Made by a program: the position numbers and the translations under genes. Shown here in pieces: positions 1 through 55,398 of a stretch of 55,398 nucleotides of DNA. The stretch comes from a virus: positions 1-55,398 of IMG/VR virus record IMGVR_UViG_3300032236_000985; one strand, written 5' to 3'. Below the pieces are notes generated by a model. That model was not told the DNA's origin, searched no databases, and saw only the letters and a list, made by a program, of their open reading frames with translations. Every line of letters starts with the position of its first letter. Positions within the stretch are counted from its first letter, which is position 1.

Positions 1-297
1 AAAATCAAAAAATTTAGTACTGGTCAATCGATCACCTTCAAACATTACATTTGATGACGTTTCGCCAACAAATTTGATTGCTTCTGGCATAACTGCCATT
101 GACAATCTATCAGTACCCGCAAATACTTCGCCTTCTTCATATTTCCCGATAATATGAAGATTCAATTCTTCAGAGTATTTTGTATTTACCAATTTAACAG
201 GTTCTTGATCTTCCCAATCGTAAAAATCCATAAAATTACGGAAAATAGTCGTTTTACCAACTCCAGGCTCGCCAATCACGCAAATAATTTTTCTCAT
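1..297 (-). CDS. P-loop kinase, probable 5-hydroxymethyluracil-DNA kinase (partial)
   Basis: Only the first 99 codons are visible; the gene runs off the left edge. The protein opens with a beta strand and a Walker A loop, GEPGVGKTT, at residues 9-17, followed by the segments GTDRLSMAVMP and FEGDRL. Those segments resemble phage P-loop kinases predicted to phosphorylate the hydroxymethyl group of 5-hmU in DNA. It is the third gene of a minus-strand operon, 7 bp after an amino acid:DNA transferase-like gene and downstream of a TET/JBP dioxygenase, which is the main argument for a base-modification role. The P-loop is seen directly; the substrate is inferred. It could instead be a general nucleotide kinase. 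The C-terminal helical part needed to decide lies outside the window. Confidence 0.6.
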   Translation of the reverse strand, partial: MRKIICVIGEPGVGKTTIFRNFMDFYDWEDQEPVKLVNTKYSEELNLHIIGKYEEGEVFAGTDRLSMAVMPEAIKFVGETSSNVMFEGDRLTSTKFFDF

Positions 298-304
298 AAT
301 TATC

Positions 305-1339
305 TCAAAAAAATGAATCAATAGTATTAGTTTTAATGGAAGCTAAAGCTTCGGGTTCGTTTCCTATCCATCCATGACGTAACCACCATTTACATATTTC
401 CGGAGGTATTCCAACTATACCATGCATCTCGCCTAATAAAATTTCAGGATACATTTTTTTCCGTATATCGTAACACTCTTTCCAAAGACTTTCTTTATGC
501 GGAGCAATCAATTCAAATTCTCTAAGATATTTGAGTTGACGATAATGATGATATCCTCCTCCTCGTTTACCTTTGAAACAATTTCTAAAACTACAAATTT
601 TAGTTACGAATAGAGGGACATCGATTTCTTTATCCGGAAATTTATTTTCGTAAATCTCCTTTACCCACAGAATTTTATCATGGAGTAAGTCGGATTCATA
701 TTTCGTTATCTTCTTAGTCTTATCCCACTCATCAGCACGATCATCCATATAAATTATGTTGAACATACCGGAAGTTAAATTATCGCCTTCGTAAAAATTT
801 ATACTTTCATCCGAACGTAATTTTTTACTTAATCTTTCATTTTTATTAAATATCATTAATATTTCGTTAAAAAGATCGCAAGCAAATCTACCGTATTCTG
901 GACAAACTCTTATAGACTTTTGAACATTATCATATACCTCTCTTTCCGTATCCCCAATTGCTATAGTATCGAACCACGAGGATACTGAATTTTCTGTATT
1001 ATTTACAAACCAATTTAACGTTTTCTTTGATCTTTCGTTATAACGCTGCCATTTTCTAGCCGTTCCGTAGACGATTCTATCGTTCCATTGATCAAAAAAC
1101 GAATTGACTTGATTAGAAGTAGGAAGTTTCATATCCCATTCTTCAAAAGCGAATATAGCCGTTAATTCGGAATAAAAATTACCCATAAGGAACGCTAAAA
1201 AAATACATTGGTCTTCCGACAAATTTCTTCTATTAGAATATTCCCAAAAAAACGATTGATGGATCGGAGGAACAAAATTCGCGTATTCTACGAATTTATT
1301 AGCTCTCCAATCCCCTCCTTTATCATTAGGTATAATCAT
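305..1339 (-). CDS. amino acid:DNA transferase-like (aGPT-PPlase clade) hypermodification enzyme
   Basis: 344-residue, largely helical protein. Conserved-looking blocks are RRNLSEDQ (37-44), the YxxLTAIF region (56-63), GRFACDLF (150-157), a TSG-IYMDDRAD stretch (189-203) and a Cys/Arg/Lys-rich CSFRNCFKGKRGGGYHHYRQ block (249-268). This layout recalls the phage family that displaces the phosphate of 5-phosphomethyl-uracil in DNA with an amino acid or amine. Family members act after a 5-hmU DNA kinase, and a kinase gene follows directly on the same strand. The last residues, IDSFF, match the tails of the DNA polymerase and the neighbouring dioxygenase and look like a sliding-clamp-binding peptide. 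The family call rests on remembered motif patterns; which amino acid or amine is added cannot be read. Confidence 0.58.
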   Translation of the reverse strand: MIIPNDKGGDWRANKFVEYANFVPPIHQSFFWEYSNRRNLSEDQCIFLAFLMGNFYSELTAIFAFEEWDMKLPTSNQVNSFFDQWNDRIVYGTARKWQRYNERSKKTLNWFVNNTENSVSSWFDTIAIGDTEREVYDNVQKSIRVCPEYGRFACDLFNEILMIFNKNERLSKKLRSDESINFYEGDNLTSGMFNIIYMDDRADEWDKTKKITKYESDLLHDKILWVKEIYENKFPDKEIDVPLFVTKICSFRNCFKGKRGGGYHHYRQLKYLREFELIAPHKESLWKECYDIRKKMYPEILLGEMHGIVGIPPEICKWWLRHGWIGNEPEALASIKTNTIDSFF

Positions 1340-1344
1340 AATTA

Positions 1345-2694
1345 TTAAAAAAACGCATCTAAAGTAAATGATTTTTGAACGCTTTCTGGATGATACTTAA
1401 TTAGCGCATCCTTTCCTAATTCTTTCTCAAGAAAAGCATACCATTCATCAGAAGTCCACATACCAGGAGATGTTCCATTCCACATTGAACGCCATTCTGG
1501 ATGATCTTTATCAGTTCGCCTAGATTCAACAAAATTAAATCTAGCATCTTCGTATACTTTCTCACCAAGTTCTAGCATTTTTTCTCGAAAATAACAAACA
1601 ACAGAATAACGTTCTGCATCATCTTCCTCAAGAACAATAGGGGTATTTCCATGAATGCCGCCATGATTATTGATCAACAATAGATCGCCGGGACGAACAT
1701 TAACTGCAACCCTAAATTCCGGTAGAACTAGCATACCTCCAGAATATTTCTTACCATTTGTAAGAACAGATAAATTAGAAAACCCTTCATGCAAGTCACC
1801 GGCATCTCTATGCGCCGCAGTCCTAAATGATTTATTTACAGTAATAGTCGTAAATACTGTATCCGGTACATGAAATGCTTGGTCAATTTTTTCTATGCAA
1901 GATTTCTGAAAAGCCCATCGTCTAGGTAAAAGTTTAGAAAAAGCAGCAGATAGTTTTTGTAAAAACGGAAAAGCAAGAGCAAACTTCTCTGGATTCTTTT
2001 CAGTGTAGGAAGTTGCTCTACCATAAGGAATTCTTGGATATCTATCATACCAACCAGCAACTCCTGAATGTACTGCCCCAGCATAATTCGTATTAGAAAT
2101 ATATTTAGATTTTACCAGTTCAGCTTCTACCTCTTGTTCCGAGAAGGTTAATTTCTTAGTATTTTCGACCCAAACATCAAAATCAAACCCATCAGCTTTT
2201 ACTTTACTTGGTAACCAAACAAATCCTCTGGGAGAAGGGATATAGTTTGCATTCGCATAAGTTTCGTAAATATTTGCAACATTGTCTTCATTAAACAAAT
2301 TACCATAAGGGTTTGAAAAATAATCAAGAATAGACATTTGTAAATCAGATACCCAATCCCTATCAGAATCCGTTTCATTTCTAGGACCAGCTGCTAACCC
2401 TCTGTTAAAAGAGATAGAAGCTGCCCCTTTCAATCCTTCTAAGGCATTGAGTTGTTCATCTTCGGTGAAGAAGTTCTTTCGTAGAATAAAAATCACTGTA
2501 TCTTCATCAATACCTTTTGGACAGGTTGTACAATCAGTATCGTCGCAGTCGTTCCTCTCTATAAGACCGCAAGAAGGAGGTCCGAAAAAGTTACAATCTT
2601 CGTCAATAATCGTATCAAAATGACTTTCGTCTAAAAATTGTCCAAGTAAATATTCGCAATTTAATTTTTTATCAGCAACAATTGTTCTAACCAT
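1345..2694 (-). CDS. TET/JBP-family 2-oxoglutarate/Fe(II) dioxygenase
   Basis: 449 residues; first gene of the minus-strand operon. The double-stranded beta-helix core has the iron ligands H295-x-D297 (AHRDAGD) and H348 (GIHGN), and the 2-oxoglutarate-binding arginine R362 (ERYSVV). The GGMLVLPEFRVAVNVRPGDLL block is typical of the JBP/TET family. Known members oxidise thymine (JBP) or 5-methylcytosine (TET, phage TETs) in DNA. No cytosine-5 methyltransferase is visible in the window, and the downstream genes look like a thymidine hypermodification set, so thymine to 5-hmU is the favoured reaction (inference). A Cys cluster (C34, C42, C50, C55, C58) near the N-terminus may bind zinc. The C-terminus LDAFF resembles the polymerase clamp-binding tail. 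Confidence 0.82.
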   Translation of the reverse strand: MVRTIVADKKLNCEYLLGQFLDESHFDTIIDEDCNFFGPPSCGLIERNDCDDTDCTTCPKGIDEDTVIFILRKNFFTEDEQLNALEGLKGAASISFNRGLAAGPRNETDSDRDWVSDLQMSILDYFSNPYGNLFNEDNVANIYETYANANYIPSPRGFVWLPSKVKADGFDFDVWVENTKKLTFSEQEVEAELVKSKYISNTNYAGAVHSGVAGWYDRYPRIPYGRATSYTEKNPEKFALAFPFLQKLSAAFSKLLPRRWAFQKSCIEKIDQAFHVPDTVFTTITVNKSFRTAAHRDAGDLHEGFSNLSVLTNGKKYSGGMLVLPEFRVAVNVRPGDLLLINNHGGIHGNTPIVLEEDDAERYSVVCYFREKMLELGEKVYEDARFNFVESRRTDKDHPEWRSMWNGTSPGMWTSDEWYAFLEKELGKDALIKYHPESVQKSFTLDAFF

Positions 2695-2721
2695 AATAAC
2701 GCCTTTTATTTTCGATATTTA

Positions 2722-2750
2722 ATTGTAATATAAATAGTTTTATTTAGCAA
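2722..2750 (-). promoter_or_regulatory. sigma70-type promoter of the modification operon
   Basis: On the minus strand, TTGCTA (-35, 2745-2750) and TACAAT (-10, 2722-2727) are separated by exactly 17 bp and lie just upstream of the dioxygenase gene. The strength and spacing suggest an early, host-polymerase promoter. It overlaps the divergent late promoter at 2729-2736. Confidence 0.5.
2729..2736 (+). promoter_or_regulatory. T4-type late promoter (TATAAATA)
   Basis: An exact TATAAATA octamer, the T4 late -10 element recognised by RNA polymerase carrying gp55, lies 22 bp before the ATG of the tail-tube-like gene at 2759. T4 late promoters have no -35 element. A gp55 homologue is encoded at 6011-6553. 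Confidence 0.6.
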
Positions 2751-2758
2751 GTTTTTTT

Positions 2759-3289
2759 ATGACAGCGCTTACACGAAATCCGTCAAACACCAGTTATTTA
2801 CAATCAAGTAAATATCAAGTTATGTTTCCTAGAATCAGTACGGTATCGTATTTTTGCCAGAAAGTAAATATCCCGCAAATTTCTACATCGGCTCCCTATC
2901 AGGCATCGCCTTTAGCTAATATACCAAGACCAGGTGATAAATTAGTATTCAGCGAATTTCAAATGACATTTATCGTTGACGAAGAGATGTGGAATTGGCA
3001 AATCATTTATGATTGGATAAGAGGGATGACTTTCCCTTGTAATTTTGATGAGTACAAAAATCTATACAGAGAATCAATTTACACATTACATTCTCAACAT
3101 CCGCAATACTCAGAAGGATATTTGAATATTTTATCGGGTATAAACGTACCTAAGCTGAAAATAAATTTCGAAGCTATGTTTCCAATATCATTATCCGATA
3201 TATGGATGGATACAACAGTAAGTTCAGAACAAGTTGTATTGGCAACTGCAGTGTTTAAATATCATATCTATTCCATAGAAAGATTTTAA
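2759..3289 (+). CDS. T4-like tail tube / tube-initiator protein
   Basis: 176 residues, close to T4 gp19 (163). The pattern 'nIPqIS...P..NIPRPGDKLVFSEFQMTFIVDEEMWNWQIIYDWIRG' is the tail-tube fold signature: a loop, then a long beta strand leading into a helix that ends in W-IRG. It is preceded by a late promoter, as expected for a virion gene. It stands alone between the minus-strand modification operon and uvsY. The exact tail role, major tube gp19 or tube initiator/baseplate protein such as gp54, cannot be decided from this gene alone. Confidence 0.6.
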   Translation: MTALTRNPSNTSYLQSSKYQVMFPRISTVSYFCQKVNIPQISTSAPYQASPLANIPRPGDKLVFSEFQMTFIVDEEMWNWQIIYDWIRGMTFPCNFDEYKNLYRESIYTLHSQHPQYSEGYLNILSGINVPKLKINFEAMFPISLSDIWMDTTVSSEQVVLATAVFKYHIYSIERF

Positions 3290-3448
3290 ATCGTTTTTTT
3301 GGATATGCCTTTATTCCAAGCAGTAATTCCTTTTCTGTTTTCCGACATAATAAGGCGTTCCTTTTTTGGCGATTTCCGAATCTTTTGAACGAAGATAAAA
3401 ATAGACATAAAATCCTTCTGGGGGATTTTTCTTTGAATAAATACTCAT
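3286..3448 (-). pseudogene. Remnant of a GIY-YIG / NUMOD3 homing endonuclease
   Basis: On the minus strand from ATG 3448, a 45-codon frame reads PPEGFYVYFYLRSKD...GTPYYVGK, the start of a GIY-YIG nuclease domain (GFYVY...YYVGK), and stops at 3311. In a second frame (ATG 3348 to stop 3286) the same DNA reads RKGITAWNKGISKK, a NUMOD3-like DNA-binding repeat that normally lies at the C-terminus of such enzymes. The catalytic middle is missing and the two ends are out of frame. This is the footprint of an internal deletion in a homing endonuclease gene that once sat between the tail gene and uvsY. Its 3' end overlaps the tail gene stop by 4 bp. Confidence 0.62.
3436..3446 (+). promoter_or_regulatory. 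possible late promoter variant upstream of uvsY
   Basis: AATAAATACTC differs from the T4 late element TATAAATACTC only in its first base. It lies about 100 bp before uvsY and overlaps the 5' end of the endonuclease remnant. It may be chance in AT-rich DNA. Confidence 0.25.
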
Positions 3449-3538
3449 GCTGATATTCCTATATAATATTAGATTCCTTGGGTTTTCATAGAACCGCGAA
3501 GGATATATATATTTATAAAAAATTTAGGCGACTATATC

Positions 3539-3976
3539 ATGCATAAACTTGATGAAATACTTGACATGTGGAACGAAGATGCTAATGTTAACGATACTCA
3601 AATAAGCACGGAAATTTTAAAAGTTCCAAAGCTTCATTCCAAATATCTAAAAATACTTAATGAACATAAAATGGCTTCGCTTAAAGCCAAATTTGAATAT
3701 GATAAATTCAAAACCATAAAAACTGAATATTATCTTGGTCACTTAGATCAAGAAACTTTAGAAAAATACGGTTGGGAACAATTCGATATCAAAGTCAGTA
3801 AAGGAGGAGCTGAACGTTACCTTAATTCTGACGACCAATTAATCAAACTACTTCATAAAAAAACTTATCACGATCAAGCAATTTCTGTATGTGAATCCAT
3901 TTTAAAAGAACTTGGGAATAGAACTTGGCAACTGAAAGTACACGTTGATTATATGAAATTTTTATCTGGTGCATAA
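3539..3976 (+). CDS. uvsY: UvsY-like recombination mediator
   Basis: 145 residues against 137 in T4. It is mostly helical and charged, with the family pattern LHSKYLKILNEHKMASLKAKFEYDKFK near the N-terminus and a C-terminal helix region. UvsY helps the UvsX recombinase displace single-strand binding protein from ssDNA. Placement directly before uvsW, with the stop codon overlapping the uvsW start (TAATG), matches T4-like gene order. The gene is close to T4 UvsY in size and layout but divergent in sequence. Confidence 0.75.
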   Translation: MHKLDEILDMWNEDANVNDTQISTEILKVPKLHSKYLKILNEHKMASLKAKFEYDKFKTIKTEYYLGHLDQETLEKYGWEQFDIKVSKGGAERYLNSDDQLIKLLHKKTYHDQAISVCESILKELGNRTWQLKVHVDYMKFLSGA

Positions 3977-5478
3977 TGGCTGATATTTTACTTGAAAAAG
4001 CTAACGAGACATACATAAAAATAAACGCTGAGGAATACATCCTCAGGGAATTACAAGACAAATTCAGTTTTTACGCTGATGGATACAAATTCAATCCTAA
4101 GTTCAGGGCCAAACTTTGGAATGGTAAAATCATTCTTCTTAGAATTGTATCTAGAAACATAGGACTGATTTATACAGGATTATTGTTACAAGTTATTAGT
4201 TATTTCAAGAAATCAGGATATACTTTTGAAATTGATGAAAGTTTAAAATACAAAGACGTTCCGTCAGAAGATTCGTTAAAAGAATACCTTAAAGAATTGA
4301 AACCTGCATCGAAAGGCCAACTTCTTACTCCAAGAAACTATCAAGAAAAAGGGTTTATCGACGCAATACAAAGAAAACGTCAATTACTTCTTTCAGTAAC
4401 AGCATCTGGCAAGAGTCTTATAATCTATAGTATATTAAGATACTTGTTAGATCAAGATAAAAAAGGATTGATCATTGTACCAAATGTAACATTGGAACAT
4501 CAATTATACAACGACTTCGATGATTATTCTTCTATAAACCAATGGGATGTTGCTGAAAATATCCATAAAATCTATTCTGGGCAAGAAAAAATAACTGACA
4601 AACCTTTGTCAATATCAACTTGGCAAAGTTTGATGAACATCGGATCGACTGCATTTTTCGAACAATATGATTTCGTATTAATTGATGAAGCGCATGGAAT
4701 AAAAGGAAAAGAATTAACCAAGATTTTAGAAAAATGTGTAAATTGCGATTACAGAATAGGCTTGACTGGAACAACAGATAACTGTAAAGCAAACATCAAT
4801 ACAATCATTGGATTAACCGGAGAAATCAACAGATTAAACACAACTACTGAATTGGTTGATAAAGGAGAAATTTCCAATTTCGATATTAAATGTTTAGTCC
4901 TAAAATATGACAATGAAACTTGTAATCTTCTTAAAAAAGCAAAATATCAAGAAGAACTGTCATATTTCGTAACAAATAATAAAAGAAACGCTTTTATAAA
5001 AAATCTAGCCATTTCAACAAAAACAAATACCATTGTTTTATTCGAATACGTGGAAAAACATGGAAAAGTCTTGTATGATTTGATAAGAAATTCTAAAAGA
5101 TTAGAAGATGGTAGAAAAGTGTTTTTCATTCATGGAGGAATTGAAGGCGAAGAAAGAGAAAAGATTAGACAACTTCTTGAAAAAGAAGATAATGCAATCT
5201 TGATTGCTTCTGTTAAAATTATGGGAACTGGAACTTCAATAAAAAATCTTCATAATATAATTTTCGCAGTTAATGGTAAATCATCCATAAGAATTCTTCA
5301 ATCAATAGGAAGATCGTTAAGACTACACCATACCAAAGAAAAAGCCACTATATATGATATAGTCGATGACGTTTCCATAAAAAACCATCAAAATTTCTTG
5401 TTAAAACACTTTATAGAAAGAGTAAAAATTTATAACAAAGAAAGTTTTAATTACAAAATAACTAAAATTGACATTTAA
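3976..5478 (+). CDS. uvsW: UvsW-like DEAH-box RNA/DNA helicase
   Basis: 500 residues; T4 UvsW has about 503. It has an N-terminal DNA-binding region (LWNGKIILL), a Q/NYQ motif just before the Walker A loop TASGKS (142-147), the DEAH box at 237-240, SISTWQSL, the GLTGT motif and a C-terminal helicase domain ending in the QSIGRSLR arginine-finger motif VI. UvsW unwinds R-loops and branched recombination intermediates and in T4 helps switch replication from origin- to recombination-dependent initiation. It is translationally coupled to uvsY. Confidence 0.9.
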   Translation: MADILLEKANETYIKINAEEYILRELQDKFSFYADGYKFNPKFRAKLWNGKIILLRIVSRNIGLIYTGLLLQVISYFKKSGYTFEIDESLKYKDVPSEDSLKEYLKELKPASKGQLLTPRNYQEKGFIDAIQRKRQLLLSVTASGKSLIIYSILRYLLDQDKKGLIIVPNVTLEHQLYNDFDDYSSINQWDVAENIHKIYSGQEKITDKPLSISTWQSLMNIGSTAFFEQYDFVLIDEAHGIKGKELTKILEKCVNCDYRIGLTGTTDNCKANINTIIGLTGEINRLNTTTELVDKGEISNFDIKCLVLKYDNETCNLLKKAKYQEELSYFVTNNKRNAFIKNLAISTKTNTIVLFEYVEKHGKVLYDLIRNSKRLEDGRKVFFIHGGIEGEEREKIRQLLEKEDNAILIASVKIMGTGTSIKNLHNIIFAVNGKSSIRILQSIGRSLRLHHTKEKATIYDIVDDVSIKNHQNFLLKHFIERVKIYNKESFNYKITKIDI

Positions 5479-5483
5479 TAATT

Positions 5484-5834
5484 ATGAAAGAAGTAAAAAT
5501 TATAAGACTTAAAAATAACGACGATATCATCTGTCTATGCGAAACTAAAGAAGGTTATATAGACGTAGAACATCCGTATTTGATAAAAATAGAAATTGAA
5601 GTAAAAAAATCAACTCAAATATTGGTACTTAAACATTGGCTTCCTATTAATTTAGTAGAAGAAAATAAAACATGTTTATTCCTTGAAAATGTCATGTTGA
5701 CTCTTTCTCCTAAAATAGATATCGAAGAATACTATCTAAATATGTTGTTAATTAAAGAAGATTCTTCATCTAAAGATGATATTAAAGTCTTATTAGAGAA
5801 TATAGATGCTAAAGTTAATAACAAGATACATTAA
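5484..5834 (+). CDS. small conserved T4-like phage protein, Sm-like fold (paralogue 1)
   Basis: 116 residues. It begins KIIRLKNNDDIICLCE, then a five-strand-like beta pattern, then FLENVMLTLSPKIDIEEYYLNML. The same layout (V/I-RL-xx-(G/N)-(E/D)DIIC near the N-terminus; a V-x-V/T-P-x-[IV]-D/E-E-Y helix at the end) occurs in the 102-residue protein at 17433-17741, so the two are probably paralogues. Short, strongly bent beta barrels of this kind suggest an Sm/LSm-like fold, but no RNA-binding function is demonstrated. It lies 5 bp after uvsW. Confidence 0.45.
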   Translation: MKEVKIIRLKNNDDIICLCETKEGYIDVEHPYLIKIEIEVKKSTQILVLKHWLPINLVEENKTCLFLENVMLTLSPKIDIEEYYLNMLLIKEDSSSKDDIKVLLENIDAKVNNKIH

Positions 5835-5906
5835 GATATTCTTTATACTATAGAGTAATTAAATCTATCATCAACAGGGTACATACTTAATGTATCGCTG
5901 TCCGAA

Positions 5907-5954
5907 TCAGAAGTCAAGCTTTTTTTATTATAAAAAAAATTACTTTACTTCTGA
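5907..5954. terminator. long AT-rich hairpin between 5834 and gp55
   Basis: TCAGAAGT (5907-5914) pairs with ACTTCTGA (5947-5954). After one mismatch the stem continues through AAG and an A/T run either side of an ATTAT loop. It may act as a terminator in both directions, or process the message upstream of the sigma factor gene. The rest of the 5835-6010 gap shows only AT-rich promoter-like sequence. Confidence 0.4.
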
Positions 5955-5977
5955 CGGTTTTGTAGTATACTTTATAT

Positions 5978-5983
5978 TATAAT
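5978..5983 (+). promoter_or_regulatory. candidate -10 element upstream of gp55
   Basis: A TATAAT hexamer 28 bp before the gp55 ATG, right after the hairpin. No good -35 hexamer is found at 16-18 bp, so it would need an activator or be read by a modified polymerase. Confidence 0.28.
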
Positions 5984-6010
5984 GGATATAATTATAACAA
6001 TGAGGAAGCA

Positions 6011-6553
6011 ATGAAAGTAGTTGTAAATTACATTGATAACGAAGAGTTTACGAAGCATTTAATAGAACATAAAAATAAAGTCTTGGAACATAAAGCGAAA
6101 GGGCTTCCAAAGCCCAGAGCATCCGACTACATCGGTGATTGTTTTCTTAAAATTGCTAACAATTTAGCAAAACGTCCGAACTTTTATCAATATACATTTC
6201 GCGAAGAAATGGTCTCAGATGCAATAGAAAATTGTATCATGTATTTCGAAAATTTCGATCCAGCTAAATCAAACAAACCTTTTGCGTATTTTACTAAAAT
6301 TTGTTGGTACGCATTTGTCCGTCGAATTGCTAAAGAAAAGAAACAGCAATATATCAAATATAAAGCAACCGAAAGTTTTGGCGTTTTAGGCGAAGATGAG
6401 CTTGAGGATTTAGATGATGCTACAAGAGCGCAGATACAGATATATGATAATATGTATGAATTCATTTCTGCATATGAAGAAAAAAATATTGTAAAGAAAG
6501 AACAACCACCAAAAGAAACCCCAAAAGGATTAGAGAATTTTTTTGATGAGTAA
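6011..6553 (+). CDS. 55: gp55-like late transcription sigma factor
   Basis: 180 residues (T4 gp55 185). The central sigma region 2-like segment reads YTFREEMVSDAIENCIMYFENFDPAKSNKPFAYFTKICWYAFVRRIAKEKKQ, the same pattern as T4 gp55 (QEMIADGIE...FDxxKYxNPHAYITQACFNAFVxRIKKERK). It directs RNA polymerase to TATAAATA late promoters, several of which are present here. The last eight residues, GLENFFDE, form a short acidic/hydrophobic tail like the T4 gp55 peptide that binds the gp45 clamp. Its stop overlaps the start of gp47. Ribosome site GAGG upstream. Confidence 0.88.
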   Translation: MKVVVNYIDNEEFTKHLIEHKNKVLEHKAKGLPKPRASDYIGDCFLKIANNLAKRPNFYQYTFREEMVSDAIENCIMYFENFDPAKSNKPFAYFTKICWYAFVRRIAKEKKQQYIKYKATESFGVLGEDELEDLDDATRAQIQIYDNMYEFISAYEEKNIVKKEQPPKETPKGLENFFDE

Positions 6554-7616
6554 GATAGTAATACTTGGTGATACGCATTTCGCTATACGATCTGGATCTA
6601 AACTTTTTAGCGATTATTTTGAAAAGTTTTATGAAAATGTTCTCCTTCCTTATTTGAAGGAAAATGCTATTACTACAATTGTTCAGACTGGTGATCTTTT
6701 CGATGAAAGAAAACGAGTAAACAATTTTGGTCTTTATGAATCTAGGCGATATTTTTTTGATAGACTTCAAGAAGAAGGAATAACTTTACATGTTCTTCTT
6801 GGGAATCATGATATTGCATATAAAGATACGTTGAGAGTGAATTCTCCTTCTTTGTTATTGAATGATTATCCTAATATCAATATCATTGATAAACCATCAA
6901 CGATTGAAATTGATGATAAAGGGATTTGTTTTATTCCTTGGATCTGTAGAGAAAACGAAGAAGCGTGTTTAAATGAATTAAGAACCAGTCGATCAAATAT
7001 TTGTTTTGGACATTTTGAAATTTCTGGTTTTGCTATGTACAAGGGGATAGTTGGTCATGGAGGTATGGATAGTTCCTTATTTGATAGGTTTGAATACGCC
7101 TTTAGTGGACATTATCATCATCGCTCAACCAAACGTAATATTCATTACGTTGGTACACCATATGAAATGACCTGGTCTGATCACGGTGATCCTAAAGGGT
7201 TTCATGTATTTGATCTAGAAACTCAGAAGTTAGATTTTGTTAAGAATCCTTACAGAATGTATAACAAAATTTTTTATGATGATACTGACGAAGATTCTGT
7301 AAATGAAACGCTTTCCAATCTACATAAATTGGAATTGACAAACACCTATGTTAAATTAGTTGTAAAAAATAAAGAAAACGTTTATCTGTTTGATAAGTTC
7401 GTTGAAAGTTTGGAAAAAGAAGAACCTTTTGATTTAAACATCATTGAAGATACGCAAGATGTTTTCACAGAAGAAATGCTTGATATTGACGAAAGCGAAG
7501 ATACCTTAACTACGATATATAAATTCGTTGATATTTCTCCAAACAAAGATTATGATTCAAATAGAGTCAAAAAAATTCTTAGCGAATTATATAGCGAAGC
7601 AGTGGCAATTCAGTAA
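6546..7616 (+). CDS. 47: gp47-like Mre11/SbcD nuclease subunit
   Basis: 356 residues from ATG 6546, which overlaps the gp55 stop; a TTG three bases earlier is less likely. It has calcineurin-type phosphoesterase motifs in order: GDTHF (D and H metal ligands), GDLFDERK, GNHD, GHFE and SGHYHH. With gp46 it forms the phage Mre11-Rad50 complex that resects DNA ends to load recombination proteins and degrades host DNA. Directly coupled to gp46 by a 1-bp overlap. Length close to T4 gp47 (339). Confidence 0.9.
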   Translation: MSKIVILGDTHFAIRSGSKLFSDYFEKFYENVLLPYLKENAITTIVQTGDLFDERKRVNNFGLYESRRYFFDRLQEEGITLHVLLGNHDIAYKDTLRVNSPSLLLNDYPNINIIDKPSTIEIDDKGICFIPWICRENEEACLNELRTSRSNICFGHFEISGFAMYKGIVGHGGMDSSLFDRFEYAFSGHYHHRSTKRNIHYVGTPYEMTWSDHGDPKGFHVFDLETQKLDFVKNPYRMYNKIFYDDTDEDSVNETLSNLHKLELTNTYVKLVVKNKENVYLFDKFVESLEKEEPFDLNIIEDTQDVFTEEMLDIDESEDTLTTIYKFVDISPNKDYDSNRVKKILSELYSEAVAIQ

Positions 7617-9337
7617 TGTTGATCGTTTTTAAAAAAGTAAGAATGAAAAATTTCTTCTCAGTGGGTAATAATTTCATTGAGATTGATTTGAATTCATATA
7701 AAAGGAATCTTGTTGTTGGTGCAAACGGAAGTAGTAAAACTTCTTGTATCGTTGATTCGATAGTATTTGCGTTATATGGAAAACCATTCAGAAAGACTAA
7801 CAAACCAAACATCATCAATTCTATTAACAAGTCTAATCTTGTTGTTGAAATTGAGTTTGATATTGGATCAAAATCTTACAAGATCATTAGGGGATTAAAA
7901 CCTAATGTCTTCGAAATTTATTGTGATGATGTTCTAATAAATCAAGACGCGAGTGCTAGGGACTATCAAGAATATCTTGAGAAAAATATCCTGCGAATGA
8001 ATCATAAATCATTTGTCAATGTAGTTGTTCTTGGTTCAGCCAGATACAATCCATTCATGCAAATGTCTGCTGCCGACAGACGATCAATTGTTGAAGACCT
8101 TCTTGATATTCAAATTTTCTCTTCAATGAATCTTTTGGTAAAGGATAAACTTTCTAAATTAAAAGAAGAAGAAAAAGACCTTAGTTATAAATTTGAATTG
8201 ACCAAAGAAAAGATAAAATTACAAAAAGAGAATATCAATAATCAGAAAAGAAATAACGATGAATTGATATCATTTAAACTTACTGAGATAAAAACCAGCG
8301 AAGAACAGGTTGGAAAATTCACCAATGATATTGTTCTTATAGAAAAACACGTAGAAGTTCTTAATGGTAAAATATCAGATAAAGAATCTGCTGAAAAGAA
8401 ACAAAAGAATTTGGTATCAATAGAAAGTAAGATTGAGGACAATCTCAAAAAAATAAAGACCGAAAACTCTTTCTATGAAAATAATGATTCGTGTCCTACT
8501 TGTAAACAAACAATTGATGAACAGTTTAAAACAGATAAACTAACTTCTATAAAGAAGAAAGAATCTGAATTGAAAGTCGGTATGGATAAACTTGAAGATG
8601 AATATAATAAACTAAAAGTACGATTAGATGAGATCAAGACTATTAGTAAAAATATCATAGATCATCAGACTGAAATCATTAGAATTAATGCTTCTATCAG
8701 AGAAATTCAAAAGACGATCATAAAAGAGAATAAATTTATCGAAGACCTTAAAAATAAAAACGTTGAGGTTGATGATGTTGAATTAAAGAAACTGTTGAAA
8801 GATTATAAAGAGTTTGACGCCAATCTGAAAAGCGTATCTGAAGATAAATCCTATTATGAATACTCAGCTTCTTTGTTAAAGGATGGTGGAATTAAGACAA
8901 GAATCATAAAACAATATCTTCCTGTTTTAAACAAATTAATTAACTTATATCTTTCTAAACTGAATTTTTTTGTTAACTTTAATATTAATGAAAATTTTGA
9001 AGAAGTGATAAAGAGTAGACATAGAGATGAATTTACGTACATGAACTTCTCAGAAGGCGAGAAGACAAAAATTGATTTATCCATTCTGTTTGCATTTAGA
9101 CAAGTTGCAAAAATGAAAAATTCAGTAAACACTAATCTTTTATTGATGGATGAAATCTTGGGAGGAAGTCTTGATAAAGACAGTGTTGAATTGTTTTTAG
9201 ATTTGATTTCTGGATTTGATGATGATATGCGAATTTTTATTATAGGACATAATGAAGGTAAAGAAGAAAGGTTCGATAGAGTTTTGAAGTTTGAAAAGAA
9301 AAAGAATTTTACAAGATTAACAGAGGTTACATTATGA
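7616..9337 (+). CDS. 46: gp46-like Rad50/SbcC ATPase subunit
   Basis: 573 residues (T4 gp46 560). N-terminal ATPase half with the Walker A loop GANGSSKTS, a long charged coiled coil (about 180-420) interrupted by the zinc hook C293-P-T-C296, and a C-terminal half with the ABC signature FSEGEKTKID and Walker B LLLMDEIL. It powers gp47 nuclease action on DNA ends. The stop overlaps the next start by 4 bp (ATGA), so peptide deformylase is translated from the same message. Confidence 0.92.
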   Translation: MLIVFKKVRMKNFFSVGNNFIEIDLNSYKRNLVVGANGSSKTSCIVDSIVFALYGKPFRKTNKPNIINSINKSNLVVEIEFDIGSKSYKIIRGLKPNVFEIYCDDVLINQDASARDYQEYLEKNILRMNHKSFVNVVVLGSARYNPFMQMSAADRRSIVEDLLDIQIFSSMNLLVKDKLSKLKEEEKDLSYKFELTKEKIKLQKENINNQKRNNDELISFKLTEIKTSEEQVGKFTNDIVLIEKHVEVLNGKISDKESAEKKQKNLVSIESKIEDNLKKIKTENSFYENNDSCPTCKQTIDEQFKTDKLTSIKKKESELKVGMDKLEDEYNKLKVRLDEIKTISKNIIDHQTEIIRINASIREIQKTIIKENKFIEDLKNKNVEVDDVELKKLLKDYKEFDANLKSVSEDKSYYEYSASLLKDGGIKTRIIKQYLPVLNKLINLYLSKLNFFVNFNINENFEEVIKSRHRDEFTYMNFSEGEKTKIDLSILFAFRQVAKMKNSVNTNLLLMDEILGGSLDKDSVELFLDLISGFDDDMRIFIIGHNEGKEERFDRVLKFEKKKNFTRLTEVTL

Positions 9338-9933
9338 GTGATATGATTACTATTGATACTGGTTCGTCAGAATCAATTAGCGTCAAATTTAAACCATATG
9401 AATTGGTTTATGAAACTGATCCAATTCTTTCAGAAGTAATGCCAGAATTTGATTTTAATTCTGACGTTGATGTTACTGAATTGAGCGGTCGTTTAGTAAA
9501 GACCCTAGAAACAACAAAGGGGTTTGGTCTTGCTGCTCCACAATGCGGTTTACGATACAAAGTATTTGTTATGGGAGCAGAAGGAAATTATAAGGTACTT
9601 TTCAACCCAACTATTACATATAAGTCTGATGCTACTCTTCATATGGAAGAAGGGTGTTTGAGTTTTCCTTTCCTAACGCTTTCTATTACAAGACCAGAAT
9701 CAATCATAGTTTCGTACCAAGACGAAAATGGCGATCTTAGACAAGCTGAATACAACGGATTGACTGCTAGAATCGCTCAGCATGAAATTGATCACCTTAA
9801 TGGAACTACTTTTAATAAAGTAGCTAAACCTCTTGCGTTAAAGACTGCGTTAAAAAGACGCGAAAAGAATACTGCAAAATACGCAAAAAGAATGATGTCA
9901 TACAGGAAAATAATCGATGCGCAATCCAGCTGA
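9334..9933 (+). CDS. def: peptide deformylase
   Basis: 199 residues with the three deformylase motifs: GFGLAAPQ (63-70), EGCLS (106-110, metal ligand C108) and QHEIDHLNG (149-157, metal ligands H150 and H154, catalytic E151). It removes the formyl group from nascent proteins. Phage copies are known from T4-like marine phages, often with short C-termini; this one has a normal-length core plus a Lys/Arg-rich C-terminal helix that may contact ribosomal RNA. It is wedged between gp46 and DNA ligase and overlaps the ligase start by 17 bp, an unusual spot for a host-metabolism gene. Confidence 0.93.
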   Translation: MSDMITIDTGSSESISVKFKPYELVYETDPILSEVMPEFDFNSDVDVTELSGRLVKTLETTKGFGLAAPQCGLRYKVFVMGAEGNYKVLFNPTITYKSDATLHMEEGCLSFPFLTLSITRPESIIVSYQDENGDLRQAEYNGLTARIAQHEIDHLNGTTFNKVAKPLALKTALKRREKNTAKYAKRMMSYRKIIDAQSS

Positions 9934-11230
9934 TATAATTGTTGAATTGGAATCCGATAATAGCAGACTCTTTAAAGAGTCTGTTATCATTAGGGAGATG
10001 GAAGCTAATAATACTGTATTTTTCGAAGGAATACGGTTAGCTTGTGATAATCTTATTACCTTTGGAGTTAGTGGAAAAACTGTACCGAAAACTGCAGTAA
10101 ATAATTCTTTAGATTGTTTGGATTGCGACTCTTTTTACGTTGCAATTAAAGATTTGATTGAAAGAAAATCTACCGGAAACGATGCAAAGAATCTTCTTGA
10201 TTTTTTAGTTATGAATTCAACTCCTCATATGTGGGAAAATTGGTATCTTAGAATTCTATTAAAGGATTTGAGGTGCGGCGTTGATGTTAAAACAATAAAC
10301 AAATGCGCTAAGAAAGTTAATCGACCTGAATTTTCTGTTCCGGTATTTTCTTGTCAACTTGCTAATAATTCAGTAGATCATCAAAACAAATTGATTGGTG
10401 AAAAAATTATAGAATGTAAGTTAGATGGTGCCAGAGTTATTTCTATTGTATATCCAGACGGTAGGGTTGATCAATTTTCTCGTAACGGTAAAGAACTTTT
10501 AAATTTTGATGTTATACGAGACCAATTAAGTAAAACGGGATTAGATGATCCAATTGTATTGGATGGCGAAGTAATGAGCGAATCTTTCCAGGATTTGATG
10601 AAACAAATCCGTAGAAAAGAAAACGTCCAAACAAATGATTCTGTTCTTCATGTGTTTGATATTATTCCATTAGAATATTTTTCAAAAGGTATTTGTAATA
10701 TACCTCAATCAGAAAGAAGCCAACTATTACAAATATGGTATGCAGTTAATAAAGAATATTTACATAATGTTCAAATATTAGATCAAGAAATGGTTGACTT
10801 AGATACTGATATAGGCTTAAATAGGTATAAGGAAATAAATAGATTAGCAATTGAAGGCGGGTATGAGGGTATAATGATAAAAGACCCTAATGCGCCTTAT
10901 GAAAACAAAAGGTCAAATTCTTGGTTAAAATTAAAACCTTTTATAACAGTTGATCTTGAGATTGTAGAGTTACAAGAAGGCGAAGATAAGTATGTCGGAA
11001 TGCTTGGTGCCTTTATTTGTAGAGGATTTGAAGGCGATAAAGAAATTTTAGTAAACGTTGGATCTGGATTCTCTGATAGGCAAAGAGAAGAGTATTGGGA
11101 TTTATCCGTTGTTGGTCGTATTGTTGAGATAAAAGCAGACGCAATAACACAGAATCAAAATGGAACATATTCTCTAAGATTTCCAGTTTTCATGCGTTTT
11201 AGAGGATTTGAAACTGGTGAAAAAATTTAA
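9917..11230 (+). CDS. 30: ATP-dependent DNA ligase (gp30-like)
   Basis: 437 residues. Motif I is CKLDGAR with the AMP-accepting lysine K168, followed by motif III (VLDGEVM), motif IV (EGIMIK) and motif V (SWLKLKPF). A helical N-terminal domain of about 155 residues and a C-terminal OB fold (VDLEIVELQEGEDKYVGMLGAF) complete the T4-type architecture. It seals nicks between Okazaki fragments and in recombination products. Somewhat shorter than T4 gp30 (487). Confidence 0.93.
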   Translation: MRNPADIIVELESDNSRLFKESVIIREMEANNTVFFEGIRLACDNLITFGVSGKTVPKTAVNNSLDCLDCDSFYVAIKDLIERKSTGNDAKNLLDFLVMNSTPHMWENWYLRILLKDLRCGVDVKTINKCAKKVNRPEFSVPVFSCQLANNSVDHQNKLIGEKIIECKLDGARVISIVYPDGRVDQFSRNGKELLNFDVIRDQLSKTGLDDPIVLDGEVMSESFQDLMKQIRRKENVQTNDSVLHVFDIIPLEYFSKGICNIPQSERSQLLQIWYAVNKEYLHNVQILDQEMVDLDTDIGLNRYKEINRLAIEGGYEGIMIKDPNAPYENKRSNSWLKLKPFITVDLEIVELQEGEDKYVGMLGAFICRGFEGDKEILVNVGSGFSDRQREEYWDLSVVGRIVEIKADAITQNQNGTYSLRFPVFMRFRGFETGEKI

Positions 11231-11248
11231 ATAACATGGATTAAATAT

Positions 11249-12325
11249 ATGTGGACTAAAGATGATTGTATAAACGCAATCAGGGATTTAGCGGATCAAT
11301 TCCCTGATGCTGTGATAACTAGGAATTTTTTTAGAAACAATTCAGATTGTTCTGAATACTGGTGGTCTAAATATTTTGGCACTTTTTCAGAATTTAAAAA
11401 ATATTCTGGACTTGATAGAACCAGAGATCAAACTAAGCTTCTTGGACAAGTAGCTAAACACGCTTCTAAAGATACCGCTAGAGAATTTAATAAAGAAAAA
11501 GCCGAATACGAAGGAAAGTATTTGCGCCCAGATTCAAAAAGATTCCAAACAATTGTTACTATATCTGATACGCACGATATTAGTTTTGATCCGTTTACTA
11601 AACGAGTTTATTTGGATACATTAAAGCGTATTCAACCAGAAGTTATTGTATTTGGCGGAGACCATTTTGATCTTCCTGAATTTAGTAAATATTTCAACGA
11701 TCCCAGAAGTTTTAATGTAATTGAACGTATCAATTCCGTGCATGATTTTTTACGAGATATTAGGGAAATTGTTCCTGACGCAGAATTTAATTGGATTTCT
11801 GCAAACCACGAAATGCGTTTACTAAAGCATTTATCAGAAGCTAGTCCTAATATGATGGTACTATTATCTGATCTACATGGATTTACTATCTCTAAATTAT
11901 TAGGTCTTGATGAATTTGAGATTAACTATATTTCAAGAGAAGATTTAGGCGTATTTAATGAATCTGATTTTAAAAAAGAACTTGGTAAAAATTATCTAGT
12001 TAAATTTGATTCCGTAATGTTCCACCATTATCCAGAAGGTAAACATTATGGTATACCAGGTATGAATGGCCATCACCATAAACATAAAAGCGATTCCCTA
12101 CATAATTTAGCTTTTGGATCGTATGAATGGCATCAATTAGGCGCTGGACATATCAGAAGGGCAAATTATTGCGATGCGCAAAAATGGTCTACGGGATTCA
12201 TGATTAGTCATCATGATATATATAATAAGACTACCGTTTTCGAATACGTAGATACAACAAGAGATTTTGCTGTTGTTGGAGGAAAATGGTATCAAAGAAC
12301 TGATGAAGAAATTTATAAAGTATAA
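11249..12325 (+). CDS. calcineurin-like metallophosphoesterase with DNA-binding-like N-terminus
   Basis: 358 residues. The N-terminal 60 or so (MWTKDDCINAIRDLADQFP...FFRNN...YFGTFSEFKKYSGL) follow the pattern of small helical DNA-binding repeats found beside HNH nucleases. The rest is a metallophosphoesterase: SDTHD, GGDHFDL, ANHEMR, an MFHHYP segment and the GHHHKH histidine cluster. A DNA-binding module joined to a phosphodiesterase suggests a nuclease or a DNA-end phosphatase acting near the replication genes, but the substrate is unknown. The gene stands on its own (18-bp gaps each side) between ligase and a glycosyltransferase. Confidence 0.72.
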   Translation: MWTKDDCINAIRDLADQFPDAVITRNFFRNNSDCSEYWWSKYFGTFSEFKKYSGLDRTRDQTKLLGQVAKHASKDTAREFNKEKAEYEGKYLRPDSKRFQTIVTISDTHDISFDPFTKRVYLDTLKRIQPEVIVFGGDHFDLPEFSKYFNDPRSFNVIERINSVHDFLRDIREIVPDAEFNWISANHEMRLLKHLSEASPNMMVLLSDLHGFTISKLLGLDEFEINYISREDLGVFNESDFKKELGKNYLVKFDSVMFHHYPEGKHYGIPGMNGHHHKHKSDSLHNLAFGSYEWHQLGAGHIRRANYCDAQKWSTGFMISHHDIYNKTTVFEYVDTTRDFAVVGGKWYQRTDEEIYKV

Positions 12326-12342
12326 TGAGGTGAAAATATAAA

Positions 12343-13140
12343 ATGCAAATTCAAATTTCTAGAGAAGAACTAGCCCAGAAGAAGTTGTTTATTGGTATGC
12401 CTACTTATGGTGGTATGATGACCACTCTAACGGCAAAGTCATTGATTGATCTTAACTCTCTAATGGCGCAATATGGCGTTGAGGTTAAGTTTAGTTTCCT
12501 AATGAATGAAAGTCTTATTCAAAGAGCGAGAAATTATATCACAGACGAATTCCTTAATCGTAGCGATTGCACGCACTTAATGTTTATTGATGCGGATATC
12601 GTATTCAATCCACAAGACATTATCGCTATGCTTGCGCTAGACAAGGAAATTGTTGGTGGCCCTTATCCGAAGAAGAGTCTTGATTGGAATCAGCTTAATA
12701 AGGCAATCAAGAAGAATCCAGAACTACCCCCTTCCGAATATGAAAAGTTGACTGGTTCAATTGTATTCAATCCAGTTGGCGGTACAACAAAGTTCAGTAT
12801 TCAAGAACCTCTTGAAATCATGGATCTTGGTACTGGTTTTATGCTGATTAGACGTGACGTGCTAGAAAAGTATCAAGCAGCATATCCTGAAAAGATGTAT
12901 AAGCCAGATCACGTTGGTCAAGCGCATTTTGACGGTTCCAGAGAAATCTGCGCTTTCTTTGACTGCGTAATTGATCCAGATTCTAAGCGTTATCTATCTG
13001 AAGATTATTTCTTCACTCAACAGTGTAGAAAGATTGGTATTAAGACTTGGCTTGCTCCTTGGATTAATCTTGGACATATGGGTTCTTATTTGTTCCAAGG
13101 TTCTCTACCCCATGTTGCCACTCATATTGGCGAACTCTAA
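12343..13140 (+). CDS. GT-A fold glycosyltransferase (family 2-like) within the replication block
   Basis: 265 residues. It begins FIGMPTYGGMMT, then SLIQRARNYITDEFL and the metal/nucleotide-sugar motif MFIDADIVF (DAD), followed by GGPYPKK and a late SEDYFFTQQCRKIG acceptor-region helix. This pattern is common in T4-like phages. It lies inside the replication operon, 11 kb from the glycan island and overlapping the next small gene (TAATG). A DNA-base glycosyltransferase is therefore conceivable, given that the phage also encodes a TET/JBP oxidase, but this is inference; it could equally glycosylate a protein or surface glycan. Confidence 0.7.
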   Translation: MQIQISREELAQKKLFIGMPTYGGMMTTLTAKSLIDLNSLMAQYGVEVKFSFLMNESLIQRARNYITDEFLNRSDCTHLMFIDADIVFNPQDIIAMLALDKEIVGGPYPKKSLDWNQLNKAIKKNPELPPSEYEKLTGSIVFNPVGGTTKFSIQEPLEIMDLGTGFMLIRRDVLEKYQAAYPEKMYKPDHVGQAHFDGSREICAFFDCVIDPDSKRYLSEDYFFTQQCRKIGIKTWLAPWINLGHMGSYLFQGSLPHVATHIGEL

Positions 13141-13451
13141 TGGTTAAAGAGAAATTTTCTCATTACTATAAAAAAGTACCTGGAGAATACATTGATGTAT
13201 ATCGTGTTCTCCAGTTATTTGAAGTAACTGATCCTTGTATACAACACGCTATAAAGAAACTATTGGTTGGCGGAAAGCGTGGAGTAAAGGATGTACAAAA
13301 AGATATCAAAGAAGCCATCGTTTCATTGGAGCGATGGCAAGAAATGAGGGAAGAAGAAAAACTTGAAGAAGAATTTCAAAAAGAGTTTGAAAAAGCATGG
13401 GAAACTATGATGTTGGATGACGAGATTTTCGATGAAAACTCGATTGACTAA
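13140..13451 (+). CDS. small conserved phage protein (DUF3310-like)
   Basis: 103 residues. It contains HYYKKVPGEYIDVYRVLQLF, then HAIKKLLVGGKRGVKDVQKDIKEAIVSLERW. This repeats the layout of the short phage 'nucleotide kinase-like' DUF3310 proteins (HYY-x-IDxI...AIKYLWRAGxKG...DLxKAxWYLxR). The end is a highly charged helix. Function unknown. It is translationally coupled to the preceding glycosyltransferase and is the last gene before the gp45 promoter. Confidence 0.5.
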   Translation: MVKEKFSHYYKKVPGEYIDVYRVLQLFEVTDPCIQHAIKKLLVGGKRGVKDVQKDIKEAIVSLERWQEMREEEKLEEEFQKEFEKAWETMMLDDEIFDENSID

Positions 13452-13471
13452 TATAACAATTGTTATATAAT
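13444..13471 (+). promoter_or_regulatory. sigma70 promoter of gp45 with a palindrome in its spacer
   Basis: TTGACT (13444-13449) and TATAAT (13466-13471) are separated by 16 bp, a good -35/-10 pair. The spacer region holds a perfect 18-bp palindrome, ATATAACAATTGTTATAT (13451-13468), placed where a dimeric regulator could block or remodel polymerase. The -35 lies within the stop region of the preceding gene. Confidence 0.52.
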
Positions 13472-13500
13472 ATAATATTACTTAATGAAAAAGGTGAAAT

Positions 13501-14181
13501 ATGAAAATATCCGAAAGAACTTTACAAATACTGAAAAATTTCTCTACTATTAATCCTAGTATTGCTCTTAAAGAAGGAAATGCTATTGCAACAGTAGCGC
13601 ATAATAGGAATATTATAGTAGATGCTAAAATTGAAGAAACTATTCCAAAGGATTTTTGTATATATGATTTGAATAATTTTCTAAGTCTTCTGAGTTTGTT
13701 TAAAGACGGTGCTGAGCTTGAATTTGATGATGATCACGTATTGATTGTTGGTATGGATGGACGTAGTAAAGTTAAGTACAGGACTGCTAGTCCGAATACT
13801 ATTGTTGCTGCGCCTGATAAGAGACCAACTCTTCCATTTGTTGATGTTACTTTTAATCTTACTGCAAAAGACTTTACTTGGTTAATACGAACTGCTAGTG
13901 TACTTGGTTCTCCAAATTTTGCTATCGAAAGCGATGGCTCTAAAGTAACATTAAAAACTTTTGATTTATTAGATGATTCTGCACATACCAATACTTTAAC
14001 GCTTGATACTATTGATCCAGAAGGACTTTCGTATACGCTTATTTTTAAGACTGAAAATTTAAAGATTATTCCAAGCGAATATGTTGTTGAAATTTGTTCA
14101 AAGGGTCTTGCTAAATTCACAGATAACAATAATGAATTGATTTATTACGTCAGTATTGAAACTGCTTCTGTTTACAATTAA
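13501..14181 (+). CDS. 45: gp45-like sliding clamp
   Basis: 226 residues (T4 gp45 228). The N-terminal pattern MKISERTLQILKNFSTINPSIAL and IYDLNNFLSLLSLF matches T4 gp45, and the two-domain beta/alpha repeat is visible. The trimeric clamp tethers the polymerase and, in T4-like phages, also activates late transcription with gp55 and gp33. It has its own promoter and a strong ribosome site (AAGGTG). Several proteins of this window end in tails that look made to bind it. Confidence 0.9.
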   Translation: MKISERTLQILKNFSTINPSIALKEGNAIATVAHNRNIIVDAKIEETIPKDFCIYDLNNFLSLLSLFKDGAELEFDDDHVLIVGMDGRSKVKYRTASPNTIVAAPDKRPTLPFVDVTFNLTAKDFTWLIRTASVLGSPNFAIESDGSKVTLKTFDLLDDSAHTNTLTLDTIDPEGLSYTLIFKTENLKIIPSEYVVEICSKGLAKFTDNNNELIYYVSIETASVYN

Positions 14182-14190
14182 GGATATATT

Positions 14191-14472
14191 ATGACTACTA
14201 AAACTGTTGCATCTACTTTTGGTAATTTTGACGAAGAGCAATTGAAGACTTTAAAGGGCGGTCTTAAAGAACTATCTGATGTATTTACTATGCAAGAATC
14301 GCAGAAAGAAGTTGTTAAAGACATTGTTTCTTCGCTTCATGAAGAATTAAAAATCCCAAAGAAGTTGATTAATAAGCTTGCCCGTACATACCATAAAAGG
14401 AATTATTCAGAAGTTGTTGCTGAACAAGAAGAATTTGAGCTTCTGTTCGAAGGTATTGTTGAAGAAAATTAA
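14191..14472 (+). CDS. dsbA: DsbA-like dsDNA-binding protein
   Basis: 93 residues (T4 DsbA 89). The C-terminal half aligns well by eye with T4 DsbA: KDIxxxxxEELKIPKKLINKLARTYHKRNYSEVVAEQEEFELLFEGI against the T4 pattern ending LLALYHKDNRDVFEAETEEVVELYD. T4 DsbA binds double-stranded DNA at late promoters and modulates late transcription. It sits between gp45 and gp44, where T4 carries rpbA instead; no RpbA-like protein is seen. Confidence 0.72.
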   Translation: MTTKTVASTFGNFDEEQLKTLKGGLKELSDVFTMQESQKEVVKDIVSSLHEELKIPKKLINKLARTYHKRNYSEVVAEQEEFELLFEGIVEEN

Positions 14473-14481
14473 TTTGTAATT

Positions 14482-14499
14482 GCCAAGGATGGCTTTTTT
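14482..14499 (+). terminator. short attenuator-like hairpin before gp44
   Basis: GCCA-AGGA-TGGC followed by six T residues. The 4-bp stem is weak but the U tract is clean; it may trim clamp (gp45) transcripts relative to clamp-loader transcripts. Confidence 0.35.
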
Positions 14500-14510
14500 G
14501 AGATTATATT

Positions 14511-15452
14511 ATGATTGATATTAGCGAATTTGCTTGGGAAGAGAAGTATCGACCAAAATCGGTAGAAGAGTGTATTCTTCCTGAAAGTACAAAAAATCTT
14601 TTCAAAACTTATGTTGATAATAGTAACATACCTAATTTATTGTTGGCTGGTCAACATGGTAGCGGAAAAACCACTTCTGCTCTTGCGATGTGTAAAGAGA
14701 TAGGTTGTGATTATTTATTCATTAACGGTAGTTCCGAAAATGGTATTGATATATTCCGTAATAAAATTACGAATTATGCATCATCTATGTCTTTATCAGG
14801 AGGAAAGAAGGTAATTATTATTGATGAAGCAGATAGATTATCTCCTAATGCTTTCGATGCATTAAAAGCTGGTACAGAAGCATTTCATATGAATTGTACT
14901 TTTATCATGACCAGTAATCATAGGAACAGAATTCCTGCTCCTATTCTTTCTAGATTTACTGAAGTGGAATTTACAATTTCTAAAAATGAAAAGTTACCGC
15001 TTATCACTAAGTTTTTTAAGCGTATTTGTACGATTCTTGAAAAAGAAAATATTGAATATGATAAGGAAGTTCTTGCAGTATTGATAAATAAGTTCTTTCC
15101 TGATTATAGGAAAACTCTTGTTGAATTACAAAAATATTCTATTAATGGTAAAATCGATTCAGGTATCCTTTCGCAAGTAGGCGATATACAATTAAGAGAT
15201 TTGATTAAATACTTAAAGGATAAAGATTACACAAAGACCAGGGCTTGGGTAGTATCTAATATAGACACAGACCCAAATACCATCTATAGAAAGATTTATG
15301 ACGCATTATATGATTTTGTTAAGCCATCATCAATCCCTAATATTATTTTGATTATGGCAAGGTATCAATACCAGACGAGTTTTGTTATTGATCCTGAGAT
15401 TCAATTACTTTCGTTTCTTACTGAAGTGATGTTAGAAGGAGAATTTCTGTGA
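14511..15452 (+). CDS. 44: gp44-like clamp loader large subunit
   Basis: 313 residues (T4 gp44 319). AAA+ ATPase with WxEKYRP (9-15), Walker A GQHGSGKT (47-54), Walker B IIIDEAD (102-108) and sensor 1 TSNHRNRI, followed by the SRF arginine finger. Four copies with one gp62 open and load the gp45 ring. It ends at a GTGA overlap that starts gp62. Confidence 0.93.
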   Translation: MIDISEFAWEEKYRPKSVEECILPESTKNLFKTYVDNSNIPNLLLAGQHGSGKTTSALAMCKEIGCDYLFINGSSENGIDIFRNKITNYASSMSLSGGKKVIIIDEADRLSPNAFDALKAGTEAFHMNCTFIMTSNHRNRIPAPILSRFTEVEFTISKNEKLPLITKFFKRICTILEKENIEYDKEVLAVLINKFFPDYRKTLVELQKYSINGKIDSGILSQVGDIQLRDLIKYLKDKDYTKTRAWVVSNIDTDPNTIYRKIYDALYDFVKPSSIPNIILIMARYQYQTSFVIDPEIQLLSFLTEVMLEGEFL

Positions 15453-15847
15453 GTTTGGATTTATTTAAGGAAATAATTCCTTCGATTTTACAAAAGAAGA
15501 ATTATGTCCTGACAAACGAAACAGAAAAAGATTATGTCCCCTTCATTATAAATAAGGCGTTATCGCAACATATGGATTGTTTGTATCACGCAAACATGAT
15601 GAATTTAAACGGACATTTAGACAAAAAATTACAATATGATTATTTGTTTCATTCGGTTAGGGGATATAAAAGACCCTATCAAAAGTGGTTAAAGAATGAA
15701 AATTCAGGAGAATTGAACACAATTATGGAATACTATAATTGTTCTTCTGAAAAAGCAAAAACAATTTTATCAGTTTTAACGCAAGAACAAGTTAAAATTC
15801 TTGAAAAAAGACTAGATAAAGGTGGAAATTCTAAAACTACTAAATAG
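15449..15847 (+). CDS. 62: gp62-like clamp loader small subunit
   Basis: 132 residues from a GTG start overlapping the gp44 stop (GTGA), so translation is coupled as in T4. Motifs seen in marine T4-like gp62 proteins include MNLNGHLDKKLQYDYLFHSVRGYKRPYQKWLK. It is clearly shorter than T4 gp62 (187), lacking part of the C-terminal region. Identification rests largely on position between gp44 and regA plus this central motif. Confidence 0.8.
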   Translation: MSLDLFKEIIPSILQKKNYVLTNETEKDYVPFIINKALSQHMDCLYHANMMNLNGHLDKKLQYDYLFHSVRGYKRPYQKWLKNENSGELNTIMEYYNCSSEKAKTILSVLTQEQVKILEKRLDKGGNSKTTK

Positions 15848-15882
15848 TTGTAATGTAACAATTATTTTGGAGTTTTATAGTT

Positions 15883-16287
15883 ATGACAGATGATGTTTTT
15901 AAAGGATATGGAATTCGCGTCTTATTAGAAGATGATGATGCATTTCTAAAAATTAAAGAAACTTTAACCAGAATTGGTATTTCTTCTAAAAAGGATAAGA
16001 TTCTTTACCCTAGTTGTTATATTCTTCATAAAAGAGGGGAATATGCAATAATGCATTTCAAAGAATTATTTTCTTTGGATGGAAAACATTCAGACATTTC
16101 GGATAATGATTTAGCAAGACGAAATACAATTGCTTTACTTTTAGAAGATTGGGAATTGTTAAAGATTACCGATAAACCTCCTGTAGAAGAAAATACTGTT
16201 GATATGAACCAAATCAAAATCCTATCATATAAGGATAAAGAAAATTGGGAAATCTCGCATAAGTATTCAATTGGTTCTAGAAAATAA
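15883..16287 (+). CDS. regA: RegA-like translational repressor
   Basis: 134 residues (T4 RegA 122). The match to T4 RegA is plain: FLKIKETLTRIGISSKKDKILYPSCYILHKRGEYAIMHFKELFSLDGK and RNTIALLLEDWELLKI, then a C-terminal YSIG. RegA binds AU-rich ribosome-binding regions of early messages, including its own, and shuts off their translation. The AT-rich leader just upstream (TTTTGGAGTTTTATAG) is a natural self-target. It follows gp62 and is closed by a terminator. Confidence 0.92.
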   Translation: MTDDVFKGYGIRVLLEDDDAFLKIKETLTRIGISSKKDKILYPSCYILHKRGEYAIMHFKELFSLDGKHSDISDNDLARRNTIALLLEDWELLKITDKPPVEENTVDMNQIKILSYKDKENWEISHKYSIGSRK

Positions 16288-16334
16288 CCCATCGGGATGG
16301 GCTTGGTTTAAGAGTTGCAAGTAAATTAACTCTT
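16288..16334 (+). other. two tandem RNA hairpins after regA
   Basis: CCCAT-cggg-ATGGG (16288-16301) starts immediately after the regA stop, followed by AAGAGTT...AACTCTT (16310-16334). With the terminator at 16341 they make three hairpins in about 80 nt. They may stabilise the 3' end of the regA message or form a short RNA. Confidence 0.4.
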
Positions 16335-16340
16335 ATTTAA

Positions 16341-16368
16341 AAAGGGGATTAATTTCCCCTTTATTTTT
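16341..16368 (+). terminator. rho-independent terminator after regA
   Basis: AAAGGGGA (16341-16348) pairs with TCCCCTTT (16355-16362) around a 6-nt loop, followed by TATTTTT. It closes the gp45-regA transcription unit. Confidence 0.75.
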
Positions 16369-16393
16369 GCTTGCAAATAATATATACTATATT
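16366..16393 (+). promoter_or_regulatory. possible MotA-type middle promoter
   Basis: TTTGCTTGC (16366-16374), close to the T4 MotA box core TGCTT, is followed 13 bp later by TATATT (16388-16393). It lies straight after the terminator, where a fresh promoter for the deaminase/speD/polymerase unit is needed. No MotA gene is visible in this window. Confidence 0.3.
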
Positions 16394-16408
16394 TTTGGAG
16401 TAAATATT

Positions 16409-16594
16409 ATGAACAAAAAATCCGAAAAGATTGTTAAAGTAAAAAGTATTTTCAATAACGATTACTATTATTCCAGTCCATCCTTTCCTTCAAAAGAAAT
16501 TGATGGTCAGATGTTTATTGGCGTTAAGAAAAATAAAAACGATATTGAAACCTTTTTTATGAAGAAAGACAATCTTGAAATTTGTAGAGATTGA
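16409..16594 (+). CDS. small hypothetical protein
   Basis: 61 residues from ATG 16409, chosen because GGAG lies 9 bp upstream; an earlier in-frame start (16367) falls inside the terminator. The product is basic and polar (NKKSEKIVKVKSIFNNDYYYSSPSFPSKEIDGQMFIGVKKNK), probably a small beta protein. No family is recognised. It is followed one base later by the dCMP deaminase start, suggesting coupled translation and perhaps a role in nucleotide supply. Confidence 0.55.
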   Translation: MNKKSEKIVKVKSIFNNDYYYSSPSFPSKEIDGQMFIGVKKNKNDIETFFMKKDNLEICRD

Positions 16595-16595
16595 A

Positions 16596-17027
16596 ATGAA
16601 ACCTAAACTAATTGATTTTTATATGGATGTTGCTAGAAGAACTTCTCAACTATCGTATGCAGAAAAATTGAAAGTAGGCGCAATCCTGGTAAAGAATGAT
16701 AACATAGTTTCATTTTCTTGGAATGGTACTCCTAGAGGGTGGGATAATGTTTGCGAAGATAAGATTTATATTGATTCTGGTGAATACTCTTTAAAAACTA
16801 AACCTTGCGTTACTCACGCAGAAGAAGCATTGTTAATGAAGATTGCGGCTTCTAATGAATCGGCTGAAGGTTCAACTTTATTCTGTACTCATTCTTGTTG
16901 TATGAGTTGCGCTAAATTAATATATGGTGCAAAGATTAAAGAGTTTTATTATGCCAATGAATATAGAAGTAGAGAAGGAATAGAATTCCTTGAAAAGTGT
17001 GGAATAAAGGTTTTCAAGATCGGTTAA
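16596..17027 (+). CDS. cd: dCMP deaminase
   Basis: 143 residues from ATG 16596, a better start than an upstream TTG. Zinc site: H74-A-E76 with catalytic glutamate, and C102-M-S-C105. The substrate-side loop SWNGTPRGWDNVCE (41-54) is typical of dCMP deaminases (NGxPxGxxNxCE). It converts dCMP to dUMP, the substrate of the ThyX encoded at 44204. Shorter than T4 Cd (193). Confidence 0.88.
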   Translation: MKPKLIDFYMDVARRTSQLSYAEKLKVGAILVKNDNIVSFSWNGTPRGWDNVCEDKIYIDSGEYSLKTKPCVTHAEEALLMKIAASNESAEGSTLFCTHSCCMSCAKLIYGAKIKEFYYANEYRSREGIEFLEKCGIKVFKIG

Positions 17028-17065
17028 TAAATAATACTTTCACGTTGTTAATTAGGGAGAATGCT

Positions 17066-17425
17066 ATGACAGAAAGTAGTTGGGGGTATCATTTAATTCT
17101 TGATGTAAAAGGTTGTGATCTAGTAAAATCTAAAGATCCAATCTATATTGCCGATTTCGTAAAAGAACTTGTTAACCGTATTGATATGGTTCCTTATGGC
17201 GAACCGCAAGTGATCCATTTTGGCGAAGGTGAATTAACTGGTTGGACTGTTTTACAATTCATCCAAACTTCAAACATCATTGCCCACTTTATGGACCATA
17301 ATGGTGATTTGTATTTCGATGTTTTTTCTTGTAAAAATTTCGATAAGCAGATTGTTTTAGATATGTTAGCGGAGTATTTCTCTCCCGAAAACGTTAAACA
17401 TGAATTTTTGATTAGACAAGCATGA
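17066..17425 (+). CDS. speD: SpeD-like S-adenosylmethionine decarboxylase family protein
   Basis: 119 residues from ATG 17066, with AGGGAGA upstream. The half-size SpeD pattern is visible: WGYHLILDVKGCD, then a long helix, PYGEPQVIHFGEGELTGWT, the processing-site region QTSNIIAHF and FDVFSCKNFD. By alignment to bacterial SpeD, Ser69 would become the pyruvoyl group, H74 and C89 match catalytic residues, but the usual E-S-H around the cleavage serine is T-S-N. SpeD homologues are known in marine T4-like phages; some relatives have become arginine or ornithine decarboxylases. It makes either decarboxylated SAM for spermidine or a diamine. It sits in the replication block, next to the polymerase. 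Confidence 0.72.
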   Translation: MTESSWGYHLILDVKGCDLVKSKDPIYIADFVKELVNRIDMVPYGEPQVIHFGEGELTGWTVLQFIQTSNIIAHFMDHNGDLYFDVFSCKNFDKQIVLDMLAEYFSPENVKHEFLIRQA

Positions 17426-17432
17426 GGCTATT

Positions 17433-17741
17433 ATGAGTGCGAATATTAAGTGTGTTAGATTAGTTACTGGCGAAGATATTATTTGTGATCTGGTTGAAAA
17501 TACCGATTCATATACTTTCAATAATCCAGTGCAATTAGGTATGGTTCCTTCGCAGACTACTGGGCAACCAACCTTTGGGTTTGTTCCTTTCCCAGTATAT
17601 GGTAAGGATAAGAAAGATTTTTCTATGGAGATTTCAAAGCGTCACGTTGTATTCGTAACGGAAGCTGTCGATGAATTTATTACCCAGTATAGGTCTATGA
17701 ATTCGGGTATCGTTACTCCTTCGCAGGGACTTATTGTTTAA
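17433..17741 (+). CDS. small conserved T4-like phage protein, Sm-like fold (paralogue 2)
   Basis: 102 residues beginning with KCVRLVTGEDIICDLVEN, then a beta-rich middle (NPVQLGMVP...FGFVPFPVYG) and a closing VVFVTEAVDEFITQYRSMNSGI helix. It shares its opening and closing patterns with the protein at 5484-5834. The compact barrel suggests an Sm/LSm-like fold; function is not known. It sits directly before the DNA polymerase gene, 7 bp after speD. Confidence 0.5.
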   Translation: MSANIKCVRLVTGEDIICDLVENTDSYTFNNPVQLGMVPSQTTGQPTFGFVPFPVYGKDKKDFSMEISKRHVVFVTEAVDEFITQYRSMNSGIVTPSQGLIV

Positions 17742-17759
17742 GTCTTTGCGGAGATACAA

Positions 17760-20321
17760 ATGAGTGATGATTTTTATCTGAGCGCCAAAGTTTATGGCGA
17801 CAACATTTTGTATCGCGGATGGAGAAACGGAAAGAAGATTAGTTCTAAAATTCCGTATTCTCCCTCTATTTTCATTCCAACAAATGAAGAAACAAAATAC
17901 AAAACTCTGTACAACGAACCTCTGAAGAAGATTAAGCCAGGTTCTATTAAAAAGACTAGAGAATATGTGAAGAAGTATGAGTCTGTAGAGAATTTCAAAA
18001 TCTACGGAAATACTAAATTTGAGTATTGTCTTATATCCGATCTTTTCCCAGATACCATCAACTGGGATATTAAAAAGATCAGAATAGGGATTGTGGATAT
18101 CGAAGTAAATTCAGATCCAGAAACTGGAGGATTTTCTAAACCGCATGATCCATTCCAGCCTATTATTTCTATTGCATATAAAATTCTTGGCGAAAACAAG
18201 ACTTATCTTTTAGGATATGATGATTTCGATCCTGCTGAAAATGTAGTGTATATTAAATGCAGAGACGAATATGATCTTTCAAAGAAATTTATTGATGTTT
18301 GGAGTCTAGATTATCCAGATGTTATTTCTGGTTGGAATAGCGATAATTTCGACTTAACCTATATGATCAATAGATTCAATAAGATCATTGGCGAAAAGGA
18401 AACGAGGAGAATGTCTCCTTGGGGAATTATTACAAATAGAGTTGTAAAAAGATACAATCCAAAATTTAACAGATTTGAGGAAGATAATTTCTATAATATC
18501 TATGGGGTTGCTTCGCTTGATTATCTTGAAGTATTCAAAAAGTATCATCCTGATGGAAAATCCCAAGAGCAATATAAGTTAGACTTTATTGCAGAAACTC
18601 AGATTGGCCAGAGAAAGGTTGAGTATGAAGGAACTCTGCATCAGCTTTATACTAGAGATAAACAAAAGTTTTACGAATATAACATTCAAGATGTTAATCT
18701 GATTGAACAGTTAGATAATAAATTTAATCTATTTTATCTCGTATTGGCACTTGCGTTTTATACTAAGACAAATTTCGAAGATCCATATCATCAAACCAGA
18801 TTGGGTGATGCTCTTTGTTATAATAACTTAAAAGCAAAGAATATTCAGGTTCCTAATTTTAACGATAATGAGGCTTTGGAATATGCTGGAGGATTTGTAA
18901 AGAAACCTTTACTTGGATTCTATAAATGGCCAGCAACTGTTGACGCAACAAGCCTATATCCTTCTGTAATTAATGGATTCAATATTAGTCCCGAGACTAT
19001 TGTTAATCCTAAAGATTATACGGATAATATGCGTAGAATATTATCACAAGGATTATCTGTTGATTCGATTTTGAATAAACAAGTTGATCTAACGGGACTT
19101 GTTGAAGATAAAGTTTGTTTGGCTCCAAATGGTCAATTCTTTAGGACGGATATCAGAGGGTTTATTCCTGACATCGTTGAAGACCTCTTCAATAAAAGAA
19201 GAGAATATAAAAAGACAATGTTGGATTATGAAAAAGACCTTGAAGTAGCTAAAAAGAATGGAACAGATACGAAGGAATTATTGAACAATATTGCAAAATA
19301 TAATGCGTTACAAACAGCAACTAAGTTGGTTGCTAACTCAGTATATGGAGCGTTGGGTAGTAAGTATTTCAGATTCTATGATTCTAAGCTAGCAGAAGCA
19401 ATTACTTTGTCTGGACAACTAGCGAATAAATGGACAGCTAAGAATTTAAATGATTTCTTTAATACGTTATTGAAATCTGATAAGGATTATATTCTGTTTA
19501 TGGATACCGATTCTTGCGGAATTTATATGGGTGAATTGGTAGATAAATTTATTCCAAAAGAAAAGACGAGAGAAGAAATAGTACGAATTCTTTATAGAAT
19601 GATTACTGAAAAGATTCAGCCAAAGATCGATGATTTCTGTTCTGAACTTGGTACGCTACTAAACGTCTATAAGAATACTATTTCTTACAAATTGGAAAAG
19701 ATTTGTTCTTCTGGTATCTTTGTCGCTAAGAAGAGATACGCTCTAAACGTATTTGCTAATGAAGGCGTATTTTACAACGAACCTAAGATCAAGGTAACGG
19801 GGTTAGAAATTGTTAAATCTTCAACCCCTGCTATTGTAAGAGATGCCTTGAAGAATTGTATTAAAATTATTCTGGACGGTACTGAAGACGATTTAAAAGA
19901 ATACTTACTTGAGTTTAAATCTACGTTTAACAGTATGCCAATTGAGAAAATATCTTTTCCAAGAGGCGTAAAGGGTATGGACAAATATTATAGTTCTTCC
20001 TTTATATATGGCGATAAAACCCCAATTCATGTGCGAGGAAGTTTATTATTTAACCATTATCTTGAAGAAAAAGGATTACACGCTACTTACGAGCAGATTA
20101 AGGAATCCGATAAGATAAAATATTGTTATCTTAAACTTCCTAATCCAATTAGAGAAGATGTTATCTCTTTTCCTGAAAAACTACCAAAAGAATTTGGTTT
20201 AGATCCATATATCGATTATGATACAATGTGGAATAAAACATTTGTCGAACCTATCAGTTCAGTAACTGAACTCATTGGTTGGGAACTTGAAAAACGTAAT
20301 AAAATAGATGATTTCTTTTAA
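17760..20321 (+). CDS. 43: family B DNA polymerase (gp43-like)
   Basis: 853 residues (T4 gp43 898). 3'-5' exonuclease: Exo I D113-I-E115 and Exo II GWNSDNFD. Polymerase: motif A DATSLYPS with D395, motif B KLVANSVYGALGSKYFRFYD, and motif C DTD (582-584). The C-terminus KIDDFF is a sliding-clamp-binding tail like that of RB69/T4 polymerases, and its last five residues have the same form as those of the dioxygenase and transferase at the left edge. RegA probably controls it, as in T4. Confidence 0.96.
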   Translation: MSDDFYLSAKVYGDNILYRGWRNGKKISSKIPYSPSIFIPTNEETKYKTLYNEPLKKIKPGSIKKTREYVKKYESVENFKIYGNTKFEYCLISDLFPDTINWDIKKIRIGIVDIEVNSDPETGGFSKPHDPFQPIISIAYKILGENKTYLLGYDDFDPAENVVYIKCRDEYDLSKKFIDVWSLDYPDVISGWNSDNFDLTYMINRFNKIIGEKETRRMSPWGIITNRVVKRYNPKFNRFEEDNFYNIYGVASLDYLEVFKKYHPDGKSQEQYKLDFIAETQIGQRKVEYEGTLHQLYTRDKQKFYEYNIQDVNLIEQLDNKFNLFYLVLALAFYTKTNFEDPYHQTRLGDALCYNNLKAKNIQVPNFNDNEALEYAGGFVKKPLLGFYKWPATVDATSLYPSVINGFNISPETIVNPKDYTDNMRRILSQGLSVDSILNKQVDLTGLVEDKVCLAPNGQFFRTDIRGFIPDIVEDLFNKRREYKKTMLDYEKDLEVAKKNGTDTKELLNNIAKYNALQTATKLVANSVYGALGSKYFRFYDSKLAEAITLSGQLANKWTAKNLNDFFNTLLKSDKDYILFMDTDSCGIYMGELVDKFIPKEKTREEIVRILYRMITEKIQPKIDDFCSELGTLLNVYKNTISYKLEKICSSGIFVAKKRYALNVFANEGVFYNEPKIKVTGLEIVKSSTPAIVRDALKNCIKIILDGTEDDLKEYLLEFKSTFNSMPIEKISFPRGVKGMDKYYSSSFIYGDKTPIHVRGSLLFNHYLEEKGLHATYEQIKESDKIKYCYLKLPNPIREDVISFPEKLPKEFGLDPYIDYDTMWNKTFVEPISSVTELIGWELEKRNKIDDFF

Positions 20322-20332
20322 TTGGTGTAGAT

Positions 20333-20731
20333 ATGAATGATGATATGATTGCGAATTGGTCCTGTTTTGGTATTAATAAATTAGGAATATCTCTTGTTAA
20401 ATATACTCTTGATGATAGTGATGTATATAACGCTCAGATTACTTTTTTCTTAGATGATGCTAAAGAATATAAGAGTATTGAAGATAGGAAATCTATAAGT
20501 TTCCTTACAGATATGGTTATGTCATGTCCTAAATGTTTAGCAATGACTCTTGTTGATATGTATTCTACAATGTTCAGCGAAGCGACTATTGCGGCTATTG
20601 TTAGTATTTTTGATTCTGAAGGTAAACATATTGAATCTCTTAATCTAAATGAAGATTTTGATGATCATGTATCTGATAGTGAACTTGATGATGAAGATTT
20701 AAAAATTCCTGAGAATAGAACATTACATTGA
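20333..20731 (+). CDS. hypothetical protein
   Basis: 132 residues. A hydrophilic, acidic protein with a central helix pair (FLTDMVMSCPKCLAMTLVDMYSTMFSEATIAAIVSIF) and a very acidic C-terminus (DFDDHVSDSELDDEDLK). The CPKC pair is too isolated to be called a zinc site. No family recognised. It lies 11 bp after gp43 and before a hairpin, so it ends the polymerase transcription unit. Confidence 0.55.
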   Translation: MNDDMIANWSCFGINKLGISLVKYTLDDSDVYNAQITFFLDDAKEYKSIEDRKSISFLTDMVMSCPKCLAMTLVDMYSTMFSEATIAAIVSIFDSEGKHIESLNLNEDFDDHVSDSELDDEDLKIPENRTLH

Positions 20732-20746
20732 TATAAGTATAGATGA

Positions 20747-20763
20747 GAGGGGTAGTTCCCCTC
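20747..20763. terminator. GC hairpin between the polymerase unit and uvsX
   Basis: GAGGGG-TAGTT-CCCCTC, a strong 6-bp stem, unusually GC-rich for this genome. It is followed by ATTAAAA rather than a T run, so it may be a weak terminator or a 3'-end/5'-leader stabiliser. Confidence 0.4.
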
Positions 20764-20794
20764 ATTAAAACAATCAACAAACAAAAGGTGTAAA

Positions 20795-21877
20795 ATGAGT
20801 AAACTAATGGATAAGTTAAAATCCGCTGGGTCTATTAAACAGACCTCAATTCTTTCCGAATCGTTGTTTTTCAACGAAAAGGAAACCGTACCAACCGAAG
20901 TTCCTATTATTAACATTGGTCTATCAAGTAGACTTGATGGCGGATTATCTTCTGGTCTGACATTCCTTGCTGGTCCGTCAAAGCATTTCAAGTCTCTTCT
21001 TGGGTTGCTATTGGTTAAGTCATATCTAGACAAGTACAAAGACGCTATCTGTCTTTTCTATGACTCTGAATTTGGTATCACGCCAGATTATATTACTGCT
21101 AACGGTATTGATACAAATAGAGTTCTACATATTCCTATTGAGCATTTAGAACAATTTAAATTTGATATCTCTAAACGTCTTGAAGAAATTGAACGAGGCG
21201 ATAAGGTTATCATTTTCGTAGACTCTGTAGGTAATCTTGCTTCAAAGAAAGAAGTCGAAGATGCCCTTGATGAGAAGTCTGTTGCAGATATGTCAAGAGC
21301 AAAGGTCATGAAGTCTCTTTGGAGAATCGTAACTCCTCATTTGACTACGAAGGATATTCCTTGCGTTGCTGTAAATCATACTTACCAAACAATGGAAATG
21401 TATTCTAAGACAATTATGTCTGGCGGTACTGGCGGTATGTATTCAGCAAATCAAGTTCTTGTTATTGGAAAGTCGCAAGAAAAGGATGGTACTGAATTAT
21501 CGGGATTTAATTTCACAATTAATATCGAAAAATCTAGATTTGTTAGAGAAAAGTCAAAGTTTACTTTTACCGTAACTTTTGAAGGTGGTATTAATAAGTG
21601 GTCAGGATTAATGGATATTGCTCTTGATCTTGGTTTCTGCGCTAAACCAAAACAAGGTTGGTATGCTAAGGTTGATTTGGATTCTGGTGAAATTGAAGAA
21701 AAGAATTACAGATTAAAAGATACGAATAATAAAGAATTCTGGGGACCAATTCTTGCATCAAAGGCATTTAATGATGCCGTACATAACAAGTATGGGGTTT
21801 CTAGTGGAACTTTATTGACTTCTGATGATATTAATAATGAATATGATGATGAAGATGGAGGCGAAGATTATGTATGA
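20795..21877 (+). CDS. uvsX: UvsX RecA-like recombinase
   Basis: 360 residues (T4 UvsX 391). RecA core with a Walker A of the UvsX type, GPSKHFKS (60-67), Walker B IIFVDSVGNL, the L1/L2 DNA loops (AVNHTYQT...SGGTGGMYSANQ) and a C-terminal acidic tail DDEDGGEDY. It catalyses strand exchange with UvsY as mediator. Ribosome site AAAGGTG. Overlaps the next gene by 8 bp. Confidence 0.95.
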   Translation: MSKLMDKLKSAGSIKQTSILSESLFFNEKETVPTEVPIINIGLSSRLDGGLSSGLTFLAGPSKHFKSLLGLLLVKSYLDKYKDAICLFYDSEFGITPDYITANGIDTNRVLHIPIEHLEQFKFDISKRLEEIERGDKVIIFVDSVGNLASKKEVEDALDEKSVADMSRAKVMKSLWRIVTPHLTTKDIPCVAVNHTYQTMEMYSKTIMSGGTGGMYSANQVLVIGKSQEKDGTELSGFNFTINIEKSRFVREKSKFTFTVTFEGGINKWSGLMDIALDLGFCAKPKQGWYAKVDLDSGEIEEKNYRLKDTNNKEFWGPILASKAFNDAVHNKYGVSSGTLLTSDDINNEYDDEDGGEDYV

Positions 21878-22172
21878 AGCTAATTATGAATTGAAAGAAG
21901 ATGTTGATTATGAATTCGTTTACAGCGAAGAAGAACCAGAAGCAGCTGTTAAGTTTATTACTGGCGATTTTCCTGGCGTTTCGGTAAGATTCGGAAACGT
22001 ATCCTTAAAGGAAGATGAAGGCGAAGCGTATTTAGATTTTAAGTTTTCTGTTGTTGATAATAATGGTTCTTTGTTTTTGGAAGAAAATGAAGAGTTTAAG
22101 AACTACTTGGGGGATGTATTGACTTCTATTATATGGAATAATATTATTAAAGAACAGTCAGAAACCAAGTAA
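21870..22172 (+). CDS. gp40-like head vertex assembly chaperone candidate
   Basis: 100 residues from ATG 21870, inside the end of uvsX; an earlier ATG adds a low-complexity extension and lacks a ribosome site. The sequence is acidic with alternating strands (KFITGDFPGVSVRFGNVSLKEDEGEAYLDFKFSVV). In T4, gp40 lies exactly here, between uvsX and gp41, and has similar size (114). The call is mainly by synteny; sequence support is modest. Confidence 0.48.
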   Translation: MYEANYELKEDVDYEFVYSEEEPEAAVKFITGDFPGVSVRFGNVSLKEDEGEAYLDFKFSVVDNNGSLFLEENEEFKNYLGDVLTSIIWNNIIKEQSETK

Positions 22173-22181
22173 GAGGTAATC

Positions 22182-23558
22182 GTGAGAATTGAACATGTTA
22201 TTTTGAAATCTTTGATCTTTAATGAAGATTATACAAGAAAAGTACTGCCTTTTTTGAAAGAAGACTATTTTGGCGATAGAGTTGAGCGATTGGTATTTAA
22301 TGAGATTGATTCTTACGTATCGAAATACAACTCTACTCCAACATATGAATCTTTAGTTATTGAAGTTAATAATAAAAAAATAACTGATGATGAGTATAGA
22401 GAATCAATCGAATTATTAAATGAGTTTAATGATCATAAATCAGAAACAAGTAAAGAAGATTGGTTGATTACTGAAACTGAAAAGTTTTGTCAAGATAGAG
22501 CCATTCTTAATGGCGTCAGAGAAGCAATTACCATCCTTGATGGTAAAAGTAAAACTCATGACAAGGGAGCGATTCCTGATATCTTGACTAAAGCTTTATC
22601 AGTTAGTTTTGATAGTAATATCGGTCACGATTATATTGATGACTTTGAATCTAGGTATGATTTCTATCACAAACAAGAAGAAAAGATTCCATTTGATTTA
22701 GATTATCTTAATAAGATAACTAAGGGAGGACTTCCGAAGAAGAGTCTTAACATTATTCTTGCGGGTCCAGGGGTTGGTAAGAGTCTTTTGATGTGTCACC
22801 ATTCTGCTACTTGTTTAATGCAGGGACGTAATGTTTTATACATTACTATGGAAATGGCAGAAGAAAGAATTGCAGAAAGAATTGATGCTAATCTATTAAA
22901 CGTCACCGTTGATGATTTACAGAAACTTGGGAAAGATGATTATTCGAAACGAGTTTCCAAATTAAAGACTGGTAAAATTGGTAAGTTAATTATAAAGGAA
23001 TATCCAACAGCTTCTGCAAGCGTTAACCATTTCAGAGCATTATTAAATGAACTTAATCTGAAAAAGAACTTTAGACCAGAAATTCTAGTAATTGATTATA
23101 TGAATATCTGTGCTTCTGCTAGGTTGAAGATGGGCGCAACGGTTAATTCTTATGCGTTTGTTAAAAGTATTGCAGAAGAATTAAGAGGATTAGCTGTAGA
23201 GTTTAATGTACCAATCCTTACTGCTTCTCAGTTAACCCGAAGCGGAGCGGCAAGTTCTGATCCCGGTATGGATGATGTTTCTGAATCTTTTGGCGTTGCA
23301 GCAACTGCTGATATGATGTTTGCTCTTATTTCTACTGAAGAACTTGAACAACTTAACCAGATAATGATTAAGCAAATTAAGAATAGATATTATGATCCGA
23401 CTAAGAATAAGCGATTTGTTATTGGCGTCGATAGATCTAAAATGAAACTTTATGATGCCGAAGCTTCTGCTCAACATGGTATTGTAGATTCTGGACAACC
23501 AGAAATGGATAATAAACAAAAGTTCAATAAGAAATCATTTGACGAATTCAAGTTCTAG
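22182..23558 (+). CDS. 41: gp41-like DnaB-family replicative helicase
   Basis: 458 residues from a GTG start with AAGAGG upstream (T4 gp41 475). The C-terminal RecA-like ATPase has Walker A GPGVGKS (195-201), ITMEMAEERIAERID (H1a region), Walker B ILVIDYMN, and the QLTRSG motif H3. The N-terminal domain is helical. It unwinds DNA ahead of the polymerase and partners gp61 primase, whose gene is not next to it here but 19.6 kb away, beyond the glycan island and head genes. Confidence 0.94.
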   Translation: MRIEHVILKSLIFNEDYTRKVLPFLKEDYFGDRVERLVFNEIDSYVSKYNSTPTYESLVIEVNNKKITDDEYRESIELLNEFNDHKSETSKEDWLITETEKFCQDRAILNGVREAITILDGKSKTHDKGAIPDILTKALSVSFDSNIGHDYIDDFESRYDFYHKQEEKIPFDLDYLNKITKGGLPKKSLNIILAGPGVGKSLLMCHHSATCLMQGRNVLYITMEMAEERIAERIDANLLNVTVDDLQKLGKDDYSKRVSKLKTGKIGKLIIKEYPTASASVNHFRALLNELNLKKNFRPEILVIDYMNICASARLKMGATVNSYAFVKSIAEELRGLAVEFNVPILTASQLTRSGAASSDPGMDDVSESFGVAATADMMFALISTEELEQLNQIMIKQIKNRYYDPTKNKRFVIGVDRSKMKLYDAEASAQHGIVDSGQPEMDNKQKFNKKSFDEFKF

Positions 23559-23573
23559 TTATATACTAGGATA

Positions 23574-23990
23574 ATGAAAATAGATTTGAAAATTATTGAA
23601 AATTTGAAAATTCTCACAAGGACGTCAACTCATCCGTCGGTATGGGTTGCGTCCTGTCTTGTTCATAGGAATAAAATAATTTCCTATGGCATTAATTGTA
23701 TGAAATCGCATCCTTATCAAAAAAAGTACGGTAGGAATGAAGAGGCCATATACTTTCACGCTGAAACCTTGGCAATATATACTGCAGACAAAAAACTTGG
23801 ATTCGATAAGTTTGAGAATTCAATCCTTTATGTTTGTAGATTAAAATATGAATCCACCGAGAAACTATCTTTGGTGAATGGAATGGCAAAGCCTTGCGAT
23901 GGCTGCATGCGTTGTATACAAGATTATCGCATTAAATCTGTGATATATACGATGGATGAACAAGATAATTATGGAGTTATGGTGATATGA
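23574..23990 (+). CDS. second cytidine/deoxycytidylate deaminase-family protein
   Basis: 138 residues of the CDA fold. Zinc motif H62-A-E64 with T following, and PC108DGC111MRCI. It differs clearly from the dCMP deaminase at 16596: no NGxPxG loop, and instead an N-terminal HPSVWVASCLVHRNKIISYGIN segment as in ComEB-like or orphan phage deaminases. The substrate is unknown; a free nucleotide, a tRNA base or a modified base are possible. Overlaps the first glycosyltransferase of the island by 4 bp (ATGA). Confidence 0.75.
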   Translation: MKIDLKIIENLKILTRTSTHPSVWVASCLVHRNKIISYGINCMKSHPYQKKYGRNEEAIYFHAETLAIYTADKKLGFDKFENSILYVCRLKYESTEKLSLVNGMAKPCDGCMRCIQDYRIKSVIYTMDEQDNYGVMVI

Positions 23991-24724
23991 AACAAGCAGC
24001 AATTATTATTCCTACTACTGGAAACTCTAAGGTTGAGTATGCAGTCGAATCTGCGTTAAAACAAACCTATAAAAATACTAAAGTCTATCTGATTATTGAT
24101 GGATCGGAACATTCTTATAAAGTAGATAGGACTGATTGGGATTTGGATCTTGATTATGAACAACGCGATAGGTTATTAATCTATGAATTGGAAGAAAATA
24201 CTGGCGCCAATGGTCAAAACGGACATAGAATCTATTCTGCTATGTCTTTCTTATCAAATGCAGATTATCTTTTTTATCTAGATCAAGATTGTTGGTTTGA
24301 TGAAAATCATGTAGAATCTTGTATTAAATTACTTGAAACAAAAGATTTGGATTGGGTATATTCTTTACGAAAAATTCATTCAAAATCTGCTGGATATTTA
24401 TGTAATGATGACTGCGAGAGTCTAGGAATGTATGCTCCAGTATTCGATTACCAATTAGTTGATACAAATTGTTATTGTATTAAACGAGAAGTTGCTATGA
24501 TGGTTGCTCCTTATTTTGTAGGAGGTTGGGGACATGATAGAAGATATTTACAAGTCCTTGCTACAAACTTTAAGAAGTTTGACTGTACTGGAAAATATAC
24601 TACTAATTACAGATTAGGTGGCGATAATAATTTGACTGGTGCATTTTGGGAAGCAGGAAACGCAAAAGTGGAAGAATTATATAAAGATAAAGAATTTCCT
24701 TGGAGAAAAAATAGTGAAATGTGA
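23987..24724 (+). CDS. family 2 glycosyltransferase
   Basis: 245 residues of GT-A fold: IIIPTTGNSKVEYAVESALKQTYKN is the standard GT2 nucleotide-binding opening, followed by ENTGANGQNGHRIYSAM and the metal-binding LDQDCWF (DQD). The C-terminal acceptor half contains GGWGHDRRY. First glycosyltransferase of the 13-kb glycan island. Donor and acceptor are unknown. Confidence 0.82.
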   Translation: MKQAAIIIPTTGNSKVEYAVESALKQTYKNTKVYLIIDGSEHSYKVDRTDWDLDLDYEQRDRLLIYELEENTGANGQNGHRIYSAMSFLSNADYLFYLDQDCWFDENHVESCIKLLETKDLDWVYSLRKIHSKSAGYLCNDDCESLGMYAPVFDYQLVDTNCYCIKREVAMMVAPYFVGGWGHDRRYLQVLATNFKKFDCTGKYTTNYRLGGDNNLTGAFWEAGNAKVEELYKDKEFPWRKNSEM

Positions 24725-25094
24725 ATTAGAAGGCGAAATTAAAAAGGTAACTTATAAAAAGAATAAGATGATTGTTGAAGGTGACTTGACAGTAACTGAT
24801 ACATATCACTCATTTGATGAATTGTACGCTCACAGAATTATGCTTTTCATCGCCGTTATGAAAAATAATAAAGAACTTTCTTGGCGTTCAAGGCAACATA
24901 GTGACGGAAGTTCTTTTGATGATTGGTTTATTGCTGGAATGCGTTTACCTACTGGTGATGTCACTTATCATATTCCTGATAGATTTTGGGGTATGCTAGA
25001 TGATATTACTACTGAAGAAAAGTCTCCAGATTGGGACGGACATACCGCTGATGATGTTGTTATCAGATTGAATAATTGGGTACATACGCTATGA
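24714..25094 (+). CDS. conserved hypothetical protein in the glycan island
   Basis: About 126 residues from GTG 24714 (VKCELEGEI), overlapping the previous stop; an upstream ATG at 24639 would overlap the glycosyltransferase by 86 bp and is less likely. The middle contains FDELYAHRIMLFIAVM and RSRQHSDGSSFDDWFIAGM, then TYHIPDRFW, and near the end WDGHTADDVVIRL. This W-D-G-H-T pattern occurs in small phage and bacterial proteins of unknown function. It probably does not serve sugar synthesis directly. Confidence 0.55.
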   Translation: MKCELEGEIKKVTYKKNKMIVEGDLTVTDTYHSFDELYAHRIMLFIAVMKNNKELSWRSRQHSDGSSFDDWFIAGMRLPTGDVTYHIPDRFWGMLDDITTEEKSPDWDGHTADDVVIRLNNWVHTL

Positions 25095-25837
25095 AAATTT
25101 TATACTTCATTTTCTCTTGGAGAGGGCAATTCGATAACGCTGTATTACTAGAACAGGCTCTTCTACCTTTTGGTAATGTTGTAGTTATCAATTCAGATGA
25201 TTCATATGAACTAGATGACTGGGTTAACATTGGTAATGATTGTTACTTTTCTGATCAATTTAAGAAAGCGTTAGAAATAGCTTCTAAGGATGAATATGAC
25301 GTATTCTGTCACATTCAAGCAGATGCGTCTTGTTCTGATATTGCACCAATTATTGAATCTGCTAAGTCTTCTTTTGAAAAGTATAATTGGGGAGTTTATG
25401 CTCCTAATGTTGATGATACTTTTTATATTCCAGAAAGAACTGATGTATTACCTCTTGAGGATGGATTAAAGGTTGTTGCAACTACAGATAATACATTCTG
25501 GTTTATTCATAAGGATATGATTGATGATATGATTAATAACCTTTCTCTTATGAAAGATAATCAACTTGGTTGGGGATGGGATTTATTGATCTGTGCCTTT
25601 GCACATAAGAAGCAAAGGAAAGTTATCAGAGATTATAATTACACGATTGATCATCCTGCTTCCACAGGATATAAGAAAGAACAGGCTGAGCAAGAGATGC
25701 AAGACATGTTCGCAAAGTGTCCAAATGATATTAAAGAAATAATCTATTACATAAAGATGCAGCCTAAGTCTCTTGCTAAGTATTATGGCAAACAAGATGA
25801 TATCATCACTTATGATACTGCGAGAGGTTTATTTTGA
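25091..25837 (+). CDS. putative glycosyltransferase
   Basis: 248 residues from ATG 25091, overlapping the previous stop (ATGA). It begins ILYFIFSWRGQFDNAVLLEQAL, has HIQADASC in the place of a DxD motif, and contains a long middle region resembling GT2-like phage proteins (VYAPNVDDTFY, FWFIHKDMIDDM, GWGWDLLICAFA). Nucleotide-sugar specificity is not readable. Coupled to the fucosyltransferase-like gene that follows. Confidence 0.6.
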   Translation: MKILYFIFSWRGQFDNAVLLEQALLPFGNVVVINSDDSYELDDWVNIGNDCYFSDQFKKALEIASKDEYDVFCHIQADASCSDIAPIIESAKSSFEKYNWGVYAPNVDDTFYIPERTDVLPLEDGLKVVATTDNTFWFIHKDMIDDMINNLSLMKDNQLGWGWDLLICAFAHKKQRKVIRDYNYTIDHPASTGYKKEQAEQEMQDMFAKCPNDIKEIIYYIKMQPKSLAKYYGKQDDIITYDTARGLF

Positions 25838-26691
25838 AAATTTGTTATCTTGATTTTTGGCCTGGATTTGATATTAAGTCTAACTGGTTCAATCTAGTCT
25901 TTAGGGAATATTTCGAGAACAAAGATTTGATTTTTTCAAACGATCCAACAGACGCAGACGTTATTGTTGCGTCTAGTTTTGGAAAAGAGCGTTTCAAGTA
26001 TAATGATTTAAAGGCAATTAAAATATTCTATACTGGAGAGAACGAAAGAGCGGAATTAGATTGGGCTGATTATTCTTTGAGTTTTGATTATGATACTCAT
26101 GGAGGAAGAAATCTAAGACTTGCTCATTGGTATTTGTACGTTAATTGGTGGAATGAACCTGATTTTAAACACGCACAGATATCACTAGATCAATTCAATC
26201 GTAAATGGGATCCAGAAGAACTTTGTAATAGACAAGGATTCTGTTCTATAATGATTGGAAATCCAGTACCCAATAGATTGCATGTTGCTAATATTGTAGA
26301 TTCCAATTTTGGACCAGTACACGCGTATGGTAAAGTTTTTGGTAATTATTATGATGGCGATAAAGTTAAACTGCTTGAGAATTATAAATTCAATATTTGT
26401 TTCGAGAATTCAATCACAGAAGGATATGTAACGGAGAAGTTACTTCAAGCAAAGGTTGCTGGATGTATTCCTATCTATTATGGACATTCTTCCTTTATGA
26501 AAGATTTTAATCCTTCTTGCGTTATAAATTATACCGATTTCGAAGACGATGCCGCTTTTATGACCGAAATGTATTCTCTTCAGAATAAAGATACTTTTAT
26601 CCTAAAAGCAAAGGAACCATTATTCCATAAGATGCCTAATCTAGATTTCTTGTATGAATTCTTGGATACGATTTTTAAAGGAAAGTTATGA
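25834..26691 (+). CDS. GT10-like fucosyltransferase
   Basis: 285 residues starting at TTG 25834, coupled to the previous stop. The hallmark GT10 region is clear: FNICFENSITEGYVTEKLLQAKVAGCIPIYYG, i.e. the GDP-sugar-binding motif of alpha-1,3/4-fucosyltransferases. The N-terminal half carries IFYTGENERAELDWADYSLSFD. The donor would be GDP-fucose or a related GDP-6-deoxysugar, which the island itself can make (GMD at 31736, fucose/colitose synthase at 34269). Confidence 0.85.
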   Translation: MKICYLDFWPGFDIKSNWFNLVFREYFENKDLIFSNDPTDADVIVASSFGKERFKYNDLKAIKIFYTGENERAELDWADYSLSFDYDTHGGRNLRLAHWYLYVNWWNEPDFKHAQISLDQFNRKWDPEELCNRQGFCSIMIGNPVPNRLHVANIVDSNFGPVHAYGKVFGNYYDGDKVKLLENYKFNICFENSITEGYVTEKLLQAKVAGCIPIYYGHSSFMKDFNPSCVINYTDFEDDAAFMTEMYSLQNKDTFILKAKEPLFHKMPNLDFLYEFLDTIFKGKL

Positions 26692-27605
26692 TAAAGAATT
26701 TTTTTGAAGTAAATGATCTTATCGCTGATAAGTTACAAAGTAATGAACCGTTTTCTGTTTTGAGAATTGATAATACAGCAACATATGTTATTAATTGTTT
26801 AACAAAAGGTGAAAGACCAGTTCACCAATTCTATAATGAAAATACTATGATAGAAGGAGGCGTTATTCCTTCTAATCTGGATTATGCATTTTCAGTCGTA
26901 TATCCAAAAACCCTTGAGGTTATGAAATCTTGTGATATTCTTGGATTCGTTGACGTCTCAAATCAAACAAGAAACGATCAACCGTTTTTAAATTTGTTTC
27001 CAGATAAACCTTTATTCTTTGATGTTGAAGCTGTTGATCCAGGCGGATTGACTGGACGATCCGTTTTCGGTAAATTAGATAATCCTTGGACAAAGTATTT
27101 AAAAGGAAAGAAGGTATTAGTAATATCTTCTCATGCTAATACGATTAAAGAACAATGGAAAAAGATAGATCAGATTTGGGGAGATGAACGCGAGTTGATT
27201 GCTCCATTTGAACTTGTTGATTGTATTAAAACTCCTTTCCATCCCGCAGTTGATGATAGGCAATATCCAGATTGCCATTCTTTTGAAGACCTTATTCAGC
27301 GAACAAAGGATATCATTGATACATACGAATACGATGTACTTTTATCCGGAGTGACTACACAATCTCCCTTTTACGCAGAACATGCTAAAGAAAGAGGTAA
27401 AGTAGGTATTCAAACAGGAGGAATAGTTCAACTATTTTTCGGTATTATTGGAAAGCGTTGGGAAATTAATTACAAAGCATATTATCCAAATGGAAGTAAC
27501 ATGTTTAATGAACATTGGACATATCCTTTGAAGATAGACGAACCTCAGAAGATTAATGATATTAGACATCTTGAAACTTCATACGCATATTGGAGCGGTC
27601 AATAA
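26688..27605 (+). CDS. GT-D fold-like glycosyltransferase
   Basis: 305 residues. It opens with PFSVLRIDNTATYVI, resembling the 'FSvxRxGDGE' start of GT-D enzymes (DUF1792 type), though the acidic metal motif is changed to DNTA. The second half has KKVLVISSHANTIKEQW, YDVLLSGVTTQSPFYAEHAKERGKVGIQTGG and IIGKRW, a typical Rossmann-like second domain of this group. The changed acidic motif leaves catalytic activity uncertain. Confidence 0.52.
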   Translation: MIKNFFEVNDLIADKLQSNEPFSVLRIDNTATYVINCLTKGERPVHQFYNENTMIEGGVIPSNLDYAFSVVYPKTLEVMKSCDILGFVDVSNQTRNDQPFLNLFPDKPLFFDVEAVDPGGLTGRSVFGKLDNPWTKYLKGKKVLVISSHANTIKEQWKKIDQIWGDERELIAPFELVDCIKTPFHPAVDDRQYPDCHSFEDLIQRTKDIIDTYEYDVLLSGVTTQSPFYAEHAKERGKVGIQTGGIVQLFFGIIGKRWEINYKAYYPNGSNMFNEHWTYPLKIDEPQKINDIRHLETSYAYWSGQ

Positions 27606-28933
27606 TGGATAAATTGAATACTATTTTGGATTTGGTAGAAGAATATATTAAAGAAAAGAACGAAAATAAGGTTTGGACTGCTGGGTTAGATTATGTTAAT
27701 TATGCAGGTCCATACTTTGATCATACAGAATTCACTTCTTCTGTAGAAACGCTACTCAACGGTTGGTTGGTAATGGGAACTGACTGTTTAAAGTTTGAAT
27801 ACAAATTCCCAAAGTATTTTGGGAAAGAATATGGTATTCTAACTAATAGTGGTTCTAGTTCTAATCTGTTGATGATGGCTAGTTTAACCAGTAAAAGAGG
27901 ATATGCTCTTCAAAAAGGTACAAAAGTTTTAACTCCAATTGCTGGATTTCCGACTACGCTAAATCCTATTTTACAGATGGGATTTGAACCTGTATTTGTT
28001 GATATTGAATTAAATTCATTGAATCTTGACCTTGATAAAGTAGAAGAAGCATTAAAGGATAATACAGATATTAAAGTAATCACCTTTGCTCATGTATTGG
28101 GAAATCCTCCTGACATGATTAGGTTGATGGAAATCGTAGATAGATATAATTTGATTCTTCTTGAAGATTGTTGCGATGCGTTAGGATCAACTTATGCAGG
28201 GCAACCATTAGGAAGTTTTGGCGAAATGGCATCTTGTAGTTTCTATCCTGCACACCACATCACTATGGGTGAAGGTGGATTTGTATCTTGTAATACCAAG
28301 GACCAAGAAACCATCCTTAGAAGCTTCAGAGAGTGGGGAAGAGGTTGCTATTGCGTAGGACCGAAGGCAAATACTTTAAAGTGCGGTACTTGTAAGAATA
28401 GATTCAGTAATTGGATTCCGTCTTTACCCGATGAAATCTTTGATCACAAATATGTGTATGATGAGATTGGTTATAATTTAAAGCCAATTGAATTACAGGG
28501 TTCTATGGGACTTCGACAGTTAGAAAAACTGGACAAGATTAAAGAATTACGAGTTCGTAATTATAACTTGTTGTTTGATATCTATAGTAAATATGAAGAA
28601 TATTTCCATTTACCAAGAGCAACAAATTTAAGTAGTCCTAGTTGGTTTGCGTTTCCTTTGACTGTTAAGAAAGATGCTCCGTTCAGTAGAAATGAATTTG
28701 TAAATTTCTTAGAAGACGCGAAGATCCAGACAAGACCTTATTTTGCCGGAAACATTATGTTACAACCCGCGTATTCTCATATAATGGATAAAGAAACCGC
28801 TGTAAGGGATTATCCTAACGCAACATTTACCACAACCAATACTTTTTTCCACGGAACCAGTCCAGTTATTACTCCTGAACAGATTTCGTATATCGGTTAT
28901 ATTGTAGATACGTTTATTTCAAAATATGAATGA
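27605..28933 (+). CDS. RfbH-like sugar 3-dehydratase (PLP/PMP, lysine-less DegT family)
   Basis: 442 residues from ATG 27605, which shares its A with the previous stop (TAATG). DegT/DnrJ/EryC1 fold, but the active-site block reads SFYPAHHITMGEGG with His (H217/H218) where aminotransferases have the PLP lysine. This is the signature of E1/RfbH dehydratases that remove the C3 hydroxyl of CDP-4-keto-6-deoxyglucose. Cysteines GCYC and CGTC (around 254-275) fit the iron-sulfur cluster site of RfbH, and FDHKYVYDEIGYNLKPIELQGS is conserved. It produces a 3,6-dideoxy-4-keto sugar, a plausible acceptor for the split transketolase that follows. Confidence 0.78.
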   Translation: MDKLNTILDLVEEYIKEKNENKVWTAGLDYVNYAGPYFDHTEFTSSVETLLNGWLVMGTDCLKFEYKFPKYFGKEYGILTNSGSSSNLLMMASLTSKRGYALQKGTKVLTPIAGFPTTLNPILQMGFEPVFVDIELNSLNLDLDKVEEALKDNTDIKVITFAHVLGNPPDMIRLMEIVDRYNLILLEDCCDALGSTYAGQPLGSFGEMASCSFYPAHHITMGEGGFVSCNTKDQETILRSFREWGRGCYCVGPKANTLKCGTCKNRFSNWIPSLPDEIFDHKYVYDEIGYNLKPIELQGSMGLRQLEKLDKIKELRVRNYNLLFDIYSKYEEYFHLPRATNLSSPSWFAFPLTVKKDAPFSRNEFVNFLEDAKIQTRPYFAGNIMLQPAYSHIMDKETAVRDYPNATFTTTNTFFHGTSPVITPEQISYIGYIVDTFISKYE

Positions 28934-29534
28934 ATTAGAAAGAAAAATTATTGATATTAGTTATAAGCATAAGATTGGACATTTAAGTTCCAATCTTACT
29001 GCTGTAAATATCATAGATGATATTTATGAAACTAAGAAGGTAGACGAACCTTTTGTATTAAGTTCCGGTCACGCTGGATTAGCGTTATATACTGTACTAG
29101 AAAAACATGAAGGAAGAGATGCTGAATATCTGTTTAATACATATGGCGTACATCCCCATAGAAGTATAGAAGACGGATTGTATTGTTCCACCGGAAGTCT
29201 AGGAATGGGATTAACCGTTGCTGTTGGTTATGCATTAGCAGATAGATCAAGAAACGTGTATTGTCTTATTTCTGACGGAGAAGCTGCAGAAGGATCAATT
29301 TGGGAAGCATTAAGATTCATTTATGAACAGAAATTAACCAATCTAAAAGTTTATGTTAACGTCAATGGCGTATGCGCATGCGACTATATTGATTCAATAT
29401 ATTTGGTTGATAGGCTGAAATCATTCCTACCTTCTATCAACATTTGTTATACTGAAATACCCAATTGGGATTTTGCTAAAGGAATTTTAACTCATTATTA
29501 TATTTTGAAAGATGAGGATATGGAAAAGTTATGA
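28926..29534 (+). CDS. transketolase-like thiamine diphosphate-binding subunit (N-terminal half)
   Basis: 202 residues, about three quarters of a usual transketolase N-terminal domain. It shows GHLSSNLTAVNIIDDIYE, LSSGHAGLALYTVLEKHEG, STGSLGMGLTVAVGYALA and the TPP/Mg motif SDGEAAEGSIWEAL...NVNG. The usual Lys of LSKGH is Ser. It is overlapped by 4 bp with the pyrimidine-domain gene, together rebuilding a minimal transketolase. Split transketolases in sugar clusters add a two-carbon unit to a keto sugar to make branched sugars (established for related clusters; inferred here). Confidence 0.78.
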   Translation: MNELERKIIDISYKHKIGHLSSNLTAVNIIDDIYETKKVDEPFVLSSGHAGLALYTVLEKHEGRDAEYLFNTYGVHPHRSIEDGLYCSTGSLGMGLTVAVGYALADRSRNVYCLISDGEAAEGSIWEALRFIYEQKLTNLKVYVNVNGVCACDYIDSIYLVDRLKSFLPSINICYTEIPNWDFAKGILTHYYILKDEDMEKL

Positions 29535-30010
29535 GGAAATTATTTGGGGAATTACTCGCTGACTATATGAAAAAAGACCAGAAAATCTGGACGTTAACAG
29601 GCGATCTTGGGTTTGGTATACTTAATAAAATCAAAGAAGATTTTCCAGATAGATACTATAACGTTGGAGCAGCAGAACAATTAATGGTTGGTACAGCTGT
29701 GGGACTTACGCATAACAAAATAATTCCTATTTGTTATAGTATAACTCCTTTTGTTATATTTCGGCCATATGAGTTTCTTAGAAACTATCTTGACCACGAA
29801 CTTGCTCCTGTTAAACTTGTAGGAACTGGAAGGGATTATGATTACGGCGATCTTGGATTTAGTCATTGGGCTATTGATGATGAATGCGCTTTGAAACCTT
29901 TCAGTAATATTCAAATATATAAGCCAAATAGCGATAATGAATTGATTGGTATTTTTGAAGAATTCCTATACAACGATAAACCATCATATTTGAATATTAA
30001 ACGATCATGA
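29531..30010 (+). CDS. transketolase-like pyrimidine-binding subunit (no C-terminal domain)
   Basis: 159 residues. The pattern IWTLTGDLGFG...YYNVGAAEQLMVGTAVGLTHNKIIPICYSITPFVIFRPYE contains the catalytic Glu that activates thiamine (GAAEQ), then GRDYDYGDLGFSHWAIDDECALKPF. It ends right after this domain, so the third (C-terminal) transketolase domain is absent. It overlaps the preceding TPP-binding subunit gene by 4 bp and the next SDR gene by 4 bp, showing a tightly coupled mini-transketolase in the sugar pathway. Confidence 0.78.
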   Translation: MRKLFGELLADYMKKDQKIWTLTGDLGFGILNKIKEDFPDRYYNVGAAEQLMVGTAVGLTHNKIIPICYSITPFVIFRPYEFLRNYLDHELAPVKLVGTGRDYDYGDLGFSHWAIDDECALKPFSNIQIYKPNSDNELIGIFEEFLYNDKPSYLNIKRS

Positions 30011-30786
30011 AAACATTATTACTTGGTGCAAATGGCTTTATTGGAAAATATCTTACTGATAATATGGATGTTATTCCTATTTCGAGAAAAGATTGTGATC
30101 TAACTGATAGAAATTCAGTAGTTACTTTGATTAAGTCCCATAGCCCAGATTTAGTCATTAATTGCGCTTCAAATCTGAATACTGATATTGAGCCTTTTAA
30201 TTATAGGTATTTTTTTGAAAATCTTAATATCTTTTATAACATCAACGCCGCAAAAGAATATTTCGATAAGTTCATTAATTTTGGATCTGGCGCGGAATTC
30301 GATAGAAGTAATAGTATTGATAATGTGGAAGAAGAATCAATTAAAAAAATTAAACCATTTGATCATTACGGTTTAAGTAAGAATCATATAGCAAATGCTT
30401 GTTTATCGATTCCTAATTTCTACACATTGAGATTGTTTGGTTGTTTCCACGAATCCGAAAAATCAAGCAGATTATTCAAGCGATTAATGACCGAAAAAGA
30501 AATTACAATACAAGATCGATATTTCGATTATTTCTGGCTTGGTGATTTACCTAAAGTAATTGACTATGTTGTAAAAGACGGTACAATAAAAGATATGAAT
30601 TTAGTATACAAGAACAAATATCTAATTAGCGAATTAGTATCTAAATTTATAGAGTCCCATGAATTAGATATTAATGTTACATATATTAAGAATAATAAAA
30701 ATTATACTGGTAATGCGGATAAGTTACTTGATCAAAATTTGGAGCTGTCTGGCATACGATATGGAATGGAGAATTATATAAAATGA
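30007..30786 (+). CDS. extended SDR sugar reductase/epimerase (RmlD-like)
   Basis: 259 residues. NAD(P)-binding GANGFIGKYL (8-17), CDLTDRNSV, DLVINCASNLNTD, and YGLSK with the catalytic Tyr/Lys pair. A reductase of this type would reduce the 4-keto group or the side-chain ketone left by the transketolase to give the final branched or deoxy sugar. The middle is shorter than in RmlD (299) and the substrate is not predictable. Confidence 0.75.
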   Translation: MKTLLLGANGFIGKYLTDNMDVIPISRKDCDLTDRNSVVTLIKSHSPDLVINCASNLNTDIEPFNYRYFFENLNIFYNINAAKEYFDKFINFGSGAEFDRSNSIDNVEEESIKKIKPFDHYGLSKNHIANACLSIPNFYTLRLFGCFHESEKSSRLFKRLMTEKEITIQDRYFDYFWLGDLPKVIDYVVKDGTIKDMNLVYKNKYLISELVSKFIESHELDINVTYIKNNKNYTGNADKLLDQNLELSGIRYGMENYIK

Positions 30787-31724
30787 AAATTGTTTATGTA
30801 ACTGGTTGTCTTGGATTTATTGGATCATACGTTACTTTAGCGTGTCTAAAGAAAGGTTGGTATGTTATTGGCGTTGATAAAATGACATATGCAGCTAGTC
30901 CCGAATTAATTGAAAAACTTTCTTGGTATCCAAGATTTAAGTTTATAAAATCTGATATTAATGATTTGGATTATTTGTATGATTGTGATTATATCATAAA
31001 TACCGCAGCAGAAACTCATGTCGATAATTCAATTGTTAGTTCTGAAGAATTCCTTCATAGCAATGTTAATGGCGTTCATCATCTTCTTGAACTGATTAAA
31101 CAAAAACATAAGTTCAAAATGCCTACATTTATTCATTTCAGTACAGATGAAGTGTATGGTGATATCGTTGATGGGGCGCATAAAGAGACTGATCTTCTGA
31201 AACCGTCTAATCCTTATTCTGCTACAAAAGCATCTGCTGACATGCTTGTGACTGCTTGGGGAAGAACTTTTAACGTACCTTATATTATTGTAAGGCCATC
31301 TAATAATTACGGTATCCGTCAGCATCCAGAAAAACTAATTCCGAAAGCGTGTAAGTATTTAAGTTTAGGGAGAGAGATTCCTGTACATGAGTATGGAAAA
31401 CCAGTTAGAACTTGGTTACACGCTTCTGATACTGCATCAGCTGTTATTCATATTATAGAATCTGGTGTAGTAAACGAGATATATAATATCGGCGGCAATT
31501 ATGAAGATAAAAACATTAATGTTCTTGAAAAGTTGATTTACAACTATAATGGCGATACAGATATAACCCAGTATGTCGATTTTAAATACAGCAGACCGGG
31601 ACAAGACGTAAGATATTCTATTGATGATTCTAAACTGAAAGCACTTGGTTGGGAACCAAAAGCAGATTTCGATACTGAATTAAAAAATATTGTTGAATAT
31701 TATATTAAAAATTTTATTTGGTAA
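30783..31724 (+). CDS. nucleotide-sugar 4,6-dehydratase (RmlB-like)
   Basis: 313 residues of extended SDR fold: [12 protein letters not shown] (8-19), [36 protein letters not shown] with catalytic Tyr/Lys, [14 protein letters not shown] and [16 protein letters not shown] and the NNYG-PEKLIP motif are typical of dTDP-glucose 4,6-dehydratase; CDP-glucose dehydratase is the alternative, and would fit the RfbH-like enzyme upstream. It makes a 4-keto-6-deoxy sugar. No matching nucleotidyltransferase (RmlA/RfbF) is encoded in the window, so the activated glucose must come from the host or another locus. Confidence 0.82.
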
Positions 31725-31735
31725 AGGTGAATATA

Positions 31736-32752
31736 ATGAAAAAAGCATTGATCTTTGGCGTAACAGGCCAAGACGGTTCGTATCTAGCAGAACTTCTTCT
31801 TGATAAGGGTTATGAGGTACATGGGGTAAAGCGTAGAAGTTCTTCATATAATACTTCAAGAGTTGATCATATCTTTAGTGATGCTAATTTTAAACTCCAC
31901 TATGGTGATGTTACTGATTCGTTGAACGTAACTTCTCTTATTCAAGAAATTAAGCCAGATGAAATTTATAATTTAGCTGCTCAATCCCATGTTAAAGTTT
32001 CTTTTGAAATTCCAGAATATACAGGGAATGTTGATGCTCTAGGTACTCTTCGTATTCTAGAATCCATTCGTCTTCTTGGTATGGAAGATAAAGTAAAGTT
32101 TTATCAAGCATCTACTTCTGAACTTTATGGATTGGTTCAAGAAATTCCACAATCAGAAACAACTCCTTTCTATCCTAGAAGTCCTTATGGTGTTGCTAAA
32201 CTCTATGGTTTCTGGATTCTTAAAAATTACAGAGAAGCGTATAACATATTTGCTTGTAATGGTATTTTATTTAATCACGAGAGTCCCCGTAGAGGCGAAA
32301 CATTTGTTACCCAAAAGATTGTAATGGGGTTATATGATATTCACAAGAATAAGTCTGATTGTTTATATCTGGGTAACTTGAATTCCTTACGTGATTGGGG
32401 ACATGCTAGAGATTACGTTGAGGCGATGTATTTGATGCTGCAACAGGATAAGGCAGATGATTATGTTATCGCAACTGGCGTACAATACTCTGTAAAACAA
32501 TTTGTCGAAGCTTGTTCTCCTTATTTCGGTATTCGTATTACTTGGCAAGGCGAAGGATTGGATGAAGTTGGTATTGATTCTCTAACTGGAAAAGTCGTAG
32601 TAAGAGTAGATCCAAAGTATTTTAGGCCAACTGAAGTTGAAACTCTTCTTGGCGATCCTACTAAAGCAAAAACAGTTCTTGGTTGGAAACCTAGTTATTC
32701 GTTTGAAGCATTAGTTGATGATATGTGTTCTTCTATTTTACGTAAAAAATAA
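31736..32752 (+). CDS. gmd: GDP-mannose 4,6-dehydratase
   Basis: 338 residues from ATG 31736, with AAAGGTG upstream; a TTG at 31718 is less likely. It has [15 protein letters not shown] (8-22), [49 protein letters not shown] with catalytic Tyr/Lys and [17 protein letters not shown]. These are all diagnostic of GMD. It converts GDP-mannose to GDP-4-keto-6-deoxymannose, the shared precursor of GDP-fucose and GDP-colitose; enzymes for both branches follow (34269 and 35204). Confidence 0.94.
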
Positions 32753-32753
32753 T

Positions 32754-33455
32754 ATGAATAAGATAATTTCTATGAGTGTATGGGGAAACGACCCCAGATA
32801 TATTGTTGGAGCAAAACGACAAATTGAACTTGCTAAAAAGTATTATCCTGATTGGAAGGTTAGGATTTACACAGATAACATTCTCAATTTTGAAGATCAA
32901 ACGGGAATTGAACTTCATTTAGTCGTTAATGGTATGTATGGAATGTTTTGGCGTTTCTTACCTATGTTCGAAGACCCAAGAAGTATTGTCATGGTAAGAG
33001 ATTCAGATAGCAGAATTACCATCAGAGAAGCAAGAGCAATTGAAGAATGGCTGGCTTCTGATAAGAACTTCCACGTATTCAGGGATCATGACGCGCATTT
33101 TGAATTTCCAATTATCGGATGCGCTTTTGCATACAAAGGTTGTTTTGGTACTAATCTTGAAGATTTTATGATCAAATACGCGACTGATAATAAATTCTAT
33201 CTAAGTGATCAATTCTTTTTACGAGACCATATCTACCCACTAGTCAAGAATAGTATGATGGTTCATTCTATGAATGATGATGGATGGTTTAAAGATACGA
33301 GAGAAAAATTAGTAAACAAATATTCATTCTGCGGTAATGGGTATGATGAAAATGATATGCCTCTTTACGCTGACTCATTAAAAGCGATGGAAGGATTTGA
33401 TCCTAAATGGGTTGCTGATGAATATAAATTTGATGAAGGTGTTTTAGATGAGTAA
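32754..33455 (+). CDS. putative glycosyltransferase (GT8-like phage type)
   Basis: 233 residues from ATG 32754. The pattern SVWGNDPRYIVGAKRQIELAKKYYPDWKVRIYTD, MYGMFWRFLPMFEDP, then VRDSDSRITIREARAIEEWL contains a DSD acidic motif and a helix that in related phage and bacterial proteins positions nucleotide sugars. The region HVFRDHDAHFEFPIIGCAFAYKG follows the same family. The donor is unknown. Confidence 0.65.
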   Translation: MNKIISMSVWGNDPRYIVGAKRQIELAKKYYPDWKVRIYTDNILNFEDQTGIELHLVVNGMYGMFWRFLPMFEDPRSIVMVRDSDSRITIREARAIEEWLASDKNFHVFRDHDAHFEFPIIGCAFAYKGCFGTNLEDFMIKYATDNKFYLSDQFFLRDHIYPLVKNSMMVHSMNDDGWFKDTREKLVNKYSFCGNGYDENDMPLYADSLKAMEGFDPKWVADEYKFDEGVLDE

Positions 33456-34269
33456 ATCGTATTATATCCTTCCTACGCATAATAAAGAAGAATTGATTGA
33501 GAAGGTTCTTTATGGCATCTTAGATTCACACTCTAAAGAATCGTGTCCTCCAACAATAATCTGTATTTTGGATGGTTGTTTGGATAAGACAGAAGATAAA
33601 GTATATGACATTAAAGATAAATGTAAATTCCCAGAATTTTTTCATATCTTAAAAGCAAATGACGTTCATGAAATAGAATGTTTGAATATGGGATTAACCT
33701 ATATTCAGCATTATCTTTCTCCAAATGCTAATGATCTTGTATTCATGGTTCAGGATGACGTTATCTTAGACGAACCAGATATTGACAAGAAGTTTGAGGA
33801 ATTATTTAATTCTAGAGATGACTTAGGTTATGTTTCTATGAGACTTGGTGTTTCTGTATACCAACATAACGACGAATTGAAAGAAGAAAATTACATCGAA
33901 TCTGAGTTTGGACATTGGAACCAATTAGGATGGAATTTCCATAGAGTCGTTAAACATGGAGAATTCGTAGAATCTGAAATTGCTATTAGAAGTCCAACTT
34001 GTACTCAATGGAAACGTTATCACGAATATGGATTCTTTGATATTGCTTTAGCTCCTTGTGGATATGATTGTCATGACTTCAGCATAAGAATGAACGAAGC
34101 TGGACTTGTCAACGGAGTATATGGAATGAAATTCCGAAGCGATGTTGATTGGGGAAGTATGAGACAAAATAAACCAACTGAATACACAGAACAAAAAGTT
34201 GGTTATATATATGAAAGAAATAGAAAATATGTTGTTGAAAAACATCGTGAGTATTTTGGAGTTAAATAA
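33448..34269 (+). CDS. family 2-type glycosyltransferase
   Basis: 273 residues. It begins YYILPTHNKEELIEKVLYGILDS, with CILDGCLDKT as the nucleotide-binding turn and FMVQDDVIL as the DxD-like motif. The late part, IAPCGYDCHDFSIRMNEAGL in outline, matches the GT2 C-terminal acidic helix. It overlaps both neighbours, in frame with a coupled glycan operon. Confidence 0.72.
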   Translation: MSKSYYILPTHNKEELIEKVLYGILDSHSKESCPPTIICILDGCLDKTEDKVYDIKDKCKFPEFFHILKANDVHEIECLNMGLTYIQHYLSPNANDLVFMVQDDVILDEPDIDKKFEELFNSRDDLGYVSMRLGVSVYQHNDELKEENYIESEFGHWNQLGWNFHRVVKHGEFVESEIAIRSPTCTQWKRYHEYGFFDIALAPCGYDCHDFSIRMNEAGLVNGVYGMKFRSDVDWGSMRQNKPTEYTEQKVGYIYERNRKYVVEKHREYFGVK

Positions 34270-35207
34270 TGGAAAAAGATTCTAAGATTTATGTTGCTGG
34301 CCATACGGGACTTGTTGGTTCTGCTTTGGTAAGAGAATTGACTAAAAATGGTTATACTAATATCATTTGTCGTACAAGAGGAGAACTTGATTTAACTGAT
34401 CAGAAAGCAGTTGAAGAATTCTTCGTTTCAGAAAAACCTGAATATGTTTTTCTAGCCGCAGCTAAAGTTGGCGGTATCAATTATAATAAAACATATCCTG
34501 CAGATTTCATTACCGAAAATCTCGAAATCCAGACAAATGTTATCAAGTTCGCGCATGCTAATGAGTGTAAGAAACTTCTGTTTTTAGGAAGTGCTTGCAT
34601 CTATCCTAAGATCACACAGCAGCCAATCAAAGAAGATTATTTGATGACTGCTCCTCTTGAGCCTACTAATAATGCATATGCCATTGCTAAGATTGCCGGT
34701 CTTACAATGTGCCAAAAGTATACTCAACAGTATGGGTTCAATTGCATTAGCGTAATGCCTACAAACCTATATGGGATTTATGATCGTTTCAATATTGAAA
34801 ACGGACATGTTATTCCAGGTCTTATTAATAAATTTGTAACAGCTAAAGAGAACAATGATTCAACTATCACTTGTTGGGGAGATGGTTCGCCAACAAGAGA
34901 GTTCCTGTTTTCTGATGATTTAGCAGATGCTTGTATCTTCTTGATGAATAATTATGATTCTGATGAGATTATTAATGTGGGTATTGATAATGAAATTACA
35001 ATGAAAGATTTAGCGGAAAAGTTAAAGCAAATCATTGATTTCCAAGGAGAAATTATTTGGGACACTTCTAAACCAAATGGTACTCCTCGTCGTAAAGTTT
35101 GTAATGAGCGTATATATAATCTTGGATGGCGTCCAAAGTATGAATTGGACGAAGGATTAAAAATTACTATTGAATGGTTCATGAACAACAGAGGAATTTG
35201 TAAGTGA
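34269..35207 (+). CDS. GDP-L-fucose (or GDP-L-colitose) synthase
   Basis: 312 residues. YVAGHTGLVGSALVRELTKNG (nucleotide-binding), CRTRGELDLTD, AAKVGGI, GSACIYPK, and YAIAKIAGLTMC with the catalytic Tyr/Lys are diagnostic of the Fcl/WcaG family. The enzyme epimerises C3 and C5 and reduces C4 of GDP-4-keto-6-deoxymannose. Because a ColD-like dehydratase follows directly, the real product may be GDP-colitose (ColC-type reaction) rather than fucose. The two families are not separable by eye. Confidence 0.88.
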   Translation: MEKDSKIYVAGHTGLVGSALVRELTKNGYTNIICRTRGELDLTDQKAVEEFFVSEKPEYVFLAAAKVGGINYNKTYPADFITENLEIQTNVIKFAHANECKKLLFLGSACIYPKITQQPIKEDYLMTAPLEPTNNAYAIAKIAGLTMCQKYTQQYGFNCISVMPTNLYGIYDRFNIENGHVIPGLINKFVTAKENNDSTITCWGDGSPTREFLFSDDLADACIFLMNNYDSDEIINVGIDNEITMKDLAEKLKQIIDFQGEIIWDTSKPNGTPRRKVCNERIYNLGWRPKYELDEGLKITIEWFMNNRGICK

Positions 35208-36385
35208 AATGGAAATTAATGGAAGATGCTATCTCGTTCAGAGATAAGTTTAAATTAGCAAAGTTTGTTTTAACAGCAAACCAATTCACCAACGGTCCAA
35301 AGGTTAAAGAACTTGAAGACGCTTGGAGTAGATGGTTAGGTTGTAATCATTCATTATTCGTGTCTTCTGGTAGCACAGCTAACTTTCTATTACTTGCTGC
35401 AGTAAAAGACTATTATGGATTAAAGGCAGGTGATAAGGTTTTACTACCTTCTTGCACGTGGATGACAAATGTTGCTCCAGTGATCCAGTTAGGACTACAG
35501 CCTATTTTTTGCGATATTCAATTATCAGATTTTAGTTTTGATGAAAATGAATTAGAAAAATTAGCAAAGAAGCATAAAGATATTAAATTAATTTTCGTAA
35601 CTCATCTTCTTGGATTTTCGTCAAAATCTAGAATAAACGGAAGATTAAACGAATTATTCCCAAAAGCTTATATAATGGACGATGTATGTGAATCGCATGG
35701 TTGTAAGTTATATAATGGTGAAAAGGTGGGTTCAGATAGAAGTTCTGTCGGGGCAACTTTTTCTACATATTTCGGACATCATCTGACTTCAATTGAAGGT
35801 GGGTTTGTTTCCACTAACAATTATGAATTGTATGATTTGATGAAAATGAAAAGAAGTCATGGAATGGCTAGAGAATCTATGTATTATGCTGAATATGCAG
35901 CACAATTTCCTAGCATTGATAAGCAATTTCTTTTCATCACAGATGGGTATAATTTCCGTAATACCGAATTGAACGCTGTATTGGGATTATCGCAATTAGA
36001 ACGATTAGATTCTTCTATCGAAATACGAAATAAGAATTATAAAAAGTTTTGTGACATTATCAATACATTCAGTGATCTGTTTTATCCCATAGAATATACA
36101 GAAACGTCTAGTAATTTCTGTTTACCATTTGTTTGTCTTTCTATGGAAATAAAGAAGAGATTGGTTGATGCGTTTATTGCCAATAATATCGAATATAGAC
36201 CAATTGTTTCTGGAAATCTTTTAAGACAACCGTTTTTACGAGATTACAGAATCGATACTAAAAAGACAGTAACCAACGCCGATATTATCCACACATTAGG
36301 ATTATACATTGGTAACAGTCAATTTGTAGGCGATAAGCATTTGGATTTGTTAGTTGATATTTTAGGTGATGTATGCAAGAATTAA
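35204..36385 (+). CDS. ColD-like GDP-4-keto-6-deoxymannose 3-dehydratase (lysine-less DegT family)
   Basis: 393 residues from GTG 35204, overlapping the previous stop. DegT-family fold with SSGSTANFLLLAA and DDVCESHG for PLP binding, but the active-site block reads STYFGHHLTSIEGG with H192/H193 in place of the PLP lysine. The close parallel is ColD, a PMP-dependent 3-dehydratase. Coupled to the fucose/colitose synthase, it suggests GDP-colitose or a similar 3,6-dideoxy sugar. Ordinary transaminase activity is ruled out by the missing lysine. Confidence 0.78.
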   Translation: MKWKLMEDAISFRDKFKLAKFVLTANQFTNGPKVKELEDAWSRWLGCNHSLFVSSGSTANFLLLAAVKDYYGLKAGDKVLLPSCTWMTNVAPVIQLGLQPIFCDIQLSDFSFDENELEKLAKKHKDIKLIFVTHLLGFSSKSRINGRLNELFPKAYIMDDVCESHGCKLYNGEKVGSDRSSVGATFSTYFGHHLTSIEGGFVSTNNYELYDLMKMKRSHGMARESMYYAEYAAQFPSIDKQFLFITDGYNFRNTELNAVLGLSQLERLDSSIEIRNKNYKKFCDIINTFSDLFYPIEYTETSSNFCLPFVCLSMEIKKRLVDAFIANNIEYRPIVSGNLLRQPFLRDYRIDTKKTVTNADIIHTLGLYIGNSQFVGDKHLDLLVDILGDVCKN

Positions 36386-37167
36386 AGGAAATTACTAAAA
36401 ATTATTCAGTCGTATTTGTTGGGCCAGTTAGGAATTGCGCTCCTTTTTTACGGGATGTATTTAAAAATATAGAAAGAATTGGTAGCCTCTTTAAATCATA
36501 TTCTTGCGTATTTGTTGAAAGTGATTCTACAGATAATAGTTATGAACTCTTAGAAGAATATGCTAAGAAAAATCCTAATGTTTACGCAGTTACTTTGGGT
36601 AAACTAGAACCTCGAATAATGTCCAGAACAATGAGAATTGCTACTGCTAGAAACGCAGCTATTCAAATTTGCGAAGATAAAGGATTAATGGATTCTCACG
36701 ATTTCTATATCCAGATGTGTGTTGATGATGTAATGGCCCAAGAAATGGATCTTGATGGTATTTTAAGTTGTTTTAAATATGATCTATCGACTTGGGATGT
36801 TATGACAGCTAATCAAAATACCTATTATGATCTATGGACTCTTAGAAAAGAAGGTTGGTTGAATTACGATTGTTGGTATGAAGTACAACGTAGACCATCA
36901 TTCATGTCTTTGGAAGATGCTAAAAATATATTTGTTGGATCTAGATTCATCAAAATTCCTAAGAATTATGGATTGATTGAAGTAGACGCTGCTCATGGAG
37001 GATTTTCCATCTATAAGACATCAATTGCTAAAGGATGTAGATATAGAGGATTCAATCAACAAAATAATTTTGAAGAATCAGATATTATCTCTTTTTGCGA
37101 AGGAGTTAAGGCAAAAGGAGGAAAAATCTTTATAAATTCGGAACTTATCAACATTAGAGATAATTAA
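36373..37167 (+). CDS. putative glycosyltransferase (Anp1/GT62-like)
   Basis: 264 residues. VFVGPVRNCAPFLRDVFKNIE, VFVESDSTDNSYELLEEYAK, MRIATARNAAI and MCVDDVM (the DxD equivalent) follow the Anp1/mannan-polymerase-like layout. It is the last gene of the glycan island, ending just before a late promoter. Acceptor not known. Confidence 0.65.
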   Translation: MQELKEITKNYSVVFVGPVRNCAPFLRDVFKNIERIGSLFKSYSCVFVESDSTDNSYELLEEYAKKNPNVYAVTLGKLEPRIMSRTMRIATARNAAIQICEDKGLMDSHDFYIQMCVDDVMAQEMDLDGILSCFKYDLSTWDVMTANQNTYYDLWTLRKEGWLNYDCWYEVQRRPSFMSLEDAKNIFVGSRFIKIPKNYGLIEVDAAHGGFSIYKTSIAKGCRYRGFNQQNNFEESDIISFCEGVKAKGGKIFINSELINIRDN

Positions 37168-37170
37168 ATA

Positions 37171-37181
37171 GATAAATACTC
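37171..37181 (+). promoter_or_regulatory. late promoter variant (GATAAATACTC)
   Basis: GATAAATACTC matches the extended T4 late element TATAAATACTC except in its first base. It lies immediately after the island and 26 bp before the gene at 37207, at the switch from glycan to virion genes. Confidence 0.5.
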
Positions 37182-37206
37182 TTATTGTTTAAATAAGGTA
37201 TTTTAC

Positions 37207-38253
37207 ATGAGCAATATATTATTTGTAGTAGGTGGCCCAGGTTCTGGGAAAGATATTATCATAAAAAATCTCAACGAACATTTCGTTCTGAAAGAATATA
37301 ATATAGAGCAAATTAAGGATACTGATGTATTGGCTGATGATTGTATTGTCTCAGCCAATGCATATAAGTTAGCTGATATATTGGCATTAAAAGAATCAAT
37401 AAATAAAGATAATAATATAGCATTAATATACGTTGATGTATATGATGCTGTTTCTAAAGCCAGATTATTGAATCGAAATATTAATGAATCTGTTAGAATG
37501 GACAGGCTCATTGATTCCAAACTCAATCTTCAGAAATTCAAAGAAGATTTCTCGGATGTATATTATTTCAATAATAGTTTTAATATAGAATCAAATAATA
37601 CCAAAGAACAATTAAGTGAATTAGCTGATGAATTAGCTAAAAGAACCAGTTTAGAAAATAAAAGAAAAGAAGGATTAGTTGCAGCTAAAAGGAATAGAAT
37701 TCTTTATAAAAAGAAAGTAGAGAAAGATGCGAAGGAAGTATCAAAAATGAATCCTCCTCAATTAGATAAACAAACTAAAGATTTTGTTGATTATCATTTA
37801 GGAAATAAATTGACGCACGATCTTAAAAAGGTTAAAGAAGATTCGGAATATTCGAATTTTAAAACGGATAAAGAAGTAAAAAAGCAAAAGAAAATTCCTG
37901 CGGAAAAGTTTTTAAAAGGAATTATTCCAAGGAAATCTTTGGGACCAACTTTTGATACAAGAGATACTGGCGATACTGCTCTCATACAGACGTATACCAC
38001 AAAAACTTTTGAAGATTATAGAAATTTAGACGATTTTTTGGATGAAGCTGTAGATTCTCCTAATGCTGCTGATACAGGATTATTTGGCGCAGTGAACAGT
38101 CCAAATGTTAATCAAACTAATGACAAACCTTTGTTTGGATATCAGGTCGCGAAAGAAAAGAACAAAAATAGAAAAAAGAATTTCGAAACCGATAAAGAAA
38201 TGAAGAAAGAATCGACATATAAAAAAGTAAAAAAGATATTTTTCAGAGGATAA
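37207..38253 (+). CDS. P-loop kinase-like protein of the late region
   Basis: 348 residues. N-terminal nucleotide-binding fold with Walker A GGPGSGKD (8-15) and an RLLNRNINES lid-like segment. From about residue 150 it becomes highly charged and repetitive (KKKVEKDAKEVSK, DKEVKKQKK, ETDKEMKK), with a conserved-looking central RKSLGPTFDTRDTGDTALIQTY. It is led by a late promoter, so it probably belongs to virion assembly rather than metabolism. A kinase or ATPase acting on phage structure or DNA is possible; no exact family recognised. Confidence 0.5.
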   Translation: MSNILFVVGGPGSGKDIIIKNLNEHFVLKEYNIEQIKDTDVLADDCIVSANAYKLADILALKESINKDNNIALIYVDVYDAVSKARLLNRNINESVRMDRLIDSKLNLQKFKEDFSDVYYFNNSFNIESNNTKEQLSELADELAKRTSLENKRKEGLVAAKRNRILYKKKVEKDAKEVSKMNPPQLDKQTKDFVDYHLGNKLTHDLKKVKEDSEYSNFKTDKEVKKQKKIPAEKFLKGIIPRKSLGPTFDTRDTGDTALIQTYTTKTFEDYRNLDDFLDEAVDSPNAADTGLFGAVNSPNVNQTNDKPLFGYQVAKEKNKNRKKNFETDKEMKKESTYKKVKKIFFRG

Positions 38254-38257
38254 CTAA

Positions 38258-39085
38258 ATGTCATTAACGGTAAAATTATTACGAAAGTATTTGTCTGAAG
38301 AAGAACTTCAAAAAATTTCGGAAGAGAAAATGTCTCCTCTGAGAAAATATATAACATCTATAGGATTAGATTGGGCTAAACTATCAAGCGATCAGATTTA
38401 TAGAATTTCTTCTAGCCAAGCATATAAAGAGTTCAGAAAACTGAATAGCATAAAGTACAAATATAAAAAAACATCTCCTGTTTTGAATAGTTTACAGTAT
38501 AGAAGCGAAGCTCATATTCCAGGTCACGAACCTAAAGAATTCGAACCTAGTAAGAAATATAAACATTTAAATCCTACGCACGTTGCAAGACAACAATATT
38601 ATGCTGGTTTGGTAAATAAAGGATATTCAGCTTTGAGAACAGCCCCGTTATATAAGAGTGTTGGGCCATTAGGATATAAAGCTAGAAAACCAGATGTTAT
38701 CACTTTTAGAAAGAGTGGAGTAAGTCCTTCTGGTAAAACTACAACTGTCGCATCCATCACTAAGAGAGAGTTACAGAAAAAGAAGTTTTACAGCGGTAAA
38801 GCTGCTACTTATGAAAGTTTCAATGAAAACGATGATGCAAAGAAAAAAGCCATTCCCAAATTGAAACATATGAAGGAAATTAAACCCCAAGATGAAAAAC
38901 AATGTGAAAAGGAATTTGAAATCACTAAAACATTAACTGGGGAAAAATCTCCAGATACTATTCAAATCAATCCAAATATGAAAATTATCAGAAAATCTGA
39001 TAAGGATAAAGAGATTAAAAAGGAGCAGATCAAGAAACCTGCTGCTATGCAAAATAATGAAGCAAAGCCAACTAAAAATGATTAA
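38258..39085 (+). CDS. basic, largely disordered protein, possible head/internal protein
   Basis: 275 residues, Lys/Ser/Pro-rich throughout with little hydrophobic core; segments include EEKMSPLRKYITSIGLDWAKL and a very basic C-terminal third. It lies between the late P-loop gene and the HAD gene, overlapping the latter by 8 bp. The composition suits an internal head or DNA-associated protein, but no family is recognised. Confidence 0.5.
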   Translation: MSLTVKLLRKYLSEEELQKISEEKMSPLRKYITSIGLDWAKLSSDQIYRISSSQAYKEFRKLNSIKYKYKKTSPVLNSLQYRSEAHIPGHEPKEFEPSKKYKHLNPTHVARQQYYAGLVNKGYSALRTAPLYKSVGPLGYKARKPDVITFRKSGVSPSGKTTTVASITKRELQKKKFYSGKAATYESFNENDDAKKKAIPKLKHMKEIKPQDEKQCEKEFEITKTLTGEKSPDTIQINPNMKIIRKSDKDKEIKKEQIKKPAAMQNNEAKPTKND

Positions 39086-39569
39086 TTCTTCATTATTTGT
39101 TGATATGGATATGGTTCTAGTGGATTTAGATAAAGGGTTAAGAAAACTAGATCCAACATACCATATTAAAGATACTGCTCCTTTAATCAATCCAAAATTG
39201 AAACAAGTTATATTGGATACTCCCAATTTTTGGGCTAATCTTCCTAAGATGAGCGATTTCGATGATTTATGGGAAGTTGTTTCAAAGCTAAACCCAAAGA
39301 TATTGACTGCAAATACAATCTGGGATTCAAGAGCAAAATGCCAGAAATGGGAATGGATACAAAAGAATTGCGAAGTTCCTAACTATAATTTCTACTGCGT
39401 TTTACGCGATGAGAAACAATTGTTTGCTAAAACCAATGGACATTCTAATATATTGATAGATGATTATGATTTGAATTGTAAAGAATGGGAAGCTAAAGGA
39501 GGTATTGCGATACTACATAAAAGCGCAAAAAATACTATAAAAGAACTGAAATTACTATTAAATGTATAA
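39078..39569 (+). CDS. HAD-family phosphatase, nucleotidase-like
   Basis: 163 residues from ATG 39078. Motif I is FVDMDMVLVDL (DxD), motif II is LTAN, the Lys motif lies near QLFAKTNG, and motif III is ILIDDYDLN. This layout resembles small 5'(3')-deoxyribonucleotidases of phages. It would dephosphorylate a nucleotide or small phosphate ester. It sits oddly among late genes. Confidence 0.72.
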   Translation: MINSSLFVDMDMVLVDLDKGLRKLDPTYHIKDTAPLINPKLKQVILDTPNFWANLPKMSDFDDLWEVVSKLNPKILTANTIWDSRAKCQKWEWIQKNCEVPNYNFYCVLRDEKQLFAKTNGHSNILIDDYDLNCKEWEAKGGIAILHKSAKNTIKELKLLLNV

Positions 39570-39580
39570 TTTTGGTTTTT

Positions 39581-39588
39581 TATAAATA
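39581..39588 (+). promoter_or_regulatory. T4-type late promoter (TATAAATA)
   Basis: An exact TATAAATA octamer lies 42 bp before the structural-protein gene at 39631 in an AT-rich intergenic gap. Confidence 0.6.
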
Positions 39589-39630
39589 ATATTATAAATC
39601 CTTTAACAATTCAACTATAGGTAAACAAAT

Positions 39631-40458
39631 ATGTCAGCATGGGGAAATACCGACAATCAAATCTCTACGCCTAAATTCCCACTGGAAAGACGCGCAAGAG
39701 ATGTTAATCAATTTACAGTAAACGCAGTAACTATAGCTGGTTCTAATAGCGCAAATACTCTTTATATCGCTAACGCTAATACTTCTGGTATTACTACTGG
39801 TATGTACGTCAGCGGAAACAATCTTTATTTGAACAGTGCTGTTCCTGGGTTCTTCTTAGGAAACGTAACTGTTGTTTCTGTTAATTCTAGCGCAGTTGTT
39901 TTGTCAACAAATGTTACAGCTAATGTTAATATTGGCGATACTTTTGAAATTGATACTGCAATTGCTTATCCTGCTAATAAGCCAGTCGAAGTTTATTATA
40001 ATGCAAACACTTATCTAGTAGACGCAGGTAGAATTGCTAATGCTACTTTTGGTAATGGCGTAACTTTTGACAGTCCAGTTGCTCATACTGGTTGGAACAA
40101 AGTTTCACAAGGAAGAGGTTATGTATACGATATCGCGTTAGGAAACGTTAGTTCAAGTTTAACTTATTCTAATGCTTATATTACTTTTAGCGCACCAACT
40201 GGATCGCCTAATGCTTCTGCTGCTAATGGATATATTACTGCATATGGTAACGTTGTTACTGCAACATTAACTTCTAATGGCGCTTCGTATAATAATATTC
40301 CTACTGCAACCATTTCTGGCGCTAATAATTCTACGCTAACCGTAACAGTAATTCCTGGCGGAAGATTAGGTAGAATTCAAGCCGAAACTTTGGTTGCTTT
40401 GAGCACTCCTAACGTTACTAATGCGAACTCTGGCGGAACTTATTTCCCAGGTTTATAA
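39631..40458 (+). CDS. virion structural protein candidate
   Basis: 275 residues, Asn/Ser/Thr/Gly/Ala-rich with many short beta turns (ANANTSGIT, NASAANGYITAYGNVVTATLTSNGASY) and almost no charge, as in beta-rich virion surface proteins. The start MSAWGNTDNQIS...PKFPLERRAR and the GGRLGRIQAETLVAL region near the end resemble proteins in late operons of marine T4-like phages. Driven by an exact late promoter. Whether it belongs to head, collar or fibre cannot be told. Confidence 0.6.
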   Translation: MSAWGNTDNQISTPKFPLERRARDVNQFTVNAVTIAGSNSANTLYIANANTSGITTGMYVSGNNLYLNSAVPGFFLGNVTVVSVNSSAVVLSTNVTANVNIGDTFEIDTAIAYPANKPVEVYYNANTYLVDAGRIANATFGNGVTFDSPVAHTGWNKVSQGRGYVYDIALGNVSSSLTYSNAYITFSAPTGSPNASAANGYITAYGNVVTATLTSNGASYNNIPTATISGANNSTLTVTVIPGGRLGRIQAETLVALSTPNVTNANSGGTYFPGL

Positions 40459-40468
40459 TTGAGAAGTT

Positions 40469-40870
40469 ATGATGAAAACATATAAACAATTTATATCTGA
40501 GATGCAGGCCAATGTGCCTGTAGTCTCGATTGATAAGCAGTACAACAATATCAGAGATACTTCAGCTTTAGAAGAACTTAATAAAAATCTCAGTATTGAA
40601 GTATCTACTGGATTTTCTGATATGCGACAAGCATTCAATAAAATCAGAAAGATTCTTTCTATGTACGCTTTAAAAGCTGGGAGTATTGATGATTCTATGA
40701 TGGATAAGAAATCTGGTAAATTATCTATACCAGTTTCTTACGGAGATATTAGCGGAGCATCTTTACATAATTACATATCGCCAGGAACCAAAAGTCTTGG
40801 CGATTTTACTCTTGATGTAGATTTCTCTCAGGAAAATGGTGTTTATAACGTAAAGGCTTCAGTGAAGTAA
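40469..40870 (+). CDS. possible internal head protein with capsid-targeting N-terminus
   Basis: 133 residues. After MM it starts MKTYKQFISEMQA, almost the T4 internal-protein capsid-targeting peptide MKTYQEFIAE, which gp21 protease cuts after ISE/IAE. The mature protein would be soluble, about 120 residues, with a helical middle (ELNKNLSIEVSTGFSDMRQAFNKIRKIL) and a beta C-terminus (SYGDISGASLHNY...FTLDVDFSQENGVYNVKASVK). Function after injection is unknown. Two ATGs at 40469 and 40472; the second aligns with the targeting peptide. Confidence 0.55.
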   Translation: MMKTYKQFISEMQANVPVVSIDKQYNNIRDTSALEELNKNLSIEVSTGFSDMRQAFNKIRKILSMYALKAGSIDDSMMDKKSGKLSIPVSYGDISGASLHNYISPGTKSLGDFTLDVDFSQENGVYNVKASVK

Positions 40871-40878
40871 TATATTTA

Positions 40879-41265
40879 ATGTTTCGTAATTTGACTTCTG
40901 ATAATTTTATATTGTATGCGGCGAATAATTACATTTCGCCGCATTATATTGAAGATGAATTTTTTGATGATTTAAGGCGATTTAAATACATAAAAGGTTC
41001 TATACAAAAATACCATTTAAAAAATTCTATCAATGATAGATTGGTATTGAACAATATTATAATGAGTTACAATGTTTTTAATATTGATGCTTGTACAAGA
41101 ATGTTGTTTTTCAAAATAAAACCCGAGCAATATTCAATATTAAAAACGTTTTTAATTTACTTAAATTATATGCCAGAGACGGTTAAGTTAATCAATGGCG
41201 TTGATGTTATATCATCCGATATAGAAATACATACAGAACTAGCAAATCTACTTAGAAAAATATGA
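40879..41265 (+). CDS. conserved small T4-like phage protein
   Basis: 128 residues of unknown function. LTSDNFILYAANNYISP...FDDLRRFKYIKGSIQKYH...RLVLNNIIMSYNVFNIDACTRMLFFKI...YSILKTFLIYLNYMPE is a pattern recurring in late regions of marine T4-like phages. Helical, no membrane segment. Overlaps the next small gene by 4 bp. Confidence 0.55.
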   Translation: MFRNLTSDNFILYAANNYISPHYIEDEFFDDLRRFKYIKGSIQKYHLKNSINDRLVLNNIIMSYNVFNIDACTRMLFFKIKPEQYSILKTFLIYLNYMPETVKLINGVDVISSDIEIHTELANLLRKI

Positions 41266-41495
41266 AAACATATAAGGATTTTATCAAAGGATTAAAAGAA
41301 GACGGTGGCGTTAGCGTAGGTGCTGGTATAACTGGCGGCGCATCGCCAACTAATGTGATTTCTGGGGGTAATATTGCTGGCGCACCGCCAGATTCTCCTC
41401 CTGTTAATTTAAAGAAAAGAAGGAAACGGAAAGATTTCCCAGGAACATCACCAGCAACTCCGGTTATGGGTACTGTAAAACGAAAAGCCCCATAA
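41262..41495 (+). CDS. small basic protein with capsid-targeting-like N-terminus
   Basis: 77 residues. It starts MKTYKDFIKGLKEDGG, a T4-like targeting peptide with a gp21-type LKE site. The rest is Gly/Pro/Ala-rich, then a KKRRKRK cluster. It may be a short DNA-bound peptide of the head interior. Overlaps the previous gene by 4 bp (ATGA). Confidence 0.5.
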   Translation: MKTYKDFIKGLKEDGGVSVGAGITGGASPTNVISGGNIAGAPPDSPPVNLKKRRKRKDFPGTSPATPVMGTVKRKAP

Positions 41496-41720
41496 ATGGA
41501 CGTTAAAGAATTGCCAAGTATATTGAATAATACTTTCAATTTACATTTTGATTATTATTTTGAAGAAGAATATTTATATTTGAAACTTTGCGGGTTGGAT
41601 TCAAGAAGTCTTAGAGATTACATAGAATTCACATATGATTTAAAAGCAATGTTACCTACAAAAAAATGCGTGTCAAGAATTAAAGTAAATAATCAATATA
41701 TAAAGATTTCGGAGAAATAA
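41496..41720 (+). CDS. small hypothetical protein
   Basis: 74 residues, directly abutting both neighbours. Two beta-like segments (NLHFDYYFEEEYLYLKLCG) and a helix (SLRDYIEFTYDLKAML), then KVNNQYIKISEK. No family recognised. Position in a coupled run of late genes argues it is real. Confidence 0.5.
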   Translation: MDVKELPSILNNTFNLHFDYYFEEEYLYLKLCGLDSRSLRDYIEFTYDLKAMLPTKKCVSRIKVNNQYIKISEK

Positions 41721-42134
41721 ATGAAAACGTATATAGAATTAAAGGAAGCATTAAATCAAAACAACTTAATGGGCGCTAAGATTAAAGCATCCGAGTTTTT
41801 TTCGCAGATTTATAGCGCAGTCGTTTCCATGCATTTTTTCCATTTGACAACAAGTTCATTTTCTGCTCATATGGCTAGTAATGAATTTTATACAGGATTG
41901 CCTCCATTATTAGATAACTTAATGGAGTCATTCAGCGGTAGGTATGGCAAATTGGAAACTCCCCCAAAACTCAAAGTTGTTTCTACTGACGGGCTAAGTA
42001 TAGCAGTTAATCTACTTCAATGGATTGATAGTAACAGAGCATTATTGTCAGATGATACAGAACTTCAAAATATAATTGATGAAATCACTAGTTTGATTAA
42101 TTCGACTATATATAAGTTACGAGAGTTAAAATAA
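41721..42134 (+). CDS. DUF5856-like helical protein with capsid-targeting-like start
   Basis: 137 residues. It starts MKTYIELKEALNQ, again with a gp21-type LKE-A site, then a ferritin/Dps-like four-helix pattern: SEFFSQIYSAVVSMHFFHLTTSSFSAHMASNEFYTGLPPLLDNLMESFSGRYG. The H...H...E...H...Y/E positions resemble a di-iron-type helical bundle found in T4-like phages, but iron binding is not shown. If packaged, it could protect or accompany the injected DNA. Confidence 0.58.
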   Translation: MKTYIELKEALNQNNLMGAKIKASEFFSQIYSAVVSMHFFHLTTSSFSAHMASNEFYTGLPPLLDNLMESFSGRYGKLETPPKLKVVSTDGLSIAVNLLQWIDSNRALLSDDTELQNIIDEITSLINSTIYKLRELK

Positions 42135-42158
42135 CCAATAATACAAAAGGAATATCCT

Positions 42159-42584
42159 GTGCCTCCAAATAATAACAATCAGGATATTTGGTCTAAAATC
42201 TATGTTATAGAAAGGGAACTGCTTGAAAAAGAAAAATCCCTAGATAGATTAGATGATTCTCTATTGGATTTAAACAAGAAAATAGAGCAATTAAAAGATG
42301 ATTTGAGAAATCTCAGGGTAATTCCTGATCTTGAAGAAAGGATCAAATATCTAGAAGAACAAGTAGACGCCATTAGAATGGAACTGCCAGAAATACGGTT
42401 AATAAAGAAACTGTTCATGGGTCTTGTTGCATTTGTTTTGACAGCATTTTTGGGATTGATTTGGAATACTGTTGTTTTGAAATCTTCTCAAGACGTTTCA
42501 ATGAAATTGAATCCAACGTCAGAAGAACAGATAGGTGATATTGCGAAAAAAGTAATTAACGAATATCAAAAAGGTAACAAATAA
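42159..42584 (+). CDS. coiled-coil membrane protein, possible holin-type
   Basis: 141 residues from GTG 42159, with AAAGGA upstream. A long charged coiled coil occupies about 20-75 (EKEKSLDRLDDSLLDLNKKIEQLKDDL), then a single membrane segment at about 85-107 (LFMGLVAFVLTAFLGLIWN), then a polar tail. This layout resembles small holin/antiholin-like or XhlA-type proteins. It is coupled to a second membrane protein. A role in lysis is only suggested. Confidence 0.5.
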   Translation: MPPNNNNQDIWSKIYVIERELLEKEKSLDRLDDSLLDLNKKIEQLKDDLRNLRVIPDLEERIKYLEEQVDAIRMELPEIRLIKKLFMGLVAFVLTAFLGLIWNTVVLKSSQDVSMKLNPTSEEQIGDIAKKVINEYQKGNK

Positions 42585-43120
42585 TGTCGATTGATGCTAC
42601 TAAAGTTAGTTTAAAAGATCAATTAAAACTATTTTGTACTGGAATATTAGTTGGTTGTATTTCAGGAATTCTTTGGCAAGAGTTATTATCTCCGATACAC
42701 ATAACTCCTAATATGACAGTTACCGAAGAATATAATATACTAAAATCCGACGCAGAAGATCGTCTATTGAAATATATTGAAGGAAGATGGCAATCATCAA
42801 TTGGAGATGTGGTTATCAACATATCAGATGGTGCTGTCAGTGGTAATTTTATTGTTATTGAAAATATATACCCAAATCCCAAAAAAGAAGAAAAGTATAA
42901 AATTACAAATATAGTTAAAGTTGATGGGTTATTAGGATTAGTAGCTTTAGAAGTTTGTAACGTGAATACAAATTGTACATTAGAAGATAGATTATTAGTT
43001 CAAGTAAATAAAGTATTCGGTATTGATAAGACAATAACGCTTACTTATGATACAAGATTGACATATTGCGTTCCTATTGACAATCATTGCACTAGAGCTT
43101 TCAAGGAAATAGACAAATAA
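42584..43120 (+). CDS. membrane-anchored periplasmic-type protein
   Basis: 178 residues with one N-terminal membrane segment (about 15-35, FCTGILVGCISGILW) and a soluble domain of beta character with four cysteines that could form disulfides outside the cytoplasm (CNVNTNC, YCVPIDNHC). The TAATG overlap with the coiled-coil membrane gene suggests a pair. A spanin or lysis accessory role is possible; no family recognised. It is the last gene before the primase unit. Confidence 0.5.
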   Translation: MSIDATKVSLKDQLKLFCTGILVGCISGILWQELLSPIHITPNMTVTEEYNILKSDAEDRLLKYIEGRWQSSIGDVVINISDGAVSGNFIVIENIYPNPKKEEKYKITNIVKVDGLLGLVALEVCNVNTNCTLEDRLLVQVNKVFGIDKTITLTYDTRLTYCVPIDNHCTRAFKEIDK

Positions 43121-43150
43121 GCTTTACTTGTAGAGACTTTTAAGTAATAC

Positions 43151-43176
43151 TATACTTTTAGAATGATAAAAGTATA
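43151..43176. other. 10-bp perfect inverted repeat before the primase gene
   Basis: TATACTTTTA (43151-43160) and TAAAAGTATA (43167-43176) flank GAATGA, ending 10 bp before the primase ATG. The left arm contains TATACT, a possible -10 element with a weak TTTACT/TTGTAG region upstream. It could be a promoter operator or an RNA hairpin near the ribosome site. Confidence 0.4.
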
Positions 43177-43185
43177 ATTTATATT

Positions 43186-44202
43186 ATGAGTTTTTATATT
43201 GATGTTAAATATTTGAAGATGATTTCTTGTAAACTTGAAGGGTTTACTCAGAAGAATAATGATCTTTATACTTGCCGTTGCCCTTACTGTGGCGATTCTC
43301 AAAAAAAGAAATCTAAGAAAAGGGGATTTCTATTCCGTAAGAATAATGATATGTTCTTTCATTGCCATAATTGCGGCAAGGGAGCAACTTTCTATAAATT
43401 CTTAAATTTTGTAGATCCAATTCTAGCTAAAGAATATTCTTTTGAACGATATTCAAATGGAGAAACTGGTCATCATAACTATACAAAACCAAAATTCGAA
43501 TTTACAAAACCCGTATTCAATACAAAGGAAAAGTTAAATATTCCTTCTGTTAAAAGTTTATCTTCAGATGATCTGGCTAGAAAATACGTAGAAAACAGAA
43601 AGATTCCAGAATCATATTTTTCTGATCTTTATTATGCCGAGGATTTCAAAGCATTTCTAGATGATTTTTTTCCAGATCATGGTAAAGATTTGTTTAGTAA
43701 CGATAAACGTCTAGTGATACCTTTTAGAAATAAATTCAATAAGATAGTTGCGCTTCAAGGGAGAACCTTGGCGAATTCAAGTATTAGATATATAACAATA
43801 AAAATAGATGAGAATTTCGATAAGATTTATGGTTTAAATAGGACAGATTTGAATAAACATGTGTACGTTTGCGAAGGTCCAATTGATTCTATGTTTATAG
43901 ATAATTGTATAGCTACTGCTGATGCTAATCTTTCTTCGGCAAAAGGGGTCATTGAAAACAAGAATAACATGACACTTATATTTGATAATGAACCTAGAAA
44001 TCTTTCTTTGATTAAACGGATTGAAAAAGCGATTGATCAAAATTTCAAAGTTTGTTTATTTCCAGAAACCTTTGAATTCAAAGATATTAATGATGCAATA
44101 TTGTCTGGAATGACTTCTGAAGAAATTATTGATATTATAAATAAAAATACCTTCTCTGAACTGAGAGCCAAATTAGAAATTATTACGTGGAGAAAATGTT
44201 AA
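43186..44202 (+). CDS. 61: gp61-like DNA primase
   Basis: 338 residues (T4 gp61 342). N-terminal zinc ribbon: C32-P-Y-C35 and C60-H-N-C63, with the basic GFLFRKNND stretch between. The Toprim catalytic core contains VYVCEGPIDSMFIDNCIA and LIFDNEPRN. It makes short RNA primers for the lagging strand with gp41 helicase. First gene of a unit including thyX and nrdBA; unusually far from gp41. Confidence 0.9.
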   Translation: MSFYIDVKYLKMISCKLEGFTQKNNDLYTCRCPYCGDSQKKKSKKRGFLFRKNNDMFFHCHNCGKGATFYKFLNFVDPILAKEYSFERYSNGETGHHNYTKPKFEFTKPVFNTKEKLNIPSVKSLSSDDLARKYVENRKIPESYFSDLYYAEDFKAFLDDFFPDHGKDLFSNDKRLVIPFRNKFNKIVALQGRTLANSSIRYITIKIDENFDKIYGLNRTDLNKHVYVCEGPIDSMFIDNCIATADANLSSAKGVIENKNNMTLIFDNEPRNLSLIKRIEKAIDQNFKVCLFPETFEFKDINDAILSGMTSEEIIDIINKNTFSELRAKLEIITWRKC

Positions 44203-44203
44203 T

Positions 44204-44857
44204 ATGAAAGTGACTTTGAAAAGTTGTACTCAAGACGTTGAGGGAAAGCGAAATTTACTTGAGCAAATTGCGTATGTAGCAAGGGTATCGAATCCTTCAA
44301 ATCAAAATAACGATGATACTGCAGAAAATCTAGTCAATTATCTTATTAAACATAATCATTGGTCTCCATTGGAAATGGTTGATGCTACTTTGGAAATTGA
44401 AACGACGAGAGATATTGCTAGGCAGATTCTTAGACATCGTTCTTTCGTGTTTCAAGAATTTAGTCAACGATATGCAGATCCAACTAAAGAACTTGGGTTT
44501 GTTACAAGAGATGCTAGATTACAAGATGAGAAAAACCGTCAAAACAGTATTGATTTTGATGATGATTTTATTAAAGCAGAATGGGAAAATTATCAAAGGT
44601 CAGTATTAAATCGTGCCGCTTCTGCTTATAAATGGGCTATCGAGAACGGAATTGCTAAAGAACAGGCAAGAGTTGTCCTTCCAGAAGGAATTACTGCGTC
44701 TAGAATGTATATGAAAGGTTCTATCCGTTCTTGGATCCACTATATACAAATACGAAGTGGAGTAGAAACGCAGAAAGAACATAGAGAAATTGCTATTGCT
44801 TGTGCTAATGCTCTTGAACCCATTTTCCCAATGATTAAACAATTTACAATGGAATAA
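44204..44857 (+). CDS. thyX: flavin-dependent thymidylate synthase
   Basis: 217 residues with the ThyX signature R77-H-R79 followed by seven residues and S87 (RHRSFVFQEFSQR), plus NHWSPLEMVDATLEIE and LPEGITASRMYMKGSIRSW. It methylates dUMP to dTMP using FAD and NADPH. T4 instead uses Td. It means this phage makes ordinary dTMP, so any 5-hydroxymethyluracil in its DNA would have to arise by oxidation after synthesis. Confidence 0.95.
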   Translation: MKVTLKSCTQDVEGKRNLLEQIAYVARVSNPSNQNNDDTAENLVNYLIKHNHWSPLEMVDATLEIETTRDIARQILRHRSFVFQEFSQRYADPTKELGFVTRDARLQDEKNRQNSIDFDDDFIKAEWENYQRSVLNRAASAYKWAIENGIAKEQARVVLPEGITASRMYMKGSIRSWIHYIQIRSGVETQKEHREIAIACANALEPIFPMIKQFTME

Positions 44858-44859
44858 TT

Positions 44860-45453
44860 ATGATTACCACTAGAGATGATGTGCTTCGTTTTATGAATGC
44901 TGGTGACCAAACTAATTTTGGATTTGGAGATCAGTCTGATCTTTATTTGAAGTTAATTACCGAAGAATTGATTCACGAAACTTTAAAAGGATTTGACAAA
45001 AACGATATTGTTGAAATTGCTGATGGTATCGCTGACAGTATTTGGGTGATTGAAGGATTCGCTATTACCGTTAATGTTTCTCTTGAAAAGGTATGGAGAC
45101 AAATAGCGTATCTCAGGGATTGTATTGATGATGAGTGGTATGATGATCTTGATAATAATATCATTATCGAAGATATTGTTCGCGTCTACGCAAGTTTACG
45201 AGAATGTTATAGAATGATGGATACTGGTTATCTATTTTTCCCAATTGTTGATTTGATTAATGGACTTATCTCGTTAGCAATAACCTACGATATCCCTTTA
45301 CAAGAAATTTGGGATGAAGTATCTCGTTCTAATATGAGTAAGATTTCAGATAACGGTAAAGTGATCAAAAACGAATTTGGAAAAATTCAAAAACCTGCTA
45401 CGTTCAGCCCAGCAAATATCAGGGCAATTCTTGAAAAACATAATTTAGTATAA
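44860..45453 (+). CDS. MazG-like NTP pyrophosphohydrolase
   Basis: 197 residues. DQSDLYLKLITEELIHETLKGFDKNDIVEIADGIADSIWVIEGFAI carries the EExxE...DxxxD metal-binding pattern of all-alpha (MazG/PRA-PH type) pyrophosphohydrolases, and WDEVSRSNMSKISDNGKVIKNEFGKIQKPATFSP is the standard C-terminal half. Members hydrolyse non-canonical or excess (d)NTPs. It sits between ThyX and NrdB in the dNTP supply unit. The substrate could include modified nucleotides. Confidence 0.85.
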   Translation: MITTRDDVLRFMNAGDQTNFGFGDQSDLYLKLITEELIHETLKGFDKNDIVEIADGIADSIWVIEGFAITVNVSLEKVWRQIAYLRDCIDDEWYDDLDNNIIIEDIVRVYASLRECYRMMDTGYLFFPIVDLINGLISLAITYDIPLQEIWDEVSRSNMSKISDNGKVIKNEFGKIQKPATFSPANIRAILEKHNLV

Positions 45454-45470
45454 TAATAAAAGGAAATTTT

Positions 45471-46487
45471 ATGGCCGAACCTAGACTATTACAACAAAAA
45501 TCAACGTATACGATTGATTACCCCCAAGCAATTGAATTTGCTAAAACCCAAAACGATATCTTTTGGACTGCCGATGAAATCGAAGTCGAGAAAGATTTAC
45601 ATGATATGAAAACGAATTTTACCGAAGCCGAATATCATGGCGTTATTACTACGTTAAAGTTATTTACGTTGTATGAGTTAGTTGTAGGAAACGAATATTG
45701 GTCTGGTAAGATTAAAAACTTATTCAAAAGACCAGATATTGAAAGAATGTCTAATTGTTTTGCCTTTTTTGAAATTAATGTTCACGCTCCTTTCTATAAT
45801 AAGTTAAATGAAGTTCTCGGGTTAAATACTGATGAATTTTACAATTCCTATGTAAATGATGATGAATTGTACAATAGAATTAATTGGATTCATAAAGTAA
45901 TTAACAAACCATCTGATAATCATTTCGATATTCTCAAGTCTCTTGCGGTATTTTCAATGATTGAAGGCGCAATCCTTTATTCAAACTTTGCCTTCCTTAA
46001 ACATTTCCAATCAGAAGGAAAGAATAAATTAGTTAATGTTACTGCAGGTATCAACTTCTCTGTACGAGATGAAAATCTTCATTCATTAGCTGGTGCTTGG
46101 TTATTCAAGACTCTTCTTAGTGAATGCGAATTACCTCCAGAAGAGGTAGAGAGATTGAAGAATGATATTTTAAAAACAGTAGAACATATCAGAGAACATG
46201 AAGATAGGATTATTGAAATGATCTTTGAAAGAGGTCATATCAAAGGAATCACTGATCATCAATTGAAAGCATTTATTCAACATAGATTAGATGTTTGTTT
46301 GGAACAATTAGGGTTCGAAAAGAAATATAATCCAACTTACAATCCAATCAAGTCTTGGTTCTATAAAAATATCAATGCTCCTCAATTACATGACTTTTTC
46401 TATAAGATAGGTAATCAATACAAAAGGGATTGGAACGAACAAGGATTTACTTGGAAAATTGAAGAAAAAACGGTAGAAGCAGCATGA
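45471..46487 (+). CDS. nrdB: class I ribonucleotide reductase beta subunit (NrdB)
   Basis: 338 residues. Di-iron helices are visible: WTADEIEVEKDLHDMK, TLYELVVGNEYW, EINVHAPFY, FSMIEGAILYSNFAFLKHF and FSVRDENLHSLAG. It stores the radical that starts ribonucleotide reduction in NrdA. Coupled to nrdA by a 4-bp overlap, with nrdB first (T4 has nrdA upstream of nrdB). Shorter than T4 NrdB (388). Confidence 0.93.
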   Translation: MAEPRLLQQKSTYTIDYPQAIEFAKTQNDIFWTADEIEVEKDLHDMKTNFTEAEYHGVITTLKLFTLYELVVGNEYWSGKIKNLFKRPDIERMSNCFAFFEINVHAPFYNKLNEVLGLNTDEFYNSYVNDDELYNRINWIHKVINKPSDNHFDILKSLAVFSMIEGAILYSNFAFLKHFQSEGKNKLVNVTAGINFSVRDENLHSLAGAWLFKTLLSECELPPEEVERLKNDILKTVEHIREHEDRIIEMIFERGHIKGITDHQLKAFIQHRLDVCLEQLGFEKKYNPTYNPIKSWFYKNINAPQLHDFFYKIGNQYKRDWNEQGFTWKIEEKTVEAA

Positions 46488-48178
46488 AGAGTATTTACGA
46501 AGAATTATCAGAAGAAAGAAAAGTATTACAAGAGAAAGGATTGCTTCCAGATTGGTTCACAACAACTGGTTGGCAATTGTTTTCTTCGAAATATCTAACT
46601 AAAAATGAAAAGGATTTCAAATCAGTAATTACAAGAATCAGTAAAACCGCAGCTAAATGGACTAATGATCCTGCTTATTGGGAAAAAAAGTTTCTAGAAG
46701 CGTTATGGAATGGCTGGTTATCGTGTTCAACTCCTGTATTAGCTAATATGGGTACAGATAGAGGTTGTCCAGTTTCTTGTTCTGGTGGTTATGTATCTGA
46801 TTCAGTATTTTCGTTTTATGATGCGCAAAAAGAAACTGCTGTTCTTTCTAAGAACGGGTTTGGTACTTCTGCTTACCTTGGTGCAATTAGACCAAGAGGA
46901 ACAGAAATCAAATCTGGTGGTAAAGCGTCTGGCGTTCTGCCTGTTTTAAAAGATTTTGTACAATTATCCAGAGACGTTTCACAAGGAAACACCAGAAGAG
47001 GTGCTTGGGCTGGATATGTTGAGATTGATCATAAAGATTTTTGGGAAATTGCCGATTTCGTAAGAACTAATCCAGATGATTGTAATATTGGTTGGAATGT
47101 TAGAAATGAATTCATTGACAGATTAGATTCTGGGGATAAGAAAGCACTTGCTAGATACCAGAGAGCATTAAAAACTAAACTTCTTACTGGTAAAGGGTAT
47201 TATTTCTTTCCAGATAAGGTCAATGAATTAAGTCCACAAGTTTACAAGGACAGAGGTCTTGAAGTTAAGGCATCAAATCTTTGTTGTGAAATTACTCTAT
47301 TCTCTGATGAAGAACATACGTTTACTTGTGTATTATCGTCTGTTAATCTTGCAAAATATGACGAATGGAAAGATACTGATCTAGTATTTACATCAACAGT
47401 ATTTCTTGATTGTGTTGCTTCTGAATTCATTGATATGGGTAAGAAGATTCCAGGTCTTGAAAAGGCTGTCAGATTCACTGAGAAGGGTAGAGCGTTAGGA
47501 TTAGGCGTAATGGGGTTCCATACCTATCTTCAACAGAAAGGCATTCCTTTTGAAAGCCTAGAAGCTCATTTTGAGAACATTAATATCTTTAAGCATCTTG
47601 ATGATGAATCTTTACGAGCAAGTAAGTGGATGGCAGAAGCTTTTGGTGAACCAGAATGGTGCGTAGGATATGGGATTAGGAATACTCACAGATTGTGTTG
47701 CCCTCCCACCCTGAGTACCGCTGAGATCATGGCTGGCGTTTCCCAAGGTATTGAGCCTGTTTATAAGAACGTCTACGTAAAGGGTTCTGCAGCAGGTGAA
47801 ATGAATAGGATCAATCCTGTTCTTCTTGAAGTTATGAAAGCCAAAGGCGTGTATAACGAAGCAACGATTAACGAAATCATTAATCATAATGGTTCTGTAC
47901 AATACGTTGACTGGTTGGACGAGACTGAAAAGAAAGTATTCAAGACTGCTTTTGAAATTGATCAGAAGGTAATTATTAGAATGGCTTCAACTCGACAGAA
48001 TTATATTGATCAAGCGCAATCTATTAATCTGTTCTTTTCAGCTGATGAATCAGAGGAATATATATCTGAGGTACACCAGATGGCATTTAAAGACCCAATG
48101 ATTAAATCTTTGTATTATATTAGGTCTGAGTCTGGAGTACAATCTAGTAAAGGCGAATGTGAATCTTGTTCGGGATAA
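46484..48178 (+). CDS. nrdA: class I ribonucleotide reductase alpha subunit (NrdA), short form
   Basis: 564 residues, against 754 in T4. Catalytic features: CSTPVLANMGTDRGCPVSCSG (cysteine in the first beta strand), NLCCEITL (N-C-E active site) and TCVLSSVNLA, plus the C-terminal redox pair CESCSG that is re-reduced by thioredoxin or glutaredoxin. The N-terminal ATP-cone allosteric domain is missing, as in other short phage NrdA proteins, suggesting relaxed overall-activity control during infection. Confidence 0.92.
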   Translation: MKSIYEELSEERKVLQEKGLLPDWFTTTGWQLFSSKYLTKNEKDFKSVITRISKTAAKWTNDPAYWEKKFLEALWNGWLSCSTPVLANMGTDRGCPVSCSGGYVSDSVFSFYDAQKETAVLSKNGFGTSAYLGAIRPRGTEIKSGGKASGVLPVLKDFVQLSRDVSQGNTRRGAWAGYVEIDHKDFWEIADFVRTNPDDCNIGWNVRNEFIDRLDSGDKKALARYQRALKTKLLTGKGYYFFPDKVNELSPQVYKDRGLEVKASNLCCEITLFSDEEHTFTCVLSSVNLAKYDEWKDTDLVFTSTVFLDCVASEFIDMGKKIPGLEKAVRFTEKGRALGLGVMGFHTYLQQKGIPFESLEAHFENINIFKHLDDESLRASKWMAEAFGEPEWCVGYGIRNTHRLCCPPTLSTAEIMAGVSQGIEPVYKNVYVKGSAAGEMNRINPVLLEVMKAKGVYNEATINEIINHNGSVQYVDWLDETEKKVFKTAFEIDQKVIIRMASTRQNYIDQAQSINLFFSADESEEYISEVHQMAFKDPMIKSLYYIRSESGVQSSKGECESCSG

Positions 48179-48181
48179 TTT

Positions 48182-48532
48182 ATGGATAATGATAATTCAG
48201 AATTATTTGCTATATTGGATGCATTGGTAGGCGATAAACCGCCTACCAATAGCGTAGTAAATACTACAATATCACATTTCAGCGAATATACTACAAACGA
48301 GAATAAATTATCTGCCAGTTTACTTAAAGGTTTCAATAAACATTTATCTAAACCAACAGAAGAAGAATATGCAGAATATGCTATTAAGAGAGCAAAGGAA
48401 GAAGAACGAATTAGGATAGCGGTTGAGGAAGATATAAAACGTGGTCCAGCATTTCTTTCAGATGAATGGAGATGGGCTAGGATAGATGCCGAAGTCGAAC
48501 GATGTAGAGAATATATTAAAACTTATGGGTGA
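48182..48532 (+). CDS. hypothetical protein
   Basis: 116 residues, mainly helical and charged: DNSELFAILDALVGDK, then SASLLKGFNKHLSKPTEEEYAEYAIKRAKEEERIRIAVEEDI, then a W-rich turn (LSDEWRWARIDAEVERC). No family recognised. The 5' end holds an 11-bp perfect inverted repeat (48223-48250). Confidence 0.55.
   Translation: MDNDNSELFAILDALVGDKPPTNSVVNTTISHFSEYTTNENKLSASLLKGFNKHLSKPTEEEYAEYAIKRAKEEERIRIAVEEDIKRGPAFLSDEWRWARIDAEVERCREYIKTYG
48223..48250. repeat. 11-bp perfect inverted repeat inside a coding region
   Basis: ATTGGTAGGCG (48223-48233) and CGCCTACCAAT (48240-48250) flank ATAAAC. It begins 42 bp into the gene downstream of nrdA. In RNA it would be a strong hairpin with a 6-nt loop and no T run. 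Confidence 0.6.
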
Positions 48533-48540
48533 TATTATAA

Positions 48541-48930
48541 ATGAAAGTAACGACGACATTAACATATGAAGAATACAAAGAAGCGAGAAAAGATTTTGAT
48601 GAACATGTTTTTGGTTCATATAGAGATTTCCCAGGAATTGATTTTTTAAGAAAGAAATTCAAACTGGAACATTTTATGAGTGGACCAGTAGCGGTATATG
48701 AAGGTAATCCATTACAAGCGCATACTAGAATTTTTAAAAATTTCGAAGAAGCCATTAAGGGTATTGAAGAATTCATAGAACAAGAAAAACAAATTTTTAT
48801 TTGGGATTTGGTCTATTATCCATCTTATCCTCAATATTCTGTATATAATACAGAAACATTTGAAGTTGAAATGTTTGATCTTCCAGTATTGACAGAAGCC
48901 AGATGGAAATTGAGATTAGCCCTATTGTAA
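48541..48930 (+). CDS. hypothetical protein
   Basis: 129 residues. A helical start (TLTYEEYKEARKDFDEHVFG), then FEEAIKGIEEFIEQ and a hydrophobic/aromatic middle (FIWDLVYYPSYPQYSVYNTETFEVEMFDLPVLTEARW). No membrane segment or known motif. Unknown function; spaced 8 bp from the next gene. Confidence 0.5.
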   Translation: MKVTTTLTYEEYKEARKDFDEHVFGSYRDFPGIDFLRKKFKLEHFMSGPVAVYEGNPLQAHTRIFKNFEEAIKGIEEFIEQEKQIFIWDLVYYPSYPQYSVYNTETFEVEMFDLPVLTEARWKLRLALL

Positions 48931-48939
48931 GGTAATGTT

Positions 48940-49266
48940 ATGAAAAAAGTCGCATTTCTAAAAGGAAGGTTTGATCCAATTTGTACAAAACATCTGGAAT
49001 TGTTTAAAGAAATAAAGGAATACATGGATTGTCTTGTTGTTCTTGTTGAATATGATGATTCTCCTCCGATTTTAAACCTCACAGGAAGATTAAAAATTCT
49101 AAATAGTTTAGATAGTGTTGATGAAGTTTCTGTTTTTTCTGATGATAATATGTCTTCATTGATGGAGAAATATAGAAAGCATTTTAAAGATTATACTTTA
49201 TTAAGTGATGGTGAAATCTATATGGAGCAGCCTGCAAATGTTGAATTTACATACATGAACGAATAA
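48940..49266 (+). CDS. short nucleotidyltransferase-fold protein
   Basis: 108 residues. KVAFLKGRFDPICTKHLELFKEIKEYMDCLVVLVE matches the start of cytidylyltransferase-like enzymes (GxFDPxHxGH-L), but the usual second histidine/HxGH motif is CTKH, and the second half is short (LTGRLKILNSLDSVDEV resembles the R-x-x-x-L helix). It may be a degenerate or minimal member. Possible target: nucleotide sugars or cofactors. Confidence 0.5.
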   Translation: MKKVAFLKGRFDPICTKHLELFKEIKEYMDCLVVLVEYDDSPPILNLTGRLKILNSLDSVDEVSVFSDDNMSSLMEKYRKHFKDYTLLSDGEIYMEQPANVEFTYMNE

Positions 49267-49288
49267 AATAACAAACAAGGAGCAATTA

Positions 49289-49477
49289 ATGCTGAAAACA
49301 ATTAATATAATTTGCGATGACTGCGAATCTGAATTCGATTTAAACTTTAATGAGAAATTTGTTAAAGATTATGATGAAGTTTACTGTCCTTTTTGTAAGG
49401 AAGTTATTGAATCGTCTGATGAGAAAGAAGTGGATGATGAACCAGTTCCTTACCAAGAGGATATGTGGGAAGAATGA
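49289..49477 (+). CDS. small zinc-ribbon protein
   Basis: 62 residues. Two Cys pairs, C9-D-D-C12 and C33-P-F-C36, form a classical zinc ribbon, followed by an acidic tail (SSDEKEVDDEPVPYQEDMWEE). It might bind DNA, RNA or the polymerase. Strong ribosome site AAGGAG. The stop overlaps the GIY-YIG start (ATGA). Confidence 0.6.
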   Translation: MLKTINIICDDCESEFDLNFNEKFVKDYDEVYCPFCKEVIESSDEKEVDDEPVPYQEDMWEE

Positions 49478-49875
49478 AATCTTGGAAATATCTTGATGAA
49501 GAATTTACGGATCCAGGAAATGCTTGGGGATTTATCTACGAGATAATTGACTTATCCAATAACAAAAGATATATTGGTAAAAAACAATTTCTTTTCAAAC
49601 GTACAAAAACTGTAAAAGGAAAAAGAAAAAGAAGTTTAGTAGAGTCTGATTGGAAAGAATATTTTGGATCTAGTGATATATTGAAGAATGAAATAAACAT
49701 AAAAGGTGAAGATAATTTTGAAAGGATTATACTCCGTTTATGTTATTCTAAAAGCGAGTGTTCTTATTGGGAAGCAAAATATCAATTTGAATATGATGTT
49801 TTACTAAAACCGGAAGAATTTTATAATGAATGGATATCTTGTAAAGTAAGTAGACGTAATTTGGTGAAGAAGTGA
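49474..49875 (+). CDS. GIY-YIG-like nuclease domain protein
   Basis: 133 residues from ATG 49474, overlapping the previous stop; a GTG at 49465 is possible. It has WGFIYEIIDLSNNKRYIGKKQF, the GIY-YIG strand pair in the variant form found in small T4-like phage proteins, then ESDWKEYFGSSDILK (with the catalytic-type Glu/Asn later) and CSYWEAKYQFEYDVLL. Typical size for the free-standing phage version; it might cut branched or foreign DNA or be a homing nuclease. Confidence 0.65.
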   Translation: MKSWKYLDEEFTDPGNAWGFIYEIIDLSNNKRYIGKKQFLFKRTKTVKGKRKRSLVESDWKEYFGSSDILKNEINIKGEDNFERIILRLCYSKSECSYWEAKYQFEYDVLLKPEEFYNEWISCKVSRRNLVKK

Positions 49876-49909
49876 TTTACTTTCCAAGATATTAGGATAT
49901 AATTAAAAT

Positions 49910-50275
49910 ATGAAAGAAATTATTAATGAAATTATGTGTAGGAAAGTGGATGGAATTTGTTTCAATCCAACTAACGATGAAGGGGATGTTGCTTTTAGCG
50001 GGTTCACTTACGATAAAAAATCTAAGTATGAAGTCGGTAACTTAGGTCATAGATATCATATACTTTTATATAAATTGTGTGATGAAGGATTTGTTATAAA
50101 GCTAGATTTATTTGAAGCCACTTTGACTGATCCTTCAATATACATTAGTAACTTGATTAAATGCGGATTCTATGGAGTGGTGTTAAAAAAGACTAAACGA
50201 TCTGTTAAGATCGCCAAAGATCTGTATAACCAATACGCGAAACTACAAAACGATGAAATTGAGAAACTCAGCTGA
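49910..50275 (+). CDS. hypothetical protein
   Basis: 121 residues. A compact alpha/beta protein (MCRKVDGICFNPTNDEGDVAFSGFTYDKK, VIKLDLFEATLTDPSIYISNLIKCGFYGVVLKKT). No family recognised. It overlaps the start of the next gene by 23 bp. Confidence 0.5.
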   Translation: MKEIINEIMCRKVDGICFNPTNDEGDVAFSGFTYDKKSKYEVGNLGHRYHILLYKLCDEGFVIKLDLFEATLTDPSIYISNLIKCGFYGVVLKKTKRSVKIAKDLYNQYAKLQNDEIEKLS

Positions 50276-51347
50276 AATTGAACTGAAGTTTATTGGCGGA
50301 GAACCAAGATGGGATTCGCCAAAAACTAATTTGGTAAATGCGTTATCTTGGTATGCTAATCAATATGGCCCCAAAGAATCTAAAAAATATACATTAGATT
50401 ATCTTAAAAAGAATAAATTTGATAAAGCAGTTATTGAAAAAATAGCTGATGTTGATGATTGGCGTTTTGGTAATCTTGGGTTTTGTTGCAGGGTCGTTAC
50501 TAATGGCGCTCAACTTAATGAAAATCAATTGGATTGGATTGAGGCAAAGATAAATCAACTTGCAGCTTCAACTGAAAAAGAATTAATTATTTCCGAATTT
50601 GAAAAACCAAAAGAATCCGTATCAATACAAGATAGAATTTATATTCAATGTAATTCATATATATCCGATATAGAAGATATTATCGACCAGTTAATTGCAA
50701 CAAAACGTAAAGTGGATTTCAATCCTTATGATTGGATGACTAAAAATGATATCAAAGCGGTTCATGCTAAACAGATAATCGAACATTTCATTCCAACAAA
50801 AGAAGAATTAGTATTAGCGATTTCTAAAAAAGACCCTGATCTTGTAGAAGGATATTCTAATTTCAAGAAAAATGAGTTGAAACTTTATCACGATCTAATT
50901 GAATCTATTATTGATGATTGCGATAAAATTATTAATAATAAGAAAATAACAAGAAAGCCAAAGAAAAAGAAAGCTGTTTCTTTAGATAAAAAGGTTAGTA
51001 AAGTACAATATAAGAAAGATGATATTGAATACAAACTCGCATCAATAAACCCAATTGATATAGTGGGAGCCAAACAGTTATGGGTTTTCAATACAAAAAC
51101 TAAGAAACTTGGTTTCTATCTTTCTAATGATGATACTGGATTTGGCGTAAAAGGAACAACTCTAGAGAATTATGATGAACTTTTGTCTATACAAAAGACT
51201 TTAAGAAAACCTCTAGACATTCTTCCAAATGTATTAAAAGCTAAGAAAACTGAATTGAAAAAAATCATGTCGGGAATTAATTCAAAAGAAGCGCCTCTAA
51301 ATGGTAGGATTAATTCCGATACAATATTATTGAAAGTTATAAAATAG
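50253..51347 (+). CDS. conserved large hypothetical protein upstream of RNase H
   Basis: 364 residues. The N-terminal half is helical with LVNALSWYANQYGPKESKKYTLDYLKKN; a lysine-rich linker (KKITRKPKKKKAVSLDKKVSK) leads to a C-terminal beta domain (QLWVFNTKTKKLGFY...GFGVKGTTLENYDE). Proteins of similar layout sit beside RNase H in other T4-like phages, but no function is assigned. The linker may bind nucleic acid. Confidence 0.55.
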   Translation: MKLRNSAEIELKFIGGEPRWDSPKTNLVNALSWYANQYGPKESKKYTLDYLKKNKFDKAVIEKIADVDDWRFGNLGFCCRVVTNGAQLNENQLDWIEAKINQLAASTEKELIISEFEKPKESVSIQDRIYIQCNSYISDIEDIIDQLIATKRKVDFNPYDWMTKNDIKAVHAKQIIEHFIPTKEELVLAISKKDPDLVEGYSNFKKNELKLYHDLIESIIDDCDKIINNKKITRKPKKKKAVSLDKKVSKVQYKKDDIEYKLASINPIDIVGAKQLWVFNTKTKKLGFYLSNDDTGFGVKGTTLENYDELLSIQKTLRKPLDILPNVLKAKKTELKKIMSGINSKEAPLNGRINSDTILLKVIK

Positions 51348-51356
51348 GATATTATA

Positions 51357-52196
51357 ATGGCTGTTTTAATTGACTCTAACCAGTTATTCATTTCTGGTAT
51401 AATGGCTAACTTATCGCCAAGAGATAAACTGGAAGAAGGTTTGGTTAGGCATATTGTCTTAAACACTTTGCGTTCTAACGTGAAAAAATTTAAAGACTAC
51501 GGCGAAATCATTGTCTGTTGTGATAATAAGAAGTATTGGAGAAAAGAATTCTTTCCTTATTACAAGGCGCACAGAACAAAGGATAGAGAAAAGTCTGATT
51601 GGGACTGGAATATGATCTTCAAGGTTCTAAATGGTCTTAGAGAAGACCTAAAGGAACATTTCCCATACAAAGTTATTGATGTTGATGGAGCAGAAGCTGA
51701 TGATGTCATTGGTACGCTAACTCCAAGATTAGCTTCTAATGAAAAGGTTTTGATTCTATCTTCAGATAAGGATTTTATACAGCTACAACGTTACGATAAT
51801 GTTAAGCAGTATAATCCAATGCTTAATATCTACGTAACTTCTACTGACCCAAAGAAAGATTTGAAAGAAAAGATTATCAAAGGAGATAGAGGTGATGGTA
51901 TTCCGTCTATCGTAAATCCTGATACGGTTATCGTAGAAGGGATTAGACAAAAACCAATATCAGCTAAGAAACTTGCTGCTTGGTTGGAAACAGATCCAAA
52001 AACTTTAGATGACGACATTTATAATAATTACATCAGAAATGATATATTGATTAATTTTGATAACATTCCTGAAGCCATTCGTGCGTCAATTGTTACTGAA
52101 TATGATAGTGTTAAAGCTGCTCCAAAACAGAAACTATATAATTACTTGGTAAATAATAAGTTAATATCATTACTTGAAGTAATTGATGAATTTTAA
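51357..52196 (+). CDS. rnh: T4-type RNase H (5'-3' flap nuclease)
   Basis: 279 residues (T4 RNase H 305). FEN-1-like acidic residues: LIDSNQ, CCDNKKYWRKEFFPYYKAHR, DVDGAEADDVIG and LSSDKDFIQL; the KGDRGDGIPS helix-three-turn motif follows. It removes RNA primers from Okazaki fragments behind the fork. The end, LEVIDEF, loosely resembles the clamp-binding tails of other proteins here. Confidence 0.92.
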   Translation: MAVLIDSNQLFISGIMANLSPRDKLEEGLVRHIVLNTLRSNVKKFKDYGEIIVCCDNKKYWRKEFFPYYKAHRTKDREKSDWDWNMIFKVLNGLREDLKEHFPYKVIDVDGAEADDVIGTLTPRLASNEKVLILSSDKDFIQLQRYDNVKQYNPMLNIYVTSTDPKKDLKEKIIKGDRGDGIPSIVNPDTVIVEGIRQKPISAKKLAAWLETDPKTLDDDIYNNYIRNDILINFDNIPEAIRASIVTEYDSVKAAPKQKLYNYLVNNKLISLLEVIDEF

Positions 52197-52207
52197 GAGG
52201 AAATAAT

Positions 52208-52723
52208 ATGGAAGAAAAAGATTTTAGTTTTGTTATTGATATCATAGAAAAACATAATAACGCTTGCATTAAAGAAATCAAGAAATATCTAAACATCAAA
52301 CATATATCTGATTCTAATGCATTTAAGAAGAAACCAGATCATCTTGAATTACCAGAATCATTTAAAGAGTTAGAAGGATTCAAGGCATATACAGAAAAAT
52401 TGAACAACATAACAGAAGAAAAAAATATCATAGAATCTGTACGATCTTCTACCATATCTTATGATGACGCAAAAAAACTACTCATAAAATATTTGATTGA
52501 TCATGATCTAACGGATTTAAATTTGTTGTCTCGTTTGTTTGATACCGATCCTAAATCTATATTTTTTATTGCTTCTTATATTAGAACCGAAGAAGATTCT
52601 CCGGAATTAACTGAAACAATAATTAATAAAATTAGTTCTTATTTCAAAAATAAAGATTTACATAAAGAATTAGAAACAGAAATGGAAGAAAACTTAAAAT
52701 TAATTGAAGACGAAGAGTTATAA
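52208..52723 (+). CDS. hypothetical helical protein
   Basis: 171 residues, acidic and almost entirely helical (FVIDIIEKHNNACIKEIKKYLNIK...DDAKKLLIKYLIDHDLTDLNLLSRLFDTDPKSIFFIASYI). No recognised family. Ribosome site AGAGGAAAT. It lies in the coupled unit after RNase H. Confidence 0.5.
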   Translation: MEEKDFSFVIDIIEKHNNACIKEIKKYLNIKHISDSNAFKKKPDHLELPESFKELEGFKAYTEKLNNITEEKNIIESVRSSTISYDDAKKLLIKYLIDHDLTDLNLLSRLFDTDPKSIFFIASYIRTEEDSPELTETIINKISSYFKNKDLHKELETEMEENLKLIEDEEL

Positions 52724-52725
52724 AA

Positions 52726-53154
52726 ATGAAAAGATTTACATATGAGATTTTAGAAAAGATTGAAAACGCTTCTTCAAAAGAAGAACGTAAAAAGATTTTG
52801 GCAGAGAATGATTCTGCTTGGTTTAGAACGTACTTAAAGTGCGCGTTTGATCCAAACATTCAATTCTATGCTGAAAAATTCCCTGATCAGTATAAAGAAC
52901 CAAAGGACGTTTTACCTGGAATCAGTTATTCTGATATTCAATCAGAAATTAAAAGAGTATATCTATTCCAGAAAGGACATCCAACAGCAGATTCTTTGAC
53001 TGAATCTAAGAGGAATATTCTATTGATTCAAATGTTAGAAATGTTTGAACCAAGAGAAGCAGTTGCATTTTTCAAAATGCTTACCAAAGACCTTAAAACA
53101 AAAGGTTTAACTTATAAACTTGTAGAGGAAACTTTTCCAGGACTTTTACCCTAA
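52726..53154 (+). CDS. DUF6433-like small phage protein
   Basis: 142 residues. YEILEKIENASSKEERKKILAENDS...LKCAFDPNIQF...KDVLPGISYSDIQSEIKRVYLFQKGHPTADSLTESKRNILLIQMLEMFEPREAVAFFKMLTKDLKTKGLTYKLVEETFPGLLP follows a pattern seen in T4-like phages of uncertain function (DUF6433 type). Helical; starts 2 bp after the preceding gene. Confidence 0.55.
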   Translation: MKRFTYEILEKIENASSKEERKKILAENDSAWFRTYLKCAFDPNIQFYAEKFPDQYKEPKDVLPGISYSDIQSEIKRVYLFQKGHPTADSLTESKRNILLIQMLEMFEPREAVAFFKMLTKDLKTKGLTYKLVEETFPGLLP

Positions 53155-53156
53155 CG

Positions 53157-53297
53157 ATGAACAAGAGCAAACAACTTAAAGATTTTGATCCAATTGAATC
53201 AAAGAAGAGAAAAAAGAACAAGGAACTAGATAATAAATTCGATCCTTCCCGTAAAAACAAAAAATACTATTTACAGAAAAACCATGAATACGTCTAA
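53157..53297 (+). CDS. very small basic protein
   Basis: 46 residues: MNKSKQLKDFDPIESKKRK, then KNKELDNKFDPSRKNKKYYL. It is about one third Lys/Arg. It starts 2 bp after the previous stop and overlaps the next start by 14 bp, so it fits the coupled unit. Nucleic-acid contact is likely from charge alone; no family recognised. Confidence 0.45.
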   Translation: MNKSKQLKDFDPIESKKRKKNKELDNKFDPSRKNKKYYLQKNHEYV

Positions 53298-53478
53298 AAC
53301 TATTTTTGAAATTTTCAACGATAAACCATTCTCTTATGGCGAAGCATTAGCAGTTATTTTAGAAAATAACGGTAAACCAATTTCTTCTATGCCAGAAGAA
53401 GACTTTGTTTTTCCAGATAAATCCGTTATCCGTTTGACTAATGAATCCATTAAAGTCGTTCAGTTACTTCAAGAATGA
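53284..53478 (+). CDS. small hypothetical protein
   Basis: 64 residues: TIFEIFNDKPFSYGEALAVILENNGKPISSMPEEDFVFPDKSVIRLTNESIKVVQLLQE. Compact alpha/beta, no motif. Overlaps both neighbours (14 bp and 4 bp). Confidence 0.45.
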   Translation: MNTSKTIFEIFNDKPFSYGEALAVILENNGKPISSMPEEDFVFPDKSVIRLTNESIKVVQLLQE

Positions 53479-53642
53479 AAACTCTTAGTACCGTTTTATT
53501 TGATCTAATAATCTTAATTAGTTGGATTGCAGGGATTTATGTCACCCAACCGCTAATACTCAAATTTGTTGCCTTTGTTTTCCCGCCATATGCATGGTAT
53601 GAACTCATAGGCGCAATTATTACAAAATATAATCTACTTTAA
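53475..53642 (+). CDS. very small membrane protein
   Basis: 55 residues: a hydrophobic N-terminal segment (TVLFDLIILISWIAGIYV), then LKFVAFVFPPYAWYELIGAIIT, i.e. one or two membrane segments. ATG 53475 overlaps the previous stop (ATGA). Unknown role; it ends the long + strand unit. Confidence 0.45.
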   Translation: MKTLSTVLFDLIILISWIAGIYVTQPLILKFVAFVFPPYAWYELIGAIITKYNLL

Positions 53643-53667
53643 TTGATTAATAATATTTTGTGTCACG

Positions 53668-53691
53668 GTGTCCATTCGCGAGGATGGACAC
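53668..53691. other. GC-rich hairpin upstream of the lipoprotein gene
   Basis: GTGTCCAT (53668-53675) and ATGGACAC (53684-53691) flank TCGCGAGG. It lies in the lipoprotein leader, 25 bp before the ATG, unusually GC-rich for the region. It may end the previous message or shape the 5' end of the lipoprotein message. Confidence 0.5.
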
Positions 53692-53716
53692 GCTTTAAAC
53701 TTTAGGAGAAAACTAA

Positions 53717-54121
53717 ATGAAGAAAATCATTGCTATTATTTTTGCAGTTGCTTTTGTAACTGGTTGTTCAACTGTTTCTGGTTATAAGCCAGTTGTTAAC
53801 GAACGCGCATATACAAAGGCAGTTAGTCAAGAAAAGATTTCTGGTGATCTTGATTATTGTAGTGGTCTTGCAGCTAATGCAGCTGGCTGGACAAAGGAAA
53901 CTGTTGGTGACGTTCTAGTAGCTTCATCTAGCGCAGCTGCTGTTGGTGCAATTTCTGGCGCTCTTATTCCCGGTGCCGTTAGTGCTGGTACTGGTGCCGT
54001 TATTGGTGCTCCAATTGGTGCTGTTGTAGGTCTGTATTATGGCGTATATGAAGCGGATGAAACCTATAAGCGTGCTTATAACAGTTGTATGAGCCAGCTA
54101 GGTCATCCAGTAGTCTGGTAA
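53717..54121 (+). CDS. lipoprotein with glycine-zipper domain
   Basis: 134 residues. Signal peptide (KKIIAIIFAVAFVTG) with lipobox VTGC (C17), so lipid-anchored outside the cytoplasm of a Gram-negative host. The middle has repeated small residues in a glycine-zipper pattern (AAAVGAISGALIPGAVSAGTGAVIGAPIGAVVG), as in bacterial OmpA-like or osmotic-stress lipoproteins, which can insert in membranes. Three cysteines are spaced in the mature part. The gene looks more GC-rich than its neighbours and is flanked by a leader hairpin and a perfect terminator, as expected of a recently gained 'moron'. It may exclude superinfecting phage or alter the envelope. Confidence 0.72.
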   Translation: MKKIIAIIFAVAFVTGCSTVSGYKPVVNERAYTKAVSQEKISGDLDYCSGLAANAAGWTKETVGDVLVASSSAAAVGAISGALIPGAVSAGTGAVIGAPIGAVVGLYYGVYEADETYKRAYNSCMSQLGHPVVW

Positions 54122-54140
54122 GCAATATTGCTTTGATATA

Positions 54141-54162
54141 AAGGGGCTTCGGCCCCTTTTTT
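54141..54162 (+). terminator. strong rho-independent terminator (UUCG loop)
   Basis: AAGGGGC-TTCG-GCCCCTT followed by TTTT. A perfect 7-bp GC-rich stem with the very stable UUCG tetraloop, right after the lipoprotein gene. Confidence 0.88.
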
Positions 54163-54180
54163 CGTTAAAAAATAAAAAAT

Positions 54181-54190
54181 AATAAATACT
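54181..54190 (+). promoter_or_regulatory. possible late promoter variant (AATAAATACT)
   Basis: AATAAATACT differs from the T4 late element TATAAATACT in its first base and lies 35 bp before the ATG of the internal-head candidate at 54225, just after the terminator. Confidence 0.45.
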
Positions 54191-54224
54191 AATATTTACA
54201 ACAAACGAAATAGGTGTTAATGAA

Positions 54225-55223
54225 ATGCTATCATATAAACAATATATCTTAGACCTTATGTCAGAAGGGGTACACGAAGTTGGTTCATCGCTTTTTGATA
54301 AAAACGCAACTCCTGAGCAGGCTGCTGCTAATGATGCGAAAGTAGAAGAAATTCTAAACGCTCCAATTCCAGCTAGAAAACATCCCGATCACAACTCAGT
54401 TGTAAAAAGAAAAGGATCAGTGATGAAGCATATTCCCGTCGATCATCCTTTGTTTGCCAAGGCTATGGAACACGCTAAGGATCATTTTAATATGCATAAA
54501 AGAGCTATTCTGAATGATAATGCTCCAGATTCTCTCGTACTTGCTGGCCTTGAATCTAAAGACGGAGAACTCAGAGATAGAGCACTTGGCGTTGCTAATA
54601 AGAGAGGACTTTCTACTGGCGGAGTTAAACATTCTAGCGAAACCAGAGTATCAAGAGGTTCTACCTCAGGATCAGGAGCATCTTCTGCGCCAAGAGAACC
54701 TGATCATATCGCGGCCATTCATGCTTCTCATGCCGCTGGTTATTTAAGCGATGAAGACCGTGATGAAATGATCGCTATGCATCACGCAAACCAAAAACAA
54801 AAAGAAAACGAAGGTAAAAAAGCTCATTACGATTCTTTACTTGCCTCAGGAACAATCACCCCTGAAATGCACAAGAAAAAGCTTGCTGAGTTAGGAATGA
54901 GTCAAGAAGGCGAATCCGAAAAAAAAAATGAAGTAGAGACTGCTCCTAAAAAAGTAGCTAATCCTCAGAAAAAAGCAACTGCTCCAACTTCTAGTTCTTC
55001 TAAGGTTGAAGCAGTTTCTATTAGTCCAGAAAGTATTAAAGATTATAAAGGATCTCATAATAAAGTGACTAAGATTACTAAAAATGGAAAAACTGTTGGT
55101 CATGTAGCTACTACAAATGGAGGATTTCACGAGATTCATGACAAAGATGGAAATGCAGTAAAGCATTCTGCATCAACTCACGCAGAAGCGGTAGCTCAAG
55201 CTATTAAGCATTTCTCTGAATAA
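54225..55223 (+). CDS. large internal head protein candidate with capsid-targeting-like start
   Basis: 332 residues. It starts MLSYKQYILDLMSEG, a variant of the T4 capsid-targeting peptide with a gp21-type MSE-G cleavage site. The body is hydrophilic, with His/Lys/Ser/Ala-rich stretches (RVSRGSTSGSGASSAPREPDH), an Ala-Gln-rich coiled region and basic segments near the end (APKKVANPQKKATAPTSSSSK), suiting a protein packed with DNA in the head. Led by a late promoter variant and closed by a terminator. Function after injection is unknown. Confidence 0.55.
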   Translation: MLSYKQYILDLMSEGVHEVGSSLFDKNATPEQAAANDAKVEEILNAPIPARKHPDHNSVVKRKGSVMKHIPVDHPLFAKAMEHAKDHFNMHKRAILNDNAPDSLVLAGLESKDGELRDRALGVANKRGLSTGGVKHSSETRVSRGSTSGSGASSAPREPDHIAAIHASHAAGYLSDEDRDEMIAMHHANQKQKENEGKKAHYDSLLASGTITPEMHKKKLAELGMSQEGESEKKNEVETAPKKVANPQKKATAPTSSSSKVEAVSISPESIKDYKGSHNKVTKITKNGKTVGHVATTNGGFHEIHDKDGNAVKHSASTHAEAVAQAIKHFSE

Positions 55224-55244
55224 GAATCTTTCATACCGAGAGAA

Positions 55245-55271
55245 AAGCCAGGATTAATTCCTGGCTTTTTT
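55245..55271 (+). terminator. rho-independent terminator
   Basis: AAGCCAGGA (55245-55253)-TTAAT-TCCTGGCTT (55259-55267), followed by TTTT. A perfect 9-bp stem closing the internal-head candidate gene. Confidence 0.85.
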
Positions 55272-55303
55272 ATGTCTCAATCATACTGGCAACTGAGGTA
55301 CGG

Positions 55304-55395
55304 ATTGATTTAAAATAGACCAGGTTCATTTCAGCAAATTAAACTTTAACTTCTATACGAAAGAAAAGGTGTTGGTTCGAATCCAACTGTCAATT
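55304..55395 (+). tRNA. tRNA-like sequence, degenerate or atypical
   Basis: A clear T arm (GTTGG-TTCGAAT-CCAAC, 55371-55387) is followed by a possible acceptor strand TGTCAAT that pairs six of seven with ATTGATT (55304-55310). A possible D arm AAAT...ATTT with GG in its loop lies between, and a TAA anticodon (Leu-like) could be placed, but the anticodon stem pairs poorly. Length (about 92 nt) would suit a long-variable-arm tRNA. It may be decayed, misaligned or only a tRNA fragment. Confidence 0.3.
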
Positions 55396-55398
55396 TGG

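Follow-up and report, generated by a model that had tools for sequence, protein, structure and literature searches.

Three minus-strand genes at the left end of a marine phage contig probably form a post-replicative DNA base-hypermodification module, in which thymine would be converted to 5-hydroxymethyluracil (5-hmU), phosphorylated, and turned into a C-N-linked base; the probability of this reading is put at about 0.65. The contig is an IMG/VR record that represents a genome fragment, and its full length of 55,398 nt is here referred to as the window. Within positions 1-2694, the open reading frames were found as described earlier, in the order TET/JBP 2-oxoglutarate/Fe(II) dioxygenase (1345-2694, minus strand, 449 aa), divergent ADDT/PUGT-like relative of the amino acid:DNA transferases (305-1339, minus strand, 344 aa), and P-loop nucleotide kinase (1-297, minus strand), of which the first 99 residues are present before it is cut by the contig end. 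Since the first two genes are separated by 5 nt and the last two by 7 nt, the arrangement is operon-like, and the observation in the preliminary description was confirmed. Inspection of the sequence placed a divergent spacer (2695-2758) between the TET operon and a plus-strand phage gene at 2759. The exact T4 late-promoter consensus, TATAAATA, is located at 2729 on the plus strand ahead of that gene. No exact T4-type late promoter for the TET operon was found in the spacer, so that early or middle expression of the operon may be possible.

The pathway proposed from the gene families, their linkage, homology, and predicted folds would start from ordinary dTTP, made by the flavin-dependent thymidylate synthase ThyX together with host enzymes, and DNA would be synthesized with thymine. 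The thyX gene (44204-44857, plus strand) was confirmed by TIGR02170 (4.2e-45) and lies between the primase and ribonucleotide reductase genes, where Caulobacter phage Cr30 has a canonical thymidylate synthase (TS; TIGR03284, 337 bits). This position agrees with replication from ordinary thymine nucleotides. The role in dTMP synthesis that had been ascribed to ThyX is supported. With O2 and 2-oxoglutarate, the TET/JBP enzyme would then oxidize the 5-methyl group of thymine, its putative substrate, to give 5-hmU in DNA. The P-loop kinase, as its family and constant linkage suggest, would use ATP to phosphorylate the hydroxymethyl group, yielding 5-PmdU. Finally, the ADDT/PUGT-like protein, judged by its fold and family, would exchange the phosphate for an amine or amino acid, leaving a C-N-linked side chain. 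By analogy with the restriction-resistant DNA of phages M6, ViI, and phiW-14 (PMC6449724), the module would most likely serve resistance to host restriction. If this is true, a phage using the TET-started route would keep its normal dTTP and pick the sites of modification after replication, and its TET, as a thymine hydroxylase acting on DNA, would make a useful tool.

TET-made hydroxymethylpyrimidines were reportedly predicted by Iyer et al. in 2013 as starting points for complex modification. In the thymine hypermodification known from phages, as described for phiW-14 and the M6/ViI group (PMC5977210, PMC6449724), the first step is the formation of 5-hydroxymethyl-dUMP in the nucleotide pool. 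Like the window, phages of this hydroxymethylase route (ViI/Det7, M6/PaMx11, phiW-14) combine an ADDT/PUGT-type transferase with a post-replicative P-loop kinase acting on a hydroxymethyl pyrimidine; in contrast, TET and ThyX are present in the window, no hydroxymethylase was seen in it, and its kinase is of the Ploopntkinase3 rather than the HMUDK or HMUD2 type. The proposal also resembles the JBP1/2 base-J pathway of kinetoplastids, in which TET/JBP makes 5-hmU in DNA and a second enzyme then modifies it, although base J is glucosylated whereas phosphorylation and amine transfer are expected here. For Tonitrus, a TET-like, aGPT-PPlase2, and 5-hmU-kinase set was interpreted in 2025 as a potential system for thymidine hypermodification (PMC11955845); no biochemical demonstration of a TET-started thymine route was found in a literature search. 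The earlier claim of a new entry route was overstated, because many viral contigs carry the module, Tonitrus had been described, and Iyer et al. had reportedly made their prediction. The window thus adds one more case of a variant that had been predicted, and its transferase is unusual.

The dioxygenase matches Pfam Tet_JBP at 5.4e-24 (84.7 bits against a cut-off of 34.9) and PHROG 24024 at 2e-160. The Fe ligands H295, D297, and H348 and the 2-oxoglutarate-binding R362 are correctly placed in the preliminary description, and the HxD...H...R pattern is invariant across 49 aligned TET relatives. Among solved folds, its AlphaFold2 model (pLDDT 90) best resembles TET2 (Z 21.4), NgTet1 (19.2), and CcTet (18.6), with ABH3 lower (14.6), so that a double-stranded beta-helix fold nearest to the TET enzymes is predicted; profile, alignment, and fold all support the family. 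An attempt to read substrate choice from the residue after HxD was dropped, as this residue is D, S, or N in ADDT-linked TETs and D in the TET of phage Melnitz, which is linked to a C5-cytosine methyltransferase (C5-MTase). The TET active-site residues do not decide between thymine and 5-methylcytosine (5mC). Position 300 is Asp in the window, like the NgTet1 residue that reportedly contacts the cytosine amino group, and if anything fits cytosine. In public records, the TET genes of Cr30, DLP_6, and S-CBWM1 are misannotated as 'SNF2 DNA repair protein'.

The 344-aa protein scored 2.0e-4 (21.6 bits) against Pfam ADDT, below the cut-off of 26.2; it is therefore termed a divergent relative rather than a confirmed member, and was given harder tests. 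A leave-one-out profile built from 48 other ADDTs matched it at E 1.9e-14 with the HMMER filters off (default filters drop the protein). As controls, the second-best ORF of the window reached E 6, and none of 500 shuffled sequences scored E<10. Profile-profile comparison with ADDT (hhalign) gave E 2.5e-18 over 278 columns. The solved folds closest to its AlphaFold2 model (pLDDT 83) are 8z2m (Z 15.6, 257 residues aligned, rmsd 3.6) and 8z2n (Z 15.2), both PUGT, the 5-phosphomethyl-dU glycinyltransferase of phage PaMx11, followed by queuosine-salvage DUF2419 (Z 9.7) and DNA glycosylases (Z 8.4). The protein is thus predicted to have a PUGT-like, DNA-glycosylase-type helical fold. A sequence search of the PDB with the protein gave no match, and its relatives there were found by the fold search alone. 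Of the blocks likened earlier to the aGPT-PPlase/amino acid:DNA transferase clade, the family assignment stood by the leave-one-out profile and the fold and fell short at the Pfam cut-off.

No relatives of the 344-aa protein were found in viral contigs, and LysYB1/LysYB2 (LysYB1 being a Lysinibacillus phage) are the only other known sources of its sub-clade; with 39% identity over 333 residues, it is nearer to the LysYB1 ADDT than to any TET-linked ADDT (about 25%). Four residues kept in all or nearly all of the 48 TET-linked ADDTs and in the Det7 ADDT are replaced in it (D94 by A, S187 by N, R189 by T, and E245 by V), so that its activity may differ, judging from these positions. Their loss would agree with a product that carries a phosphomethyl or other group, made by TET (as 5-hmU or 5-hmC) and the kinase beside an inactive 344-aa protein, and SP8 DNA already withstands more restriction enzymes once a 5-hmdU kinase has phosphorylated it (PMC7653180). 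Such an inactive transferase is nevertheless improbable. The LysYB1 homolog shares A94, N187, T189, and V245 and is encoded next to a kinase of the HMUDK type and a gene of the TS family, which points to a conserved sub-clade; moreover, G150, R151, C249, R259, and R293 are retained, and the fold is intact by prediction.

The open reading frame of the kinase opens at TTG 321, with ATG 297 as the likely start. Its N-terminal half matches Pfam Ploopntkinase3 at 1.6e-6 (28.2 bits against a cut-off of 27), a leave-one-out HMM gave E 2.5e-43, and the family motifs are GxPGxGKT (Walker A, GEPGVGKT in the window), G[KR]Y..G..F.GTD, and EGDR. By its sequence, the kinase belongs to the Ploopntkinase3/AAA_18 family and not to the HMUDK/HMUD2 families of known 5-hmdU kinases; HMUDK (PF18748) and HMUD2 (PF18747) are absent among the Pfam families listed for the window kinase and its relatives. 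Profile similarity to two known 5-hmdU kinases is weak (E 2e-4 and 3e-4, probability 46% and 38%; control 0.8). The 5-hmU-kinase-like segments noted before therefore belong to a P-loop kinase, as stated, albeit one outside the known 5-hmdU-kinase families. A PHROG assignment of the window kinase as 'terminase small subunit' was rejected as shared P-loop similarity; the kinase at 17256-17891 of L003 is publicly misannotated as 'terminase small subunit', as is PHROG 800. Among contigs of bacterial and archaeal genomes, a scan for the kinase gave no relative.

A search with the kinase profile yielded 80 viral contigs, in which TET and ADDT were sought with local profiles. Where at least 6 kb was available upstream, TET was present in 32/32 and ADDT in 30/32 contigs (28/28 and 26/28 after de-replication at 80% identity), in a sample that is biased towards linkage, as the kinase profile was built from TET-linked kinases. 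The module genes lie on one strand, and ADDT mostly adjoins the kinase. Complete phages with TET, ADDT, and kinase, all of them cultured, are Cr30, VioletZ, Tonitrus, and Kozie, with Caulobacter, M. smegmatis, and Microbacterium as hosts of Cr30, VioletZ, and Kozie, respectively, while Tonitrus is a Rhodococcus phage. Since VioletZ, Cr30, and Kozie are cultured, thymine hydroxylation by phage TETs is directly testable. The same linkage in divergent phages of several hosts makes it very unlikely that the genes merely share a variable island without functional connection, with TET serving a different pathway such as glycosylation and the kinase being an ordinary nucleotide kinase, and the linkage counts largely refute this. 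What speaks for chance neighbourhood is that DLP_6, C48C1, and S-CBWM1 (L002, L004, L005) carry the same TET family but no ADDT. Their TETs are accompanied by sugar-nucleotide genes or a TAGT glycosyltransferase, a setting that suggests a glycosylation branch.

The operons of Tonitrus and of the mycobacteriophage VioletZ (Coopervirus) resemble that of the window in their TET (PF12851), ADDT (PF18724), and Ploopntkinase3 (PF18751) genes. They differ in a short (~300 aa), divergent TET, which is below the Pfam cut-off for PF12851 in both phages, and in their actinobacterial hosts; in Tonitrus, a ParB-like gene comes first. Cr30 is T4-like and shares a TET of 47% identity, an ADDT (1e-52), and the same kinase family with the window, whereas its genes are spread over 9 kb, its TS is canonical instead of ThyX, an inositol-1-phosphate synthase gene is nearby, and its ADDT is of another sub-clade. 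The relative L008 (55,528 nt) and the window break at the same kinase codon (15197-15493 in L008). Their TETs are 69% and their kinase starts about 95% identical, while their ADDTs are 23% identical and belong to different sub-clades; this is a mosaic island with an assembly break at one shared place.

The base on which the module would act was approached by whole-record scans for PF00145 (C5-MTase) and PF00303 (TS family), with positive controls, in the window, Cr30, VioletZ, Tonitrus, and many contigs. Neither family gave a match in the 55,398-nt fragment, in agreement with the observation that no cytosine methyltransferase or hydroxymethylase is visible; since a fragment does not cover the whole genome, a C5-MTase or hydroxymethylase may lie outside it. 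No C5-MTase was detected in the complete genomes of Cr30, VioletZ, and Tonitrus or in contigs of 98.6 kb and 111.8 kb, and, apart from the canonical TS of Cr30, no TS-family gene in the scanned records with TET, ADDT, and kinase, including complete Tonitrus and VioletZ. Conversely, LysYB1 and Det7 combine ADDT with a kinase from one of the known 5-hmdU families (HMUDK, HMUD2) and with a divergent gene of the TS family, which in LysYB1 is far below the TS cut-offs and keeps the dUMP-type Asn, and tblastn with the window TET found no match in either phage. TET and hydroxymethylase thus appear to be alternatives upstream of one transferase family. As one ADDT sub-type occurs both in a TS-family/HMUDK cluster and in a TET cluster, the same uracil-based intermediate, phosphomethyl-uracil in DNA, is most simply suggested for both.

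A cytosine route, in which a C5-MTase of the host or of the unseen part of the phage genome would supply 5mC, TET would oxidize it to 5-hmC, and kinase and transferase would act on hydroxymethylcytosine, is considered unlikely. Phage TET systems for 5mC hypermodification (Burke et al. 2021) and phage Melnitz share the TET dioxygenase with the window, yet have an adjacent C5-MTase. The characterised phage TETs reportedly act on 5mC (Burke et al. 2021), which counts for this route, and the fragment covers roughly one third of a T4-like genome. Furthermore, a C5-MTase occurs together with TET and this kinase family in complete Melnitz and in L129, so that the kinase by itself does not report the base, and among the scanned contigs bearing all three genes, L134 alone also has a C5-MTase, making it a good test case for the route. 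Against it stand the lack of a C5-MTase in the complete genomes and large contigs tested, the lack of ADDT in the C5-MTase-positive Melnitz and L129, and the position of the LysYB1 ADDT beside HMUDK and the TS-family gene. PUGT, the solved relative of the 344-aa protein, reportedly acts on a 5-phosphomethyl-dU base, which likewise disfavours cytosine. Of the earlier statement that TET creates 5-hmU in DNA, TET as the source of the hydroxymethyl group is likely, and thymine rather than 5mC is the probable base; the TET residues are indecisive here, and Melnitz has TET and this kinase family beside a C5-MTase. With thymine as the favoured substrate, it is fairly probable that phages share a widespread pathway in which TET/JBP makes 5-hmU in finished DNA, followed by phosphorylation and amination, that bypasses the nucleotide pool, and whose transferases have been exchanged between phages of the TET and hydroxymethylase routes.

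Additional genes interrupt the module in several relatives. Glutamine amidotransferase, amidoligase, GNAT, LMW phosphatase, or TAGT genes occur between TET and ADDT in L008, L013, L040, and L034; these are likely to serve donor synthesis or tailoring and vary across relatives. In L009 (8381-9067), an N6/N4-type DNA methylase gene is found at this place. Microbacterium phage Kozie (L142, 1826-2692) has an FAD-dependent DAO-family oxidase between ADDT and kinase, which recalls how M6-like phages tailor glycinyl-thymidine with a flavin enzyme. In L041 (12476-13522) and L056 (1772-2893), ADDT is separated from TET or from the kinase by a protein that belongs to no known family and has an NGSKxRQ motif; in L125 (7857-9992), this protein is fused to ADDT. 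It had no significant database match, and a fold-type II PLP-enzyme reading, based on the appearance of the motif by eye, was set aside; the protein is a possible tailoring enzyme.
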